A stretch of 64,000 nt of DNA from Metallibacterium scheffleri (GTDB lineage: Bacteria > Pseudomonadota > Gammaproteobacteria > Xanthomonadales > Rhodanobacteraceae): assembly GCF_002077135.1 (NCBI RefSeq), contig NZ_LDOS01000002.1, positions 1,116,001 to 1,180,000 of the forward strand, given 5' to 3'. Numbering within the stretch: the stretch's first letter is position 1; the number at the start of each line of letters is the position of its first letter. Positions 1-64,000 of the stretch are shown piece after piece. The position numbers and the translations under genes are program-made. The notes under the pieces were generated by a model, which ran no database searches, was not told where the DNA came from, and saw only the letters and a program-made list of their open reading frames with translations.

Positions 1-359
1 GTCAGCCAGACGCCGGTCAGGTCCGGGCTGACCGCACTGGTGAAATGCACCTGCAGCACGCCACCCTTGTGCACGGTGATGCTGCTGATCTCGTTGCTGG
101 TCAGATAATCCGGCTCACCGACGTGCGCGGCGGCGTTGCTGTCCGGCGCCTTGCCGCGCTTGATGGCGTCCTCGATCGCCATCTTGGTGGCGGCCAGCAG
201 CAGCGAGCTGAGCGCGATATGCAACTCCTGCGGGTTGATCTCGGGCCCCTTGATGACGGTGGCGGCTGGTGCTGCCGTCGTGGTGGCGGGCGGCGCGGCC
301 AGCGCGGTGGCGCTGAGCAAGGTCAGCAGGCTGGCGAGCAGCACAATGAAACGACGCAT
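1..359 (-). CDS. Secreted protein of unknown function, cut by the window edge
   Basis: This frame is open from an ATG at 359 to the left edge of the window, so the C-terminus is missing; about 119 residues are visible. It begins with a clear signal peptide: MRRF, a hydrophobic stretch, then an ALAA cleavage site near residue 22. A low-complexity Ala/Thr/Pro segment follows, then a helical stretch. The last visible residues, around SITVHKGGVLQVHF, resemble the C-terminal beta region of type IV pilin-like proteins, but the N-terminus is an ordinary Sec signal and not a prepilin leader. The function is not recognised. The stop of gcdH lies 11 bases upstream on the same strand, so the two could be cotranscribed. 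Confidence 0.6.
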   Translation of the reverse strand, partial: MRRFIVLLASLLTLLSATALAAPPATTTAAPAATVIKGPEINPQELHIALSSLLLAATKMAIEDAIKRGKAPDSNAAAHVGEPDYLTSNEISSITVHKGGVLQVHFTSAVSPDLTGVWL

Positions 360-369
360 GGCAGTGTCC

Positions 370-1569
370 TCAGAACGCATTGATGCCGGTGATTTCGCGG
401 CCGACCACGAGCTGGTGCACGGTTTCGGTGCCCTCGTAGGTGATCACCGATTCCAGATTGAGCGCGTGGCGGATGGGTGAATGTTCGGTGGTGATGCCGG
501 CGGCGCCAAGCAGCTCGCGCGCCTCGCGGGCGATGTCCAGCGCCATGCGCACGTTATTCCATTTGGCCAGACTGACCTGGGTCGGATGCAGCGTCCCGGC
601 GTCTTTCATGCGGCCCAGATGCAGGGACAGCAACTGCGCGGTGGTGATGCGCCGCGCCATGTCGGCCAGCTTGAGTTGCACGGCCTGATTGGCGGCCACG
701 GGACGGTCGAACAGGATGCGCTCCCTGGTGTACTCCACCGCCTCGTGGAAACAGGCAATGGCAGCGCCGATCGGCCCCCAGGTGATGCCGTAACGCGCCT
801 GCGTCAGGCAGCCCAGCGGGCCTTTGAGACCCTTCACGCCGGGCAGGCGATTGGCATCGGGCACGCGCACACCATCGAAAAACAGCGCGCTGGTCACCGA
901 GGCGCGCAGCGACATCTTGCGGTGGATGTCGCGCGTCTCGAAGCCTTGCGTGCCACGCTCGACCAGGAAGCCCTGGATGCCATCGTCGGTCTGCGCCCAG
1001 ACGATGGCCACGTGCGCGAGGCCACCGTTGGTGATCCACATCTTGGCGCCGTCGATGATCCAGTCGCCACCCTCGCGGCGCGCGCGTGTTTTCATGTTGG
1101 CCGGATCGGAGCCGCCATGCGGCTCGGTGAGGCCGAAGCAGCCGATGACCGCGCCGCGCGCCATGACCGGCAGCCAGCGCTGGCGCTGTTCCTCGCTGCC
1201 ATAGGCGAAGATCGGGTACATGCACAGCGAGGTCTGCACCGACACGAAACTGCGCATGCCGGAATCGCCGCGTTCCAGTTCCTGGCAGATCAGGCCGTAA
1301 CTGACGGCGTTCATGCCGGCGCAGCCGTACTGCTCGGGGAAGTAGCTGCCCAGCAAACCCAGCTCCGCCATCTCGGCGATGAGTTCATGCGGAAACTCGC
1401 CCTTGTCGAAGTACTCGCCGATCACCGGCAGCACGCGTTCGTCGGTGAAGCGCGCCACGGTGTCCTGCACCATGCGCTCCTCGTCGGACAACTGGCTGCG
1501 GATGTCGTACAGGTCGTAGGGATCGAGGCGGGTGGCCATGGGGCGAACCGGTGCGGAAAGGTCGTGCAT
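370..1569 (-). CDS. gcdH: Glutaryl-CoA dehydrogenase (acyl-CoA dehydrogenase family)
   Basis: A flavin enzyme that oxidises and decarboxylates glutaryl-CoA to crotonyl-CoA in lysine and tryptophan breakdown, passing electrons to ETF. The 399-residue protein has the full acyl-CoA dehydrogenase architecture: helical N-domain, middle beta-domain with GLTEPHGGSDP, and C-terminal helical domain with NQAVQLKLADM. The catalytic base is the Glu of ITYEGTETVH, about residue 379, the position used by GcdH. Stretches such as TRARR, KMWITN and GRMKDAGT match GcdH better than short-chain dehydrogenases. The reading frame also allows a GTG at 1581; I prefer the ATG at 1569, which has AGG about six bases upstream. 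No other lysine-degradation gene is adjacent. Confidence 0.9.
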   Translation of the reverse strand: MHDLSAPVRPMATRLDPYDLYDIRSQLSDEERMVQDTVARFTDERVLPVIGEYFDKGEFPHELIAEMAELGLLGSYFPEQYGCAGMNAVSYGLICQELERGDSGMRSFVSVQTSLCMYPIFAYGSEEQRQRWLPVMARGAVIGCFGLTEPHGGSDPANMKTRARREGGDWIIDGAKMWITNGGLAHVAIVWAQTDDGIQGFLVERGTQGFETRDIHRKMSLRASVTSALFFDGVRVPDANRLPGVKGLKGPLGCLTQARYGITWGPIGAAIACFHEAVEYTRERILFDRPVAANQAVQLKLADMARRITTAQLLSLHLGRMKDAGTLHPTQVSLAKWNNVRMALDIAREARELLGAAGITTEHSPIRHALNLESVITYEGTETVHQLVVGREITGINAF

Positions 1570-1611
1570 TTTAGCCTGCACGCGCGTGCTCGCGCCGTGC
1601 GCGTCGCCAGG

Positions 1612-2517
1612 TCAGGCGCGCGGCACGTGTCCGGTGGCCACGTGGCGCCGTGCCGAATCGACGTTGGCCTGCGAATCGTCGAAGAAAATATCGGCGCCGA
1701 AAGCCTGCAGAAACGGGCCCTTGTCGCGTCCGCCCAGAAACAGCGCCTCGTCGATGCGCACGCCCCAGTGGCGCAGGGTCAGGATCACGCGCTTGTGCGC
1801 CGGCGCCGAACGCGCCGTGACCAGGGCAATGCGCAGCGGCGAATCCTCGGCCGGAAATGCCGATTGCAGGCGCTGCAACGCGGCCAGGAAACCGCGGAAT
1901 GGACCGCCTTCCAGCGGCTCGAGTTGGCGCTCGCGTTCGTGCTGGTGGAAGGCCTCCAGACCCTGCTCGGCGGAGATGCGCTCGCCCTCCTCGCCAAACA
2001 GCACGGCGTCGCCATCGAAGGCGATGCGCAACTGCGGCGACAGTTCGGCCGGCGCCGCCGAAGGCAGGATGGTGGCCGCGGCGACGCCGGCCTTGAGCGC
2101 GCGCGCCACGTCCTCGGCGTGCGCCGACAAGAACAGATCAGCGCCGAATGGGTGCACATAACCCGCCGTGGGCGCGCCGCTGGTGAAGGCCGCGCGCACG
2201 ATCTCCATGCCGTAGTGCTGGATCGAGTTGAAGATGCGCAGCCCGGTATCGCCGGAGTTGCGCGACAGCAGGATCACCTCGACGCGCGGCGCCGTGGGCG
2301 CCAGCGTGTTCAGTCGCAGCAGCTTCTGCGCCAGCGGAAACGCCACGCCAGGTGCCAGCACCTCGTCCTCGTGCGCGATCTGGAACTGCCGGTAGGCCTC
2401 CAGGCCCTCGCGCTCGAACAGCGTGTGACTCTCGCCCAGGTCGAACAGCGCACGCGATGAAATCGCCACGACAAGGCGGTCATCGGCTGCGGCGTGCGGG
2501 TTGTGTGCGTTGGGCAT
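1612..2517 (-). CDS. Cytosolic 5'-nucleotidase family protein
   Basis: Related to the cytosolic 5'-nucleotidase (NT5C1-type) family, which hydrolyses nucleoside monophosphates, so a role in nucleotide turnover is likely. The 301-residue protein starts MPNAHNPH. Typical features are LVVAISSRALFDL near the N-terminus, the ILLSRNSGDTGLRIFNSI block, IAFDGDAVLFGEEGE, which carries an acidic DGD motif, and a C-terminal LVTARSAPAHKRVI block followed by FDDSQANVDSARRHV. The frame is open upstream to 2619, but that extension overlaps the end of nadK and looks non-coding, so I chose the ATG at 2517. The substrate cannot be read from the sequence. Confidence 0.8.
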   Translation of the reverse strand: MPNAHNPHAAADDRLVVAISSRALFDLGESHTLFEREGLEAYRQFQIAHEDEVLAPGVAFPLAQKLLRLNTLAPTAPRVEVILLSRNSGDTGLRIFNSIQHYGMEIVRAAFTSGAPTAGYVHPFGADLFLSAHAEDVARALKAGVAAATILPSAAPAELSPQLRIAFDGDAVLFGEEGERISAEQGLEAFHQHERERQLEPLEGGPFRGFLAALQRLQSAFPAEDSPLRIALVTARSAPAHKRVILTLRHWGVRIDEALFLGGRDKGPFLQAFGADIFFDDSQANVDSARRHVATGHVPRA

Positions 2518-2608
2518 GGGTGGTGAAAAATGGAGCGGACTCGGGATTGGGACCCATGCAGACTGACATGATTTGGAGGCAGCGCAAGTGCAGTCCCGGG
2601 TCCCGGTT

Positions 2609-3373
2609 CTACAAGGCAAACTGCTCGTCGAGGATACGCTCGGCCAGCTTGTGTTCGGGATCGAACAGCAGGGTCACGGCGCGCGCGGACTGCGCGCGCA
2701 CAATGACGCTGCGTATGTCGCGCACTTCATGGAAGTCGGCGGTGACGCTGACCGGACGCAACACGGGCTCGCGCACCTCGATGCGCACTTCGGTGTCCAT
2801 TGGCAACAGCGCGCCGCGCCAGCGCCGCGGGCGGAACGGGCTGATCGGGGTGAGCGCGAGCACGTTGGCATCCAGCGGCAGGATGGGGCCGTGCGCGGAC
2901 AGGTTGTAAGCGGTGGAGCCGGCCGGCGTGGCCAGCAGCGCGCCGTCGCAAATCAGTTCGTCAAGTTTCACCTGGCCGTTGAGCGCGATTTGCAGGTGCG
3001 CGGCCTGGTTGGTCTGGCGCAGCAGCGCGACTTCGTTGAAGGCCAGCGCGTCTTCGCTGCCAGACTCGCGCGTGTGCACGCGCATGTGCAACGGCGCCAG
3101 CGGCGTGGCGTGCGCGCGCGCCAGGCGTGCAGGCAGATCGTCGGCATGGAAGTGGTTCATCAAAAAACCGACCTTGCCCAGCTTCATGCCGTACACCGGC
3201 ACCTGCAGGTCGAGCATCGCGTGCAGGGTGCGCAGCATGAACCCATCGCCACCCAGCGCGACCAGCACTTCGGCCTGCCGCTGCGCCACTTCGCCGTAGC
3301 GCGCGACCAGCGTCGCGCGCGCCTGCTGCGCCTCGGCCGTGGGGTTGGCCAGGAACGCGATACGCGTGCTCAC
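2609..3373 (-). CDS. nadK: NAD kinase
   Basis: Phosphorylates NAD+ to NADP+ using ATP in the cytoplasm. The 254-residue protein has the diagnostic GGDG motif at residues 41-44, whose Asp is the catalytic base, then GFLMNH, the FNEV motif and a [16 protein letters not shown] block that binds the nucleotide. It belongs to the short NAD kinases, lacking the N-terminal extension of the roughly 290-residue enteric enzyme. It lies 91 bases upstream of the nucleotidase on the same strand, and its start is only 40 bases from the end of the glutamate dehydrogenase gene, so cotranscription with both is possible. Confidence 0.92.
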
Positions 3374-3413
3374 GCGCGCAGCGCCGGCAAGGCCCCGGGC
3401 CGCGGCACGCGGA

Positions 3414-6400
3414 TCACGCCGTGCCGGCCTGGGCCAGCTGCGCGAGCCGGCGCACCGCCACCGAGGCGATCGGATAATCCAGCGGCAGTGCGCGGATCTC
3501 GCCGAGCATGGTCAGCGTATGGTGCAGCCCGACGTCCTCGCGCGCCAGCCACTGCTCGACGCCGAGGCCACTGGCCAGCACCTGCACCGCGAGCTGCCGA
3601 TGCTGATGCGCGAGTTCATCGCGCAACGAGCCGCGCGCCTGCGCATGCCAGCGGCTTTCCACCGGCAGCTCCTCGATGCGTGCGCGCATCCAGTCCAGTT
3701 CCAGCGCCGTGCCGAGATCGAAGAACGCATGCGCCACGCGCGCGATCGGCTGCTTGCTGTCATGCGCCACCTCGACCACGTCCAGGGCCAGGCCCAGCGT
3801 GGACAGCGCGGCGAGCTTCTGTGCCAGGGCATCCGGCAAGCCGGCCTGCTGCCAGCGCTGCACCAGCTCGGCATGCGCCTTGCGCCCGGCTTCTGGCAGG
3901 CTGGCGGGGATCGCGGCACGCACCTCGGCGAAGCCTGCGTCGTAGCGCTGCACCTGGGCGGCAATATCCAGCGTGGCACCGGGACGATTGAGCAACCAGC
4001 GCGTCAGGCTGCGCACCAGCTCCCACACTGCAAGCACGGCCTCGATCTGCACCGCGTCGGTGACGCTGCCATCCAGCGCCTCGATCTCGGCCCACAGCTC
4101 GCGCGCCTGCATGACCTCGCGGGCGATGGTGAAGGCCTTGGCCACGGCCGCCGCGCCCTGCCCGGTGTCCTCCTGCATGCGCAGCATGAAGCTGGCGCCC
4201 ATGCGGTTGACCAGGGTATTGGTGACGGCCGTGGCGATGATCTCGCGCTTCAGGCGGTGGCGCTGCATGTGCGCGGCGTAGGGGCCGTGCAGCGGCTCGG
4301 GGAAATAGCGCACCAGCTCACGTGCGAGATAAGCATCCTCGGGCACGTCGGAATCCAGCATCTGCTGGTAGATCTTGATCTTGTCGTAGGACAGCAGGAT
4401 CGCCAGCTCCGGGCGGGTGAGGCCGAGGCCACGCGTCTTGCGCTCGGCCAGCTCGGTGTCGGTGGGCAGATACTCGATGCCGCGGTCCAGCGTGCCGTCG
4501 GCCTCGAGCGTGCGGATCAAGTGTCCGAACGAGCCCAGCCGCTTGACCGCCATGTGCTCCATCAGGCTGATCGCCTGGTTCTGGCGATAGTTGTCCCACA
4601 GCACCAGGCGCGCGATCTCGTCGGTCATGCCGGGCAGCAGGCGATTGCGCGCTGCTTCGTCCAGCTCGCCGCGCTGCACGGCGTCGTTGAGCAGGATTTT
4701 GATGTTGACCTCGTGATCGGAGGTGTCCACGCCGGCCGAGTTGTCGATGAAATCGGTGTTGAGCTGCACGCCGTGGAAGGCCGCCTCGATGCGCCCGCGC
4801 TGGGTCAGGCCGAGATTGCCACCCTCGCCGACGATCTTGCAGCGCAGCTCGTTGCCGTTCAGGCGGATCGCGTTGTTGGCGCGGTCGCCGACGTCGGCGC
4901 TGGTTTCGCTGCTGGCCTTGACGTAGGTGCCGATGCCGCCATTCCACAGCAGGTCCACCGGCGCCTTCAGGATCGCGCGCAACAGATCGGTGGTCGCCAT
5001 GTGCTCGACCTCGTCGCCGATGCCCAGCGCGGCGCGTACTTCGGGCGAGATGGGTATGGACTTGCTGCTGCGCGGCCAGATGCCGCCGCCCTTGGAGATC
5101 GTGCTCTTGTCATAGTCCTGCCAGCTCGAACGCGGCAGCTTGAACATGCGCTCGCGCTCGGCGAACGAGCGTGCGGCATCCGGGTTGGGATCGAGAAAAA
5201 TATCGCGATGGTCGAACGCGGCCAGCAGGCGGATGTGCCGGGACAGCAACATCGCGTTGCCGAATACGTCGCCGGACATGTCGCCGATACCGACGCAGGT
5301 GAAGTCCTCGCGCTGACAATCGCGCCCGAGCGCGCGGAAGTGGCGCTTGATCGACTCCCAGCCACCGCGCGCGGTGATCGCCATGCGCTTGTGGTCGTAG
5401 CCGTGCGAGCCACCGGAAGCAAACGCATCGCCCAGCCAGTAATCGTGCTCGATGGAAATGCTGTTGGCGATATCCGAAAACGTCGCCGTGCCCTTGTCGG
5501 CGGCCACCACCAGATAGGGATCGTCCTGGTCGTGCCGCACCACGTCCTGCGGCGGCACGATATGGCCCTCGACGATGTTGTCGGTGATGTCCAGCAGCGC
5601 GTTGACGAACAGGCGGTAGCAGGCGATACCCTCGGCCAGCTGCGCTTCGCGATCGCCACCGACGGGCGGGCGCTTGACGAAGAAGCCGCCTTTGGAACCC
5701 ACCGGCACGATCACCGTGTTCTTGACCATCTGCGCCTTGACCAGGCCCAGCACCTCGGTGCGGAAATCCTCGCGCCGGTCGGACCAGCGCAGGCCGCCGC
5801 GCGCGACCGGGCCGAAGCGCAGATGGATGCCTTCGACGCGCGGGCTGTACACGAAAATCTCGCGGTACGGGCGCGGCTTGGGCAGCTCGGGCACGCGTGC
5901 GCAATCGAATTTGTAATTGATGTACTCGCGTACCAAGCCTTCCTGGCGCTGGAAATATCCGGTGCGCAGCGTGGCGCGCACCACGCCTAGGAACAGGCGC
6001 AGGATGCGGTCATCGTCGAGGCTTTGCACATCGTCCAGCGCGGCCTTCAGCGCCTGCTCGATGCACGCGACCTGCTCGGCGCGCGGCAGCGCCATGGACT
6101 TGATCAGGTCGTCGATCAGCGCGGGATTGCGCACGCGCAGCTCGGCATCCACCAGCGTTTCCAGCTCGGCCTTGAACCGCGCCTGCGCGGTCGCGTCAAG
6201 CTGCTCGCGGCGCGGATCGAACCTGGCCATGAACAGCTCCACCAGCAGGCCGGCGATCAGCGGATAGCGCCCGATCACTTCCTCCATGTAGGGCTGCGAA
6301 TAGGGCAGGCCGACTTGCAGAAGGTACTTGCAGTAGCCGCGCAGCACGGCGACCTGGCGCCATTCCATGCACGCACCCAGCACCAGGCGGTTGAAGCCGT

Positions 6401-8318
6401 CGTTCTCGGCCTGGCCACGCCAGATCGCGGCGAAGGCCTCGGCGAACGGCACGGCCACGCTTGCCACCGGGAACGCCAGCCCGGCCGGCTCGGCCAGATC
6501 GAAATCGTGGATGGTCACCGGCGTGCCGTGCATTTCCAGTTCGAGCAGATGCTCGGCGCTGATGCGCACGCCGAGATTCTCCAGCATCGGCAGCACATCC
6601 GATAGCGACACCGGCGCACCGAAGTGGATGACCTTGAAGCGCAGCGCGCCGCTGCCACCAACGCGGTACAGCGAGATGGCTGCGTCGTCAGCGCCGCGCA
6701 GGCCAGCGAGGTGCTGCACATCGTCGGCGGCCAGCTCGGCACCGACGTCCTCGATGTATTCGACAGGCAGCAAGCGGCCAAAGCGGTTGGCCAGGCGCAG
6801 GCCCTTTTCCTCGCCGTGGTGACGAATCAGCACTTCGCGCAGGTCGTCGTGCCAGTTGCGCGACAACGCGGCGACCGATTGTTCCAGCGTGGCGACATCC
6901 ACTTGCACCTGTGCACCGGTGCGCGGCCTCACCACGGCATATAACCGCGCCAGCGGCGATTCATCGACCAACACCTGCGAGTCGATGCGGTCGCCGCTGA
7001 GCGCATCACGCAGCATGTGCTCCAGACGCTCGCGCACACCGGCGCTGAAGCGCTCGCGCGGCACGTAGATCAGGCACGAATAGAAACGTCCGTAACGATC
7101 GGCGCGCAGGAACAGGCGCGGACGCGCGCGCTCGGCCAAACCGAGCACGCCCATGGCGGTGGCTTCCAGTTCATCCGGACTGGCCTGGAACAGTTCATCG
7201 CGCGGCAGGGTTTCAAGAATGTGGCGCAGGACCTTGCCCAGGTGCGAATCGCGGCGCAGGCCGGACCGATCCAGAATCGCGCTGACGCGCCGACGCACCA
7301 GCGGAATATCCTGCGGGCGCGCGGTGTAAGCCGAGGAAGTGAACAGGCCGAGGAAGCGCTGTTCCATCACCGGCTTGCCCTGCGCATCGAAGCGCAACAC
7401 GCCGATGTAGTCCATGTATCCGGCACGGTGCACCGTGGCGCGCGCGTTGGTCTTGGTCAGGATTACCGACCGCTGCGCACCGGCTAGCGGCAGGTCGCCG
7501 GTCACCAGGCTCTTCAGCGAGCGCGACGCGTGCGAGCGTTCACGCTCGCGCAAAATGCCAAGGCCCGAATGCGCGATCGCACGCAGGACTTCGTCGCCGC
7601 CCTCGGTAACCACCTCGTACTCGCGATAGCCCAGTAGCGTGAAATTGTCGGCGGCCACCCAACGCAGGAATTCCTGCGCCTCGCCGATGCTGGCTGCATC
7701 CGCGCCCGGGTGCTGCGGCAACTGCGTGGCGATCTCCAGCATGCGTTCGCGCATCGCACCCCAGTCGCTCACCGCGGCACGCACATCGGCCAGCGCGGAT
7801 TCGATCGCAGTCTGCAGCCGCATCACCTCGCTGGCGTCGGCGAGGCGATCGATCTCCAGATACATCAACGATTCGGCGATGCCATCCTCACCCAATCCCA
7901 GCAGGTTGCCGCCGGCGTCGCGGCGCACGCTGAGCACCGGGTGCAGCAGCGTATGGATGTCGAGGTTCTCGGCACGCACCGCCATGGTCACCGAATCGAC
8001 CAGAAACGGCATGTCGTCGGTGAGGATGCTGATCGCGGTGAACAGGTTCTCGGCGCTGTGCCCCTCGCCGCCGGGCTTGTGCACCAGCACGCGCGCCTGG
8101 CCGGGACGGCGCTCGCGCATGAAACCCAGCAGGTGCGAGGCCAATGCGGCCCAGTCATCGGACGGGCGCGAAGACAGTTCGCTGTCAGCGGCGCGCCCGA
8201 GCAATGCTTGGGCGAATGGTGCGCCGATTTGCTTGTGTTGCGCCGCAAGCTTGCCGGTGACTTCCTTGATCAGGGCGGCATGCGACGTTGAGCGATCACT
8301 CTGGGCTAGCGCGTTCAT
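3414..8318 (-). CDS. NAD-specific glutamate dehydrogenase, large (180-kDa) class
   Basis: Deaminates L-glutamate to 2-oxoglutarate with NAD+, feeding the TCA cycle. At 1634 residues it has the size of the very large bacterial GDH class, in which the catalytic domain is flanked by long N- and C-terminal regions with regulatory roles. The catalytic core is visible near the middle: [20 protein letters not shown], then [16 protein letters not shown] with the catalytic Lys, then the Rossmann stretch around [15 protein letters not shown]. The N-terminal region contains the [10 protein letters not shown] and ACT-like segments typical of this class. I start at the ATG at 8318 (MNALAQSD), which has GGAA upstream; an upstream extension to 8351 is open but has no better signal. 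Confidence 0.92.
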
Positions 8319-8821
8319 CGAGATTCCGTAAGCGATAATGGGATGGCACAACAGACCCGTGGCCAGCCCGAAAGTTTACCCCCGCACGGTGACGTCTGGC
8401 AGCGGCATGGAGGCGGGCGTGTAGTCCTGCACTTACACCGCATCGCGCCAGCGCCCGACTGACACAGCGCTGCACACCGCGCAGACTCCGCTGAGTCACC
8501 GCGAGCGCTGCAGGACGCGGCAAGCAGGATGCTCATCGTCAAGTGACTCGTCGGGCCGTGCGCGGGGGCGCAAGGCCCGATTCTTGCTGGATTTTCCGCG
8601 GCGCAGGACGCCGTGGTGCAGGCGCATAGTGTCTGATTCGGCATGGCCCCATGGCTGCATGCATGTGCAGTTCGGCTCGTTAGCTGCAGTTTTGAATGCA
8701 ATGCAACGCACGTCGATCCGTTCAGCATTTGCAATGCCTGACCTACTGCCGGTCCGGCACAAACGATGCGATGATGGCCCGCCCTGACCGCCCGCGGCGC
8801 AGCCATCGAGGCCCCTGTCCT
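8319..8821. other. Intergenic region between divergent gdh and gloB
   Basis: About 500 bases with no convincing gene. It must hold the promoters of the leftward glutamate dehydrogenase and the rightward gloB. The stretch near 8680-8750 is locally less GC-rich and repeats the motif TGCAATGC twice, but I could not assign -35/-10 boxes with confidence. Frames open here have no recognisable domain or start signal. Confidence 0.4.
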
Positions 8822-9589
8822 GTGCAATTGCGCGCTATCCCGGCCTTTGCCGACAACTACATCTGGATGCTCAGCGATGACCTCGGCAATGCGCTGGTCG
8901 TTGACCCGGGTGTCGCGGGACCGGTCGAAGCCGCGCTGCAGGCGCACGAACTGCGCCTGCGCACGATCCTGATCACGCATCACCACGCCGACCATATCGG
9001 CGGCCTGCAGGCCCTGGCTGCGCACCATCACCCGGCCGTGTACATGGCCGATGACGCACGCATCGGCGGCGATGGGCAACGCGTCCACCACGGCGAAACA
9101 CTGACACTGGCCGCGCCTGCACTGCGCGCTGTGGTGCTCGCCCTGCCCGGCCATACGCGCAACCACGTGGCCTATCACCTCGCGCCATGGCTGTTCTGCG
9201 GCGATGCCTTGTTCAGCCTCGGCTGCGGGCGTTTGTTCGAGGGAACCCCCGCAGACCTGCTGCTGAGCATGCAACGCATTGCCGCGCTGCCGCCGGATAC
9301 GCTGGTCTGCGCCGCCCACGAATACACCCTGGCCAATGCCACCTTCGCGCTGAGTGTGGAACCCGATAACGACGCGCTGCGTGCGCGTCGGGAGCACGTG
9401 CAGTCGTTGCGCGCACGCGACCTGCCAAGTCTTCCGGTTGCCCTGGCCGAGGAACGTGCCAGCAATCCGTTTTTGCGTTGGGATGCACCCACCGTGCGCG
9501 CCTGGTGCGCTGCGCACGGTGCAGCCACGGCCTCACCCGCAGCTTGCCTGGGCGCCTTGCGCGCCGGCAAAGACGCGTTCCGCGCATGA
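8822..9589 (+). CDS. gloB: Hydroxyacylglutathione hydrolase (glyoxalase II)
   Basis: Hydrolyses S-lactoylglutathione to D-lactate and glutathione, the second step of methylglyoxal detoxification. It is a metallo-beta-lactamase-fold enzyme with the metal-binding motif THHHADH near residue 50, a later LPGHT, the CGDALFS block and the C-terminal AHEYT that contacts glutathione. I choose the GTG at 8822, giving 255 residues and the standard family opening (QLRAIPAFADNYIW); GAGG lies 10 bases upstream. The frame is open back to 8696, but that would add about 42 residues that no family member has. The stop overlaps the mltD start as ATGA, the conserved gloB-mltD pairing. Confidence 0.93.
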   Translation: MQLRAIPAFADNYIWMLSDDLGNALVVDPGVAGPVEAALQAHELRLRTILITHHHADHIGGLQALAAHHHPAVYMADDARIGGDGQRVHHGETLTLAAPALRAVVLALPGHTRNHVAYHLAPWLFCGDALFSLGCGRLFEGTPADLLLSMQRIAALPPDTLVCAAHEYTLANATFALSVEPDNDALRARREHVQSLRARDLPSLPVALAEERASNPFLRWDAPTVRAWCAAHGAATASPAACLGALRAGKDAFRA

Positions 9590-10929
9590 CTCGCGCAGCG
9601 CGTCTATTTGCAGCGGCAGGGCTTGCCGTGCTGCTTGCCGGATGCGCGAGCGCGCCGCCAGTGCGACCACAGGCGCCGGCGCTTGCGATCGCGCCGACAC
9701 CCGTGCCTGCGGGCGCCGGCAGCATCGCAAGACTTCCAATACCGGTCGTTCCTGCACCGGCACCGCGCGATCTGTGGCAACGCATGCGTGCCGGACTGGC
9801 CATGCCGGGCTGCGATGCCGATCCGCGAATCGTGCCGATGGCGCGCATGCTGGTGGGCGATCCGAACGTTTTCGAGCAGACCCTGTCGACACTACGTCCG
9901 ATGATCGCGTTGGTGCAACAAGCGGTGGAGGCTGCCGGTATCCCCAGCGACTTCACGCTGCTGCCGATGGTGGAAAGCGGCTATCGCCCGGACGCCGTAG
10001 GCCCGGGCAATTTCATCGGCATGTGGCAGTTCGATCGCGGCACCGCGCGTGCGGCAGGCATGCCGCTCGTGCCTGGCTATGACGGCCGCCGCGACCCCTG
10101 GATATCCAGCGTGCGCGCCACGCGCATGCTGGCCCGCTACGGTCGCGATTTCGACGATTGGCGCCTGGTCGTGTGGGCGTTCAATCAAGGCGAATGGGGC
10201 ATCAAACGCATGCTCGCCCAACGCGGGGAGCCGCCGGCAAATCCGGCCCTGCCCGACTGGCCGATGAATGCACCGGCACGCGATTATCTGCTGCGCCTGA
10301 TGGCCTATAGCTGCGTGATCCGCGAACCAGGCCGCTTCGACATCCACCTGCCGCCGTCGGTACCGCCTGCCCAGCTCTGGCTGGCGCGACTCGACGCCCC
10401 GCTGCGACCAGCGCTGGCAGCCCATCTCGCCGGCCTGCCCGCGGCGACCGTGCGCATGCTCAATAACGGCTATTTGCGCGATCGGATGCCCGCCGATGCC
10501 CCCATGCATTTGTTGTTGCCGCGTGCGGCCCGCCAGCGGTTTCTCGATTTCTACGCACAATTGCCACCTCGACAATGGGCCGATTTCACCCGCTACCGCG
10601 TGCAGCGCAGCGACTCGTTGCTCAGCCTGCTGCCGCATCTCGGCAACACGGACGTGCAGCGCTTGGCCAGCATCAATGCCATCGAGCCCGATGCCATGCT
10701 CGCGCCAGGCACCATGCTGTGGCTGCCCAAGGCGCAGTACCAGCACGCGCTGACACGCGTGGGCGGCGCCTCTGGTGTGCCGGTCTGGCACGATGTCAGC
10801 ACGGGTGAAAGCCTGTGGTCATTGGCACGACGCTTTCGCGTGACGGTGGGCGAATTGCGCGCCTGGAATCATCTGCACGGCAACGAACTGCGCGTGGGTC
10901 AGCGTTTGCGCCTGGATGCGCCGGGATAG
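9586..10929 (+). CDS. mltD: Membrane-bound lytic murein transglycosylase D, lipoprotein
   Basis: Cleaves peptidoglycan glycan strands to 1,6-anhydro products at the periplasmic side of the envelope. The 447-residue protein starts with a lipoprotein signal (LLAGC, lipidated Cys20). The SLT domain holds the catalytic Glu in [13 protein letters not shown], followed by [14 protein letters not shown] and the [14 protein letters not shown] block. Two LysM-type peptidoglycan-binding segments end the protein: [13 protein letters not shown] and [18 protein letters not shown]. In many relatives the SLT motif after Glu is SAFDP; here it is GYRPDA with [10 protein letters not shown], still consistent with the MltD group. 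Its start overlaps gloB by four bases, suggesting translational coupling. Confidence 0.9.
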
Positions 10930-10997
10930 GCGCCGCACGCGCAGGCGTTACACTTGCGCGCCAGCACGCCACCGCGTGCCAATCATCCGGAGGACAC

Positions 10998-11780
10998 ATG
11001 GGGTTTCTGCACGGTAAACGCGCGCTGATTACCGGCGTGCTCAATCACCGCTCGATCGCCTGGGGTATCGCCAGCGCCATGCATCGCGAAGGCGCCGAAC
11101 TGGCCTTCACCTACGTCAACGACAAGCTCAAGGATCGCGTCGACGAGGCCGCGGCGGCATTTGGCTCGAACATCGTGCTGCCCTGCGATGTCGCCGACGA
11201 CGCGCAAATCGACGCCCTGTTTCCGGCGCTGGCGCAGCACTGGGACGGCCTCGATATTCTGGTGCACTCGATCGGCTTCGCGCCGCGCGAGGCGCTGGCC
11301 GGCGAGTTCCTCGATGGCCTGAATCGCGAGAGCTTCCGCATCGCCCACGACATCTCCAGCTACAGCTTGGCCGCACTGGCCAAGGCGGCGCGTCCACTGA
11401 TGCGCGGACGTAACGGCGCGATCCTGACGTTGACCTATCTGGGTGCCGAACGCGCACTGGCGAGCTACAACGTCATGGGGCTGGCCAAGGCCAGCCTCGA
11501 ATCCAACGTGCGTTATCTGGCCTATAACCTTGGCCCCGAGGGCACGCGCGTCAATGCCATCTCCGCCGGCCCGATCCGCACACTGGCGGCATCCGGCGTG
11601 GCCAATCTGCGCAAGATGCTCGACCACGTCGCCGAGAAGGCACCGCTGCGGCGCAATGTCAGCATCGAGGATGTCGGTAACGTCGCAGCCTTCCTGTGCT
11701 CGGACCTGGCCTCGGGTATCACCGGCGAGGTGACCTATGTTGACGCCGGCTACAACACCCTGGGCATGACCGGCTTGTAA
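10998..11780 (+). CDS. fabI: Enoyl-[acyl-carrier-protein] reductase, NADH-dependent
   Basis: Catalyses the last reduction in each cycle of type II fatty acid synthesis. The 260-residue short-chain dehydrogenase shows the FabI-specific features: N-terminal cofactor region [15 protein letters not shown] (residues 11-25), HSIGFAPR, and the catalytic Tyr157 and Lys164 in [10 protein letters not shown], with Tyr147 also conserved. The C-terminus has [11 protein letters not shown]. An excellent Shine-Dalgarno, GGAGG, lies 5 bases before the ATG. It is the last gene of a rightward run and is closed by a bidirectional terminator. FabI is the target of triclosan-type inhibitors. Confidence 0.95.
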
Positions 11781-11815
11781 ACCGGCAACGCCAAAGCAGC
11801 ACACGTGCACAAACG

Positions 11816-11844
11816 AAAAAGCCTCGCTGGCCGCGAGGCTTTTT
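11816..11844. terminator. Bidirectional rho-independent terminator between fabI and ppiD
   Basis: AAAAA precedes a GC-rich stem, GCCTCG pairing with CGAGGC, and TTTTT follows, so the hairpin has a U-tract in both orientations. It sits between the convergent genes fabI and ppiD and can end both transcripts. Confidence 0.9.
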
Positions 11845-11866
11845 CATCGGCGATGGTTCGCGCGAC

Positions 11867-13774
11867 TTACATCCGATCTGGCGCAGTCTCGATCTTGGTG
11901 GCGCGCCGCAGCGCATCGAGGAAAGCCTGCACGCTGGCGCCACTCTGCATCTGGCGCAGCTGCGCGGCAATGAACTCACGTTGCTCGGGCGGCAGCTTGG
12001 ACACATCACCGGGATGCACTGCGTCGAGTTGCACCAGCGCGTAGCTGCCATGCCCCAGGTCCACCGCCGAGCGCACGCTCTTGCCAGGCGCCGGCGCGGC
12101 CAGCTTGAACACCGCCGTCAACAGCGCAGGATCCAGGTTGGGCATACCCGGCGTGGCGGCATGGATATCCTGCACACTGGCGCCGATGGATTTCGCCAAG
12201 ATATCGAGCGCCGTTCCAGCCTTGAGTTTGGCCAGCAGCGCATCAGCCTGCTTGCCGGCGGCCGCATCGACACGCTGCGCCAGGATCGTGGCCTGGATCT
12301 TGGCTGACACCGCCGCCAGAGGCAGCGGCTGCGCCGGCACATGCCGCGCCAGATGCAGCAGTACCAAATGCTCGGGCGAGAGATTGATCGGATCGGAGGT
12401 ATTGTTGTCCTTGAGCACCTGCCCGGAGAACGCCGCCTGCGTCACCTTGGGATCAGCGAACAAACCCGTACCGCCGCTGCGCGCGAACAGCGGGCTGACC
12501 TGGACCGGCACATTCAGCGCCTTCGCGGCTTCCTCCAATGAGCCGGGATTGGAGTCGATCGCATCGATCAGCTTGCCGGCGATATGGCTGTATTCCTTGC
12601 TGCGCGCCTGCTTGATGTAATCGGCCGTGAGTGCATCCTTCACTTCGGCGAACGGCTTGGTCGCACCCGCGCGCTCGGCCTGCAACTCGATGATGTGGTA
12701 GCCATCGCTAGTCAACACGGGCGCTGAGATCTGCCCGGGTTTGAGCGCGACCATCGCCGCCTGGAATGCCGGATCGGTATCGCCCAGCCCCAGCCAGCCC
12801 AGGCTGCCGCCCTGATTCCTGGAGCCCAGGTCATCAGAATATTGCTTGGCCAGCGCGGCGAAATTCGCGCCCGGCGCATGCGCCAGTGCATCGATCTTCT
12901 GCGCCCGCGCCAGGGCCGCGGCTTTTTGCACGGGCGTCGCATTCTTGGGCAGCGCGATCAGGATATGCGACACCTCGTACTGGCTGGGCACGATGAAACG
13001 CGACTGGTTCTTGGCATACAGCGCGCGCAATTCCGCAGCGCTGGGCGCGGGTGGCGCCGGCACGTTATCCACACTCAAATCGACGTACTGCACGGCGACC
13101 TGCTCGGGGCTCATGTATTCCTGCGCATGCGCCTTGTAGTAAGCGCCAATTTCGGCCGCGCTGACCGTGCTGGGTGTTACCTGCGGCACCGGCAGATCGA
13201 CATAGCTGAAATCGCGCGTCTGGCCGATCAGGCGCAAATAGCCATCGACCTCGGACTGCGTGACGATGCTGCCGTCGCCCAGTGCCTGCGGCAGCAACTG
13301 CACGCTCAGATCGCCGCGCTCCATCTCCTGAAACCTTTCCGGCGTGAGGCCGTTGGCCGCCAGCACGGCGGTGTACGTGGCGGGGTCGAATTTGCCATCA
13401 ACCTGAAATTGCGGAACCTGGGCGATCTCGCGGCGCAGCAGGCTGTCCGGCACCGCGGTGCCCAGCTTGCTGCCAAGGTTGATCAGCAACTGGCGCTGGA
13501 TCAGGCCTTCGAGCACGTCCTGCTTGAACACGTTGCCATCGAGAAATTTCGGATCAAGCTGCGGGTTGTTCTGCAACTGCTGCTGGCGTGCGCGATTCAG
13601 CGCGTCCTGGAACTCCTGCCCGCCGATCTGTTGACCACCCACCTTGGCGACCCACGTGGCATGGCTGGCGACGAAGTAACCCTCGATGCCGAAGAAAGCA
13701 AAGACGAAGATCAGAATCCCGAACAGGATCTTGGCGAACCAGCCGGAGAGTTTGTCGCGCAACAGGGTAAGCAT
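11867..13774 (-). CDS. ppiD: Periplasmic folding chaperone PpiD (membrane-anchored parvulin)
   Basis: A membrane-tethered chaperone that helps newly exported proteins fold at the Sec translocon. The 635-residue protein starts MLTLLRDKLSGW, followed by one transmembrane segment (FGILIFVFAFFGI) and a periplasmic SurA-N-like domain. A parvulin rotamase domain lies mid-protein (YEVSHILIAL, GSLGWLGLGD, YHIIELQAER) with a further C-terminal domain. The ATG at 13774 has GGAAA upstream; the open extension to 13849 has no signal. PpiD is known to be an anchored chaperone with a weak or inactive PPIase domain. It lies downstream of hupB and tRNA-Val, the usual lon-hupB-ppiD order. Confidence 0.92.
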   Translation of the reverse strand: MLTLLRDKLSGWFAKILFGILIFVFAFFGIEGYFVASHATWVAKVGGQQIGGQEFQDALNRARQQQLQNNPQLDPKFLDGNVFKQDVLEGLIQRQLLINLGSKLGTAVPDSLLRREIAQVPQFQVDGKFDPATYTAVLAANGLTPERFQEMERGDLSVQLLPQALGDGSIVTQSEVDGYLRLIGQTRDFSYVDLPVPQVTPSTVSAAEIGAYYKAHAQEYMSPEQVAVQYVDLSVDNVPAPPAPSAAELRALYAKNQSRFIVPSQYEVSHILIALPKNATPVQKAAALARAQKIDALAHAPGANFAALAKQYSDDLGSRNQGGSLGWLGLGDTDPAFQAAMVALKPGQISAPVLTSDGYHIIELQAERAGATKPFAEVKDALTADYIKQARSKEYSHIAGKLIDAIDSNPGSLEEAAKALNVPVQVSPLFARSGGTGLFADPKVTQAAFSGQVLKDNNTSDPINLSPEHLVLLHLARHVPAQPLPLAAVSAKIQATILAQRVDAAAGKQADALLAKLKAGTALDILAKSIGASVQDIHAATPGMPNLDPALLTAVFKLAAPAPGKSVRSAVDLGHGSYALVQLDAVHPGDVSKLPPEQREFIAAQLRQMQSGASVQAFLDALRRATKIETAPDRM

Positions 13775-13885
13775 GCTTGATTTCCGCTGACTTGAATCAT
13801 TGCGTTCGGTTGCCCGCAGCAACGCGTGCTGCGGCGGCTGCAAGGCCAACTTCCGGCATCGTGCGCGCGATACGCATAAAAGCGC

Positions 13886-13906
13886 AGGGCGCCGGATCGG
13901 CGCCCT
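13886..13906 (-). terminator. Possible terminator downstream of tRNA-Val
   Basis: Perfect inverted repeat, AGGGCGCC and GGCGCCCT with a 5-base loop, followed on the minus strand by GCGC and a short TTTT. It lies about 95 bases after the tRNA-Val 3' end and before ppiD. The short U-run makes it only a moderate terminator. Confidence 0.5.
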
Positions 13907-13999
13907 CGCTGCACGTTGCGGAGTGTGCGGAAATCAAAACCCGCGACTCCCGGCGTGTCCGGCCGGCATTCTAACCGTCCGCACACCACTCCGCGATGC

Positions 14000-14074
14000 T
14001 GGTGGGTGCTGAGGGTTTCGAACCCCCGACCCTCGCCTTGTAAGGGCGACGCTCTACCGCTGAGCTAAGCACCC
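14000..14074 (-). tRNA. tRNA-Val (anticodon TAC)
   Basis: On the minus strand the sequence folds as a full cloverleaf: acceptor GGGTGCT with AGCACCC, D-arm TAGCTCAGC, anticodon loop CTTACAA giving TAC, and T-arm GGGGGTTCGAAACCC. The discriminator is A and the CCA end is encoded. It sits between hupB and ppiD. Confidence 0.95.
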
Positions 14075-14085
14075 GCGTGCGGGCT

Positions 14086-14358
14086 TCAGTTGACGGCATC
14101 CTTCAGTGCTTTGCCGGCCTTGAACGCGGGGTTTTTCGAGGCCTTGATCTTGATGGCCTGGCCGGTGCGCGGATTGCGGCCGGTACGCGCGTTGCGCTTG
14201 CGCACGGCGAACGTGCCAAAACCGACCAGGGCCACGGTGTCGCCCTTCTTCAGGGCCTTCTTCACCGCTTCAACGAACGCGTCGATCGCGCGACCGGCAT
14301 CGGCCTTGCTGACTTCCGCGCCACTGGCAACGGCTTCGATCAATTCGGATTTGTTCAT
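14086..14358 (-). CDS. hupB: DNA-binding protein HU-beta
   Basis: A small basic nucleoid protein that binds and bends DNA as a dimer. The 90-residue sequence has the full HU fold: helical dimerisation half [11 protein letters not shown], then [21 protein letters not shown], the flexible DNA-binding arm with the conserved Arg-Asn-Pro tip, then the C-terminal helix [13 protein letters not shown]. It is located directly downstream of lon, as in many gammaproteobacteria, and has a roughly 200-base upstream gap that probably holds its own promoter. Confidence 0.97.
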
Positions 14359-14561
14359 CTGGGTATTCCCTCGTGAGTGTGGATGCTTGCTGCAAGCAAC
14401 AGGACTGAGGCTGGGCGCGAACGCCCCCGTGCAAAAATTTCGAGCATTCCCGCGATCTCGCGCAGAGCTTCACGCAATCGCGGCGCCGCCTTTATACCAG
14501 TGCCTCGCACAGGGCCGCAATACAAGGCGCAGCAAGCCTCAGGGCTAACTTGAACATATTC

Positions 14562-17180
14562 TCAGTGGCGCTGCGAACGCGTCGTCGAAGTTGCCTGCGG
14601 CGCGTCCACCGGCGGCGTCGCCGGTTCAACCAGCGTGCCCACGCCCTTGGCATTGGCGGACGCACTCACGAAGCCGTCGATGGCGGTGAGCGGATGTTCC
14701 AATGCCAGGTCGAGTACCTCGTCGATCCACTTGACGCAGTGAATCTGCAGCGAGCCAGTGACATTGGCTGGAACCTCGGCAAGATCCTTGCGATTGTCCT
14801 CGGGAATCAATACGGTGCGGATGCCACCGCGATGTGCCGCGAGGAGTTTTTCCTTGAGCCCGCCGATCGGCAACACACGACCGCGCAGGGTGATCTCGCC
14901 GGTCATTGCCACATCGGCGCGCACCGCCACGCGCGTCAGCGCCGACACCAGCGCAGTGCACATGGCGATACCGGCACTGGGGCCATCCTTGGGCGTGGCC
15001 CCCTCGGGCACGTGCACGTGGATATCGAGCTTCTGGTGGAACTCCGGATCAAGCCCGAGCCGGGCGCTGCGCGCGCGCACCACCGAGAGCGCGGCCTGCA
15101 CCGACTCTTGCATTACCTCGCCCAGCTGCCCGGTGTGCAGTAGTTTGCCTTTGCCCGGCACCACGGCGACCTCGATGCTGAGCAGATCGCCGCCCACTTG
15201 GGTCCAGGCAAGACCGGTGACCAGGCCGATCTCGTTCTGGCTTTCGGCACGTCCGAAAGCAAACTGCCGCACGCCGAGATAATCGGCGAGGTGCTCGGCG
15301 TCCACGACCACGCGCTTGACCGCAACACCCGCGGCGGTTTTCTTGCCGGCGCGCTTGCGCTTGGTCGTGGCGGGCACGGGTACGACCTTGGTCTTGTCGA
15401 CCGTGATGGTTTCAATCTCGATGGCTGCGTCCGCGGTTGGGTCGACATCGGTCGGCGCGGGCGCGGTCAGCGCGATGTCCTTGACGACCCGGCGCGCGAT
15501 ACGCGCGATCTCGCGTTCGAGATTGCGCACCCCCGACTCGCGCGTGTAGTAGCGCACGATGTCACGGATTGCCTCGGGCTCGATGCCCAGTTCTTCGGCC
15601 CTCAGACCGTTGGCCGCCAACTCCTTGGACAACAGATAGTTCTCGGCGATGGCGAGCTTTTCATCCTCGGTATAGCCGGGGATGCGAATCACCTCCATGC
15701 GATCCAGCAGCGGCGCGGGAATGTTGAGCGAATTGGCCGTGGCCACCCACATCACCTCGGACAGATCGAAATCGACCTCGAGGTAGTGATCGCTGAACGC
15801 GTGGTTCTGCTCGGGATCGAGCACTTCGAGCAGCGCCGATGACGGGTCACCGCGAAAGTCCATCGACATCTTGTCGATCTCGTCGAGCACGAACAGCGGA
15901 TTGCGCGTGCCGGCCTTGGCCAGGTTTTGCAGGATGCGCCCCGGCATCGAACCGATATAGGTACGGCGATGGCCGCGAATCTCGGCCTCATCGCGCACGC
16001 CGCCCAGGCTCATGCGCACGAACTTGCGGTGCGTGGCCTTGGCGATGGACTGGCCCAGCGAGGTCTTGCCCACGCCGGGCGGCCCGACCAGGCACAAGAT
16101 CGGGCCTTTCATGCGGTCCACGCGCTGCTGCACGGCGAGATATTCGAGGATGCGCTCCTTGACCTTTTCCAGCCCGTAGTGGTCGGCATCCAGCACCTGC
16201 TGGGCGGCGCGCAAATCCTTGCGCACCTTGCTGTGCTTGTTCCACGGCACGTTGACCATCCAGTCCAGGTAGTTGCGCACCACGGTCGCTTCGGCCGACA
16301 TCGGCGACATCTGCTTGAGCTTGGCGAGTTCCTGCTTCGCCTTGGCCATGACCGTCTCGGGCATGCCAGCCTCATCGATCTTGCGGCCAAGCTGTTCGAG
16401 TTCGCTGGGCGCATCCTCACCCTCGCCCAGTTCCTTCTGGATCGCCTTCATCTGCTCGTTGAGGTAGTACTCGCGCTGACTTTTCTCCATCTGCGACTTG
16501 ACACGGCCGCGGATGCGCTTTTCCACCTGCTGCAAGTCGATTTCGGAATCGACCATGCCGATCAACAGCTCCAAGCGCTGCCCGACATCGGCGGTTTCCA
16601 GCACTTTCTGCTTGTCGGCGATGCGCACCGACAAATGCGCGGCGATGGTGTCGGCCAGGCGCCCGGCGTCATCGATGCCGGACAGCGTGGCGAGCACTTC
16701 GGGCGGCAGCTTGCGGCTTTGCTTGACCAACTGCTCGAACAGGGTGACCAGGGTGCGCGAGACGACATCCAGTTCGCGCTCCTCGCGCGAATACACCGGA
16801 TCGAGCTCACGGTACTCGGCCAGCAGCATGTCATTCTCGCGGCGGTAGCCAGTGACCTCGGCGCGGAACTTGCCCTCGGCCAGCACTTTCACCGTGCCAT
16901 CGGGCAGCTTGAGCATCTGCAGCACGCTGGCCACGGTACCGGTGCGGAACAGTTCCGCTTCGCCAGGCTCCTCGATGTCCGGACTGGTCTGCGCCACCAG
17001 CAGGATCTGGCGCTCGCTCTCCATCGCCGCCTCGAGCGCGCGCATGGACTTTTCGCGGCCGACGAACAGCGGGATCACCATGTGCGGGTAAACCACCACA
17101 TCGCGCAACGGCAACACCGGCAATGCGGCGGACTTGTCGGTGGACTTGTCAGTGGTACGGGCGGGGATCTCGGTCATCAT
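14562..17180 (-). CDS. lon: ATP-dependent Lon protease
   Basis: A cytoplasmic AAA+ protease that degrades misfolded and short-lived regulatory proteins. In order: N-terminal LON domain ([16 protein letters not shown]), a coiled-coil region, an AAA+ domain with Walker [10 protein letters not shown] and Walker [10 protein letters not shown], and the protease domain with catalytic Ser735 in PKDGPSAG and Lys778 in GGLKEKLL. At 872 residues it is nearly 90 longer than the E. coli enzyme. The extra length is an Ala/Pro/Thr/Lys-rich insert at about residues 569-625, between the AAA+ helical subdomain and the protease domain, plus a C-terminal tail. A heat-shock-type promoter lies just upstream. Confidence 0.96.
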
Positions 17181-17256
17181 TTCATCCGGGCAGGCAGGAG
17201 CGCACGGGCACGGGCACGGGCACGAGCCTGCACCGCGTACGCAAACATATCAAGTG

Positions 17257-17284
17257 AAGTGGGGCACAACGCGGGCGGCACAAG
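17257..17284 (-). promoter_or_regulatory. Possible sigma-32 promoter for lon
   Basis: On the minus strand CTTGTGC, 13 bases, then CCCCACTT, compared with the sigma-32 consensus CTTGAAA-N11-16-CCCCATNT. The -10 match is strong and the -35 partial. lon is a known heat-shock gene. A short CACGGG microrepeat (17203-17224) lies between this site and the lon start. Confidence 0.45.
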
Positions 17285-17297
17285 GGGCCGCGGTCGA

Positions 17298-18587
17298 TCA
17301 CGCTGCGCCGCTGGCACCCTCGACGCCAGGCTTGAGGTTGCCTCGGTAGATCAGGTACGGCTCGGCCTGGCCGTTGATCACGGCCTCATCGACCACGACC
17401 TTGCTGACATGCTCCAGTGACGGCAGCTCGAACATCGTGTCCAGCAATACCTGCTCGATGATGGTGCGCAGGCCGCGCGCGCCGGTCTTGCGCTTGAGCG
17501 CCTTGCGCGCGATCGCGGTCAAGGCCTCGGGACGGAACTCCAGCTCCACCTGTTCCATGTCGAACAGCTTGCGGAACTGTTTGGTCAGCGCGTTCTTGGG
17601 TTCGCTGAGGATTTGCACCAGTGCGGCCTCGTCGAGTTCTTCCAGCGTCGCCACGACCGGCAGACGGCCGACGAACTCGGGGATCAGCCCGAACCGCACC
17701 AGGTCCTCCGGCTCGACATCGGCCAGCAGCTTGCCGACATTGGGCCTGTTTTTCTTGCTGCGCACTTCGGCACTGAAGCCGATGCCGGTGGTATCGGAGC
17801 GCTGTTGAATGACTTTTTCCAGTCCGGAAAACGCACCGCCACAGATGAAAAGAATGTTGCGCGTATCCACCTGCAGGAACTCTTGCTGCGGATGCTTGCG
17901 CCCACCCTGCGGGGGCACCGAGGCCAGGGTGCCCTCGATCAACTTCAGCAGAGCCTGCTGCACGCCCTCGCCGGAGACATCACGCGTGATCGAGGGGTTT
18001 TCGCTCTTGCGCGAAATCTTGTCGATCTCGTCGATGTAGACGATACCCTGCTGCGCCTTCTCGACGTCGTAGTCGCACTTCTGCAGCAGCTTCTGGATGA
18101 TGTTTTCCACGTCCTCGCCGACGTAGCCGGCTTCAGTCAGCGTGGTGGCATCGGCGATGGTGAAAGGTACGTTGAGCAGGCGCGCCAAGGTCTCGGCGAG
18201 CAAGGTCTTGCCCGAACCGGTCGGACCAATCAACAGGATGTTGGATTTGGCCAGCTCGACGTCATCGTTTTTCTGGCGCGACTCCAGACGCTTGTAGTGG
18301 TTGTAAACCGCCACCGCCAGCGTGCGCTTGGCGCGTGTTTGTCCGATCACGTACTGATCGAGGGTGTCCATGATCTCGCGCGGGCGCGGCAAGTGGTTGC
18401 GCGTGGCCGCGGTTTTTTCTTCGATTTCCTCGCGGATGATGTCGTTGCACAGCTGCACGCATTCATCGCAGATGAACACCGAGGGACCGGCGATCAGCTT
18501 GCGTACTTCGTGCTGGCTCTTGCCGCAGAACGAGCAGTAAAGGATCTTGCCACCTTCGCCGCCACGCCCTTGCCGTTCATCGCTCAT
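17298..18587 (-). CDS. clpX: ClpX, ATP-binding specificity subunit of the ClpXP protease
   Basis: An AAA+ unfoldase that recognises tagged substrates, unfolds them and feeds them to ClpP. The 429-residue protein begins MSDERQGR and has the N-terminal four-cysteine zinc-binding domain (CSFCGKSQ and CDECVQLC). Walker [16 protein letters not shown] and Walker [11 protein letters not shown] follow, and the ClpP-contacting loop near residue 270 has an IGF motif (TTGIGFSAE). The frame continues upstream to 18701, but the zinc domain and family length place the start at 18587. It is located between clpP and lon. Confidence 0.97.
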
Positions 18588-18747
18588 GCTGGAATCCACC
18601 GTGGACCGATTAGCCTCAAGTTCAACATAGCATAGGAGCGCGCCGCTGGCGTCAAAGCCGTGCCACGTGCGCGCCACCGTGACCGCATGCAAGGCCGGCA
18701 ATCCTCACGGCCTGCCTGCGCCCGCTGCATGCCTGCAACAAGGCGGT

Positions 18748-19383
18748 TCAGGCGGGCTTGACGGGCTCTTCGGCGCGACGATCAAGAACCGCGTCGATCA
18801 AGCCGTAGGCCTTGGCATCTTCGCCACTCATGAAACGATCGCGCTCCATGTCGCGCTCGATCTGCTCCAGCGGCTGGCCGCTGTGCTGCACATAGATCTG
18901 GTTGAGCCGGCCGCGGACATACAGAATTTCACGCGCCTGGATCTCGATGTCCGTGGCCTGACCCTGGGCGCCGCCGGAAGGCTGGTGGATCATGATGCGC
19001 GAATTGGGCAGCGCGTAACGCTTGCCCTTGGCACCCGCCATCAGCAACAGCGACGCGGCGCTGGCGGCCTGACCGATGCACATCGTGCTGACGTCGCAGC
19101 GAATGAACTGCATGGTGTCATAGATCGCCAGTCCCGCCGTGACCACACCGCCCGGACTGTTGATGTACAGGTTGATGTCCTTGTCGGGGTTCTCCGACTC
19201 GAGAAACAGCAACTGCGCGACGATGACGTTGGCCATGAAGTCGTCGATCGGACCGACCACGAACACCAGGCGCTCCTTGAGCAGCCGCGAATAAATGTCG
19301 TATGCGCGCTCGCCGCGGCTGGTCTGTTCGACCACCATCGGCACTAGGTTGAGGCTCTGCGGCGGTGTGTCGTGCTTGGACAT
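18748..19383 (-). CDS. clpP: ATP-dependent Clp protease proteolytic subunit
   Basis: The serine-protease barrel that works with ClpX or ClpA. The 211-residue protein has the catalytic Ser108 in GQAAS, His133 in MIHQP and Asp in the ERDMERDRF region. [18 protein letters not shown] is the typical N-terminal signature. The residues after the catalytic Ser are AASLLL rather than the common MGAFLL, a mild family variation. The gene has its own likely heat-shock promoter upstream and is followed by clpX after a 160-base gap. Confidence 0.97.
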
Positions 19384-19411
19384 GGGGAGCTCCGATCGGA
19401 TCGTGCGCCCA

Positions 19412-19439
19412 GCATGGGGGCTGGACGCGCAAAGTCAAT
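19412..19439 (-). promoter_or_regulatory. Possible sigma-32 promoter for clpP
   Basis: On the minus strand ATTGACT, 13 bases, then CCCCATGC, close to the sigma-32 pattern CTTGAAA-N11-16-CCCCATNT. It lies about 30 bases upstream of the clpP start, after the end of tig. The ATTGACT could also serve as a sigma-70 -35 box. Confidence 0.5.
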
Positions 19440-19479
19440 GCTGTGCCTGGCGGACGATCAGGTCCGATGCGGCGCGGTT

Positions 19480-20775
19480 TCAGCCGTTGCGCCCGGGACG
19501 CAGCAGTTCGTCGAAGCTCATGGTGCGCACCGTGGTCTGCGCATGCTGCGCGATCCACTCCGCAACCTGGTCCTCGAGCACACGCGTGCGCAGATTGGCC
19601 AGCTGTTGCTGATCACGCTGATACAGCTCGATCACCTGCTGCGGATCTTCATAAGTCGAGGCGATCGATGCCATGAGTGCCGCGACACGCTGCGCCTCGG
19701 GCTGCATGCCTTCGCGCCGTGCGATCTCGCTCATCAACAGTGCGGCGATGACACGGGTGCGTGCCGGGGCGCGCGCCGACTCGACCCGTTCCGGCGCCGG
19801 TTGTGCGTCCTGCGCCAGGCCCATGCGCGCCAGCGCCTGCGCCTCGGCTTCCAGCATGGCTCTGGGTACGCTGATGTCCGGGTGCGCCGCTGCCAGCTTC
19901 CCAGCGACCTCGCCTTTCAAGCGCGCGGCGACCGCGGCACCCAACTCGCGTTCGAGATTGGTGCGCACCTCACGGCGGAAATCCTCCAGCTCACCCGAGT
20001 CGATGCCGAACTGACGCACGAACTCGGCGTCAAGTTTCGGCAGCACCGGCTCCTGTACCGTCAACACACGCAGGTGCATGCGCGCCAGTTTGCCGGCAAG
20101 GTGTTCATTGCGGAACTCGGCAGGAAACGCCACATCGAGCTCGAGTTCGGCATCAGGTGCCTGGCCCGACAGCGCGGCGTCGATTTCAGCCAGCAGCGTG
20201 CCACTGCCAAGAATGCTGCTGCCGCGATCCATACCTTCTGCCGGCAGACGCAGATCCGCGGTCTGGGTGTAGTACTCGAAACCGACATGGTCGCCGCTCT
20301 GCGCGGCACGCTCGACGCGCTGCAGGCGTGTGCGCTGCTTGCGCAGGGTCTCGATCATGTTGTCGATGTCCGCATCGCTGACGCTGGCATCGATGCGTTC
20401 GATGCTCAGCGCGGTGACATCGACCGCGGGCAATTCAGGAAACACCTCGAAAGTCGCGGTGTAGGCGATTTCGCCGTTCTCGGCCTGACCACTGGTGTTG
20501 ATCGACGGCGCCGCCACCGGGCGCAGTTGCTGCTCACCCAGGGCCTTCTGCAGCGTGTTCGAGATGATCTCGCTAAACGCCTCGCCGCGCACCTGGGCGC
20601 CGAAACGCTGTTCAATGACCTTGCCCGGCACCTTGCCCGGGCGGAAGCCCTTGAGCCGCACGTTGCGGCCCAGGTCGAGCATGCGCTCGCGCACGCGACC
20701 CTCCAGGTCAGCAGAGGGAAACTTCACCGTGAGCCGGCGCTCAAGGCCACCGACATTTTCGAGCGAAACCTGCAT
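19480..20775 (-). CDS. tig: Trigger factor, ribosome-associated chaperone
   Basis: Binds the ribosome exit site and shields nascent chains, with peptidyl-prolyl isomerase activity. The 431-residue protein starts MQVSLENVGGLERRL. The ribosome-binding signature is GFRPGKVPGKVIEQRFG near residues 42-58. A central FKBP-like domain (GDHVGFEYYT to LDVAFP) and a long helical C-terminal domain follow. I use the ATG at 20775, which has GGAG upstream; the frame is open to 20817 but would run towards the tRNA-Leu gene. It is the first gene of the tig-clpP-clpX-lon block and lies directly downstream of five tRNA genes. Confidence 0.96.
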   Translation of the reverse strand: MQVSLENVGGLERRLTVKFPSADLEGRVRERMLDLGRNVRLKGFRPGKVPGKVIEQRFGAQVRGEAFSEIISNTLQKALGEQQLRPVAAPSINTSGQAENGEIAYTATFEVFPELPAVDVTALSIERIDASVSDADIDNMIETLRKQRTRLQRVERAAQSGDHVGFEYYTQTADLRLPAEGMDRGSSILGSGTLLAEIDAALSGQAPDAELELDVAFPAEFRNEHLAGKLARMHLRVLTVQEPVLPKLDAEFVRQFGIDSGELEDFRREVRTNLERELGAAVAARLKGEVAGKLAAAHPDISVPRAMLEAEAQALARMGLAQDAQPAPERVESARAPARTRVIAALLMSEIARREGMQPEAQRVAALMASIASTYEDPQQVIELYQRDQQQLANLRTRVLEDQVAEWIAQHAQTTVRTMSFDELLRPGRNG

Positions 20776-20826
20776 GCCTTGGGACTCCTCGCCCGCACGC
20801 GCGAAGGCTGCGCGCACGGCGTCTGA

Positions 20827-20911
20827 TGGTGCGAAAGCCGGGACTCGAACCCGGACGGGGGTACCCGCTGGAACCTAAATCCAGTGCGTCTACCAATTCC
20901 GCCACTTTCGC
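20827..20911 (-). tRNA. tRNA-Leu (anticodon TAG)
   Basis: Minus-strand cloverleaf with acceptor GCGAAAG/CTTTCGC, a long variable arm typical of tRNA-Leu, anticodon loop TTTAGGT giving TAG, T-loop GGTTCGAGTCC and an encoded CCA. It is the last tRNA of the cluster, next to tig. Confidence 0.95.
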
Positions 20912-20968
20912 ACGGGTGTGAAACGGCTGAATAGTGTACGGGATCGCCGGGGACATGAGGAAGGCGGG

Positions 20969-21044
20969 TGGTGGGCCGTGAAGGACTTGAACCTTCAACC
21001 TACGGATTAAGAGTCCGCTGCTCTACCAATTGAGCTAACGGCCC
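20969..21044 (-). tRNA. tRNA-Lys (anticodon CTT)
   Basis: Minus-strand cloverleaf with acceptor GGGCCGT/ACGGCCC, D-arm TAGCTCAATTGG, anticodon loop CTCTTAA giving CTT, T-loop GGTTCAAGTCC, and encoded CCA. Confidence 0.94.
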
Positions 21045-21061
21045 ACACAAACCTTGAAAAC

Positions 21062-21139
21062 TGGGGTGGACGATGGGATTCGAACCCACGACAACCGGAA
21101 TCACAATCCGGGACTCTAACCAACTGAGCTACGCCCACC
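21062..21139 (-). tRNA. tRNA-His (anticodon GTG)
   Basis: Minus-strand cloverleaf with acceptor GTGGGCG/CGTCCAC, anticodon loop TTGTGAT giving GTG, T-loop GGTTCGAATCC and an encoded CCA. The extra 5' G (position -1) opposite C73, which identifies tRNA-His, is encoded. Confidence 0.94.
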
Positions 21140-21157
21140 ACGAAAAACTTGAAGCAT

Positions 21158-21234
21158 TGGCGCGCCCGACAGGACTCGAACCTGCAACCGCCGGCTTAGA
21201 AGGCCGATGCTCTATCCGGTTGAGCTACGGGCGC
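21158..21234 (-). tRNA. tRNA-Arg (anticodon TCT)
   Basis: Minus-strand cloverleaf with acceptor GCGCCCG/CGGGCGC, discriminator G, anticodon loop CTTCTAA giving TCT, T-loop GGTTCGAGTCC and encoded CCA. Confidence 0.94.
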
Positions 21235-21258
21235 ATGACCACCTGACAGAGCACGCTT

Positions 21259-21335
21259 TGGTCGGGGTAGAGGGATTCGAACCCCCGACGTCCAGCTCCC
21301 AAAGCTGGCGCTCTACCAGACTGAGCTATACCCCG
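21259..21335 (-). tRNA. tRNA-Pro (anticodon TGG)
   Basis: Minus-strand cloverleaf with acceptor CGGGGTA/TACCCCG, anticodon loop TTTGGGA giving TGG, T-loop GGTTCGAATCC and encoded CCA. It is the first gene of the five-tRNA cluster Pro-Arg-His-Lys-Leu. Confidence 0.95.
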
Positions 21336-21785
21336 TCGCCAGCAGCCCGCCTGCAACTGCGGGCCTCCGAGCTGACGAATCTTACGTGGCCATACCGCAC
21401 GCAGTCAACGCGCGCATGCACCGTTGCATGGCGCCCTGCGCGGCCGCGAAGACCGCTGGCCACGGTACGCGGAGCGGGCAAAACCCATACCCTGACGATT
21501 GCCGGCGCCACGCGATGGGTTGCCGCATGCACGCACCCGTACTGCATGCAATCGCGCCACCCGGAAGCCCTTGTACACGCACCGATGCGCGTCACGCTGG
21601 ATTCGCGCAGCGGCGCGCGAGGGCTCCCTGAGCACGTCCGATCCCAGGCACGAAACGCTCGAACACGCGAATCTCAACAGCCGGCGGCCGCTGTTGTGGA
21701 CGATTTCGACGCGGCGGCCTGAACTCGCCCGTCGAGATCTCTGGGTTAGCATCGCCGTCTGTCACCATGCGTACGGATCGAGCCC
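21336..21785. other. Intergenic region between the tRNA cluster and the antiporter gene
   Basis: About 450 bases. The left part holds the tRNA operon promoter and a leader hairpin. The rest has several open frames rich in Arg and Cys with no family resemblance, start signal or codon pattern like the neighbours. I see no gene here. A promoter for the rightward antiporter should lie near 21700-21780 but is not clear. Confidence 0.4.
21379..21408 (-). promoter_or_regulatory. Likely sigma-70 promoter of the five-tRNA operon
   Basis: On the minus strand TTGACT (-35), an 18-base spacer and TAAGAT (-10), about 44 bases before the tRNA-Pro gene. The short leader contains a GCCCGC/GCGGGC hairpin (21345-21364), possibly a processing site. 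Confidence 0.55.
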
Positions 21786-22967
21786 ATGCACGGCGCCGCC
21801 GATATCCTGTTGTCGCTGTTCGTGGTGTTCGTTGCCGCGCGCATTGGCGATGAACTGGCGCAGCGCATGCGCATGCCGGGCGTGGTCGGCGAGATCGTGG
21901 CCGGCGCCTTGCTCGGGCCTTCGCTGCTCTCCTGGGTGCATCCAGGCGTGGTGCTGGATGCGCTGGCCGAAGTCGGCGTGGTGTTTCTGCTGTTCGCGGT
22001 GGGACTGGAAACGCGCATGGTCGATCTCAAGCGCGTCGGCCTGATCGCGTTCATGGTGGGCACGCTGGGCGTGATCGTGCCCTTCGGCGGCGCGTCGCTG
22101 TGGGCGCACCTGGAAGGCTTCGCGTGGAACAAATCGATGTTCATCGCCGCGGCCTTTGTCGCCACCTCGGCCGGCATCACCGCGCGCGTGCTGCAGGAGA
22201 TGCACGCGCTGCAGCGGCGCGAGGCGCACGTGATCCTGGGCGCGGCGGTGATCGACGACATCCTCGCCATGCTCTTGCTGGGCGTGGTGGTATCGACGCA
22301 GGGCAGCGGCGTGGCCGATCCCGTGCACCTGCTGATCGTGGTGGCCGAAGCGGTCGGGTTTGTCGTGGTCGTGGGCTGGCTGGGTACGCGCGTGGCGCGC
22401 AGGCGATCAGCGTGGCTGGAGCGGCCACGCATGACCATGTCTGCGCTGAGCATCGTGCTGGCGCTGTGCCTGGGGTTGGCATGGTTGTCGACGCGCTTCG
22501 GGCTGGCAGCGATCATCGGCGCTTTCCTGGCTGGGTTGATCGCATCCGAAACCGACCAGCGCGCGCAGCTTGAGCATCAGATGAAGCCGCTGCTGACGCT
22601 GCTGACACCGTTTTTCTTCGTGATGACCGGCGTCAAGTTGGACGTGCGCGTCTTCTTGAACCCCGATGCGCTGATCATGTTGTCCATCGCCACGCTTCTG
22701 GCAGTCGTCACCAAATGGTTGGGAGCTTATCTGGGCTCGCTCAAGCTGGGCCATCGCAGCGCGATGGCCGTGGGCATCGGCATGGTGCCGCGTGGCGAGG
22801 TCGGCGTGGTCGTGGCGAGTCTCGGCCTGGCCGCGGGAGTTTTCAGCGCTGAGGTTTATGCGGTGATCGTCGCCATGTCGCTGCTGACCTCGATCCTGAC
22901 ACCGCCACTGCTGGGCTGGATGCTGCGCCGCGCGCCACGCGAAGAGGACAACCAGCCCGCATCATGA
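21786..22967 (+). CDS. CPA2-family cation:proton antiporter
   Basis: An inner-membrane monovalent cation/H+ antiporter of the CPA2 (KefB/NapA-like) family. The 393-residue protein is hydrophobic throughout, with about 11-12 predicted transmembrane segments. Family marks are the N-terminal RIGDELAQRMRMPGVVGEIVAGALLGPSLL block, the ion-binding Asp-Asp pair in GAAVIDDILAMLLL, FALGLE-like FAVGLETRM, and the late GMVPRGEVGVVVA segment. It lacks the cytoplasmic TrkA-N domain of KefB/KefC, so it resembles the short NapA/NhaS-like members. Whether it moves Na+ or K+ cannot be told. A role in pH or salt homeostasis is inference. Confidence 0.85.
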   Translation: MHGAADILLSLFVVFVAARIGDELAQRMRMPGVVGEIVAGALLGPSLLSWVHPGVVLDALAEVGVVFLLFAVGLETRMVDLKRVGLIAFMVGTLGVIVPFGGASLWAHLEGFAWNKSMFIAAAFVATSAGITARVLQEMHALQRREAHVILGAAVIDDILAMLLLGVVVSTQGSGVADPVHLLIVVAEAVGFVVVVGWLGTRVARRRSAWLERPRMTMSALSIVLALCLGLAWLSTRFGLAAIIGAFLAGLIASETDQRAQLEHQMKPLLTLLTPFFFVMTGVKLDVRVFLNPDALIMLSIATLLAVVTKWLGAYLGSLKLGHRSAMAVGIGMVPRGEVGVVVASLGLAAGVFSAEVYAVIVAMSLLTSILTPPLLGWMLRRAPREEDNQPAS

Positions 22968-23010
22968 ATGGGCCAGGGACGTGATCCGCTGATGGCCGCG
23001 GCGAGCCGGG

Positions 23011-24414
<1,404 letters not shown>

Positions 24415-24538
24415 CGCGGGTTCCTGGTGCAGGGAGACTGTGTGGCTTGCGAAGCCTGGCATCCTGTGCCGCTTTGCAAGCCATCGAGTATAGCCCCGCG
24501 GTGTAAACTTGATTCTCTTGACACGGCCTCCCGCACGC

Positions 24539-25906
24539 ATGGATCACCCTGCTCTCGTCGCGCTCTCGCCACTGGATGGCCGCTACGCCGGCCAATGCGC
24601 GGCCTTGCATCCGGTATTCAGCGAATTCGGTTTGATGCACCGGCGCGTGCGCGTCGAGATTGCCTGGCTGCTGGCGCTGGCCGAACACCCCGACATCCCC
24701 GAGTTGCCGGCCTTCGATACCGCCACGCGCGCCGCACTGCTGGCCATCGGCGAGCAATTCAGCGTCGACGACGCCGCCACGATCAAGCGCATCGAGCGCA
24801 CCACCAACCACGACGTCAAGGCGGTCGAGTATTTCATCAAGCAGCGCATGGGTGCCCTGCCCGGTGCGGTCGCGGCCACTGAATTCGTGCACTTCGCCTG
24901 CACCAGTGAAGACATCAACAACCTTGCCTATGCATTGATGCTCAAGGACGCGCGCGAAAGCGTGCTGCTGCCCGCACTCGATGGCGTCATCGCGCAACTG
25001 CGCGCCATGGCGCATGCGCATGCCGACCTGGCAATGCTGGCGCGCACGCACGGCCAGCCGGCTTCGCCGACCACGCTGGGCAAGGAGTCGGCCAATGTCG
25101 TTGCGCGTCTGCAGCGCCAGCGCCAGCAGTTCGCAGCCGTCGAAATCCCCGGCAAGATCAACGGTGCGGTGGGCAACTTCAACGCGCACGTGGTGGCCTA
25201 TCCCGAGGTCGACTGGCAGCAACTCGCGCAGGGCTTCGTCGCAGGTCTCGGGCTGCACTGGAATCCATGGACCACGCAGATCGAGCCGCACGACGGCATC
25301 GCCGAATACTGCGACGCGGTGCGCCGTGCCAACATCGTCTTGCTCGATCTGACGCGCGACCTGTGGGGCTACATCGCGATGGGCTATTTCAAGCTGGCGC
25401 TCAAAGCCGGCGAAGTGGGTTCATCGACCATGCCGCACAAGGTCAATCCAATCGACTTCGAAAACGCCGAAGGCAATCTTGGCGTGGCCAACGCGCTGCT
25501 GGGCCACTTCAGCGAAAAACTGCCCGTCAGCCGCTTCCAGCGTGATCTCACCGACTCGACCGTGCTGCGTGCACTGGGCACCGGCTTTGGCCACACCCTG
25601 GTCGCGCTGACCGCTTTGGCGCGCGGCCTCGGCAAGCTCGACGCCGATCCGGCGCGCATGGCCACGGATCTGGAGGGCGCATGGGAGGTGCTGGCTGAAG
25701 CCGTGCAAACGGTGATGCGCCGCCACGGCTTGCCCGAGCCTTACGAGCAACTCAAGGCGCTGACCCGCGGGCGCGTGATCACGCCGGCCATGCTGGCCGC
25801 ATTCATCGAATCACTGCCCCTGCCCGAGTCGGCCAAGGCGCGCCTGCTCGCCCTCACCCCTGCTGCCTACACCGGCCTTGCCGGCACGTTGGCACGCGAC
25901 GTCTGA
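24539..25906 (+). CDS. purB: Adenylosuccinate lyase
   Basis: Acts twice in purine synthesis: SAICAR to AICAR plus fumarate, and adenylosuccinate to AMP plus fumarate. The 455-residue protein opens with LVALSPLDGRYAGQC. The catalytic regions are TNHDVKAVEYFIKQ, FTSEDINNLAY-like FACTSEDINNLAY, the RTHGQPASPTTLGKE segment with the catalytic His, and the signature GSSTMPHKVNPIDFENAEG. It matches the longer gammaproteobacterial PurB group (about 456 residues). The ATG at 24539 has no strong Shine-Dalgarno. It is followed after 8 bases by roxA. Confidence 0.95.
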   Translation: MDHPALVALSPLDGRYAGQCAALHPVFSEFGLMHRRVRVEIAWLLALAEHPDIPELPAFDTATRAALLAIGEQFSVDDAATIKRIERTTNHDVKAVEYFIKQRMGALPGAVAATEFVHFACTSEDINNLAYALMLKDARESVLLPALDGVIAQLRAMAHAHADLAMLARTHGQPASPTTLGKESANVVARLQRQRQQFAAVEIPGKINGAVGNFNAHVVAYPEVDWQQLAQGFVAGLGLHWNPWTTQIEPHDGIAEYCDAVRRANIVLLDLTRDLWGYIAMGYFKLALKAGEVGSSTMPHKVNPIDFENAEGNLGVANALLGHFSEKLPVSRFQRDLTDSTVLRALGTGFGHTLVALTALARGLGKLDADPARMATDLEGAWEVLAEAVQTVMRRHGLPEPYEQLKALTRGRVITPAMLAAFIESLPLPESAKARLLALTPAAYTGLAGTLARDV

Positions 25907-25914
25907 GACTGGTC

Positions 25915-27198
25915 ATGCCAAGAAAAACCGCACCATCACGCGCCGGCGATGCGCAATCGGCGCAGCCCGATCAGGCCAAGTCGCGCCTGCGTGTGCGACC
26001 CGCCGTGCCTGCACTCGAAGTCAACGCCAGTCATGGCATGCCGCTGGGCATGCCACCCTCGCGTTTTCTCACCCGGTACTGGCAGAAGCATCCCTTGCTG
26101 ATCCGTGGCGCGCTGGCTGGCTGGCAGGTACCGATCACACCCGAGGACCTCGCCGGCCTCGCCTGCGAAGAAACCGCGCTGGCGCGCATCGTGCTCCGCG
26201 AGCGCAAGCGCGCATCGTGGACACTGCAGCCCGGGCCCTACAGTGAGGCCACGTTCACCAACTTGCCCGAGCGCGACTGGACGCTGCTGGTGCAGGACGT
26301 CGACAAGTGGGATGCCGAGGTCGCCGGCCTGCTGGATTTCGTGCGTTTCCTGCCCACCTGGCGCATCGACGACGTGATGGTCAGCTACGCCACCGACGGC
26401 GGCGGCGTCGGCCCACACATCGATCAGTACGATGTGTTTCTGGTGCAAGGGATCGGCAAGCGGCGCTGGAGCATCAGCACCGAACGCAACGCGCCGCGCG
26501 GGCTGCGCACCGGCACCGATCTGAAACTGCTGGCCGAGTTCACGCCGACCCACGATTTCGTGCTGCAACCAGGCGACATATTGTACCTGCCCCCTGATAT
26601 TCCCCACGATGGCGTGGCCGAAGGCGCCTGCATGACGTTCTCGATCGGCATGCGCGCTCCGGCCGAGTCCGAGCTGCTGCTGGATCTGGCCGAGCACCTC
26701 GCCGAGCAACTGCCCGATACTCGGCGCTACAGTGACCCCGATCTGCGCCCGGCGCGCGCACCGGGCCTGATTGATTCCGCGGCGCTGGCGCGCGTGCGTG
26801 CGCAACTGGGGCCTTTCGCGCAGCGCATCAAGGCTGGCGAACTCGCGCTCTGGTTTGGCTGCATGATCACGCGCTATCGCAGCGCCGCGCCGATCACCGG
26901 CGACGGCCCGCCGGCATCACTGGAGCAGGTGCGCGCCATGCTGCTCAGTGGTCGCGCGGTGCTGCGCCATCCATTCGCACGCTTCGCCTGGATCGAGCAT
27001 GGCGCCGGTGGTGCCTCCCTGTTCGCCGCCGGACACATCGTGCATTGTCCGCGCGCGCTGGCCGAGACACTGTGCGCCAATGCGCACATCGAGCCTGACG
27101 ATGCGGTACTGCGCGACAGTTCCGCGCTGACTGCGCTGCGCGATCTGCTTGCTGTCGGCTGCGTGCAATTCGCGCGCGCGCCGCGCAAGCGTGCATGA
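25915..27198 (+). CDS. roxA: Ribosomal protein uL16 arginine hydroxylase, RoxA/YcfD-like JmjC oxygenase
   Basis: A 2-oxoglutarate- and Fe(II)-dependent oxygenase. The E. coli homologue YcfD hydroxylates an Arg of ribosomal protein L16. The 427-residue protein has the JmjC/cupin core with the iron ligands HxD in GGGVGPHIDQYDVFLVQG and a distal His in PPDIPHDGV. A C-terminal winged-helix-like region (LDLAEHLAEQL onward) follows. It is longer than the E. coli enzyme because of about 45 extra N-terminal residues rich in Ala, Arg and Pro. An alternative start at the internal Met before PLGMPPSRFLTRYW would give the classical length. Its stop overlaps the next gene as ATGA. Confidence 0.85.
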   Translation: MPRKTAPSRAGDAQSAQPDQAKSRLRVRPAVPALEVNASHGMPLGMPPSRFLTRYWQKHPLLIRGALAGWQVPITPEDLAGLACEETALARIVLRERKRASWTLQPGPYSEATFTNLPERDWTLLVQDVDKWDAEVAGLLDFVRFLPTWRIDDVMVSYATDGGGVGPHIDQYDVFLVQGIGKRRWSISTERNAPRGLRTGTDLKLLAEFTPTHDFVLQPGDILYLPPDIPHDGVAEGACMTFSIGMRAPAESELLLDLAEHLAEQLPDTRRYSDPDLRPARAPGLIDSAALARVRAQLGPFAQRIKAGELALWFGCMITRYRSAAPITGDGPPASLEQVRAMLLSGRAVLRHPFARFAWIEHGAGGASLFAAGHIVHCPRALAETLCANAHIEPDDAVLRDSSALTALRDLLAVGCVQFARAPRKRA

Positions 27199-28151
27199 TC
27201 GCCGCCGGCTTTCACATCGTTCCGGCGCACTGGCCGACCGATGCTGCGGCCTTGCGCGGCGTGCGCGATGCCGTCTTCATCCGCGAACAGCAGATCAGCG
27301 CCGAGGACGAATGGGACGACCTTGATGCCGTTTCGCGCCACGTGCTGGCGTTGGCGCTGGACGGCAACGCGATCGGCTGCGCGCGCCTGACCCCGCAGCA
27401 GCGCATCGGACGCATGGCGGTGCTGGCCGAGTGGCGCGGCCGCGGCGTGGGCATGGCGCTGCTCACGCACCTGATCGCCGAGGCCCGTGCATTGGGCTGG
27501 CCCGAGGTCCAGCTCAGCGCACAACAACACGCAATCGATTTCTATGCGCGCGCCGGGTTTATCCCTTATGGCGATACCTACCTCGATGCCAACATCCCGC
27601 ATCGCATGATGCGTCTTGCACTGGAACCCTTTGCCGTGCCTGCGCCACGCGCATTGCAGCCCACGCCCGTGGCCGCGCCGCTGCACGCCGACGACCTCGG
27701 CGCGCTTGCCACCGCCACGCTGCGCCTGCTGCGCGATGCACGGCATGGCATCACGCTGTATACACGCGACCTCGATCCCGGCCTGCTCGATCAGGCTCCC
27801 ATACTCGAAGCGCTGCGCACGCTGGCCGTGCGCGGTCGTGGCGCGCAACTCCGTTTGCTGGTGCAACAGCCCGATGCAGCGCTGCGCGATGGCCATCTCA
27901 TGCTGCCGTTGATCCAGCGTCTGCCAAGCGTCATCCAGTTGCGCCAACCGGTCGAAGACGCCGATTTGCACTATCCATCGGCCTTCCTGCTCAACGATCG
28001 CGGCGGCTATCTGCTGCGCGCGCTGGCCTCACGCCACGAAGCCATGGGCAACACGTTCGCGCCCGGCCGCGCTGCGCAACTCGCCGCCTATTTCGATCAG
28101 GTCTGGGCACGTTCGCAGCCGCTGCGCGAACTGCAGCCTTTGCAGCTTTGA
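27195..28151 (+). CDS. GNAT-family acetyltransferase with an extra C-terminal domain
   Basis: The N-terminal 150 or so residues form a Gcn5-related N-acetyltransferase: VFIREQQISAEDEWDDLD, the acetyl-CoA loop RMAVLAEWRGRGVGMALL, and QHAIDFYARAGFIPYGDTYLDANIPHRMM. This pattern is like ElaA/YjcF-type GNAT proteins. Residues 165-318 form a second domain of unknown function with blocks LYTRDLDPGLLDQ, LRLLVQQPDAALRDGHLML and FLLNDRGGYLLRALASR; it looks like a phospholipase-D-like or regulatory fold without recognisable catalytic residues. The gene overlaps roxA by four bases, so the two are probably translationally coupled. The acetylated substrate is unknown; a ribosome-related target would be a guess from context. 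Confidence 0.78.
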   Translation: MIAAGFHIVPAHWPTDAAALRGVRDAVFIREQQISAEDEWDDLDAVSRHVLALALDGNAIGCARLTPQQRIGRMAVLAEWRGRGVGMALLTHLIAEARALGWPEVQLSAQQHAIDFYARAGFIPYGDTYLDANIPHRMMRLALEPFAVPAPRALQPTPVAAPLHADDLGALATATLRLLRDARHGITLYTRDLDPGLLDQAPILEALRTLAVRGRGAQLRLLVQQPDAALRDGHLMLPLIQRLPSVIQLRQPVEDADLHYPSAFLLNDRGGYLLRALASRHEAMGNTFAPGRAAQLAAYFDQVWARSQPLRELQPLQL

Positions 28152-28185
28152 TGCCGCGTGAACCGCAGCACGCATCGCGTGCAAA

Positions 28186-28217
28186 TTGTCGCAGCGCCGC
28201 ATCATGCGGCTTATAAT
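28186..28217 (+). promoter_or_regulatory. Candidate promoter of sucA-sucB-lpd
   Basis: A perfect TATAAT at 28212-28217 lies about 70 bases upstream of the sucA start. The best upstream -35 is TTGTCG at 28186-28191, with a 20-base spacer that is longer than ideal, so the -35 assignment is weak. Confidence 0.45.
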
Positions 28218-28288
28218 TACCGGGATAACCAGCTACATCGCGCCCGTCGCAGTACCACGGGCGCCCCCTTCCCCGTCCCGGTGTCACC

Positions 28289-31120
28289 GTGAGCGCCAAT
28301 CTCATCCGCGAATTCCTTCTGTCGTCGCCTATCGCAGGCGGCAATGCCCCTTATGTCGAAGCCCAATACGAGGCTTGGCTGGCTGACCCAGCCAGCGTCG
28401 GCAACGATTGGGACAGTTATTTCAAAAGCCTGCATGGGCGCGAAGCCGGCGACAGCGCGCATGGTCCGGTCATCGACCGCATCCAGCAGGCGCAGCGTCT
28501 CAACGGTCACGGCCGCGCGGCGGCGCTCGGCGATGACCGCCACGCACGCAAGCAGGGCGCGGTGCTGCGTCTGCTCACGGCATTTCGTTCGCGCGGGCAT
28601 CTGGCCGCCGACCTCGACCCGCTGAATCGCGCCAGCAAGCCGGCGGCCCCGGATCTGGACCCGGCTTATCACGGTCTCGATGCGGACGATCTGAATACAT
28701 CGTTCGATACCGGCAGCTATGCCGGTGGTGACACGCGCATGCCGCTGGGGCGCTTCATCGAGAAACTGCGGCGCACTTACACGGGCACCATCGGCGCCGA
28801 GTTCATGCATATCGCCGATCACGATCAGCGCCGCTGGCTGCAAACGCGGCTGGAGCAGGCCGCCGGCAACTTCCTCAGCGAGCCCGCGCAGCGCCTGCGC
28901 GTGCTCGACCGCCTGATTGCCGCCGAGGGTCTGGAACGCTACCTGCACACCAAGTATGTCGGGCAGAAAAGATTTTCACTCGAAGGCGGCGAGAGCCTGA
29001 TCCCGCTGCTGGATACGCTGATCGAGGACTGCGGCCGCAACGGCGTGCGCGAACTGGTGCTCGGCATGGCGCATCGCGGGCGCCTGAATGTGCTGATCAA
29101 CACCATGGGCAAACCGCCGCGCCTGCTGTTCGATGAGTTTGAAGGCAGGTTCGAGCACGCCGACGATCCCGCGCATTCCGGCGACGTGAAGTATCACCTG
29201 GGTTTCAGCGCCGACGTGCACACCGCGGGTGGCCCGATCCACATCGCACTGGCATTCAATCCCTCGCACCTGGAGATCGTCAATCCGATGGTGCTGGGTT
29301 CGGTGCGCGCGCGACAGACGCGGCGCGGCGACAACGACCGCCGCGAAGTGTTGCCTGTGCTGATCCACGGCGACGCGGCACTTGCCGGCCAGGGCGTCAA
29401 TGCCGAGCTGTTCAACCTTTCGCAGACGCGCGGCTTTGGCGTTGGCGGCACCGTGCACGTGGTGATCAACAACCAGATCGGCTTCACCATTTCGCGCCAG
29501 GACGATGCACGTTCCACGCACTACTGCACCGATATCATCAAGATGATCAATGCGCCCGTGCTGCACGTAAATGGCGACGATCCCGAGGCTGTCGCGTTTT
29601 GTGCACGCACGGCGTTCGAGTATCGGCAGACGTTCAAGCGCGACATCATGATCGACCTGGTCTGCTATCGCCGCCACGGCCACAACGAGGCCGATGAACC
29701 CGCGGCCACGCAACCACGCATGTACCAGGTGATCCGCAGCCTGCCGAGCACGCTGGCGCAATACGCCAAACGACTTGTCGATGCCGAGGTGATCAGCAGC
29801 AGCGATGCCGAACAGCGCATGGCCGACTATCGCAAGCGCCTGGAAGCCGGCGAACCCGTCACCGAGTTGTCCACGCCGCTGGCCGATGCCTTCCGCGTCG
29901 ACTGGAGCCCCTACCTCAACGGCACACTGGACAGCGAGGTCGTCACCGGCGTGGCGCGCGCCAAGTTGGCGCGCCTGGAAACCGTGATCACCGACACCGT
30001 GCAAATCAAGCTGCATCCGCGTGTGGCCAAGATCTACGACGACCGCCGCAAGATGGCCGCCGGCGCGCAGCCACTGGACTGGGGCTATGCCGAGAATCTG
30101 GCCTACGCCACGCTGCTGGATGACGGCTACGGCCTGCGCCTGGTGGGTCAAGACAGTGCGCGCGGCACCTTTTTCCATCGTCATGCCGTGCTGCACGACC
30201 AGGATACCGGCGTCACCACCACGCCGCTGAAGCGCGTGCGCGAGGATGCGCACGTCGAGATCATCGACTCGGCGCTGTCGGAAGCGGCGGTGATGGCCTA
30301 CGAATACGGTTTCGCCAGCGCCGAGCCGCGCACACTGCCGATCTGGGAGGCCCAGTTCGGCGATTTCGCCAACGGCGCGCAAGTGGTCATCGACCAGTTC
30401 ATCAGCTCCGGCGAGGCCAAATGGGACCGGTTATCCGGGCTGACGCTGTTCCTGCCGCACGGTTATGAAGGCCAGGGCCCCGAACACTCCTCCGCACGCC
30501 TCGAGCGCTATCTGCAACTGTGCGCGCTGCACAACATGCAGGTTTGCGTGCCCACCACGCCCGCTCAGGTTTTTCACCTGATCCGCCGGCAGATGCTGAG
30601 CCAGGCGCGCAAGCCGCTGATCGTGATGACGCCGAAGTCGCTGCTGCGCCACAAGCTGGCCGTTTCCAGCATCGAGGATTTGACGCGCGGCAACTTCCAG
30701 CGCGTGCTGGCGGATACCACCGCCCAAGCCGGGCAGAAGGTGCGCCGCGTGGTGCTGTGCGCGGGCAAGGTCTACTACGACCTGCTGGAGCATGCGGAAA
30801 AAGCCGGCATCCAGGATGTGGCGCTGGTGCGCGTCGAGCAGTTGTACCCGTTCCCGCGCAGCGCCGTGGCGCACGAACTGGATCGTTTCCCGGCCGCCAA
30901 CGAGATGGTCTGGTGCCAGGAGGAGCCCATGAATCAGGGTGCCTGGTTCCAGATTCGTCACCACCTGCAGGCGGTCGCTGGCGAGCGCACCCTCGGCTAT
31001 GCCGGACGCGCACGCTCGCCGGCGCCGGCCAGCGGCCACTACAACACGCACGTGGCCGAACAGAATGCCCTCGTCGAATACGCGCTGAGCGGCCCTGTCG
31101 GCGCCGACGCCAACGACTGA
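28289..31120 (+). CDS. sucA: 2-oxoglutarate dehydrogenase E1 component
   Basis: The thiamine-diphosphate-dependent E1 that decarboxylates 2-oxoglutarate and passes the succinyl group to the lipoyl arm of E2. The 943-residue protein starts at a GTG with the family opening SANLIREFLLSSPIAGGNAP. Typical blocks are GMAHRGRLNVLINTMGK, the ThDP-binding GDAALAGQGVNAELFNLSQ, FTISRQDDARSTHYCTDIIKM, and EAQFGDFANGAQVVIDQFIS in the transketolase-like domain. No strong Shine-Dalgarno precedes the GTG. It heads the sucA-sucB-lpd operon. The same lipoate chemistry is used by the sulfur-oxidation cluster 8 kb downstream. Confidence 0.95.
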   Translation: MSANLIREFLLSSPIAGGNAPYVEAQYEAWLADPASVGNDWDSYFKSLHGREAGDSAHGPVIDRIQQAQRLNGHGRAAALGDDRHARKQGAVLRLLTAFRSRGHLAADLDPLNRASKPAAPDLDPAYHGLDADDLNTSFDTGSYAGGDTRMPLGRFIEKLRRTYTGTIGAEFMHIADHDQRRWLQTRLEQAAGNFLSEPAQRLRVLDRLIAAEGLERYLHTKYVGQKRFSLEGGESLIPLLDTLIEDCGRNGVRELVLGMAHRGRLNVLINTMGKPPRLLFDEFEGRFEHADDPAHSGDVKYHLGFSADVHTAGGPIHIALAFNPSHLEIVNPMVLGSVRARQTRRGDNDRREVLPVLIHGDAALAGQGVNAELFNLSQTRGFGVGGTVHVVINNQIGFTISRQDDARSTHYCTDIIKMINAPVLHVNGDDPEAVAFCARTAFEYRQTFKRDIMIDLVCYRRHGHNEADEPAATQPRMYQVIRSLPSTLAQYAKRLVDAEVISSSDAEQRMADYRKRLEAGEPVTELSTPLADAFRVDWSPYLNGTLDSEVVTGVARAKLARLETVITDTVQIKLHPRVAKIYDDRRKMAAGAQPLDWGYAENLAYATLLDDGYGLRLVGQDSARGTFFHRHAVLHDQDTGVTTTPLKRVREDAHVEIIDSALSEAAVMAYEYGFASAEPRTLPIWEAQFGDFANGAQVVIDQFISSGEAKWDRLSGLTLFLPHGYEGQGPEHSSARLERYLQLCALHNMQVCVPTTPAQVFHLIRRQMLSQARKPLIVMTPKSLLRHKLAVSSIEDLTRGNFQRVLADTTAQAGQKVRRVVLCAGKVYYDLLEHAEKAGIQDVALVRVEQLYPFPRSAVAHELDRFPAANEMVWCQEEPMNQGAWFQIRHHLQAVAGERTLGYAGRARSPAPASGHYNTHVAEQNALVEYALSGPVGADAND

Positions 31121-31180
31121 CCCATCCACCACCCAGCATCCTTTCCCATTCCGCAAGCCATCCCGAAGGAATCACGCGCC

Positions 31181-32443
31181 ATGGCCATCGAAATCAAAGT
31201 CCCCGTACTGCCCGAGTCGGTTTCCGACGCCACCATCGCCACCTGGCACAAGAAGCCCGGTGATGCGGTCAAGCGTGACGAAAATCTGGTGGACCTGGAA
31301 ACCGACAAAGTCGTGCTGGAAGTGCCTTCGCCAGTCGATGGCGTGCTCAAGCAGATTGTCAAGGACAGCGGCAGCACGGTCACCAGCCAGGAGTTGATCG
31401 CCGTGCTTGAAGAAGGTATGGCACAAGGAAGCGCGGGCGTCACAGGCGCAGGCAGCGCAGCAGCGACAGCGGTGCCCAAGCCTGCCGCTGCAGCAGTCGC
31501 CAGCACGGCAGCCAAGGCCAGCGCGTCCGCCGCAACGGCTCCAGCAGCCATTCCGGTCGCGAACAGCGCGCAGCTTTCGCCCGCCGGCCTGCGCGTAGCC
31601 AGCGAAGAACGCATCGACCCCGCCAAGGTCAGCGGCAGTGGCCGCGATGGCCGCGTGACCAAGGAAGATCTGGTCAACTTCATGCGCGGCGGCAGCGCGT
31701 CCGATGCCACCGCGGCAGCGCCGGCCGCGCGTGGAGCCGACGGTCGTCCCGAGGAGCGCGTGCCGATGACGCGCATGCGTGCCAAGATCGCCGAGCGCCT
31801 GATGCAATCGAAGAACTCCATCGCCATGCTGACCTCGTTCAACGAGATCAACCTCGCGCGCGTCAGCGCATTGCGCAAGGAACTGGGCGAGTCGTTCGAG
31901 AAGACCCACGGCATCAAGCTCGGCTTCATGAGTTTCTTCGTGCGCGCCGCATGCGAGGCGCTCAAGCACCGTCCCATCGTCAACGCCTCGGTGGATGGCA
32001 ACGACGTCATCTATCACGGCTACCAGGACATCTCGGTGGCGGTATCCACCGAGCGCGGCCTGGTGACGCCGGTGCTGCGCGATGCGCAACACATGGGCTT
32101 TGCCGACATCGAGAAAGCCATCGCCAACTTCGCCAGGAAGGCGCGCGAGGGCGGCCTCACGCTGGAGGATCTGCAGGGCGGCACCTTCACCATCACCAAC
32201 GGCGGCACCTTCGGATCACTGTTCTCGACGCCTATCGTCAACCCGCCGCAAAGCGCGATCCTCGGCATGCATACCATCAAGGAACGCGCCATCGTCGAGA
32301 ACGGCCAGGTGATCGCCGCGCCGATGATGTACGTGGCGATCAGCTATGACCACCGCATCATCGACGGCAAGGACGCGGTGCTGTTCCTGGTGGACATCAA
32401 GAACCTGCTCGAGAATCCGCAGCGCATGCTGCTGGGCTTGTGA
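31181..32443 (+). CDS. sucB: 2-oxoglutarate dehydrogenase E2, dihydrolipoyl succinyltransferase
   Basis: The core of the OGDH complex, transferring succinyl groups to CoA. The 420-residue protein has one N-terminal lipoyl domain with the lipoylated Lys43 in ETDKVVLEV. An Ala/Pro-rich flexible linker (about residues 80-135), an E1/E3-binding domain ([32 protein letters not shown] region) and the catalytic domain follow, ending with [13 protein letters not shown], which carries the active-site His. A good GAAGGA Shine-Dalgarno precedes the ATG. It sits between sucA and lpd. Confidence 0.96.
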
Positions 32444-32556
32444 TGCACGGCCGGGACTCGACACTCGGGACCCGGCAATAGCAGAAATGGCACCCCGCTC
32501 GGCATGAGCTTGACCCTGCCGAGTCCTGACTTCCCGCTCACCAGGACTCCCGCACC

Positions 32557-33981
32557 ATGTCAGATCAATTCGATGTCATCGTCATCGGCGGCGGCCCCGC
32601 CGGCTATCACGCTGCGATCCGCGCCGCCCAGCTCGGCCTCAAGACCGCCTGCATCGATGCCTGGGCCGGCAAGGACGGCAAGCAGGCGCTTGGCGGAACC
32701 TGCCTCAACGTCGGCTGCATTCCATCCAAGGCGCTGCTGGATTCTTCCCGCCAGTTCTGGAATCTCACGCACGGATTCGAGGTACATGGCATCAGCGCCG
32801 GCAATCCGAAAATCGATGTCGCCGTCATGGTCGGGCGCAAGGAAAAAATCGTCAAACAGTTCACTGGCGGCGTGGCCATGCTGTTCAAGGCCAACAAGAT
32901 CGCCACGTATTTCGGCACCGGCAAGCTGCTCAAAAACCGCCAGGTCGAGGTCACCGCCGCGGACGGCGGCAAGCAAATGCTGCGAGCCACCAATGTGGTC
33001 CTCGCCACCGGCTCGGTGCCGATCGAGCTGCCGTTCGCGAAGTTCGATGGCAAGTACATCATCGACAACGCGGGCGCACTGGAACTGTCCGCCGTGCCCA
33101 GGCGCCTCGGCGTGATCGGCGCCGGCGTGATCGGGCTGGAACTGGGCAGCGTGTGGAAACGCCTGGGCAGCGAGGTGACCATCCTCGAGGCACTGCCGGA
33201 TTTCCTCGCCGCCGCCGATGCCGACATCGCCAAGGCCGCCGCACGTGAATTTGCCAAGCAGGGCCTCAATATCGAGATGGGCGCCAAGTTGTCCAAGGCC
33301 GAGGTCAAGGGCAACGAGGTCCACCTGACCTACACCGGCAAGGACGGCGAGAAAAAAATCGTGGTCGACAAGCTGCTGGTGGCAGTGGGCCGCCGCGCCT
33401 ACACCACCGGCGCGCTGGGCGAGGGCACTGACGTCAAGCTCGACGAACGCGGGCGCGTGATTGTGGACGAACACTGCTGGACGGGCGTCGAGGGCGTGTG
33501 GGCGGTCGGTGACTGCGTGCGCGGCCCGATGCTGGCGCACAAGGGCTTCGAGGAAGGTATCGCCGTGGCCGAGCTCATTGCCGGCAAGGCCGGACACGTC
33601 GATTACGACATCATCCCCTGGGTCATCTACACCGAGCCGGAAATCGCCTGGGCCGGCAAGACCGAGGCACAGGTCAAGGCCGAGGGCATCCCCTACAAGA
33701 CCGGCAGTTTCCCGTTCGCCGCCGTGGGCCGCGCGGTCGCCATGAACGAACCAGCCGGCCTGGTCAAGGTCATCGCCCACGCCGAAACCGATCGCCTGCT
33801 CGGCGTGCACATGGTCGGCGCCAATGTCTCCGAGCTGATCGCCGAGGCCGTGGTGGCCATGGCGTTCAAGGGCTCCGCCGAAGACTTGGCGCGCATCATC
33901 CATGCACACCCGACACTGAGTGAAGCCGTGCACGAGGCGGCGATGTCCGTGGACAAGCGCGCCATCCACCGCGCCAACTGA
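32557..33981 (+). CDS. lpd: Dihydrolipoamide dehydrogenase (E3)
   Basis: A flavoprotein disulfide reductase that reoxidises dihydrolipoyl groups with NAD+. The 474-residue protein has the FAD motif VIGGGPAGYHAAIRAAQ, the redox-active pair in GGTCLNVGCIPSK, the NAD motif GVIGAGVIGLELGSVW, and the C-terminal dimer-interface His-Glu in HAHPTLSEAVHEA. It completes the OGDH operon after a 113-base gap. It could also serve pyruvate dehydrogenase and, by inference, any lipoate-dependent sulfur oxidation protein in this organism. The stop codon is part of a small hairpin that leads into the tandem repeats. Confidence 0.96.
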   Translation: MSDQFDVIVIGGGPAGYHAAIRAAQLGLKTACIDAWAGKDGKQALGGTCLNVGCIPSKALLDSSRQFWNLTHGFEVHGISAGNPKIDVAVMVGRKEKIVKQFTGGVAMLFKANKIATYFGTGKLLKNRQVEVTAADGGKQMLRATNVVLATGSVPIELPFAKFDGKYIIDNAGALELSAVPRRLGVIGAGVIGLELGSVWKRLGSEVTILEALPDFLAAADADIAKAAAREFAKQGLNIEMGAKLSKAEVKGNEVHLTYTGKDGEKKIVVDKLLVAVGRRAYTTGALGEGTDVKLDERGRVIVDEHCWTGVEGVWAVGDCVRGPMLAHKGFEEGIAVAELIAGKAGHVDYDIIPWVIYTEPEIAWAGKTEAQVKAEGIPYKTGSFPFAAVGRAVAMNEPAGLVKVIAHAETDRLLGVHMVGANVSELIAEAVVAMAFKGSAEDLARIIHAHPTLSEAVHEAAMSVDKRAIHRAN

Positions 33982-33990
33982 AATCAGGAT

Positions 33991-34211
33991 GATTTCATCC
34001 CGCGCAGGCCATGGATGGCCGGCGCCGCGGGATCCATGATGAGAAAGCTGATTTCATCCCGCGCAGGCCATGGATGGCCGGCGCCGCGGGATCCATGATG
34101 AGAAAGCTGATTTCATCCCGCGCAGGCCATGGATGGCCGGCGCCGCGGGATCCATGATGAGAAAGCTGATTTCATCCCGCGCAGGCCATGGATGGCCGGC
34201 GCCGCGGGATC
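33991..34211. repeat. 59-bp tandem repeat, 3.75 copies, each with a hairpin
   Basis: Copies begin at 33991, 34050, 34109 and 34168; the first three are full 59-base units and identical by eye, and the last stops after 44 bases. Each unit contains a strong inverted repeat: outer arms ATCCCGCG and CGCGGGAT, inner arms GGCCA and TGGCC with loop TGGA. The spacer between hairpins is CCATGATGAGAAAGCTGATTT, less one base. The first hairpin is preceded by another short one, TGAAATC/GATTTCA, overlapping the lpd stop. Because 59 is not a multiple of three, no single frame encodes a repeated peptide. It lies between lpd and the YhdH-like gene and could end lpd transcription. Confidence 0.9.
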
Positions 34212-34251
34212 TGCCGTATCTGCTGACGACCACGGGCCGGATGACAAGGCG

Positions 34252-35256
34252 ATGCAATGCGACCGTTTCAATGCTTTTCGTATCCACAGCGATGCATCGG
34301 GTTATCGCGCGGGCTTCGAGCACATCGGTCTCGACGACCTGACTCCGGGCAATGTCACCGTACGCGTGGCCTGGTCTTCGGTGAACTACAAGGACGCGCT
34401 GGCCGCGACTGGCAGGGGCAAGATCCTGCGACGCTTCCCGCTGGTCGGCGGCATCGATCTGGCCGGGCATGTGGTGGACTCTTCCGATGCGCGCTACCGA
34501 TCCGGGGACGCGGTACTCGTGACCGGCTGCGGCCTCGGCGAGACGCGCGATGGCGGCTACGCCGAGTTCGCGCGCGTGGCGGCCGATGACGTGATCGCGC
34601 TGCCCGCCGGCATGACGTTGCGCGAAACCATGATCCTCGGCACCGCCGGTTTCACGGCGGGTCTGGCGCTGTTGCGCATGCAGCAGAACGGCCAGCATGC
34701 CGGTCTCGGTCCGCTGGCCATCACCGGCGCCAGCGGCGGCGTGGGCATGCTGGCGGTGGCGATCTTCGCGCGCGCCGGTTATGTCGTGCACGCCATCAGC
34801 GGCAAACCCGAGCACGCCGATTTCCTGCGCCAGATCGGCGCGACCGAGGTACTGCCACGCACGACCCTGCCCGCGCAATCCAGGGCGCTGGAATCGGTAC
34901 GTTTCGGCGGCGCCCTCGATACCGTCGGCGGACCTGCACTGGCGACGCTGCTGGCCTGTTGCGCGCCCTATGGCAATGTCGCCTGCTGCGGCCTCGCGGC
35001 CAGCGCCGCGCTCGAAAGTACGGTGATGCCGTTCATCCTGCGCGGTGTCAGCCTGCTTGGGATCGCCTCGACCGACACGCCGCACGCGCAGCGCATGGCC
35101 GTTTGGCAACACCTCGCCAGCGACTGGCGTCCACATGCGCTGGAGACCGTCGCCACACGCGCAATCGATTTCGCGCAATTGCCTGGCATATTCGCTGGTT
35201 ACCTCGCCGGTCAGGCATTCGGCCGTACCGTCGTGCGCGTGGCCGGCGATGCCTGA
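34252..35256 (+). CDS. YhdH/YhfP-family quinone oxidoreductase (acrylyl-CoA reductase-like)
   Basis: A medium-chain dehydrogenase/reductase without the catalytic zinc ligands. E. coli YhdH (AcuI) is an NADPH-dependent acrylyl-CoA reductase. The 334-residue protein starts MQCDRFNAFRIH. Family blocks are AWSSVNYKDALAATGRGKI, PLVGGIDLAGHVVDS, GYAEFARV, and the cofactor loop ITGASGGVGMLAVAI. The frame is open upstream into the tandem repeats (to 34129), but the repeat-derived peptide is not family-like, so I start at 34252. AAGG sits only two bases from the ATG, so initiation may be inefficient. The physiological substrate is not evident. Confidence 0.85.
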   Translation: MQCDRFNAFRIHSDASGYRAGFEHIGLDDLTPGNVTVRVAWSSVNYKDALAATGRGKILRRFPLVGGIDLAGHVVDSSDARYRSGDAVLVTGCGLGETRDGGYAEFARVAADDVIALPAGMTLRETMILGTAGFTAGLALLRMQQNGQHAGLGPLAITGASGGVGMLAVAIFARAGYVVHAISGKPEHADFLRQIGATEVLPRTTLPAQSRALESVRFGGALDTVGGPALATLLACCAPYGNVACCGLAASAALESTVMPFILRGVSLLGIASTDTPHAQRMAVWQHLASDWRPHALETVATRAIDFAQLPGIFAGYLAGQAFGRTVVRVAGDA

Positions 35257-35311
35257 GCCGGCTTGCATCCGTTGCATCCATCACCCACTGCAATACATCA
35301 GGAGGACCCGC

Positions 35312-35812
35312 ATGAAATGCCGCCACAAGAAGTCCGCGCTTGCGCTGCTCGCGCTGACATTGCTGCCCGCGCTGGCCTGGGCCAATGCGCCCGCGACCCG
35401 GTTGCAGCCCGGTTTATGGCAGTTCCACTACACCTCCACGGTGGAGATGGCCGGGCACGCGGTTCCGGCCATGAACCAGAGCGCGCAGCAGTGCATCAAG
35501 GACACCAACCCGGCCAAGTTGCCGTTGATGCCCAAGCTGCCGTCCAACATCAAGTGCACGGCGCCGACGCTGCAGACCAGCGACAAGGGCTACCACGTGA
35601 CCATGGCCTGCACCGCCAGCGAACCCAACGGCATGGTGACCCAGTTGGATGAGGACTTCATGATCGCGCCCAGCGATGACGGCAGCCAGATCCGTTTCGA
35701 TGGCACCGTGCATCAGCGCATCACCGGTTCACCGATGCCCATTCCCGCCGCGCTGGTGAAAATTTCGGCCCAAGGTCACCGCATCGGTCTGTGCCTGGCA
35801 GCGAAGCACTGA
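35312..35812 (+). CDS. Periplasmic DUF3617-like protein
   Basis: A 166-residue exported protein of unknown function. It has a Sec signal peptide (MKCRHKKS, hydrophobic core LALLALTLLPALAWA, cleavage near residue 25). The mature part has the usual DUF3617 pattern: LQPGLWQFHYTSTVEM near the start, then a QCIKD motif, two further Cys in KCTAP and MACTAS, and a final ISAQGHRIG segment. GGAGG lies 6 bases before the ATG. Proteins of this type are common in Xanthomonadales but have no assigned role. Confidence 0.8.
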   Translation: MKCRHKKSALALLALTLLPALAWANAPATRLQPGLWQFHYTSTVEMAGHAVPAMNQSAQQCIKDTNPAKLPLMPKLPSNIKCTAPTLQTSDKGYHVTMACTASEPNGMVTQLDEDFMIAPSDDGSQIRFDGTVHQRITGSPMPIPAALVKISAQGHRIGLCLAAKH

Positions 35813-35898
35813 TCGCACATGACCGGCACCGCATCACGTTCGATGCGGTGCAGCTGGTGTTAAGCTTTGCAGGAACTTCCTGCCCCTCGGTAACGTTC

Positions 35899-36264
35899 AT
35901 GGCGCGTGTTCTCATCGTCGATGACTCCCCCTCGCAGCTGATCGGCCTGAAGCGGATCATGGAGAAACTCGGCCATGCCGTGATCACCGCCGAGGACGGT
36001 GTCACCGGCGTGGAAGCCGCACGTCGCGAGCTGCCCGACCTGATCCTGATGGACGTGGTGATGCCCAATCTCAATGGCTTCCAGGCCACGCGCAGCATCG
36101 CCAAGGATCCGGCCACCGCGCACATCCCGGTGATCCTGGTGACCACCAAGGACCAAGCCACCGATCGCCTCTGGGGGCTGCGCCAGGGCGCGCGTGCCTA
36201 TGTCACCAAGCCGATCAATGAAACCGAGCTGGGCGAAGCCCTGCGCGAAGTGCTGGGCGGCTGA
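35899..36264 (+). CDS. pilH: PilH-like response regulator (single receiver domain)
   Basis: A stand-alone CheY-type receiver of 121 residues. The phosphoacceptor is Asp52 (LILMDVVMPNLNG), with the acidic pair in LIVDDS, the conserved Thr in LVTTKDQ and the Lys in YVTKP. The opening MARVLIVDDSPSQL and the middle GFQATRSIAKDPATAHIPVI resemble PilH of the type IV pilus chemosensory system. The other pil-chp genes are not next to it, so the assignment to twitching motility is from similarity only. The start was set at the family opening, inside a longer open frame. Confidence 0.82.
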   Translation: MARVLIVDDSPSQLIGLKRIMEKLGHAVITAEDGVTGVEAARRELPDLILMDVVMPNLNGFQATRSIAKDPATAHIPVILVTTKDQATDRLWGLRQGARAYVTKPINETELGEALREVLGG

Positions 36265-36285
36265 GCGATTACATCTGGCGCGCCA

Positions 36286-37185
36286 TCAAGCGCGCGGATC
36301 GAACGTGCTGAAGGTCTTCTGCAACGCCTCGTAGGCCTTGCGCCCTGCGGCATCGTCGGCGGGCGGCGTGCGGATCAGCAGCTCGACGATTTGATCACCC
36401 GGCACCTGCCCGGGCATGCCGCGGCCCTTCAAACGCAGCCTGCGCCCGGATTGCGACCCTGCGGGCAGTTTGAGATCGACCGTACCCGCGAGCGTCGGCA
36501 CCGGTACCGTTGCGCCCAGCGCCGCTTCCCAGGGGGCCACCGGCAGCGATACCAGCACGTCGCGGCCTTCCAGGCGAAACCGCGGATCGTCGCGCAGCAC
36601 GACTTCCAGCAGCACGTCACCCGCGGGCTGACCGCCACTGCCAGGGTGCCCCTGCCCGCTGAGCCGGATCACCTGACCACTGAGTATGCCCGCGGGAATC
36701 TTTACCTCGAGCACACGCTCACGGTTGCCATCGCGCAAGGCGAAGCGCGTCTTGCCGCCCGTGAAGGCCGTGACCAGATCCACCTCGAGCATGGCGCGCA
36801 AATCGTGGCCGCGCCTTGCACGTGGCGCCCCTCGGGCACCCCCGTGCGCACCACCAAACAGGCTCTCGAAGAAATCGCTGAACCCCTCCTGGCCCTCGAA
36901 ATCACCCGCCCCCTGGGCAGCAGGCTGCCCCCAACCCGGCGGTGGATGAAAGCTCTCGCCTGCACGGTAGCCGCCTGCACGCACTTGGTCATAAGACGCG
37001 CGCTTGTCCTTGTCGCGCAGTACCTCGTAGGCTTCGTTGACTGACTTGAAGCGCTCCTCGGCCCCGGTTTCCTTGCTGACATCCGGATGATATTTGCGCG
37101 CCAGCTTGCGGTAGGCCGACTTGATCTCGGCCTCGCTGGCGTCGGGCTTCACCCCGAGTGTGTCGTAGTAATCCTTGAACTCCAT
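36286..37185 (-). CDS. cbpA: DnaJ-like co-chaperone CbpA
   Basis: A DnaJ-family co-chaperone of DnaK. The 299-residue protein has an N-terminal J-domain with the HPD tripeptide at residues 33-35, a Gly/Phe-rich segment ([24 protein letters not shown]) and two C-terminal substrate-binding beta-domains ([41 protein letters not shown]). It lacks the zinc-finger repeats of DnaJ, as CbpA does. It starts only 19 bases after the hsp20 terminator's U-tract, so its transcription probably depends on read-through from hsp20. E. coli CbpA also binds curved DNA; that activity cannot be judged here. Confidence 0.9.
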
Positions 37186-37204
37186 GATGCCCTCATCTTG
37201 GAAC

Positions 37205-37240
37205 AAAAAGGCCTGCGGCAGCGCTGAGTCTGCCGCAGGC
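37205..37240 (-). terminator. Terminator/attenuator between hsp20 and cbpA
   Basis: On the minus strand GCCTGCGGCAG, an 8-base loop, CTGCCGCAGGC and then CTTTTTG. The 11-base-pair perfect stem with a U-run is a classical rho-independent terminator. It leaves only 19 bases before the cbpA ATG, so it would act as an attenuator for cbpA. Confidence 0.85.
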
Positions 37241-37272
37241 CGCATCCCGGCGCACGATGCACGCGCCGCAAA

Positions 37273-37725
37273 TTACTCGGCTACAGCAATCCGGCGCGGC
37301 GTCGTTTCGGGACGCTTCGGGATCACGATCTCCAGCACGCCGTGCCTGCCCTGGGCGCTGATGTTGTCCGGATCGGCGCTGTCCGGCAGCGCGAAGCGAC
37401 GGTAAAACATGCCGTGCGAGCGCTCGATACGCGTGAACTTGCCCTTTTCGTCCTTGTCCTTGTGCTCGGCACTGCGCTCGCCCTTGATCGAGAGGATGCC
37501 GCGATCCATGTGCACTTCGATGTTCTTCGGGTCGACGCCTGGAATATCCGCCAGGATCACAAAGCGCTTGTCTTCCTCGCGGATGTCCACGCGCGGCATC
37601 CACTGGCTGGTGACGACGTTGGATTGATCGCTTTCATCACCGCCAAAAAAGCGCTCGAACGCCTGTTTCATTTCTTCCTGCAGGCCGTTCTGGCCCGCCC
37701 ATGGGGTGTAACGGGTAATGGTCAT
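37273..37725 (-). CDS. Small heat shock protein, Hsp20/alpha-crystallin family
   Basis: An ATP-independent holdase that binds unfolding proteins under stress. The 150-residue protein has a short N-arm containing FERFFGG, an alpha-crystallin domain (MPRVDIREEDKRFVILADIPGVDPKNIEV to GVLEIVIPK region) with the conserved GVLEI near the C-terminus, and an IAVAE tail with the assembly-type I-x-V motif. GAGGAG precedes the ATG at 37725. A very good sigma-32 promoter lies 47 bases upstream. It is followed by a terminator and cbpA. Confidence 0.93.
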   Translation of the reverse strand: MTITRYTPWAGQNGLQEEMKQAFERFFGGDESDQSNVVTSQWMPRVDIREEDKRFVILADIPGVDPKNIEVHMDRGILSIKGERSAEHKDKDEKGKFTRIERSHGMFYRRFALPDSADPDNISAQGRHGVLEIVIPKRPETTPRRIAVAE

Positions 37726-37771
37726 GCTCGTTCTCCTCGGGTTCATGCGGCACTGCTGCCGCCTGTTTCCG

Positions 37772-37800
37772 ATGTAGGGATTCCGCGATCCGCTTTCAAG
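37772..37800 (-). promoter_or_regulatory. Sigma-32 heat-shock promoter of hsp20
   Basis: On the minus strand a perfect CTTGAAA -35, a 14-base spacer and CCCTACAT as -10 (consensus CCCCATNT). Position, spacing and the downstream hsp20 gene agree, so this is the best-supported heat-shock promoter in the window. Confidence 0.75.
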
Positions 37801-37873
37801 CAGGGCGACCGCGCGCCGCAGCTATGATGGCGGCTGCGGTGTGGCCGCAATCCCCCATCAACGGAGTACTCCC

Positions 37874-38356
37874 ATGACCATCAAGACCGGTGATCGCATT
37901 CCCGAAGTCAGCGTCAACGTCGTGCGCAACGGCAAGACTGAAACCGTGTCCAGCAGCAGTCTGTTCAAGGGTCGCAAAGTGGTGCTGTTCGCGGTGCCCG
38001 GTGCGTTCACGCCGACCTGCTCGCTCAAGCATCTTCCTTCATACATCGACAGCGCTGAGGCATTTGCCAAACGTGGCGTCGATCTGCTGTGCCTGGCGGT
38101 GAATGACGCCTTCGTGATGCAGGCCTGGGCCGCCAGCGAGAAAGCACCGGCAAGCATCGCCATGCTGGCCGACGGCAACGGTGCATTCACCAGGGCGCTG
38201 GGTCTGGAACTCGACGCCAGCGGTTTCGGCATGGGCCTGCGCGCGCAGCGTTTTGCCCTGTACGCCGACGATGGCGTGATCAAGGTGCTGCACATCGAGG
38301 CGCCAGGCGAGTTCAAGGTTTCCGGCGCTGACGCGATGCTCGCCGAACTGACCTGA
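37874..38356 (+). CDS. Peroxiredoxin, Prx5-type
   Basis: A thiol peroxidase that reduces hydroperoxides, usually with glutathione/glutaredoxin as electron donor. The 160-residue protein has the peroxidatic Cys49 in VPGAFTPTCSLKHLPSYI, the Prx5 signature, and a second Cys at 73 in LLCLAVND. There is no fused glutaredoxin domain. GGAG lies 8 bases before the ATG. It is divergent from hsp20. It is 83 bases upstream of the amidotransferase-like gene that precedes the sulfur-oxidation cluster; a protective role there would be inference. Confidence 0.9.
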   Translation: MTIKTGDRIPEVSVNVVRNGKTETVSSSSLFKGRKVVLFAVPGAFTPTCSLKHLPSYIDSAEAFAKRGVDLLCLAVNDAFVMQAWAASEKAPASIAMLADGNGAFTRALGLELDASGFGMGLRAQRFALYADDGVIKVLHIEAPGEFKVSGADAMLAELT

Positions 38357-38439
38357 GTGCACGGCGCGCAGGGCACCTCGATAGGACCTTTCGAAGTGCC
38401 CCATGCTGAAACGCAAGCCCTAACCGATCGAGAATCGCG

Positions 38440-39132
38440 ATGCTGACGCTGTGTGCCGTGCAACACACCGAGGGCGAATACCTCGGTCTGATGGAAGATC
38501 ACTTCGAGAGCCGTGCGATACGCTTTCTTTATACGCGCCCCTTCGTTGCCGGCGGCAGCATCCCAGCCGACGTGCATGGTTTCGATGGGCTGGTTTTGCT
38601 TGGCGCAGGTCCGCGCGGTGTGGTCAGCGGCGAGATCCTGCCCAGCCTCAACGCCGAGTTGCGCCTGACGGATGCGTTCCTGCAGGCAGGCCTGCCGGTG
38701 ATCGGCGTTGGCGTCGGCAGCCTGATCCTCGCCATCGCCGCCGGTGGTGGCGCGCAAGCATACCCGCTGCGCTTCAGCATCGGCGAAGCGCGACGCAGTG
38801 CTGTCGATGCCCTGGCGGGCCACTTGCCGGAGCGTTTTCCCTACGCCATGTACATGCGCGACCGCGTGCAATTGCCCGCGGATGCACGCGTGTTGGCCAT
38901 CGACGAGAGCGATGCCCCGATGATCTTCCAGGTGCGTGACAACTGCCTCGGTTTCAGCGCGCATCCCGGCATCAAGTCGGGGATGATCGAGGATCTGGTC
39001 ATGGAGTTCGACGAAGTCCCCGAAAACATCCCCCGGACCCTTGCGCAAATGGCCGCGCAACAGCGCGCGATTGCCGATGCCCTGAGCGAAATCATGGTCG
39101 GCGTGGTCAAAATCACCAGCCTGATGCGCTGA
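38440..39132 (+). CDS. Glutamine-amidotransferase-like protein with a degenerate active site
   Basis: A 230-residue protein with the class I GATase fold pattern: N-terminal LTLCAVQHTEGEYLGLMEDHF, then GFDGLVLLGAGPRG, a nucleophile-elbow region at residues 89-93, and a C-terminal GFSAHPG. The catalytic Cys of the GxCxG elbow is replaced: the motif reads GVGVG, with Gly91 in the Cys place. The His of the HPE motif is kept (His175), but its Glu is Gly177. The protein therefore cannot be a normal glutaminase. As I recall, GATase-like genes also accompany the lipoate-assembly genes of some sHdr clusters, which would fit this position, but that link needs checking. It lies 169 bases upstream of dsrE. 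Confidence 0.72.
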   Translation: MLTLCAVQHTEGEYLGLMEDHFESRAIRFLYTRPFVAGGSIPADVHGFDGLVLLGAGPRGVVSGEILPSLNAELRLTDAFLQAGLPVIGVGVGSLILAIAAGGGAQAYPLRFSIGEARRSAVDALAGHLPERFPYAMYMRDRVQLPADARVLAIDESDAPMIFQVRDNCLGFSAHPGIKSGMIEDLVMEFDEVPENIPRTLAQMAAQQRAIADALSEIMVGVVKITSLMR

Positions 39133-39177
39133 GCCACGCTCGCGCTCACGGCTTGTGAATTCGTAAGCCGCGAAACC

Positions 39178-39236
39178 TTGACATTAGCGCCACGCTCATG
39201 TTGCGGCGCCACGTGTTTACATCAGATTCCTCTGAT
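39178..39236 (+). promoter_or_regulatory. Putative control region of the sHdr cluster
   Basis: The gap before dsrE contains TTGACA at 39178-39183, a direct repeat GCGCCACG at 39187-39194 and 39206-39213 (19 bases apart), and a perfect inverted repeat ATCAGA-TTCC-TCTGAT at 39221-39236. No good -10 box fits the TTGACA at normal spacing. An imperfect palindrome centred on GAATTC (39158-39163) lies just upstream. The inverted repeat is a candidate operator; which regulator binds is unknown. Confidence 0.4.
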
Positions 39237-39301
39237 ACAACAAGCCCCGACCTGAGGCCAAATGTCGCGCCTCGCCCTGTACCAATAACGGAGACCCGAC
39301 C

Positions 39302-39682
39302 TTGGCAAAAAAGCTCCTGATCATGCTGGTCAACACCGACCCGCGCAACGGCGAGGAACTGGGCGCGCCGTTCTTCCAGGCCTCGGTGGCCGCCGCCATG
39401 GATTATGAAGTCGAGGTGGTCTGCACCGCGACCGCAGGCCGGCTGATGAAAAAAGGCGTGGCCGAAAAACTCGTGGTCAAGGAAGGTTCGCCCAAGACCG
39501 TATACGACTTCATCAAGGAAGCCCACGAAGCCGGTGTGAAGTTCCTGTGCTGTTCGCCCAACCTCGACCTGTTCGACATGACCAAGGAGGATCTGATTCC
39601 CGAGTGCTCGGGCATCGTCGGTGGCGCCTATGTCATCGAGGAGGTCATGGAAGGCGACAACACGAAGGTGCTCAGCTACTGA
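39302..39682 (+). CDS. dsrE: DsrE-family sulfurtransferase (DsrE3C-like)
   Basis: A small cytoplasmic sulfur-relay protein, 126 residues, the first gene of the sHdr cluster. The DsrE fold is visible as KKLLIMLVNTDPRNGEELG, a central FFQASVAAAMDYEVEVVC, and FLCCSPNLDLF with adjacent Cys83 and Cys84, followed by Cys102 in PECSGIVGG. Cysteines at 83 and 84 agree with what I recall for DsrE3C proteins that exchange sulfur with TusA. The start is a TTG at 39302 with GGAG 8 bases upstream; an internal ATG at residue 8 would remove the first beta-strand. It probably receives or delivers persulfide sulfur from TusA to the sHdr complex. Confidence 0.85.
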   Translation: MAKKLLIMLVNTDPRNGEELGAPFFQASVAAAMDYEVEVVCTATAGRLMKKGVAEKLVVKEGSPKTVYDFIKEAHEAGVKFLCCSPNLDLFDMTKEDLIPECSGIVGGAYVIEEVMEGDNTKVLSY

Positions 39683-39719
39683 TCTCGCAATCCGGCCTGC
39701 ACGGCTGGAGGAGTGCGTT

Positions 39720-40451
39720 ATGACGACCGCATCACTCGCTGTTGGCGACCCGTTTGCGACCACCGAGGTCGCCACGCGCGAAAAACTCGAAGAGATTTTC
39801 GGCGACATCAAATCGCATGCGTTGTATGACCATGAGCTCTATGGCTGCCTCAACTGCGGTATCTGCACCGCCACCTGCCCGGCCGCGCATTACTACGACT
39901 TCTCGCCGCGCGAAATCGTGCAACTGCTGCTGACCGAGAATCTGGAAGGCATCTACGACGCGATGCAGGAAAAGATATGGGCCTGCGCCCAGTGCTACAC
40001 CTGCGCCGCACGCTGCCCGTTCCACAACTCGCCCGGCGGATTGATCATGCTGATGCGCGAAACCGCGATCAAGCACGGCATGCAGTCGGCAAAAGATGTG
40101 CTCAAGCCATTCACGCGCGTACTGATGAAGCTGATCACCACCGGCAACCAGTTGGCCCCCAACATGATCACGGCGGATGCGTTCGCCGACTGGGGGCCAG
40201 GCATCGCGAAGATCAATGCACCGCTGGACGTCCTGCGCAAGGCCATCCCGGTACCCACCATGCACACGCTGGACACCGCCTGGGTGGTGAACATCAAGAC
40301 TTCGATCGAGCTGTACACCATCTGGGAAGCTTCCGGCGTACTCGACCAGCTGGAGACCATCGACCCCAATCTGTTCGATGTGGTCACCGACATCATGGAC
40401 GAGAAGCGCGACGAATATCAGGAGTGGCTTGACGAGCACGAAGCCGCCTAG
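39720..40451 (+). CDS. shdrC1: sHdr complex iron-sulfur subunit C1
   Basis: An electron-carrying ferredoxin-like subunit of the sulfur-oxidising heterodisulfide-reductase-like complex. The 243-residue protein binds two [4Fe-4S] clusters: CLNCGICTATCP (Cys43, 46, 49, 53) and CAQCYTCAARCP (Cys89, 92, 95, 99). The remaining C-terminal part has the SIELYTIWEASGVLDQL segment. A strong GGAGGAG lies upstream of the ATG at 39720; the frame is open further upstream inside dsrE, but that part is not HdrC-like. It is homologous to HdrC of methanogens, where it passes electrons between HdrA and HdrB. Confidence 0.93.
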   Translation: MTTASLAVGDPFATTEVATREKLEEIFGDIKSHALYDHELYGCLNCGICTATCPAAHYYDFSPREIVQLLLTENLEGIYDAMQEKIWACAQCYTCAARCPFHNSPGGLIMLMRETAIKHGMQSAKDVLKPFTRVLMKLITTGNQLAPNMITADAFADWGPGIAKINAPLDVLRKAIPVPTMHTLDTAWVVNIKTSIELYTIWEASGVLDQLETIDPNLFDVVTDIMDEKRDEYQEWLDEHEAA

Positions 40452-40490
40452 CACACGTCCATTTCATCAAGTCAGCAAACGAGGTATCCC

Positions 40491-41867
40491 ATGGCCAGCC
40501 AAGACGAAAAACCAGCGCCCGGTTACACCGGTTTCGGTGCGGAGTGGCGCCCGGTCAAGTTGAGCACCGACGAGGCACAGCGCGCCACGGCCTGGGTCGA
40601 GGCGCGCATCGATCGCCGCGAAATGCTGACGCAGAAAGATCGCGTCCAGGACGTGCGCGACATCATGTGGCAGCTCGAAAAGGACGGCGAGATCGTCGTG
40701 CACCGCATCACCGAACAGCACGAACCGGTGACCGGCAAGACCCTGTATGGATGGGACAAGCGCATCCCCACCAACCAGCTCTGGCACCACAAATCCTGCG
40801 GTCAGTGCGGCAACATCCCCGGCTATCCCAGTTCATTGCTGTGGCTGCAGAACATGCTGGAAATCAAGTATCTGGATGAGACCGACCAGACCTCGTGCAC
40901 GGCGTGGAATTATCACGGCTCCGGCATCGGCAACATCGTCAGCCTGGCCGCGGTATTCCTGCGCAACTTCCATCAGGCTTATGTTTCGTCGATCTCGCAG
41001 GGCCTGCCTGCCGGCTACTACTTCCCGCTGGTGCATTGCGGCACCTCGTTCGGCAATTACAAGGAGGTGCGCGGTTACTTGCTGCACTCGGCCGAACTGC
41101 GCGAGCAAGTCAAGAAGATCCTCGGCAAGCTGGGTCGTCTGGTGGACGGCAAGTTGCTGATCCCGGAAGAGATCGTGCACTACTCCGAGTGGCTGCACGT
41201 GATGCGCGAGCGCATCGCCGAGCATCGCGTAATCGATTGCAGCAACATCCGCGCGACCGTGCATCCGGCCTGCCACGTGCACAAGATGGTGCCGGAGGAC
41301 GTGCTGTACGACGACACGGTGATGGAAGGCAACCGCGTCGCCGTGTCCACCGGACTGCTGCAGACCCTCGGTGCGCAGGTGATCGATTATTCAACTTGGT
41401 ACGACTGCTGCGGCTTCGGCTTCCGCCACATCATCGGCGAGCGCGAGTTCACGCGCTCGTTCGCGATCGACCGCAAGATCAAGGTCGCTGTCGAGGAGGC
41501 CCACTCCGACGTGATGATCGGCCACGATACCGGCTGCATCACCACGCTCGACAAGAGCCAGTGGATCGGCCAGGCGGTGGGCAAGGTCTACCCGCTGTCG
41601 GTCATGGCCGACTGCCAGTTCGCTGCCCTGGTCTGCGGTGCGCACCCCTACAAGCTGGCGCAATTGCACTGGCACGCATCGCCCTTCGAAGGGCTGCTGG
41701 AAAAACTCGGCATCGACTGGGAAAAATCCAAGGCCGAGTTCGAGGCGTATCTCAAGGAGGTCGCCGCGGGTCGCGTGGAAACGCTATACGACCCGAAGCG
41801 CGCCATCACATCCGGGCCTGGTTACGAGAAGCCGGTGCAGCCGGCGCAGATCGAGGTGAATTCATGA
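40491..41867 (+). CDS. shdrB1: sHdr complex subunit B1, CCG-domain protein
   Basis: A likely catalytic subunit of the sHdr complex. HdrB proteins carry cysteine-rich CCG domains that bind noncubane iron-sulfur clusters where disulfides are handled. The 458-residue protein has an N-terminal extension of roughly 95 residues, a first Cys-rich domain (HKSCGQCGNIPGYPSS, then TSCTAWNYHGSG and LVHCGTSFGNY) and a second domain with PACHVHKM, DCCGFGFRHI and HDTGCITTLD. The first domain departs from the textbook CxnCCGxmCxxC spacing, as expected for sHdrB1. Its end overlaps shdrA by ATGA, showing tight translational coupling. Confidence 0.92.
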   Translation: MASQDEKPAPGYTGFGAEWRPVKLSTDEAQRATAWVEARIDRREMLTQKDRVQDVRDIMWQLEKDGEIVVHRITEQHEPVTGKTLYGWDKRIPTNQLWHHKSCGQCGNIPGYPSSLLWLQNMLEIKYLDETDQTSCTAWNYHGSGIGNIVSLAAVFLRNFHQAYVSSISQGLPAGYYFPLVHCGTSFGNYKEVRGYLLHSAELREQVKKILGKLGRLVDGKLLIPEEIVHYSEWLHVMRERIAEHRVIDCSNIRATVHPACHVHKMVPEDVLYDDTVMEGNRVAVSTGLLQTLGAQVIDYSTWYDCCGFGFRHIIGEREFTRSFAIDRKIKVAVEEAHSDVMIGHDTGCITTLDKSQWIGQAVGKVYPLSVMADCQFAALVCGAHPYKLAQLHWHASPFEGLLEKLGIDWEKSKAEFEAYLKEVAAGRVETLYDPKRAITSGPGYEKPVQPAQIEVNS

Positions 41868-42916
41868 CGACTCCGGTATTGGTAGTGGGTGCGGGTCCTT
41901 CCGGACTCTCGGCTGCTCACGCGCTGGCCAGCGCGGGACAAAGCGTGATTTTGGTGGACAAGGCCGACCGTCTCGGCGGCGCGCCGATCCTGTCCGGCTA
42001 CGCCAAGCTGGTGCCATCGGGCGAGTGGGCCAGGGATGCCATCGGCGGCATGGTCGAACGCGTGCGCAAACACGCCAACGTGGAAATTTTCAGCGACACG
42101 CGCGTGACCCGTTTCGACGGCGAGCCCGGCGCATTCGTCGCCGGCCTGTCCAATGGACAGCAACGTGAGGTTGGCGCCGCCATCCTGTGTACCGGCTTCA
42201 CCCATTTTGATTCGGTCAACAAACCGGAATGGGGCTTCGGCACCTATCCCGACGTGGTCACCACCACCCAGGTCGAGCAGATGATCTCCTCGGGCAAGGG
42301 CGTGAAGTGTCCTTCGGATGGACGCGCGCCCGATCGCGTCGCGATCCTGCTGTGCGTGGGTTCGCGCGACCGCCAGATCGGCCGTGAATGGTGCTCCAAG
42401 GTGTGCTGCACGGTCTCGGCCAATATCGCCATGGAAATCCGCGAGGCGCTGCCAAAATGCGCCGTGTACATCTACTACATGGATATCCGCACATTTGGCC
42501 TGTATGAGGACAAGTACTACTGGCAGAGCCAGGAGGAGTACCACGTCAAGTACATCAAGGCGCGTATCGCCGAGGTCACCTCGGATGGCAAACGCCTGAT
42601 CGTCAAGGGAGAAGACACCCTGGTCAAGCGCCCGATCACCATTCCATTCGACATGGTCGTTCACGCGATCGGCATGGACCCGAATATCGAGAACCCCGAC
42701 ATCGCCAAGACCTTCGGCGTGCAACTGGAGCGGCATGGCTATCTGTTGCCTGGGCCAACCTACCGCGCCATGGGCAGCACCTCGCGCCCGGGAGTCTTCG
42801 TCGCGGGTTCTGCGTGCGGCCCGGAGACGATCGACGATTCCATCGCCCAAGGCCAGTCCGCGGCCATGGCGGCACTGGCTGCCCTGCGTGCACCCGCCAC
42901 GGCGCTGGCAGGCTGA
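41864..42916 (+). CDS. shdrA: sHdr complex flavoprotein subunit A
   Basis: The FAD-binding core subunit. The 350-residue protein has an N-terminal dinucleotide-binding motif VVGAGPSGLSAAHALASAG, then ILLCVGSRD (Cys164) and EWCSKVCCTVSANIA (Cys177, 181, 182), the HdrA-type cysteine set for a [4Fe-4S] cluster. The closing FVAGSACGPETIDDSIAQGQSAA is a typical second FAD-contacting block. It is much shorter than methanogen HdrA because it lacks the inserted and C-terminal ferredoxin domains; this short form is characteristic of sHdrA. It starts inside the shdrB1 stop as ATGA. The start chosen here is the one giving the FAD motif at residue 7. Confidence 0.93.
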   Translation: MTTPVLVVGAGPSGLSAAHALASAGQSVILVDKADRLGGAPILSGYAKLVPSGEWARDAIGGMVERVRKHANVEIFSDTRVTRFDGEPGAFVAGLSNGQQREVGAAILCTGFTHFDSVNKPEWGFGTYPDVVTTTQVEQMISSGKGVKCPSDGRAPDRVAILLCVGSRDRQIGREWCSKVCCTVSANIAMEIREALPKCAVYIYYMDIRTFGLYEDKYYWQSQEEYHVKYIKARIAEVTSDGKRLIVKGEDTLVKRPITIPFDMVVHAIGMDPNIENPDIAKTFGVQLERHGYLLPGPTYRAMGSTSRPGVFVAGSACGPETIDDSIAQGQSAAMAALAALRAPATALAG

Positions 42917-42932
42917 GAGCGGCGCTTGCATC

Positions 42933-43775
42933 ATGAACCAACGCGCATCCGCAACGGAGTTGCTGCCGACACTGGACCTCAGCGGCCCCGCCTTGCGCAG
43001 CGGTTTCGAAGAGCTGGTTGCTGCGGCCGAGCCTGGTGGTGGCATCGACGTCTATCTCACCGCGCTGCAGTTCAAGTCCAGGCTGTTCGGCGAGTGGTTC
43101 CTCGGCAAGCAGAGCGCCGCGCTGGATACGCCGCGTTTCCTCGGCTTGTGCACGTTCATGCCCACGGTGCGCCGTCGCGTGGGGGCCTGGCTCGGCAGCA
43201 ACGACTTCGCCGACTTGCATCGCCAGTTGCTGCTGCTGATGCAGCCTGGCACCACGGTGCAGACCCGTCTTGATGCCTTCGTCGCCGCGTTCCCGGCGGA
43301 TCGAACCTGCCGCTGGGCGCGCGATCTGGCGGCCGAGGTCCTGCATTTCTGCGCCCCGGACGAAACGCCACTGATGACACGCTGGATGTGGGATGCGCAA
43401 AGCGGCAGCGGTGTCCTGCGCGAGATCTGGTTCAACGACGACGGTCGCGAGCTCGATCCGCGCAACATTTCCGACCGGCTGCCCACCTTTTTGGCGCTCA
43501 AGAGCGAACTCGAAACCTTCCTGCGCGACAACGGGACTTATCGCGACTTCGGCCTGATGCAGGACCTGCTGTGCGCGCACATCTATTCGCGTTACATCAA
43601 TGATCGCGGCAGCACCTACCTGAAGGGTGACTTTGCCGGCACCGAAGACGCCATGGCGCATACGCGGCGCCTGCTCGGGCTTGATTGTTACGAGCGCGAT
43701 GGCATCCGCATGAAAGTGAAACTTCCGGAAACGATGTCCGTGGCGCTCGCCACGCCGCTGCAACTCGACGCGTGA
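42933..43775 (+). CDS. shdrH: sHdr-associated protein H (conserved, unknown role)
   Basis: A 280-residue protein in the invariant position between shdrA and shdrC2, where known type I sHdr clusters carry a conserved protein named sHdrH or Hyp. The visible features are a mostly helical, soluble composition and few cysteines (only about four), without an iron-sulfur motif. Blocks such as DVYLTALQFKSRLFGEWFLG and RFLGLCTFMPTVRRRV, and YRDFGLMQDLLCAHIYSRYINDRGST (quoted in part), look strongly structured. No catalytic signature is recognised. It is probably a structural or assembly part of the complex, by position only. Confidence 0.8.
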   Translation: MNQRASATELLPTLDLSGPALRSGFEELVAAAEPGGGIDVYLTALQFKSRLFGEWFLGKQSAALDTPRFLGLCTFMPTVRRRVGAWLGSNDFADLHRQLLLLMQPGTTVQTRLDAFVAAFPADRTCRWARDLAAEVLHFCAPDETPLMTRWMWDAQSGSGVLREIWFNDDGRELDPRNISDRLPTFLALKSELETFLRDNGTYRDFGLMQDLLCAHIYSRYINDRGSTYLKGDFAGTEDAMAHTRRLLGLDCYERDGIRMKVKLPETMSVALATPLQLDA

Positions 43776-43784
43776 GGACGATGC

Positions 43785-44540
43785 ATGCCGATCCATGAAA
43801 AGCACCTGATCAGGCCCGAGAATCTCGTTCGCAACGACAAGCTCGCGATCGATGGCGTCGATGTGTCTGGCGACTGGAGCACCTTCATCCAGACCCGCGT
43901 GATCACCGATTACAACGAATCCCTGCAGGAAGAGATCGCCGCCCTGCCTGGTGGCGAATTCATCCACCGCTGCTGGCAATGCGGCTCGTGCACCAACTCC
44001 TGCACGGTCAATGCGCTCAATCCGGATTTCAATCCGCGTTACTGGATCTATCTGATCCGGCTTGGAATGGAACAGGAATTGCTGCGTGACAAAGACATCA
44101 TCTGGCAGTGCGTGTCGTGCAATAAATGCACCTACGCCTGCCCGCGCGATGTGGTCCCGGAGGCGGTCATGCACGCCACCGCGCACTGGCTGGAACTCAA
44201 GGGTTATGTCCCCGAAAAGCCTTCGGTCGTCTTCGACGATGTGTTCTCGGGACAGGTCTTCGCCAAGGGCAAGATCGAAGAAGGCCGTCTGATGCGCAAA
44301 TTCTTCGTGCGCACCCAGCAGAAGCTGGCGCAACCTTGGCTGATCGCCATGGTCAGGGGCCTGGTCTCGCGTCTGCCCATCACCCTGCTGATGCGACTGG
44401 GCCTCGCCGGCATGGTCCATCCGCGCACGCGCAACTGGGGTCGCACACGCGACGCCATCAACGAGTATGTGGGTGAGCAGAACGCCAAGCATCGCAGCGC
44501 GCTGGGCTTGCCCGCGCAATCCACGGAGTCGCACTCATGA
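43785..44540 (+). CDS. shdrC2: sHdr complex iron-sulfur subunit C2
   Basis: The second HdrC-like electron-transfer subunit, 251 residues. It binds two [4Fe-4S] clusters: CWQCGSCTNSC (Cys63, 66, 69, 73) and CVSCNKCTYACP (Cys109, 112, 115, 119). The N-terminal 60 residues are a specific extension (IRPENLVRNDKLAIDG, GDWSTFIQTRVITDY). The C-terminal part has a hydrophobic helix region around LISRLPITLLMRLGLAGMV. The gene starts 10 bases after shdrH and its end overlaps shdrB2 by four bases, so the run is translated together. Confidence 0.93.
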   Translation: MPIHEKHLIRPENLVRNDKLAIDGVDVSGDWSTFIQTRVITDYNESLQEEIAALPGGEFIHRCWQCGSCTNSCTVNALNPDFNPRYWIYLIRLGMEQELLRDKDIIWQCVSCNKCTYACPRDVVPEAVMHATAHWLELKGYVPEKPSVVFDDVFSGQVFAKGKIEEGRLMRKFFVRTQQKLAQPWLIAMVRGLVSRLPITLLMRLGLAGMVHPRTRNWGRTRDAINEYVGEQNAKHRSALGLPAQSTESHS

Positions 44541-45460
44541 CTGAGAAGTACCGCAAGGTTGCCTACTATCCAGGCTGTGCACTGGAAGGTACCGGCCATG
44601 CCTACAACCGCTCGACCAAGGAAGTCGGCAAGGCGTTGGGCCTGGAACTGGTCGAGCTCGAGAACTGGAACTGCTGCGGTGCGATGGAGGTCAAGAATGT
44701 CGACCCCAAGTTGCAGACTTTCCTGTCCGCGCGCAATCTGAAGATCGCCGAAGACATGGGCTTCGATACCGTGATGGCGCCCTGCAACGGCTGTTACCAC
44801 AACCTCAAGAAGGCCGAGTATGACCTCAGCCATGACGCCGGCTCGCGCGAAACCGTCGCCAAGCTCGCCGCCAAGTCCGGCGACCAGCCTTATGAAGCCG
44901 GCAATGTCGAGACCATTCACGCATTGGAATGGATCCGCGACGCGATCGGCACCGACGAACTGCACAAGCGCATCAAGAATTCGCTTAACGGGCTGAAGAT
45001 CGCCAATTACTACGGCTGCATGTACACCCGCCCGCGCCACATTTTCCCGGAAAAAGACAAGGGCCCTGGCTCGGAGTCGACCAGCAAGCCGCATTTCATG
45101 GACGACCTGCTCGCCGCCGCGGGCGCGGTGAATGTCGAGTTTCCGCTGAAGACAGCCTGTTGTGGTGGCGCGCACACGCTGTCGGACAGCGACACCTCGA
45201 CGCGTCTGGTGCTGAACATCCTGACCACCGCCGAGGCCTGTGGCGCCGAGGTCATCGCCACGGAGTGCCCGACCTGCCACTCCGGGTTGGAGATGCATCA
45301 GATCCGCGCCGAGAAAGTGCTGGGCAAGAAGACCAACGTCAAGATCCTGTACTTCACGCAACTGTTGGGCATGGCGCTGGGCCTGTCCGCGCGCAAGGTT
45401 GGCGTGAACGAAAACTTCTCCGAATCGCGCGACCTGCTCAAGGCCAAGGGGTTGGGCTGA
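44537..45460 (+). CDS. shdrB2: sHdr complex subunit B2, two canonical CCG domains
   Basis: A 307-residue HdrB-like protein with two full CCG domains. The first has Cys14 (YYPGCALEGTG), the Cys46-Cys47 pair (NWNCCGAME) and Cys83/Cys86 (PCNGC). The second has YYGCMYTRP, TACCGGAHTL and TECPTCHSGLEMHQ. Both keep the spacing that binds noncubane [4Fe-4S] clusters in methanogen HdrB, so it is the best candidate for the disulfide- or persulfide-processing site of the complex. It overlaps shdrC2 by ATGA at its start, and its stop overlaps the next ORF as TGATG. Confidence 0.94.
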   Translation: MTEKYRKVAYYPGCALEGTGHAYNRSTKEVGKALGLELVELENWNCCGAMEVKNVDPKLQTFLSARNLKIAEDMGFDTVMAPCNGCYHNLKKAEYDLSHDAGSRETVAKLAAKSGDQPYEAGNVETIHALEWIRDAIGTDELHKRIKNSLNGLKIANYYGCMYTRPRHIFPEKDKGPGSESTSKPHFMDDLLAAAGAVNVEFPLKTACCGGAHTLSDSDTSTRLVLNILTTAEACGAEVIATECPTCHSGLEMHQIRAEKVLGKKTNVKILYFTQLLGMALGLSARKVGVNENFSESRDLLKAKGLG

Positions 45461-45918
45461 TGGGCACCCTGCTGGAAACCGCCGAGGCCATCGAAGCCAT
45501 GCCTGATGCAGCCTTTGCCGCAGACAGCGCCGCGGTGCGCAGCACCTTGCTGCATGCCGGCGAGTTCATCATGGAGCGTTGGCTGCAGGCACAGGGCATG
45601 CAGCCCACCGATGAACGGCATGAAGGCTTTCGCCTGCTTGCATTGCAGCGCCAGGCAGCCTGCGCGGACGCTACGTTCAATGCCTGCCGCGAGAGTTGCC
45701 GCGAGCTCGTTTACCAGTGCAACGTTGCCGATGCCGCCAACGACACGCACGAACGTGCGCAACATTTGCGCCTGGCGGCCAGCGTCACCAAGCACCTCGC
45801 CTTGTTCATCGATGGCAAGCTGGAAAACAAGGCACTCGGCGAATTCTGCTGCTCGTCGCGTCCGCTGCGCGCGCAGGATGCCAGCGCCGACCCTGTCGCC
45901 AGTCAAGACCAGAATTGA
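45460..45918 (+). CDS. Undescribed six-cysteine protein in the sHdr cluster
   Basis: A 152-residue protein that I do not recognise. Its ATG overlaps the shdrB2 stop (TGATG), so it is almost certainly translated and belongs to the operon. It is predicted helical and soluble, with no signal peptide. It carries six cysteines: Cys68, then Cys76, Cys80 and Cys87 in NACRESCRELVYQC, and an adjacent pair Cys130-Cys131 in GEFCCSSRP. The CxxxCx6C spacing is not that of ferredoxins or CCG domains. It is not a GcvH/LbpA-like lipoyl protein, since no lipoyl-Lys motif is present. Metal or cluster binding, or a persulfide-carrying role, are possible but unproven. Confidence 0.75.
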   Translation: MGTLLETAEAIEAMPDAAFAADSAAVRSTLLHAGEFIMERWLQAQGMQPTDERHEGFRLLALQRQAACADATFNACRESCRELVYQCNVADAANDTHERAQHLRLAASVTKHLALFIDGKLENKALGEFCCSSRPLRAQDASADPVASQDQN

Positions 45919-46068
45919 CACGCGCCATGGCCAGCGCATGCACGCACAGTCATTCCCACCGGTTTGCCGTGCAACTCCGTTGTTCGTGGTTGCGCAAGAA
46001 CAGGCCGATAACCTGATTTTGCAATTCATCGTCATGACACACCGCATCACCCATCGAGGAACCACTCC

Positions 46069-46563
46069 ATGAGCAGCAACGAACCCGCCAAGAACATGTC
46101 GATCATCGTGACCAAGGGCACGCTGGACTGGGCCTATCCGCCGTTCATTCTGGCCACCACGGCCGCCGCGATGGGACTCGAGGTGACCATGTTTTTCACG
46201 TTTTACGGACTTGTGCTGCTGAAGAAGGACCTCAATCTGTCCATCTCGACCCTGGGCAATTCCGCCATGGCCATGCCAATGATGGGTGCGCACATGGTGA
46301 TGCCTAATCTGGTCTCGGCGATCCCCGGTGTCGATGCAATGGTCACCTCCATGATGAAGAATCTGATCAAGAAAAAAGGCGTGGCATCCATCGAGGATCT
46401 GCGCGCAGCCGCGGTCGAATCGGAAGTTCACATGATCGCCTGCCAGATGACCATGGACTTGTTCGAGTACAAGCAGTCCGACCTGATCGACGGCCTCACC
46501 ATCGGTGGTGCCGCCACGTACATCGAAACCGCCACCAAGTGCGACATCAACCTGTACATCTGA
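46069..46563 (+). CDS. dsrE2: DsrE2-family sulfur-transfer protein
   Basis: A 164-residue DsrE2-type protein. The family pattern is clear: SIIVTKGTLDWAYPPFILATTAAAMG (here quoted as part of residues 11-36), MFFTFYGLVLLKK, the Met-rich MAMPMMGAHMVMPN, and VHMIACQMTMDLF with the conserved Cys125, followed by DLIDGLTIGGAATYIE. A second Cys (158) is near the C-terminus. DsrE2 proteins are thought to be membrane-associated partners of TusA and rhodanese in sulfur oxidisers. GAGGA lies upstream of the ATG. It follows a 150-base gap, so it may have its own promoter. Confidence 0.9.
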   Translation: MSSNEPAKNMSIIVTKGTLDWAYPPFILATTAAAMGLEVTMFFTFYGLVLLKKDLNLSISTLGNSAMAMPMMGAHMVMPNLVSAIPGVDAMVTSMMKNLIKKKGVASIEDLRAAAVESEVHMIACQMTMDLFEYKQSDLIDGLTIGGAATYIETATKCDINLYI

Positions 46564-46589
46564 CTTTCACGAACCACGAGGAGAACACC

Positions 46590-46817
46590 ATGGCTGACCA
46601 AATGCTCGATGCGAAAGGCCTGAACTGCCCGCTGCCGATCCTGCGCACCAAAAAGGCACTCAAGGACATGGCCATCGGTGACGTGCTGACCGTGCAGGCC
46701 ACCGATCCGGGTGCGGTCAAGGATTTCGAGGCGTTCTGCCGCACCACCGGCAACGAGCTGGTCGATTCCAGCAATGCCAACGGCGAATACCACTTCCGCA
46801 TACGCCGCAAGCAGTGA
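46590..46817 (+). CDS. tusA: TusA-like sulfur carrier protein
   Basis: A 75-residue sulfur carrier of the TusA/SirA family. The sulfur-binding cysteine is Cys13 in the diagnostic CPxP motif (GLNCPLPILRTKKAL), followed by the usual ATDPGAVKDFEAFCRTTGNEL. In sulfur oxidisers TusA carries persulfide or thiosulfonate sulfur to the sHdr or rDsr system; in other bacteria it serves tRNA thiolation. Its position 26 bases after dsrE2 supports the oxidative role. GAGGAG precedes the ATG at 46590. Confidence 0.95.
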   Translation: MADQMLDAKGLNCPLPILRTKKALKDMAIGDVLTVQATDPGAVKDFEAFCRTTGNELVDSSNANGEYHFRIRRKQ

Positions 46818-46953
46818 ATGAAACAGCTTGCCCATATGCCTGATGCCTTGGCGCACGCGACCATGAATCGCTGGCATGCGTGCGATGCTGCAAGGATTCC
46901 GGCCTGGCCCTTGCGCACCGACCGGCACGGCTCGGGCCTGCGGGAGTTTTTTT

Positions 46954-48036
46954 GTGTCTGAATCACTGCGCGTGCTCGATCTTGGCATGGTCCCCGCGCC
47001 CCGCTCGCAGGCCTTGTTCCACGGCATTGCCAGCGTGATGCATGACGGTGATGACCCGGTACTGACCCTGGTCAGCCCACAACAGCCCTATGTGTGCATC
47101 GGCATGCATCAGGATGTCGTGGCCGAGGTCGACGAGGCTTACTGCCGTGATGCCGGACTACCCGTGCTGCGCCGCCAAGTCGGCGGTGGCGCGGTGTACC
47201 TGGATCGCAATCAGCTGTTCTTCCACTTCATCTATCCGGTGAACAAGGCGCCGCGTCGTGTTACCGATCTGTACACGCATTTCGTCGCGCCGGTGCTGGC
47301 CACCTACCAGGCGTTCGGCATCGATGCCCGCCTGCGCCCCATCAACGACATCCACGTCAATGATCGCAAGATCGGCGGCACCGGTGCGGCACAAATCGGC
47401 GACGCCACGATTTTCGTCGGCAGTTTCATGCTCGACTTCGATGTCGAAACCATGGCGCGCTGCCTCAAGGTGCCCTCCGAGAAATTTCGCGACAAGTTGC
47501 GCGGCACGCTGCAGGACTACATCACCACCATGCGCCGCGAGCTGGGCTCGATTCCGCCGCGCGAGACGTTGGTCGCACGCTTTCTGCTCGATGTCGGCGA
47601 GCACCTCCGAGTCGAGCCACGGCACGACGAGCTGCGTGATGATGAAATCCGCGCCGTCGACGAATGGGAGCGGCAATTGCAGGAACCCGACTGGCTCTAC
47701 CAACCCAACCGCCGACGCTTCGCCGAGGGCGTGAAGATCACCGGCGGCGTGCACCTCGGTGAAGCCATGCACAAGGCACGTGGCGGCTTGGTGCGCGTGC
47801 GTCTGCTGAGTCAGAACCAGCGCATCGCCGATGTGGACATCAGCGGCGATTTCACCTGCATTCCTGCCTCGGGTGTCGAGGCCCTGGCGCATGCGCTGCG
47901 CGACCTCGATCTGGCAAGCGCCGACATGACTCCGCGCATCGCACAGCACATGACCACGCTCGGACTGGATCTGCCCGGTGTGGATGCCGCAGACATCGCA
48001 AGCGCGATCCGCGGCGCCTGCGCGCAGGGGGATTGA
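46954..48036 (+). CDS. slpl(AB): Lipoate-protein ligase of the sLpl(AB) type
   Basis: Activates lipoate or octanoate with ATP and attaches it to a lipoyl domain. The 360-residue protein has the LplA/BirA-type catalytic domain: RRQVGGGAVYLDRNQLFFHF for the adenylate loop, and NDIHVNDRKIGGTGAAQ with the conserved Lys. A C-terminal accessory domain follows (EGVKITGGVHLGEAMHK, then RGGLVRVRLLSQNQRIADV), giving the fused A-plus-B form. In known sHdr clusters such ligases lipoylate the sulfur-oxidation protein LbpA. I start at the GTG at 46954: GGGAG lies 7 bases upstream and the protein begins SESLRVLDLG. The open frame back to 46876 has no family similarity. Confidence 0.85.
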   Translation: MSESLRVLDLGMVPAPRSQALFHGIASVMHDGDDPVLTLVSPQQPYVCIGMHQDVVAEVDEAYCRDAGLPVLRRQVGGGAVYLDRNQLFFHFIYPVNKAPRRVTDLYTHFVAPVLATYQAFGIDARLRPINDIHVNDRKIGGTGAAQIGDATIFVGSFMLDFDVETMARCLKVPSEKFRDKLRGTLQDYITTMRRELGSIPPRETLVARFLLDVGEHLRVEPRHDELRDDEIRAVDEWERQLQEPDWLYQPNRRRFAEGVKITGGVHLGEAMHKARGGLVRVRLLSQNQRIADVDISGDFTCIPASGVEALAHALRDLDLASADMTPRIAQHMTTLGLDLPGVDAADIASAIRGACAQGD

Positions 48037-48364
48037 ACATGCTGTCGCGCAAGCGCAAGACCATTTCACCCATCCGCATCGGCGCAAGCCGATGTGGTCC
48101 TGCGCGGGATTGCGCAGGGCTCCGTACGGGATCCGCGGCATGCCTGCGGTATCCCAGCTCGTGCACGCACCCGACCGGTCCTGGACAAGAACAACATCCG
48201 GCATGGGTCGTGCGTTCTGGTACTACCCGTGTTGGTTACGACAACAGGCCGTCCGACGCTCGGCATCGCGATCGTTGCCGTCTGCGACCCATTGCAGACG
48301 CAGACATTCGCTGGCGCGCGCGCGACCACCATGCCCCGCAAGGGCCCTTGAGGGAGGGTTCAAT
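48037..48364. other. Intergenic region before the FadL-like gene, with a strong hairpin
   Basis: About 330 bases. Open frames here are short, Arg-rich and unlike any family. A 10-base-pair hairpin capped by a GCAA tetraloop spans 48074-48097 (CCGCATCGGC and GCCGATGTGG), about 37 bases after the ligase stop. It has no U-tract, so it is more likely an RNA 3'-end protector or processing site than a simple terminator. A promoter for the FadL-like gene is expected but not clear. Confidence 0.45.
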
Positions 48365-49699
48365 ATGATTTCCAGAAATTTCAAACGCACACTGTTGTTT
48401 TCGATGTTGCTGGCTTCGGGTGTCGCCTCGGCGACCGACGGCTATTTCCAGCCTGGCTACAGTGTTCAATCCGTGGGCATGGGTGGTGTCGGCATCGCTT
48501 TCCCGCAAGATGCTCTGGCAACTGCTACCAATCCGGCCGGCATGGCCTGGGTCGGCGACCAGGTCAACTTTGGCCTCAGCGTGTTTCGTCCTGATCGCAA
48601 TGCGACCTTTACCTCACAGGCCGGCGCAGCCTCGTTCAGCGGCAATCAGACCCAGCAGTTCTATATCCCCGAGTTCGGCTACAACCACATGCTCAACTCA
48701 CGGCTGGCGGTCGGCATCGCCGTGTTCGGCAACGGCGGCATGAACACCGGCTACAGCTCATTGAATACCGCCACGCGCGGTGCGCAGTGCGCCAATCCGC
48801 AGGTGCTGCAGATGTTCGGCGGCAATGTGCAGCAGTGCCTGGCATCACCTGCCGGTCAACTGGGTGCCTTCGGCGTGGGTTCCGTCGGCGTTGACCTGCA
48901 ACAACTGTTCGTCGCACCGACCGTGGCATGGCGCATCGACGACAACAATTCGATCGGCATCGCGCTCGACTATGTGCATCAGAACTTCGGGGTCACCGGC
49001 ATTCAAGCCTTCCAGGGCTTGTCCAGCAACCCGGCCAATTTGACCAACAACAAGCATGCGCAGTCCGATGGATTCGGCTTCCGCATCGGTTGGACCGGGC
49101 ACATCACGCCGGATCTGACCTTGGGCGCGACCTACCAACCCAAGATCAGCATGAGTCCGTTCAAGCGTTACAACGGTCTGTTCGCCCAGGGTGGCAAGTT
49201 CGACATCCCGGCCAACTACGGCGTGGGCATCGCCTGGAACGCCAGCCCCGGTCTGACCCTCGCCGGCGACGTTGAGCGCATCGATTACGGCAGCATTCCC
49301 GCCATCGCCAACCCGATGATCAACTCGTTGGTTTGCGGCACTCCGTCGAGCTGCGGACTGGGCACGGCCAACGGCAGCGGCTTCGGCTGGAGCAATGTCA
49401 CCGTGGTCAAACTGGGCGCGGCCTGGGCGATGGATTCGCAGTGGACACTACGTGCCGGCTGGAATCACAGCAGTCAACCGATCACCAGCGAAAACGTGCT
49501 GTTCAACGTACTGGCGCCTGGCGTGATCGAGGATCACGTGACCTTGGGTGCAACGTATGCCATGAGTCGTGACCTTGCGTTGTCATTTGACTACGTGCAC
49601 GCCTTCAACAAGACCATCACCGGCACCGGCGCCAGCCAAGGCACGCAGATCGGCATGTCGCAAAACACGGTCGGCTTGTCGCTGGGCTGGAAATATTGA
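48365..49699 (+). CDS. FadL-like outer membrane channel
   Basis: A 444-residue outer-membrane beta-barrel of the FadL/TodX family, which takes up hydrophobic compounds. The signal peptide ends at ASGVASA, and the mature N-terminus has the family hatch pattern GYFQPGYSVQSVGMGGVGIAFPQDAL with the NPAGMAW motif. Alternating hydrophobic strands run to a C-terminal GLSLGWKY ending in an aromatic residue, as outer-membrane proteins do. GGGAGGG lies upstream of the ATG. It ends the sulfur cluster on the same strand. Uptake of elemental sulfur or a polysulfide-like substrate is an attractive but unproven role; fatty acid or aromatic uptake is the default. Confidence 0.85.
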   Translation: MISRNFKRTLLFSMLLASGVASATDGYFQPGYSVQSVGMGGVGIAFPQDALATATNPAGMAWVGDQVNFGLSVFRPDRNATFTSQAGAASFSGNQTQQFYIPEFGYNHMLNSRLAVGIAVFGNGGMNTGYSSLNTATRGAQCANPQVLQMFGGNVQQCLASPAGQLGAFGVGSVGVDLQQLFVAPTVAWRIDDNNSIGIALDYVHQNFGVTGIQAFQGLSSNPANLTNNKHAQSDGFGFRIGWTGHITPDLTLGATYQPKISMSPFKRYNGLFAQGGKFDIPANYGVGIAWNASPGLTLAGDVERIDYGSIPAIANPMINSLVCGTPSSCGLGTANGSGFGWSNVTVVKLGAAWAMDSQWTLRAGWNHSSQPITSENVLFNVLAPGVIEDHVTLGATYAMSRDLALSFDYVHAFNKTITGTGASQGTQIGMSQNTVGLSLGWKY

Positions 49700-49713
49700 T
49701 GCATGAACCGCGG

Positions 49714-49743
49714 ACCGCGACAGGCACTCGTGTCTGTCGCGGT
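49714..49743. terminator. Terminator-like hairpin between fadL-like gene and gyrA
   Basis: Perfect inverted repeat ACCGCGACAG and CTGTCGCGGT (10 base pairs) between the convergent fadL-like gene and gyrA. No clear U-run follows in either direction, so efficient intrinsic termination is uncertain. Confidence 0.55.
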
Positions 49744-49759
49744 CATCGCAAGTCGCCGC

Positions 49760-52369
49760 TCACACCCCGGGGGTGTTTTCGGTGTCGATGATGTCCGTGT
49801 CACCGTCTGCAGCCGCCGCGTCGGATTGACCATCCACGCGCTCGTCATCATCCAGCGCCAACCGCACCACGCCGACCAGACTCTCGTCCGCAGGCAGGCG
49901 GATCAGCGTCACGCCCTGCGTATTGCGGCCCAACTGCGAAACCTCCGCCACGCGCGTGCGCACCAGCGTGCCGCGATCGGAAATCAATACCAGACCCTGC
50001 TCGGGTTGTACCTGCACTGCGGCGACCAGCGCGCCGTTGCGCTCCGAGCACTGAATGGCGATCACACCCTGCGTGCCGCGACCCTTGCGCGGGAACTCAT
50101 CCAGTGCGGTGCGTTTGCCGTAGCCGCGCGCGGTCGCGGCGAGAATATCGCCGTCCGCCGCTACGATCAGGCTGACCACCTGCTCGCCTTCGGCCAGTCG
50201 CATGCCGCGCACACCCGTTGCCGTGCGCCCCATCGAGCGGACCGTCTCTTCGTCGAAGCGCACCGCCTTGCCATTGCTGGCGAACAACATGATGTCGCGA
50301 CGACCATCGGTCAGGCACACGTCGACGAGCGCATCGCCTGCATCCAGATTGATCGCGATTTTGCCGCGCTGCAACCGGTAGGCAAATTCACTCAATGGAG
50401 TCTTTTTCACTGTGCCATGGCGCGTGGCGAAGAACACGTATTGGCCGCTGTCGAAAGCATGCACCGGCAACACGGCCTGTACCTTCTCGCCAGCTTCCAA
50501 GGGCAGCAGGTTGACGATGGGCTTGCCGCGCGCGCCCGGGCCGGCGTCGGGGATCATATAAACCGTTAGCCAGAACACACGCCCGGCACCCGTGAACACC
50601 AGCAAGGTGTCGTGCGTGTTGACCACCCACAGCTGCTCGATGAAATCCTCTTCCTTCATCGCCGTGGCCGAGCGACCCTTGCCACCGCGACGCTGTTCGC
50701 GATAAATCGTCAGCGGCTGCCGCTTGACGTAGCCCGCATGCGAGAGCGTGACCACGACGTCCTCGGGCGCGATCAGATCAAGCATGTCGAGATCATCCTG
50801 CGAAGCCTGGATGACGGTGCGGCGCTCATCGCCATATTCTTCGCGAATCGATTGCAGTTCCTCGCGAATCACCACGAGCAGGCGTTCGGGATCTTCAAGG
50901 ATGAGGATCAGACTGGCGATGGTGTCGAGCAGGTTGCGGTACTCGTCGGTAAGTTTGTCCTGCTCCAGCCCAGTCAGGCGATTCAGGCGCATCTCGAGGA
51001 TTTCCTTGGCCTGCGCCTCGGAAAGCTGGTAGCCGGATGTGCCCAGCCCCAAGCCAGGCAGCAAATCCTCGGGGCGCGACTGTGCCGCACCGGCCGCACC
51101 CAGCAGCGTGCGCACCAGGCCCGGCTCCCATACCCGCGCGAGCATGCGTTCGCGCGCTTCTTGTGGCGAGGCCGAAGTCTTGATCAGCTCGATCATCACG
51201 TCGATGTTGGCCAACGCGACGGTGAGGCCTTCGAGAATATGCGCGCGCGCGCGCGCCTTGCGCAAATCAAAAATCGTGCGCCGGACCACGACTTCGCGGC
51301 GATGGCGGATGAATGCTTCGAGCACCTGCTTGAGATTCAACAGGCGTGGCTGGCCATCGATCAGCGCGACCATGTTGATGCCGAACACCGTCTGCATTTG
51401 CGTCTGCTGATACAGGTTGTTGAGCACCACATCGCCCATCGCGTCGCGACGGATTTCGATGACGATGCGCATGCCATCCTTGTCGGATTCGTCGCGCAGC
51501 TCCGAGATGCCTTCGAGCTTTTTTTCCTTGACCAGTTCAGCGATCTTCTCGATCAGCCGCGCCTTGTTCACCTGGTAAGGCAACTCGGTGACGATGATGG
51601 TTTCGCGGCCGTTGGGCTCTGATTCGATTTCGGCCCGCGCGCGCACCAGTACGCGGCCGCGGCCGGTGCGGTAAGCCTCGTGGATGCCGGCGGAGCCATT
51701 GATGATCCCGGCAGTGGGGAAGTCCGGCCCGGGGACGTAGCTCAGCAGCGCGTCGACTTCCAGCGCCGGGTCGTTGATCAATGCGACGGTGGCATCGATC
51801 ACCTCGACCAGATTATGCGGTGGAATGTTGGTCGCCATGCCCACGGCAATCCCTGCCGATCCATTGATGAGCAGGTTCGGTACACGCGTGGGCAGCACCA
51901 GCGGTTCGTGTTCGCTTTCGTCGTAGTTGGGTCCGAAATCGACGGTTTCCTTGTCGATATCAGCCATCAGTTCATGAGCCAGGCGCGACAGGCGCACCTC
52001 GGTGTAGCGCATGGCCGCGGCATTGTCGCCATCGACCGAGCCGAAGTTGCCCTGCCCATCCACCAGCAAATAGCGCAACGAGAACGGCTGCGCCATGCGC
52101 ACGATGGTGTCGTAGACCGACTGATCACCATGCGGGTGATATTTGCCGATCACGTCACCGACCACGCGCGCCGATTTCTTGTAGGGCTTGTTCCAGGCGT
52201 TGCCGAGCTCATTCATGGCGAACAACACGCGCCGATGCACCGGCTTGAGGCCGTCGCGCACATCGGGCAGCGCGCGGCCGACGATCACGCTCATGGCATA
52301 GTCGAGATAGCTCTGGCGCATCTCGTCTTCGATGTTGACGCGGATGATTTCTTTGGCGAGTTCGGCCAT
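49760..52369 (-). CDS. gyrA: DNA gyrase subunit A
   Basis: The breakage-reunion subunit of DNA gyrase, a topoisomerase that supercoils DNA with GyrB. The 869-residue protein has the active-site Tyr122 in AAMRYTEV, the [17 protein letters not shown], the GGRGRQG-like box [17 protein letters not shown], and the C-terminal beta-pinwheel repeats ending in an acidic tail. Position 83 is Gln where E. coli has Ser; Stenotrophomonas maltophilia also has Gln83, linked to intrinsic quinolone tolerance. Asp87 is conserved. The -10 candidate TAGTAT lies at 52431-52436 on the minus strand. It is followed by a possible terminator. Confidence 0.97.
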
Positions 52370-52491
52370 GCCCGGGGTCCGTGATGTCAGGCCCGAGCGT
52401 TGCGCCCGGACGGTGAAAAATCAAAACACAATACTAGCACATCCGAGCCTGAATTGACCCGATAAAAATCTTTCCAATCAATGCATTACGG

Positions 52492-52899
52492 TTATTTTTT
52501 CGGCGTGTTTCCAATACCGCCGAATACCCAGCGCCGCGCGCTGGTGTAGTTGAACGCGGCGGCGGCCAGCGAACCCAACGCCACGCCCAGCGCCGGCCAT
52601 GCGCGCACCAGGGACGACTCGTACACCGCCAGCGCATACACGCCGTAATTGACCAGCGCGCCGCCGCTCATCGCCGCCATCCAGCGCGCCCATTCGATAT
52701 GCCAACGATGCTGACCGCGCGCATCAGCGAAGGTGGTGTGGCGATTCCACAGCCATGTCACCGTGGCCGCGCAACTGAAGGAAATCAAACGGCCGAAATA
52801 AGGGTCCATGCCAAAGAACGAAACCAGCCCCTGCACCACGCCGGCATCGACGACAAAACCGATCATGCCGCCAATGAAGAACAAGCCGAATCTACGCAT
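52492..52899 (-). CDS. GtrA-like membrane protein
   Basis: A 135-residue membrane protein with four predicted transmembrane segments: [20 protein letters not shown], a second around [15 protein letters not shown], a third around [16 protein letters not shown], and a fourth in [20 protein letters not shown]. The NRHTTF and [11 protein letters not shown] motifs are typical of the GtrA family, which is involved in flipping or modifying lipid-linked sugars for surface polysaccharides. It overlaps the end of mtnA by eight bases. The specific sugar substrate is unknown. Confidence 0.85.
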
Positions 52900-53926
52900 G
52901 CATGGCTCCGAACTGGCGCCGCATGCCCGCTGCATCGGGTTTGTGCAGCACGCCGCGCTCGGTCACCAGCACATCGATCAGTGCCGCCGGAGTGATATCA
53001 AACACCGGATTCCAGGCCGCAGCACCCATGGGCGCAATGCGCCTGCCGCCGCATGTGAGCACTTCATCGGCATCGCGCAGTTCGATTTCGATGGCATCGC
53101 CGCTGCGTGCGGCCATGTCCACGCTGGAAACAGGCGCGACTACCATGAAGCGCACACCATGATGGCGTGCGGCAAGCGCCAGTGCATAAGTGCCAATCTT
53201 GTTGGCGACATCGCCATTGGCCGCGACCCGATCGGCACCGACGATCACCCACTGCACCGCACCCGTGCGCATGAGCGCGGCCGCAGCGGAATCAGCGATG
53301 AGCGTGGCGATGATCCCATCCTGCTGGAGCTCCCATGCCGTCAAGCGCGCGCCCTGCAACCACGGCCTGGTTTCGCCCGCGTAAACCCGCGCGATACGCC
53401 CGCCGGCAACGCCAGCGCGGATCACGCCCAGCGCCGTACCAAATCCGGCCGTGGCCAGCGCGCCGGTATTGCAATGGGTCAGCACGCCCGCGCCCTGCTC
53501 CAGCAGCGCGGCACCCAGATGGCCCATGGCGTGATTGGCGGCAAGGTCCTCGGCCTCGATGGCGCGCGCTTCTTCGAGCAGATGCTCAGCGTCCGCGCCG
53601 CAGGCCGCGCGTGCGCTCATGCGATCCAGCGCCCACATCAAATTCACCGCTGTCGGTCGTGCCGCACGCAGGCGTGCCACGGAGTCGGCAAAATCACCTG
53701 CACGCGCGGCCAGCACCGCGCCATAAGCCGCTGCGATGCCAATCGCAGGCGCGCCACGCACCGCCAATGCACGGATCGCGGCGCAGACGGCATCGGCATC
53801 CAGGCAGCGCAGCCATGCCGTTTCATGTGGCAGCCGTCGCTGGTCGAGCACGTCCAGCGCATCGTCCTGCCAGCGCAGCGGGCGCACTGAATCGAGCGCG
53901 GAAAGATCACGGGGTTCGGCCAACAT
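52892..53926 (-). CDS. mtnA: Methylthioribose-1-phosphate isomerase
   Basis: Converts 5-methylthioribose-1-phosphate to 5-methylthioribulose-1-phosphate in the methionine salvage pathway. The 344-residue protein shows the MtnA blocks [51 protein letters not shown] with the catalytic Cys, and [18 protein letters not shown] with the catalytic Asp. The start is the ATG at 53926; the open extension to 53959 is not family-like. Other mtn genes are not in the window. The gene overlaps the GtrA-like gene and lies upstream of gyrA, a common order in Xanthomonadales. Confidence 0.93.
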
Positions 53927-54015
53927 CAGTCTTCCCTGGCAACAGCGCGGCTGCTGCACTCAAGCTTGCAAGGATAAAGCCTGCACCGCGCGAGGGCGAG
54001 CCACGCGCGCCCGAA

Positions 54016-55086
54016 TCAGCCGCGGCGCTGGTCCAGCCAGCCATGGATGGCGCCTGGCACTTCGCGCTGCGCGCGCCCCGACACGTAAATGCCGATGTGG
54101 CCACCCTTGAAGCTCAGCTCGGTGTAGTCCTTGGTACCGACGGCGCCACGCAGCGGGCGCGCCGCGGACGGCGGCACCAGATGATCCTGCTCGGCGAAGA
54201 TATTCAGCACCGGCAAGTGGATGCTGCCGAGATCGACACGCTCGCCACCAATCTCGACCTCGCCCTTGATCAGTTTGTTGGCCTGGTAGAAATCCTTGAT
54301 GAACTGGCGAAAAGCCTCGCCCGCCTGGTCGGGTGAGTCGAAGATCCACTTCTCCATGCGCAGGAAATTGGTGATTTCCTTCGGGTCATCGAGCACATCG
54401 ACCATGCCGACGTACTTTTGCTGATTCAGACGCACCGGCTTGAGCGTGAGGTAGCACCAGTTCATCAGATCCGCCGGCACATTGCCGAGTGTGTCGACGA
54501 ACAGATCGACATCCATCTGCCGTGTCCAGTTGGAGAGCATGTTATCCGGCGTGTGGAAGTCCACCGGCGTGACCATGGTGATGAGGTTCTGCAGCTTGTA
54601 CCCGCGCAGCGCGGCATAGCACAGCGAGAACGCGCCGCCCTCGCAAATGCCGAGCAGGTTGATGCGTTCCAGGCCGTGACGCTGACGCACCTGATCGATG
54701 CAACGATCGAGATAACCGAGGATGTAATCCTCCAGCGTGAGCCAGCGATCGGCCAGATCGGGGTAGCCCCACTCGATCAGATACACGTCTTCGCCGAGCT
54801 CGAGCAGACGTGCGACCAGCGAGCGGTCGGCCTGCAGATCCACCATCCATGGCGTGTTGACCAGCGCGTAGCTGATCAGGATGGGGCGACGCCCGGAGGG
54901 CTTGCCGGTGGGCTTGAAGTGCCACAAGGTGATCTTGTCCTCGCGGTACACCGCTTCTCTGGCCGATGCGCCAAAGTCGAAATCGCCGGCGTTGCGCAGG
55001 TTTTGCATGCCGGCGGCGAGTTTGCGCTTGAAGCCATCGACTTCTTCCAGCGCCTTGAGTGGATCGATACGCAGTGGGCTGAGCAT
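54016..55086 (-). CDS. phaC: Class III polyhydroxyalkanoate synthase, catalytic subunit
   Basis: Polymerises hydroxyacyl-CoA into PHA storage granules together with PhaE. The 356-residue protein has an alpha/beta-hydrolase fold with the lipase-like box GICEGG carrying the catalytic Cys148. The Asp lies in NIFAEQDHLVPP and the His in FKGGHIGIYVSG. The short length, about 350 residues, and the absence of the long N-terminal domain mark class III. LVNTPWMVDLQADRSL and IEWGYPDLADRWLTLEDYI are typical blocks. phaE lies 15 bases upstream on the same strand, giving a two-gene operon. Confidence 0.93.
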   Translation of the reverse strand: MLSPLRIDPLKALEEVDGFKRKLAAGMQNLRNAGDFDFGASAREAVYREDKITLWHFKPTGKPSGRRPILISYALVNTPWMVDLQADRSLVARLLELGEDVYLIEWGYPDLADRWLTLEDYILGYLDRCIDQVRQRHGLERINLLGICEGGAFSLCYAALRGYKLQNLITMVTPVDFHTPDNMLSNWTRQMDVDLFVDTLGNVPADLMNWCYLTLKPVRLNQQKYVGMVDVLDDPKEITNFLRMEKWIFDSPDQAGEAFRQFIKDFYQANKLIKGEVEIGGERVDLGSIHLPVLNIFAEQDHLVPPSAARPLRGAVGTKDYTELSFKGGHIGIYVSGRAQREVPGAIHGWLDQRRG

Positions 55087-55101
55087 GGTGTTCTCCGGAA
55101 T

Positions 55102-56070
55102 TTATCGGCGGCGTGGCGCAGCTGGTTTGCGCGCGGACTTGCTGGCCGCTCGGGCAGGTTTGCCAGCGGGCTGGGCGGCTGGCTCCCGCACCGGCGGGTC
55201 GCCCGCATCCGGTTGCGCGGATGGCGACTGCGCGGATTCCGCGCGTGGTAGCGGAGCGCTCAGGCGCGCTTCCAACTGCCGCACCTGCCGCCGCAGATCG
55301 TGCAGGCGCTGGCCCAGCGTATTGATCTCGCTGCGCGTCGGCATGCCCAGCTCGCGCGACACCTGCTCGACTTGCTGCTGCGTGCCGGCGCGCACACGCA
55401 TTTGCGCATCGACCAGCGCGCCATAGACCTCACGCCATTCATCCGACAGCGCGACTTCCTGAAAGCCTTCCTCGGCGGCATCGACCCAGAGATCATAGAG
55501 CGCACGTAGTGACTCGACCTGTCGCCCCGGCTCGCTGCGCTCGGCCAGCTTGGCCTCGAACTTTTCCGTGCCCAGACGGCCGGCACGTGCCAGCAACTGG
55601 TTGTAACGCTGCATTTGCTGCTGATAATCGAGTACGTCGCGCGCCTGCTTTTGCGCACGCTCCTGATGTTCGCGCGCCAAGCCAATCCCCGGCACGCTCA
55701 GGGTTTCACGCAAACCGCTCAATGCCGGCGCGGCCATCTGCTGCCACGACTGCATCCAGGTTTGCGGCCCGCCACCGGCGATCTGGCTAGCATCGGCAAA
55801 AGCCGCGGTAAACGGCAGGCCAGCGCCGAAAACACCACCCAGCGCATCACGCCACGCCGTTGCCGGTTGTGCGCCGCCAAGCTGTGACTGCATCGATTCG
55901 AGCAGCATGAAGTAGTTCTTGAGTCCCGCCAGAGTGCGCTCGATCTGCGCCTCGCCAGTCTCGTTCATCCCTGTCGTCTGGCTGCGCAGGCTTGACTGCC
56001 AACCCTCCCAGGCTTGCTGCATCAGGCGCGCGAACGGTTCGCTGCCGGGTGGCATGAAACCAGTTGTCAT
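55102..56070 (-). CDS. phaE: Class III PHA synthase, PhaE subunit
   Basis: The non-catalytic partner that activates PhaC in class III synthases. The 322-residue protein has the weakly conserved, mostly helical PhaE pattern (FARLMQQAWEGWQS, NYFMLLESMQSQL, YNQLLARAGRLGTEKF, LYDLWVDAAEEGFQEV). A conserved coiled-coil stretch near the end (GMPTRSEINTLGQRLHDLRRQVRQLEARL, given in part) follows. The last 50 residues form an Ala/Pro/Lys/Arg-rich basic tail like that of granule- or DNA-binding phasins. The ATG at 56070 has GGAG upstream and is preferred over the GTG at 56082. Confidence 0.88.
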   Translation of the reverse strand: MTTGFMPPGSEPFARLMQQAWEGWQSSLRSQTTGMNETGEAQIERTLAGLKNYFMLLESMQSQLGGAQPATAWRDALGGVFGAGLPFTAAFADASQIAGGGPQTWMQSWQQMAAPALSGLRETLSVPGIGLAREHQERAQKQARDVLDYQQQMQRYNQLLARAGRLGTEKFEAKLAERSEPGRQVESLRALYDLWVDAAEEGFQEVALSDEWREVYGALVDAQMRVRAGTQQQVEQVSRELGMPTRSEINTLGQRLHDLRRQVRQLEARLSAPLPRAESAQSPSAQPDAGDPPVREPAAQPAGKPARAASKSARKPAAPRRR

Positions 56071-56132
56071 GTTGGTCTCCACTCAATGAATTGCCGCATT
56101 GTGCGACGCAGCACGGGGTGCCGTAAAGCGAA

Positions 56133-56153
56133 ACGCCCGGGAATCCCGGGCGT
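56133..56153 (-). terminator. Likely terminator of the nusA-pnp operon
   Basis: ACGCCCGGGA and TCCCGGGCGT form a 10-base-pair perfect stem with a one-base gap, about 28 bases after the pnp stop. Downstream on the minus strand comes TTTCGCTTT, a weak U-tract. It separates pnp from the phaE promoter region. Confidence 0.65.
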
Positions 56154-56180
56154 CATTCACTGCAAACTCAGCCCATGGGC

Positions 56181-58283
56181 TCAGGCTTGCGCTTCTTCTT
56201 CGGTCACTGCCTTGATCGATAGGCGAATGCGACCCTGTTTGTCGACCTCGAGCACCTTCACCTTGACGATGTCGCCCTCCTTGAGCTTGTCGGAGACCTT
56301 CTCGACACGCTCGTTGGAAATCTGCGAGACGTGCACCAGACCGTCCTTGCCAGGCAGGATGGTGACGAAAGCGCCGAAATCCATCAGCTTGGCCACCTTG
56401 CCCACGTAGATGCGGCCCGGCTCGACGTCGGAGACGATCATTTCGATGCGCTTCTTGGCCTCTTCGGCCGCGTCGCGATTGACCGAGGCGATGATCACGG
56501 TGCCGTCATCAGTGATGTCGATGGTCGTACCCGTCTCCTCGGTGATCGAACGGATCACCGCGCCACCCTTGCCGATGACCTCGCGGATCTTGTCCGGGTG
56601 GATCTTCATGGTCAGCAAACGCGGCGCGTAATCGGACAACTCGGCGCGCGGCGCGCTGATCGCCTTGGCCATCTCGCCGAGAATATGCAGGCGCCCGCGC
56701 CTGGCCTGGGCCAGTGCCACGCGCATGATTTCCTCGGTGATGCCATCGATCTTGATGTCCATCTGCAACGCGGAGATGCCATCAGCGGTACCGGCGACCT
56801 TGAAATCCATGTCGCCGAGGTGGTCTTCGTCACCGAGGATGTCGGACAACACCACGAACTGATCGCCTTCCTTGACCAGGCCCATGGCGATACCGGCCAC
56901 CGGCGCCTTGATCGGCACGCCGGCATCCATCATCGCCAGCGAGGAACCGCACACCGAAGCCATCGAGGACGAACCATTCGATTCGGTAATTTCGGAGACC
57001 ACGCGCAGCACGTAGGGGAATTGCTCCATCGATGGCTTGACCGCCATTACGCCACGCTTGGCCAAGCGGCCATGACCGATTTCACGACGCTTTGGTGCGC
57101 CAAAACGCCCGGCCTCGCCCACGCTAAACGGCGGAAAGTTGTAGTGGAACAGGAATGGATCCTTCGATTCGCCTTCAGGCGCGTCGATCATCTGCGAATC
57201 GCGCGCGGTGCCCAGCGTGGCGATCACCAGCGCCTGCGTTTCGCCACGCGTGAACAGGGCCGAGCCGTGGGTACGCGGCAGCACGCCAACGCGCACGCTG
57301 ATGGCACGAATGTCATCCAGCTGGCGCCCGTCGATGCGCACCTTGGTTTTCAACACACTGTCGCGCAAGGTGCGGTATTCGAGCTCGGCGAATTCCTTGG
57401 CCAGATCGGCTGCCGCCCAGCCCTTGGCATCGGCCTCGGATTTGAGCGCAGCGAGCACGTCGGCCTTGATTGCACTGATCGCATCGCGGCGTTGCAGTTT
57501 GTCGCGCACCTTGAAGGCTTCTTCGAGTTTGCCACCCAGTGCGGCCTTGAGCGCAGCGGCCAGCGCGTCATTGCGCGCCGGCGGCTGCCAGTTCCATGAC
57601 GGGCGCGCGGCTTCGGCGGCCATCTCGGCGATGGTGCGGATCGCGACCTGCATCTGCTGGTGTCCGAACACGACCGCGCCCAGCATCACATCCTCGGGCA
57701 GCAACTTGGCTTCGGACTCGACCATCAGCACTGCGTTGGAGGTGCCGGCGACGACCAGATCCAACGCAGACTCCTTCAGCTCGGTCGCCGTGGGGTTCAA
57801 CACGTACTTGCCATCGACATAACCGACGCGTGCCGCGCCGATCGGACCCTTGAACGGAATGCCGGACAGACTGAGCGCCGCCGAGGCGCCGAGCAGCGCA
57901 GCAATATCACCATCGACCTCGGGGTTGAGCGACAACACCTGAGCGATGACCTGAACTTCGTTCTTGAACTCATCGGGAAACAATGGACGCACCGGGCGAT
58001 CGATCAGGCGCGAGGTCAGCGTTTCTTTTTCGGTCGGACGACCTTCGCGCTTGAAGAAGCCACCGGGTATGCGGCCTGCGGAGTAGAACTTCTCCTGATA
58101 ATCGACGGTGAGCGGAAAGAAATCCTGACCTTCGCGCGCCTTGCTGGCGGCGACGGCGGTGACCAGCACCACGGTGCCGCCCATGCTCACCATGACCGCG
58201 CCGGATGCCTGGCGGGCGATTTCGCCCGTTTCCAGAATGACTTCGTGATTACCGTACTGGAATGACTTGGTTACTTTCGCCAC
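56181..58283 (-). CDS. pnp: Polyribonucleotide nucleotidyltransferase (PNPase)
   Basis: A 3'-5' phosphorolytic exoribonuclease and degradosome component. The 700-residue protein has two RNase PH domains: [18 protein letters not shown] and [22 protein letters not shown] in the first; [18 protein letters not shown] and [20 protein letters not shown] in the second. A KH domain ([22 protein letters not shown], given in part) and a C-terminal S1 domain ([20 protein letters not shown]) follow. It is the last gene of the nusA-infB-rbfA-truB-rpsO-pnp operon, 20 bases after rpsO, and is followed by a hairpin terminator. Confidence 0.97.
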
Positions 58284-58303
58284 GATTTCGGTCCTCGTTG
58301 AGA

Positions 58304-58573
58304 TTAGCGACGCAGACCGAGACGCTGGATCAGGTCCTGATAGCGCTGCGCATCTTTGTTTTTGAGATAGCCCAGCAGGCGCCGGCGCTGGTTGACCATC
58401 TTCAACAGGCCGCGGCGCGAATGATGGTCCTGCTTGTGATCATGAAAATGGGTCGAGAGGTGCTCGATGCGTGCGGACAGCAGCGCCACCTGCACTTCCG
58501 GAGATCCGGTATCGGTGGGCGCGCGCCGATAATCGGCAATGACTTTTGCGGTTTGATCGTTGGACAGAGACAT
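58304..58573 (-). CDS. rpsO: 30S ribosomal protein S15
   Basis: An early-assembling 16S rRNA-binding ribosomal protein. The 89-residue sequence matches the S15 signature: [40 protein letters not shown] and [22 protein letters not shown] (quoted in part). I start at MSLSNDQT (58573); the frame opens upstream to 58615 without conservation. It lies between truB and pnp in the standard operon. Confidence 0.97.
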
Positions 58574-58781
58574 CGTGCGGATTCCTTGAACAATGCGAGA
58601 CTTGCGCCAAACCACGGCCCTTGTTGAGCCTTGGGCTGGCGCAAGCCCCGCCGGTGGATGAAAGCAATTGACTTAGCCAGCTATTTTAGTCGCGCCAGCG
58701 CTCCAACAACAAGTTATTTACGGCATGCGACTTTTGCGCTACGCCACGCTGCACGGCGCCAACCCGTGCGCTGCCGGCACT

Positions 58782-59705
58782 TCAGCCCTTGTCTTGACCC
58801 CAATGGAATCCGCGGCTGACCCTGAAGCGACCGTCCAGCACCTCGGCCATGGCCAATGCGCGCCCGCCTGGATCCAGTAACAGGCACGGACCGGGCGCGG
58901 CCGTGCGTGGTGCAATCAGCGCGCGGCCCTGGCTGATCATCAGGCTCTCGGCTGCGCTCAGCATCCAGCGCGGCCACTGCGGCATGACCTCTTCGATCGG
59001 CCGCAGCTGCGCGCGCAAGATCTCGCGCCCATCATGTCGAAGTATCTGTTCCAGCGTGTCCAGCTCGATCATCGGCTGCTCCTGGAAGGGCGCCACCCAG
59101 AGCCGACGCAGCGCGGCAAGATGCCCGCCGCAACCCAGACGCTCGCCCAGATCGCGTGCCAGTGCGCGCACATAGAAGCCAGCGCCACATTCCACTTCCA
59201 GCATCAGACGATCCTCGTGGCGCTGCAGTAAACGCAGCGCGTGCACTTCGACCTGACGCTGGGGCGCCTGTACCGCCTCGCCACGGCGCGCGCGCCGGTA
59301 AAGGGGCTGGCCCTGCTGTTTCAGCGCTGAATAAATCGGCGGTACCTGGCTGATGCGGCCGACGAATTGCTGCAGCAGGGCGGTAATCGAAGCATCATCG
59401 AGATCGGGCAGCGGGCGCTCGCAAATCACTTCACTTTCGGCATCATCGGTGCGGGTGACCTGCCCGAGTCGACATACCGCGTGATAGACCTTGCGCTCTC
59501 CCAGCAATACTCCAGCCAGTTTGGTGGCCTCGCCAAAACATAACGGCAGCATGCCCGTAGCGAGCGGATCCAGCGCGCCCGTGTGGCCGCCTTTGGCTGC
59601 GCCCAGCATGCGCCGCACGCGCTGCAATGCGTGGCTGGAACTCAAGCCCAATGGCTTGTCCAGCAGCAGCACGCCGTGCACGGGCTCAAAGTCGGAGGCA
59701 GGCAT
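58782..59705 (-). CDS. truB: tRNA pseudouridine synthase B
   Basis: Makes pseudouridine-55 in the T-arm of all tRNAs. The 307-residue protein has the catalytic Asp46 in GGHTGALDPLATGMLPL, then RKVYHAVCRLGQVTRTDDAE, QVPPIYSALKQQGQPLYRRARRG and the CGAGFYVRALARDLGERLG block. A C-terminal PUA-like region follows (ISQGRALIAPR). The gene lies between rbfA and rpsO. The 200-base gap before rpsO may contain the rpsO promoter, as in other bacteria; none was clear by eye. Confidence 0.96.
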   Translation of the reverse strand: MPASDFEPVHGVLLLDKPLGLSSSHALQRVRRMLGAAKGGHTGALDPLATGMLPLCFGEATKLAGVLLGERKVYHAVCRLGQVTRTDDAESEVICERPLPDLDDASITALLQQFVGRISQVPPIYSALKQQGQPLYRRARRGEAVQAPQRQVEVHALRLLQRHEDRLMLEVECGAGFYVRALARDLGERLGCGGHLAALRRLWVAPFQEQPMIELDTLEQILRHDGREILRAQLRPIEEVMPQWPRWMLSAAESLMISQGRALIAPRTAAPGPCLLLDPGGRALAMAEVLDGRFRVSRGFHWGQDKG

Positions 59706-59747
59706 GATGGTGATCGAAATGGTGCGGCAGGCACACGGCGCAGCGAC

Positions 59748-60098
59748 TCACCGTAGCGATTTATCCGCACGCAGCAACGCATCGATGCGCTCGCCACGAT
59801 CCACGGATTCGTCGTAACGAAAACGCAACGCCGGCACGCGGCGCAGGCGCATGCTGCGCGATAGCTGCATGCGCAGCTCGCCAGCCATGGCATTGAGCGC
59901 CTTGACCGCCGTGGTTGACTGCTCCGGCAGCAACGAGATCACCCAGACCGTCGCCATGTCCAGATCGCGCGTGACCTCGACATCGGACACACTGACCGAA
60001 GGCAACGCATGATCGCGCACCGCGGCATGCACCAGCGTGCCCAATTCGCGGCGAAGCTCGGCGGAAACGCGATCGGTGCGGGTGAATGATGGCGGCAT
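59748..60098 (-). CDS. rbfA: Ribosome-binding factor A
   Basis: A 30S maturation factor with a KH-type fold needed for 16S rRNA 5'-end processing and cold adaptation. The 116-residue protein starts MPPSFTRTDRVSAELRRELG and includes SVSDVEVTRDLDMATVWVISLL and MRLRRVPALRFRYDESVDRGERI (given in part), the standard RbfA blocks. The frame is open far upstream to 60314, but that region is not conserved and lies in the gap after infB. It sits between infB and truB. Confidence 0.93.
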   Translation of the reverse strand: MPPSFTRTDRVSAELRRELGTLVHAAVRDHALPSVSVSDVEVTRDLDMATVWVISLLPEQSTTAVKALNAMAGELRMQLSRSMRLRRVPALRFRYDESVDRGERIDALLRADKSLR

Positions 60099-60223
60099 GA
60101 TGGCTCGGTTCGGGATGCGGCATGAATCTGGGCGCATGCAGCACTGCGGGCGCAAGCCCGCGAGACACCGCACCGCACTTGGCGACGGCGCAAACCGCAC
60201 TGTAGCCAGTCTACGCCCGCCTG

Positions 60224-62860
60224 CTACAGGGTACGCTTGACCTCGATGCGTTCGAAGCACTCGATTTGGTCGCCTGCGCGCACATCGTTGTATTGCTTGA
60301 CCGCGATGCCGCACTCCATGCCGCTGCGCACTTCCTCGACGGCCTCCTTGAAGCGACGCAGCGATTCCAGCTCGCCTTGGAACACCACGGTGTTGTCGCG
60401 CAGCACGCGGATCGGCTTGTTGCGACGCACGCTGCCCTCGATGACCATGCAGCCGGCCACGGCGCCGAACTTCGAGCTGCGAAACACATCACGCACCTGC
60501 GCTACGCCGATGATCTCCTCGCGCACCTCGTTGCCAAGCAGGCCGGACGCGGCCTGGGTGACCTGGTCGATGACGTCGTAGATGATCGAGAAATAACGCA
60601 GGTCAAGGCCATTGGCTTCGACGACCTTGCGCGCACTGGCGTCGGCGCGCACGTTGAAACCGATCAGCAGCGCCTTGGACGCAGCGGCCAACGTGGCGTC
60701 GGACTCGGTGATGCCGCCCACGCCGGATGCAATCACGTTGACCTTGACCTGATCGTTGCCGATCTTGCCCAGCGCGTCACGCAGCGCCTCGACCGAGCCC
60801 TGCACATCGGTCTTGACGACGATATTCAGCGTCTGCTGCTGGCCCTCGTTCTGGCCCATCTGCGCCATCAAGTCCTCGAGGCGATTGCCGGAACGGACCA
60901 GGCGCGTCTCACGGCGCTTCTGCTCGCGTTGCTGGGCAACGTCCTTGGCCAGGCGTTCATCGGCCACGACCGCCAGATCATCGCCCGCCTCGGGCACGCC
61001 CGAGAGACCCAGCATCTGTACCGGAATCGACGGACCGGCGCTGGCAACCTGCAGGCCGGCCTCATCGAACAGCGCGCGCACACGACCATATTGCGTGCCG
61101 CACACCACGTAGTCACCGCGCGTCAACAGGCCCGACTGCACCAGCACCGTGGCCACGGGACCGCGGCCCTTGTCCAGGCTCGACTCAACCACCACGCCGC
61201 TGGCGCGGCCATCGGCCACAGCACGCAATTCCATCACCTCGGCCTGTACCGAGATCGCATCCAGCAGCGCATCCACGCCTTCACCCGTCTTGGCCGACAC
61301 CGGCACGAATTGCGTGTCACCGCCCCATTCCTCGGGCACGACTTCGTGCTGCACCAGACCCTGTTTGACGTTGTCGGGGTTGGCATCCGGCTTGTCCATC
61401 TTGTTCACGGCGATGATCAGCGGCACCTTGGCGGCGCGCGCATGCTGCACGGCTTCGACCGTCTGCGGCATCACCCCGTCATCCGCAGCCACCACCAGCA
61501 CCACGATGTCGGTCAGCCTGGCGCCGCGCGCGCGCATCGCGGTGAAGGCCGCGTGGCCGGGCGTGTCGAGAAAGGTGACCACGCCCTTGCCGGTCTCGAC
61601 GTGATACGCGCCGATGTGCTGGGTGATGCCACCCGCCTCACCCGCTGCGACCTTGGTGCGGCGAATATAGTCCAGCAGCGACGTCTTGCCGTGATCGACA
61701 TGGCCCATGATGGTGACCACGGGTGGACGCGGCACGCGCTCGCCGACGGCCTCGGCCTGTGCCACCAGTTTGGTCTCGGCGTCGTTCTCGGTGGCACGCA
61801 CCGCCTGGTGTCCGAGTTCTTCGACCACCAGCACCGCGGTGTCGTGATCGATGCCCTGATTGATGGTCGCCATGACGCCCATCTTGAACAGCGCCTTGAC
61901 CACATCGGCGCCTTTGACCGCCAGCTTCTGCGCCAGGTCGGCGACGACGATGCTGTCGCCGATGGCGACTTCGCGCACCACCGGCGCGGTGGGCTTGGAA
62001 AACGCATGCTGGCCCGCAACGGCGCGGCCCGCCTCGGGCTTGCTTTTGCCGGGTTTGCGGCGTCCAGCGCGACGTGCGCGCTCGGCTTCAGTCAAATGCA
62101 GTTCGCCGCCGCCAGTGAAGCGCCCGGCATCACCATCGCCACTCGCCGGCGCGCGATGCGAGCCACGATCGGGAATGCGATGGCGGTGCGGAGCTTCCGG
62201 AGCACGCGCGGGCTTGTCAGTTTTGGCACGCTCGCGGGGCGGATGCGCGCGCGCTTCGCCTGTCGCCGCAGTCGTTTCAGCGGGGGGCGATTCAGCCTTG
62301 CCTTCGCTGGCGCGCACGGCATCCTGAGCTGCTTGCTGTGCCTGCATCTGCGCAACGATCTCGGCCTGCTTGCGGGCCTCCTCTTCGGCGTGCTGACGCT
62401 CCACTTCTTCGGCACGACGGCGATCGGACTCGACCAACTGCGCTTGCTGCTGGTCGCGCTCCTGCTGCGATTCACGCAGTTTGCGAATCGCGTCCTCGCG
62501 CTCACTATCGACCGCGGACTCGTCGGCAATGACGCTGCGCTTGACATAAGTGCGCTTGGCGCGCACCTCGACGGCGACCGTCTTGGAGGTTGCCGCGCGT
62601 CCGGAGCCGCTGGAAACCTTGATCTCGCTGACCTTGCGCCGGCTCAGCGTGACGTGGGTGGGCGCAGTGATGGTCTCGCTGGCGTCTTCAGCCTTGCCGT
62701 GCGCGCGGCGCAGGAAGCCCAGCAACTTCATTTTTTCGGTGCTGCTGACGGCCTGGTCAGGGCCTTTGAAATGCATGCCCGCCTCGGCGAGCTGGGCCAA
62801 TAGCTTGTCAGCCGGAATGTCCAGCATCGTGGCAAGGTGTTTGATGGTGACTTCAGCCAT
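60224..62860 (-). CDS. infB: Translation initiation factor IF-2
   Basis: The GTPase that brings initiator fMet-tRNA to the ribosome. The 878-residue protein has an N-terminal IF2-N domain ([21 protein letters not shown]), a long charged and Ala/Glu/Arg-rich linker (residues 110-290), the GTPase domain with G1 GHVDHGKT, G3 DTPGH and G4 NKMD, and two beta-barrel domains at the C-terminus ending [14 protein letters not shown]. The GTPase belongs to the translation-factor class. It is located between nusA and rbfA. Confidence 0.97.
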
Positions 62861-62929
62861 GTCGATCTACTCCGCAGGTTTCGAGCCGCGCGACGAGGCG
62901 CGGGAGCGTGCGCTGAACATGTCCGGGCC

Positions 62930-64000
62930 TCAGCCGCCCTGCTCCATTTTCTCGATCATCGGCGCACGTGCGGCCATGATCAGCGCCGCCGCGCGCGACT
63001 CGTCCATGCCTTCGATATCCATCAGATCGATCACGGCGAGATCGCCGAGATCTTCCAGCGTATTGATGCCGCGCTCGCCGAGCACCGCAAGCAACTCGGA
63101 GTCCATGCCGTCCAGGGCATCCAGGCTTTCGGCACCGGAGTCGCCGCCGCTTTCCTCAGCGACCAGTGCCTCGGTCAGCAACGCATCGCGGGCACGCGCA
63201 CGCAACTCCTCGACGATATCTTCATCGAAGCCTTCCACAGCCAGCAACTCGGCGGTCGGCACGTACGCAATTTCCTCGACCGTTGAAAAGCCCTCCTGCA
63301 CCAGGATCTGCGCGATTTCAGTGTCCACCTCGAGCTTGTCCATGAACAGAGCGAGCGCGGCTTTTTGCTCATCCTCGCTCTTGGCCTGCACCTGCGCCTG
63401 GGTCATCACGTTGAGCTGCCAGCCGGTAAGCTTGCTGGCGAGCTTGACGTTCTGACCGCCGCGACCGATGGCCTTGGACAACTCGCCTTCGGGTACGGCG
63501 ATATCCATCGAGTGCTTGTCTTCATCGACGATGATTGACTCGACCTGCGCCGGCGCCATGGCGTTGATCACGAATTGCGCGGGGTTGTCGTTCCACAGCA
63601 CGATGTCGACACGCTCACCGTTGAGCTCGTTGGCGACCGCCTGAACGCGCGAACCGCGCATGCCGATGCAGGCGCCAATGGGATCGGTTCGATGGTCGTG
63701 GGCCAACACCGCAATCTTGGCGCGATCGCCAGGATCGCGCGCGCAGGCCTTGATCTCGACCAGGCCCTGGCCCACCTCGGGCACTTCCAGCTTGAACAGC
63801 GCGATCATGAATTCGGGTGCGGTGCGCGAGATGAACAATTGCGGCCCGCGCACCTCGGCGCGAATCTCCTGCAGATAGCCGCGCAAACGATCGCCGACGC
63901 GCACAGTTTCGCGCGGAATGGCGCGTTCGCGTGGGATAAAGGCCTCGACATTGCCGCCCAGGTCCAGATAAATGCTGCCGCGCTCGACGCGCTTGACCAC
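62930..64000 (-). CDS. nusA: Transcription termination/antitermination protein NusA, N-terminus beyond the window
   Basis: An RNA polymerase-binding elongation factor. The visible 357 residues begin inside the S1 domain (VKRVERGSIYLDLGG), continue with two KH domains (DPIGACIGMRGSRVQAV and ELSKAIGRGGQNVKLASKL) and end with two helix-hairpin-helix acidic repeats typical of gammaproteobacterial NusA (EEIAYVPTAELLAVEGFDE, EDLGDLAVIDLMDIEGMDE). About 140 N-terminal residues that contact RNA polymerase are missing off the right edge. It heads the operon that runs leftward to pnp. Confidence 0.96.
   Translation of the reverse strand: MVKRVERGSIYLDLGGNVEAFIPRERAIPRETVRVGDRLRGYLQEIRAEVRGPQLFISRTAPEFMIALFKLEVPEVGQGLVEIKACARDPGDRAKIAVLAHDHRTDPIGACIGMRGSRVQAVANELNGERVDIVLWNDNPAQFVINAMAPAQVESIIVDEDKHSMDIAVPEGELSKAIGRGGQNVKLASKLTGWQLNVMTQAQVQAKSEDEQKAALALFMDKLEVDTEIAQILVQEGFSTVEEIAYVPTAELLAVEGFDEDIVEELRARARDALLTEALVAEESGGDSGAESLDALDGMDSELLAVLGERGINTLEDLGDLAVIDLMDIEGMDESRAAALIMAARAPMIEKMEQGG

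Follow-up and report, generated by a model that had tools for sequence, protein, structure and literature searches.

Whether the assembly of LbpA strictly depends on LipS1/S2 is a question asked in the available text of PMC10332631, and it is raised again by a type I sHdr locus in the 64,000-nucleotide stretch of Metallibacterium scheffleri DNA analysed here (the window). The locus is a known kind of system in a new host lineage and with an unusual cofactor supply. The enzymes that usually make the lipoate cofactor of this pathway were not found in the genome, so the system could help to show whether LipS1/S2 are really needed. The same part of PMC10332631 reports LipS1/S2 in 74.3% of sHdr-containing bacteria, and their absence elsewhere is therefore already known as a count. 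The genus offers a natural contrast in which close relatives are split into LipS-bearing and LipS-less sHdr carriers. Because this split lies among closely related species, the need for LipS1/S2 can be tested by comparison and simple reconstitution.

Gene content of the sHdr island

Besides dsrE, positions 39302-49699 contain the full set of six type I sHdr subunits in the order C1-B1-A-H-C2-B2, with intact frames on the plus strand. An earlier note on this DNA had named this gene set and called the order canonical, and open frames were found at or very near the positions it gave, with the six subunit frames in sequence on one strand. The identical gene order in dozens of loci excludes a chance arrangement. 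The unit starts, as in other loci, with a DsrE-family sulfurtransferase gene that has a TTG start (39302-39682; Pfam DrsE_2/DsrE). Dicluster 4Fe-4S domains were matched in sHdrC1 (39720-40451; Pfam Fer4_8, NCBIfam HdrC-related) and in sHdrC2 (43785-44540; Pfam and NCBIfam), and a CCG domain was matched in sHdrB1 (40491-41867; Pfam CCG, NCBIfam HdrB-related) and two CCG stretches in sHdrB2 (44537-45460; Pfam and NCBIfam), which agrees with the intact iron-sulfur and CCG motifs described before. The Cys columns of sHdrB1 were invariant in an alignment of 16 sequences. The FAD protein sHdrA (41864-42916) showed Pyr_redox_2 and HdrA-like domains and an NCBIfam HdrA-related match, and 340 of its residues matched the solved structure PDB 6tjr (E 1.6e-170). 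sHdrH (hyp; 42933-43775) was assigned from its position and from tblastn homologues in other loci and had no Pfam or NCBIfam match. The gene overlaps reported earlier were present as ATGA at B1/A and C2/B2 and as TGATG between B2 and the gene that follows it; the remaining junctions do not overlap.

The framing genes of the earlier description were also found as frames with domain matches. In addition to dsrE, these are DsrE2 (46069-46563; NCBIfam SulfCarrDsrE2, 226.8 bits against a cut-off of 210), TusA (46590-46817; Pfam TusA), a lipoate-protein ligase resembling sLpl(AB) (about 46987-48036, alternative start 46954) and a FadL/Toluene_X outer-membrane channel (48365-49699; Pfam PF03349), all on the plus strand. 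Thus, DsrE-type sulfurtransferases and TusA are present alongside the sHdr genes according to both Pfam and NCBIfam. In seven genomes of the genus, including that of the window, fadL follows the ligase gene.

Two further plus-strand genes of the cluster had been overlooked. The first (38440-39132) encodes a glutamine-amidotransferase-like product with weak NCBIfam amidotransferase matches, no Pfam match and a G at the expected position of the catalytic Cys. It is called lipX-like after the name used in the accessible part of PMC10332631, and its homologues, present in 71 loci, have dsrE, slpl or fadL as a neighbour in other sHdr clusters. The second is a conserved small gene (45460-45918). A B2 match was obtained in 68 of the named loci, which are the best 80 of 566, and 62 of them extended at least 1500 bases beyond B2; the small gene was present in all 62. 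It occupies the place that the second 'hyp' holds in Hyphomicrobium denitrificans, between hdrB2 and lbpA, as described in the available portion of PMC6067878.

The island thus shares with the lip-shdr-lbpA locus of H. denitrificans the common dsrE-C1-B1-A-hyp-C2-B2-hyp order, sLpl(AB) and lipX. In that organism, lbpA lies in the cluster, lipS1-lipT-lipS2 adjoin it and Sox feeds sHdr (available parts of PMC6067878, PMC10332631 and PMC12423496 for both comparisons). In contrast, lbpA is unlinked in the window's genome, and LipS1, LipS2 and SoxZ were not found there, so the cluster cannot be called "complete", as had been claimed. Methanogen HdrABC is distantly homologous in its A, B and C subunits, but the matches of the window's proteins were far below the curated cut-offs and the gene set is different. 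Judged from its intact sequence, the pathway appears to be functional. After entry of sulfane sulfur into the cytoplasm, DsrE, DsrE2 and TusA would hand it on to the sHdr complex, which would oxidise it to sulfite with lipoyl-LbpA as the partner.

An unlinked gene for LbpA

In 61 of the 62 comparable named loci (from the best 80 of 566), lbpA follows the small gene. The corresponding site in the window (45919-46068) holds no lbpA and no recognisable remnant, as a search for one gave chance-level matches only. This gap is common to the window and to G133, G134 and G135, the three congeners whose island lies at the same chromosomal site, between prx5 and gyrA; none of the three has lbpA in the cluster. 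The earlier note had proposed a search of the genome for lbpA and had held that a lack of lbpA together with all other sulfur-oxidation genes would count against its reading. The reading withstands this check, since the search revealed an LbpA of the GCV_H family at C2:173158-173490, about 980 kb from the cluster, which belongs to the sHdr LbpA clade of the genus. This unlinked gene, which would supply LbpA to the complex, is also kept in G134. No LbpA was found in G135, where only GcvH was detected (genome 94% complete, in 350 contigs), though the cluster is present.

A relocation of the cluster's own lbpA was considered and rejected as the simplest account, since G131, G133 and G136 also carry unlinked copies next to a DsrE gene, and the one in G136 exists in addition to a copy in the cluster. 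In G134, no DsrE gene was found beside the unlinked lbpA. In the LbpA tree, one group held the unlinked copy of the window's genome and those of G131, G133 and G134. The G136 copy outside the cluster fell with that of G127 instead, so the tree settles the history of lbpA only in part.

Proposed attachment and sulfuration of the lipoate cofactor

The ligase has fused LplA and LplB parts in one chain, a catalytic part with a TIGR00545 match and a weak LplB-like end that matched the LplB chain 3r07_C and scored 50.6 bits with NF053749, below the cut-off of 65. In a tree, it grouped with the ligases of alphaproteobacterial sHdr loci; the branch of E. coli LplA was extremely long and gave no useful root. 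The earlier note had also asked for lipS1, lipS2 and Sox genes in the genome. LipS1 gave no match there, and LipS2 gave only a 43.9-bit match at C1:903151, compared to 105-205 bits for clear ones. Within the genus, LipS1 was clear only in G127, G128, G131 and G133 (an additional match in G137 reached 21 bits), and LipS2 was clear in the same four genomes. Outside the genus, 49 sHdr genomes were searched, G010 among them, and 46 had LipS2. It was clear in 14 of the 15 genomes reached through loci, 4 of which are not titled Alphaproteobacteria, and present in all 12 genomes searched from f8, a family of the same order, with the thirteenth (G411) left out. SoxZ, the marker used for a Sox pathway as sulfur supplier, was found in none of the 13 genomes of the genus, although the same search matched 13 of 34 genomes; locus L089 lay outside both the LipS2 and the SoxZ searches.

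We tentatively propose, as a reading with somewhat less than an even chance, that the sHdr cofactor supply was rewired within one genus after an alphaproteobacterial gain. The branch with the island between prx5 and gyrA would have lost the cluster lbpA and would rely on the unlinked gene, and several species would work without LipS1/S2, with LbpA lipoylated by LipA or by scavenging. If true, lipoylation without LipS1/S2 runs against the expectation from the specificity reported so far. In the favoured account of the island, the ligase would charge LbpA with octanoate or lipoate and, in the absence of LipS1/S2, one of the two LipA proteins in the genome would most likely provide the sulfur atoms of lipoate, or else lipoate would be taken up ready made.

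That the ligase attaches octanoate and that LipA, either the canonical or the second one, then inserts sulfur in place of LipS1/S2 comes close to being an even bet. Both LipA proteins scored above the curated cut-off, and neither LipS1 nor LipS2 was found in six of the nine sHdr-bearing genomes of the genus, the window's included, three of which are at least 99% complete. The second LipA gene lies near a second LbpA-like gene. It is also present in G126, which gave no sHdrB1 match, and in G128, which has LipS1/S2 as well, and searches of G135 and G136 did not detect it. Its distribution therefore does not track the loss of LipS, which argues against this route, and a role of the second LipA as a dedicated replacement for LipS1/S2 was rejected. 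Direct loading of free lipoate by the ligase, in which case LbpA needs no synthase, is rather unlikely. Either free lipoate or octanoate can serve the Thioalkalivibrio sLpl(AB) as substrate, according to the part of the literature available to us, but such a route requires a supply of lipoate.

It is improbable that the cluster is intact yet no longer supports sulfur oxidation, with lbpA and lip genes lost and Sox absent. The missing linked lbpA, LipS1/S2 and SoxZ, and the lack of any detectable LbpA in G135, would fit such decay. However, all frames in the window are intact, C1, B1, A, C2 and B2 are 96-100% identical in the congener G135, and G134 has kept the unlinked LbpA. Moreover, SoxZ was not found in five of the six sHdr-bearing f8 genomes, so Sox is no requirement.

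Origin and insertion site of the island

Phylogeny, distribution and genomic position suggest that the genus probably gained the type I sHdr sulfur-oxidation island laterally from an alphaproteobacterial source. The possibility of a lateral gain had been raised in the earlier note, and two trees, an AU test and the insertion site now provide support for it. In the phylogeny of concatenated sHdr proteins that had been suggested, the genus was nested in an alphaproteobacterial clade. The C1+B1+A tree (103 rows, being 102 loci and the window, after 18 of 120 loci were dropped for want of a usable C1, B1 or A) placed the genus inside a 52-row group with an SH-aLRT of 100; the three rows named as outgroup did not form one clade. 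The named members outside the genus were Alphaproteobacteria, except for one MAG titled Terriglobia, and nine unclassified MAG rows were also included. In the midpoint-rooted six-protein tree (66 rows; 65 of the 120 loci had all six proteins), the genus stood together with alphaproteobacterial, unclassified and Terriglobia rows (support 96), and this group with Rhodobacterales/Hyphomicrobiales was split from 19 mixed rows (support 100). Both were 'quick' trees under LG+G4 with SH-aLRT support only. Unclassified MAGs account for several of the nearest neighbours and blur the identity of the donor. Among the best 80 of 566, the named loci from outside the genus with the closest sHdr proteins were alphaproteobacterial (L056, L057, L062, L077 and others), and rows titled Alphaproteobacteria had a B1 that was 75-85% identical to that of the window. 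Unlike the window, these loci carry lbpA at its usual position whenever they extend to that point.

The alternative that sHdr is ancestral in the order and was lost from most families is very improbable. In its favour, sHdrB1 of type I also occurs in 13 genomes (398 drawn) of f8, another family of the same taxonomic order (L016-L027). However, its proteins form a separate clade, and a single clade of f8 and the genus (g1) was rejected by the AU test (p-AU 2.95e-42). Of the 233 genomes from the window's family, 10 had sHdrB1, and 9 of these belong to the genus, which contributes 13 genomes. Among the 25 other genera, sHdrB1 was found in only 1, and there on a 3-kb contig. Empty prx5-gyrA sites in congeners also speak against vertical inheritance. 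Against a lateral gain, the GC3 of the island (0.799) was similar to that of 28 other genes of the window (0.808), and only its GC content was lower (0.615 compared to 0.650). No paper was found in the open-access library searched on sHdr or heterodisulfide reductase in Rhodanobacter, Rhodanobacteraceae, Xanthomonadales (with sulfur oxidation) or Metallibacterium. For Gammaproteobacteria at large, sHdr is already known from 296 MAGs in the available text of PMC12345210.

The island, from lipX to fadL, is located between prx5 (37874-38356, plus strand) and gyrA (49760-52369, minus strand), which flank it on the left and right and lie outside the unit. Five of the 13 genomes from the genus (G127, G129, G130, G132 and G136) have the two genes side by side; the island parts them in the window, in G134 (L075) and in G135, and in G133, both island ends are at this site on two contigs. 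The sHdr unit lies at another site in G127, G128, G130 and G136, so more than one gain, or a move within the genus, is possible. No direct repeats were found within each island end. A binning or assembly artefact, for which one could cite the many relatives that are MAGs, is hardly credible given that the island lies inside a 2.1-Mb contig and has the same junctions in L075 (G134) and G135. Between the convergent fadL and gyrA genes, an inverted repeat with 15-nt arms (49713-49744) may act as a terminator.

Gene content of the sHdr island

The window occupies C2:1116001-1180000 of its genome (3.76 Mb in 5 contigs, 99.56% complete) and carries the sHdr island at 38440-49699. The eleven genes from dsrE to fadL that the earlier note had read as a sulfur-oxidising cluster were all open and intact in frame, and the expected domains were found. 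The H protein had no match in Pfam or NCBIfam, and sHdrA matched a solved structure, 6tjr (H. denitrificans sHdrA), across 340 residues. Two additional members of the cluster were recognised, lipX (38440-39132) and a small conserved gene (45460-45918) just after sHdrB2, the latter being present in 62/62 named loci with room after B2. The gene order agrees with dsrE-hdrC1B1A-hyp-hdrC2B2-hyp-lbpA, given for H. denitrificans in PMC6067878, with the exception of lbpA. This is a genuine type I sHdr island, and by its gene content it is predicted to work like known sHdr. By analogy with H. denitrificans, for which these steps are described in PMC12423496, sulfur would be passed to sHdr and sulfite released. 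SoxZ was not found in any of the 13 genomes of the genus; the same search matched 13/34 genomes and 0/14 control genomes.

The printed label of lipX is putative glutamine amidotransferase. At what we take to be the position of the nucleophile motif, none of 71 loci with lipX homologues had the expected Cys (57 G, 13 E and 1 N, scored by eye and with some genomes counted twice), and the published lipX name may be misleading about its chemistry.

Distribution, origin and insertion site

In the family, sHdrB1 was found in 10/233 genomes, which were nine of the 13 in the genus and one in another genus. Even draws out of the larger groups gave 16/398 genomes for the order, 13 of them in a single family (f8), and 22/369 for the class, own genome counted. 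The best 80 of 566 named loci comprised 50 Alphaproteobacteria, 6 Gammaproteobacteria, 3 Betaproteobacteria, 1 Terriglobia and 20 without a class in the title.

A quick LG+G4 tree of C1+B1+A (103 rows), in which the designated outgroup rows failed to form one clade, placed the genus inside a 52-row group (SH-aLRT 100) whose named members from outside the genus were Alphaproteobacteria, one Terriglobia MAG excepted, and in which nine further rows were unclassified MAGs. Family f8 fell in a different group with Alpha-, Beta- and Gammaproteobacteria, and constraining it to one clade with the genus was 320 log units worse (p-AU 2.95e-42). An equally quick LG+G4 tree of six proteins (66 rows, midpoint root) agreed, with a support of 100 for the split of 19 mixed rows from the genus with other alphaproteobacterial rows. 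The origin of the sHdr island is probably alphaproteobacterial.

Family f8 (L016-L027) represents a second, separate sHdr lineage inside the same order. The family member from another genus, G010, has a Metallibacterium-type sHdrB1 on a 3-kb contig (L013/L131, G010:C237), reflecting either transfer or a binning error. In the C1+B1+A tree, the cluster of a MAG titled Klebsiella pneumoniae fell by Betaproteobacteria rows and the MAG titled Terriglobia grouped with alphaproteobacterial rows (L128 and L059); mislabelling, contamination or transfer would each account for these placements.

The prx5 gene adjoins gyrA in G127, G129, G130, G132 and G136, the site being empty in G127, and the two genes are separated by the lipX-fadL unit in the window, in G134 (contig L075) and in G135. 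Both island ends lie at this site in G133, split over two contigs. Contig ends left G131 and G137 out of the comparison; gyrA had other neighbours on the fetched side in G126, and the gyrA search in G128 gave just a 46% paralogue. The sHdr unit of G128, G130 and G136 has flanks other than prx5 and gyrA. Coding GC was 0.615 in the island versus 0.650 in 28 other window genes, and GC3 was 0.799 versus 0.808.

Lipoate-binding partner and lipoate supply

The lbpA gene followed the small gene in 61/62 loci, the sole exception being L075 of G134. It was not found at the cluster position in the window, G133 or G135 either, which makes it absent from this place in every one of the four genomes whose island lies between prx5 and gyrA; no remnant was recognisable in the window. 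Three GCV_H proteins are encoded in the own genome. One is GcvH, whose gene, as judged by eye, adjoins genes resembling gcvT and gcvP; the other two are LbpA-like. In a tree of 84 rows and 145 columns with many weak forks, the protein of C2:173158-173490, a gene adjoining a DsrE-family gene, fell in one clade with the sHdr LbpA proteins of the genus, and that of C2:301344-301676 grouped with a G530 protein adjoining an sHdr B1. In G135, GcvH alone of this kind was found.

No LipS2 match in the searched genomes and no LipS1 match in the genus reached the curated cut-off, so presence was called from the score gap (at most 59 versus at least 105 bits). LipS1 gave 0 matches in the own genome, and within the genus both LipS1 and LipS2 were clear in G127, G128, G131 and G133 only. 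Neither was found in 6/9 sHdr-bearing genomes of the genus (completeness: G000, 99.56%; G130, 99%; G134, 99%; G135, 94%; G136, 91%; G137, 81%). Outside the genus, LipS2 was clear in 46/49 genomes (f8, 12/12; class, 20/21; reached through loci, 14/15; G010, 0/1); the match in G871 had just 51 bits, at a contig end, and G610 and G010 (89% complete) gave weak matches only. The window's ligase groups with ligases from sHdr loci of Rhodobacterales and Hyphomicrobiales. A ligase of another type lies near LipS1 in G127, G128, G131 and G133, and G128 and G133 additionally have the window type. Two LipA proteins of the own genome were above the cut-off. According to PMC10332631, LipS1/S2 occur in 74.3% of sHdr bacteria and almost always in those with sLpl(AB), and the dependence of LbpA assembly on LipS1/S2 is raised as a question. 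In its predicted maturation, the island departs from the described pathway.

In G131 (89% complete; L192, L204), lbpA and dsrE form an unlinked pair and LipS1/LipS2 occur together with a ligase, but sHdrB1 was not found; either assembly loss or an LbpA module without sHdr would explain this.

The second LbpA-like gene and the second LipA lie in a nirK/NO-reductase-like region (L015 4199-8719 and 11118-15528; G000:C2:293000-309000), where C2:301344-301676 neighbours nirK, a NorB-like protein, FdxA and the second LipA. Protein-bound lipoate may have a role in this region. Also encoded there, besides FdxA, are a small protein that by eye resembles a zinc finger, a pair of CMD-family proteins and a cysK/M-like gene. 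The fdx-znf-lipA2-CMD set was also seen in G126, in which sHdrB1 was not found, and in G128, G130, G134 and G137.
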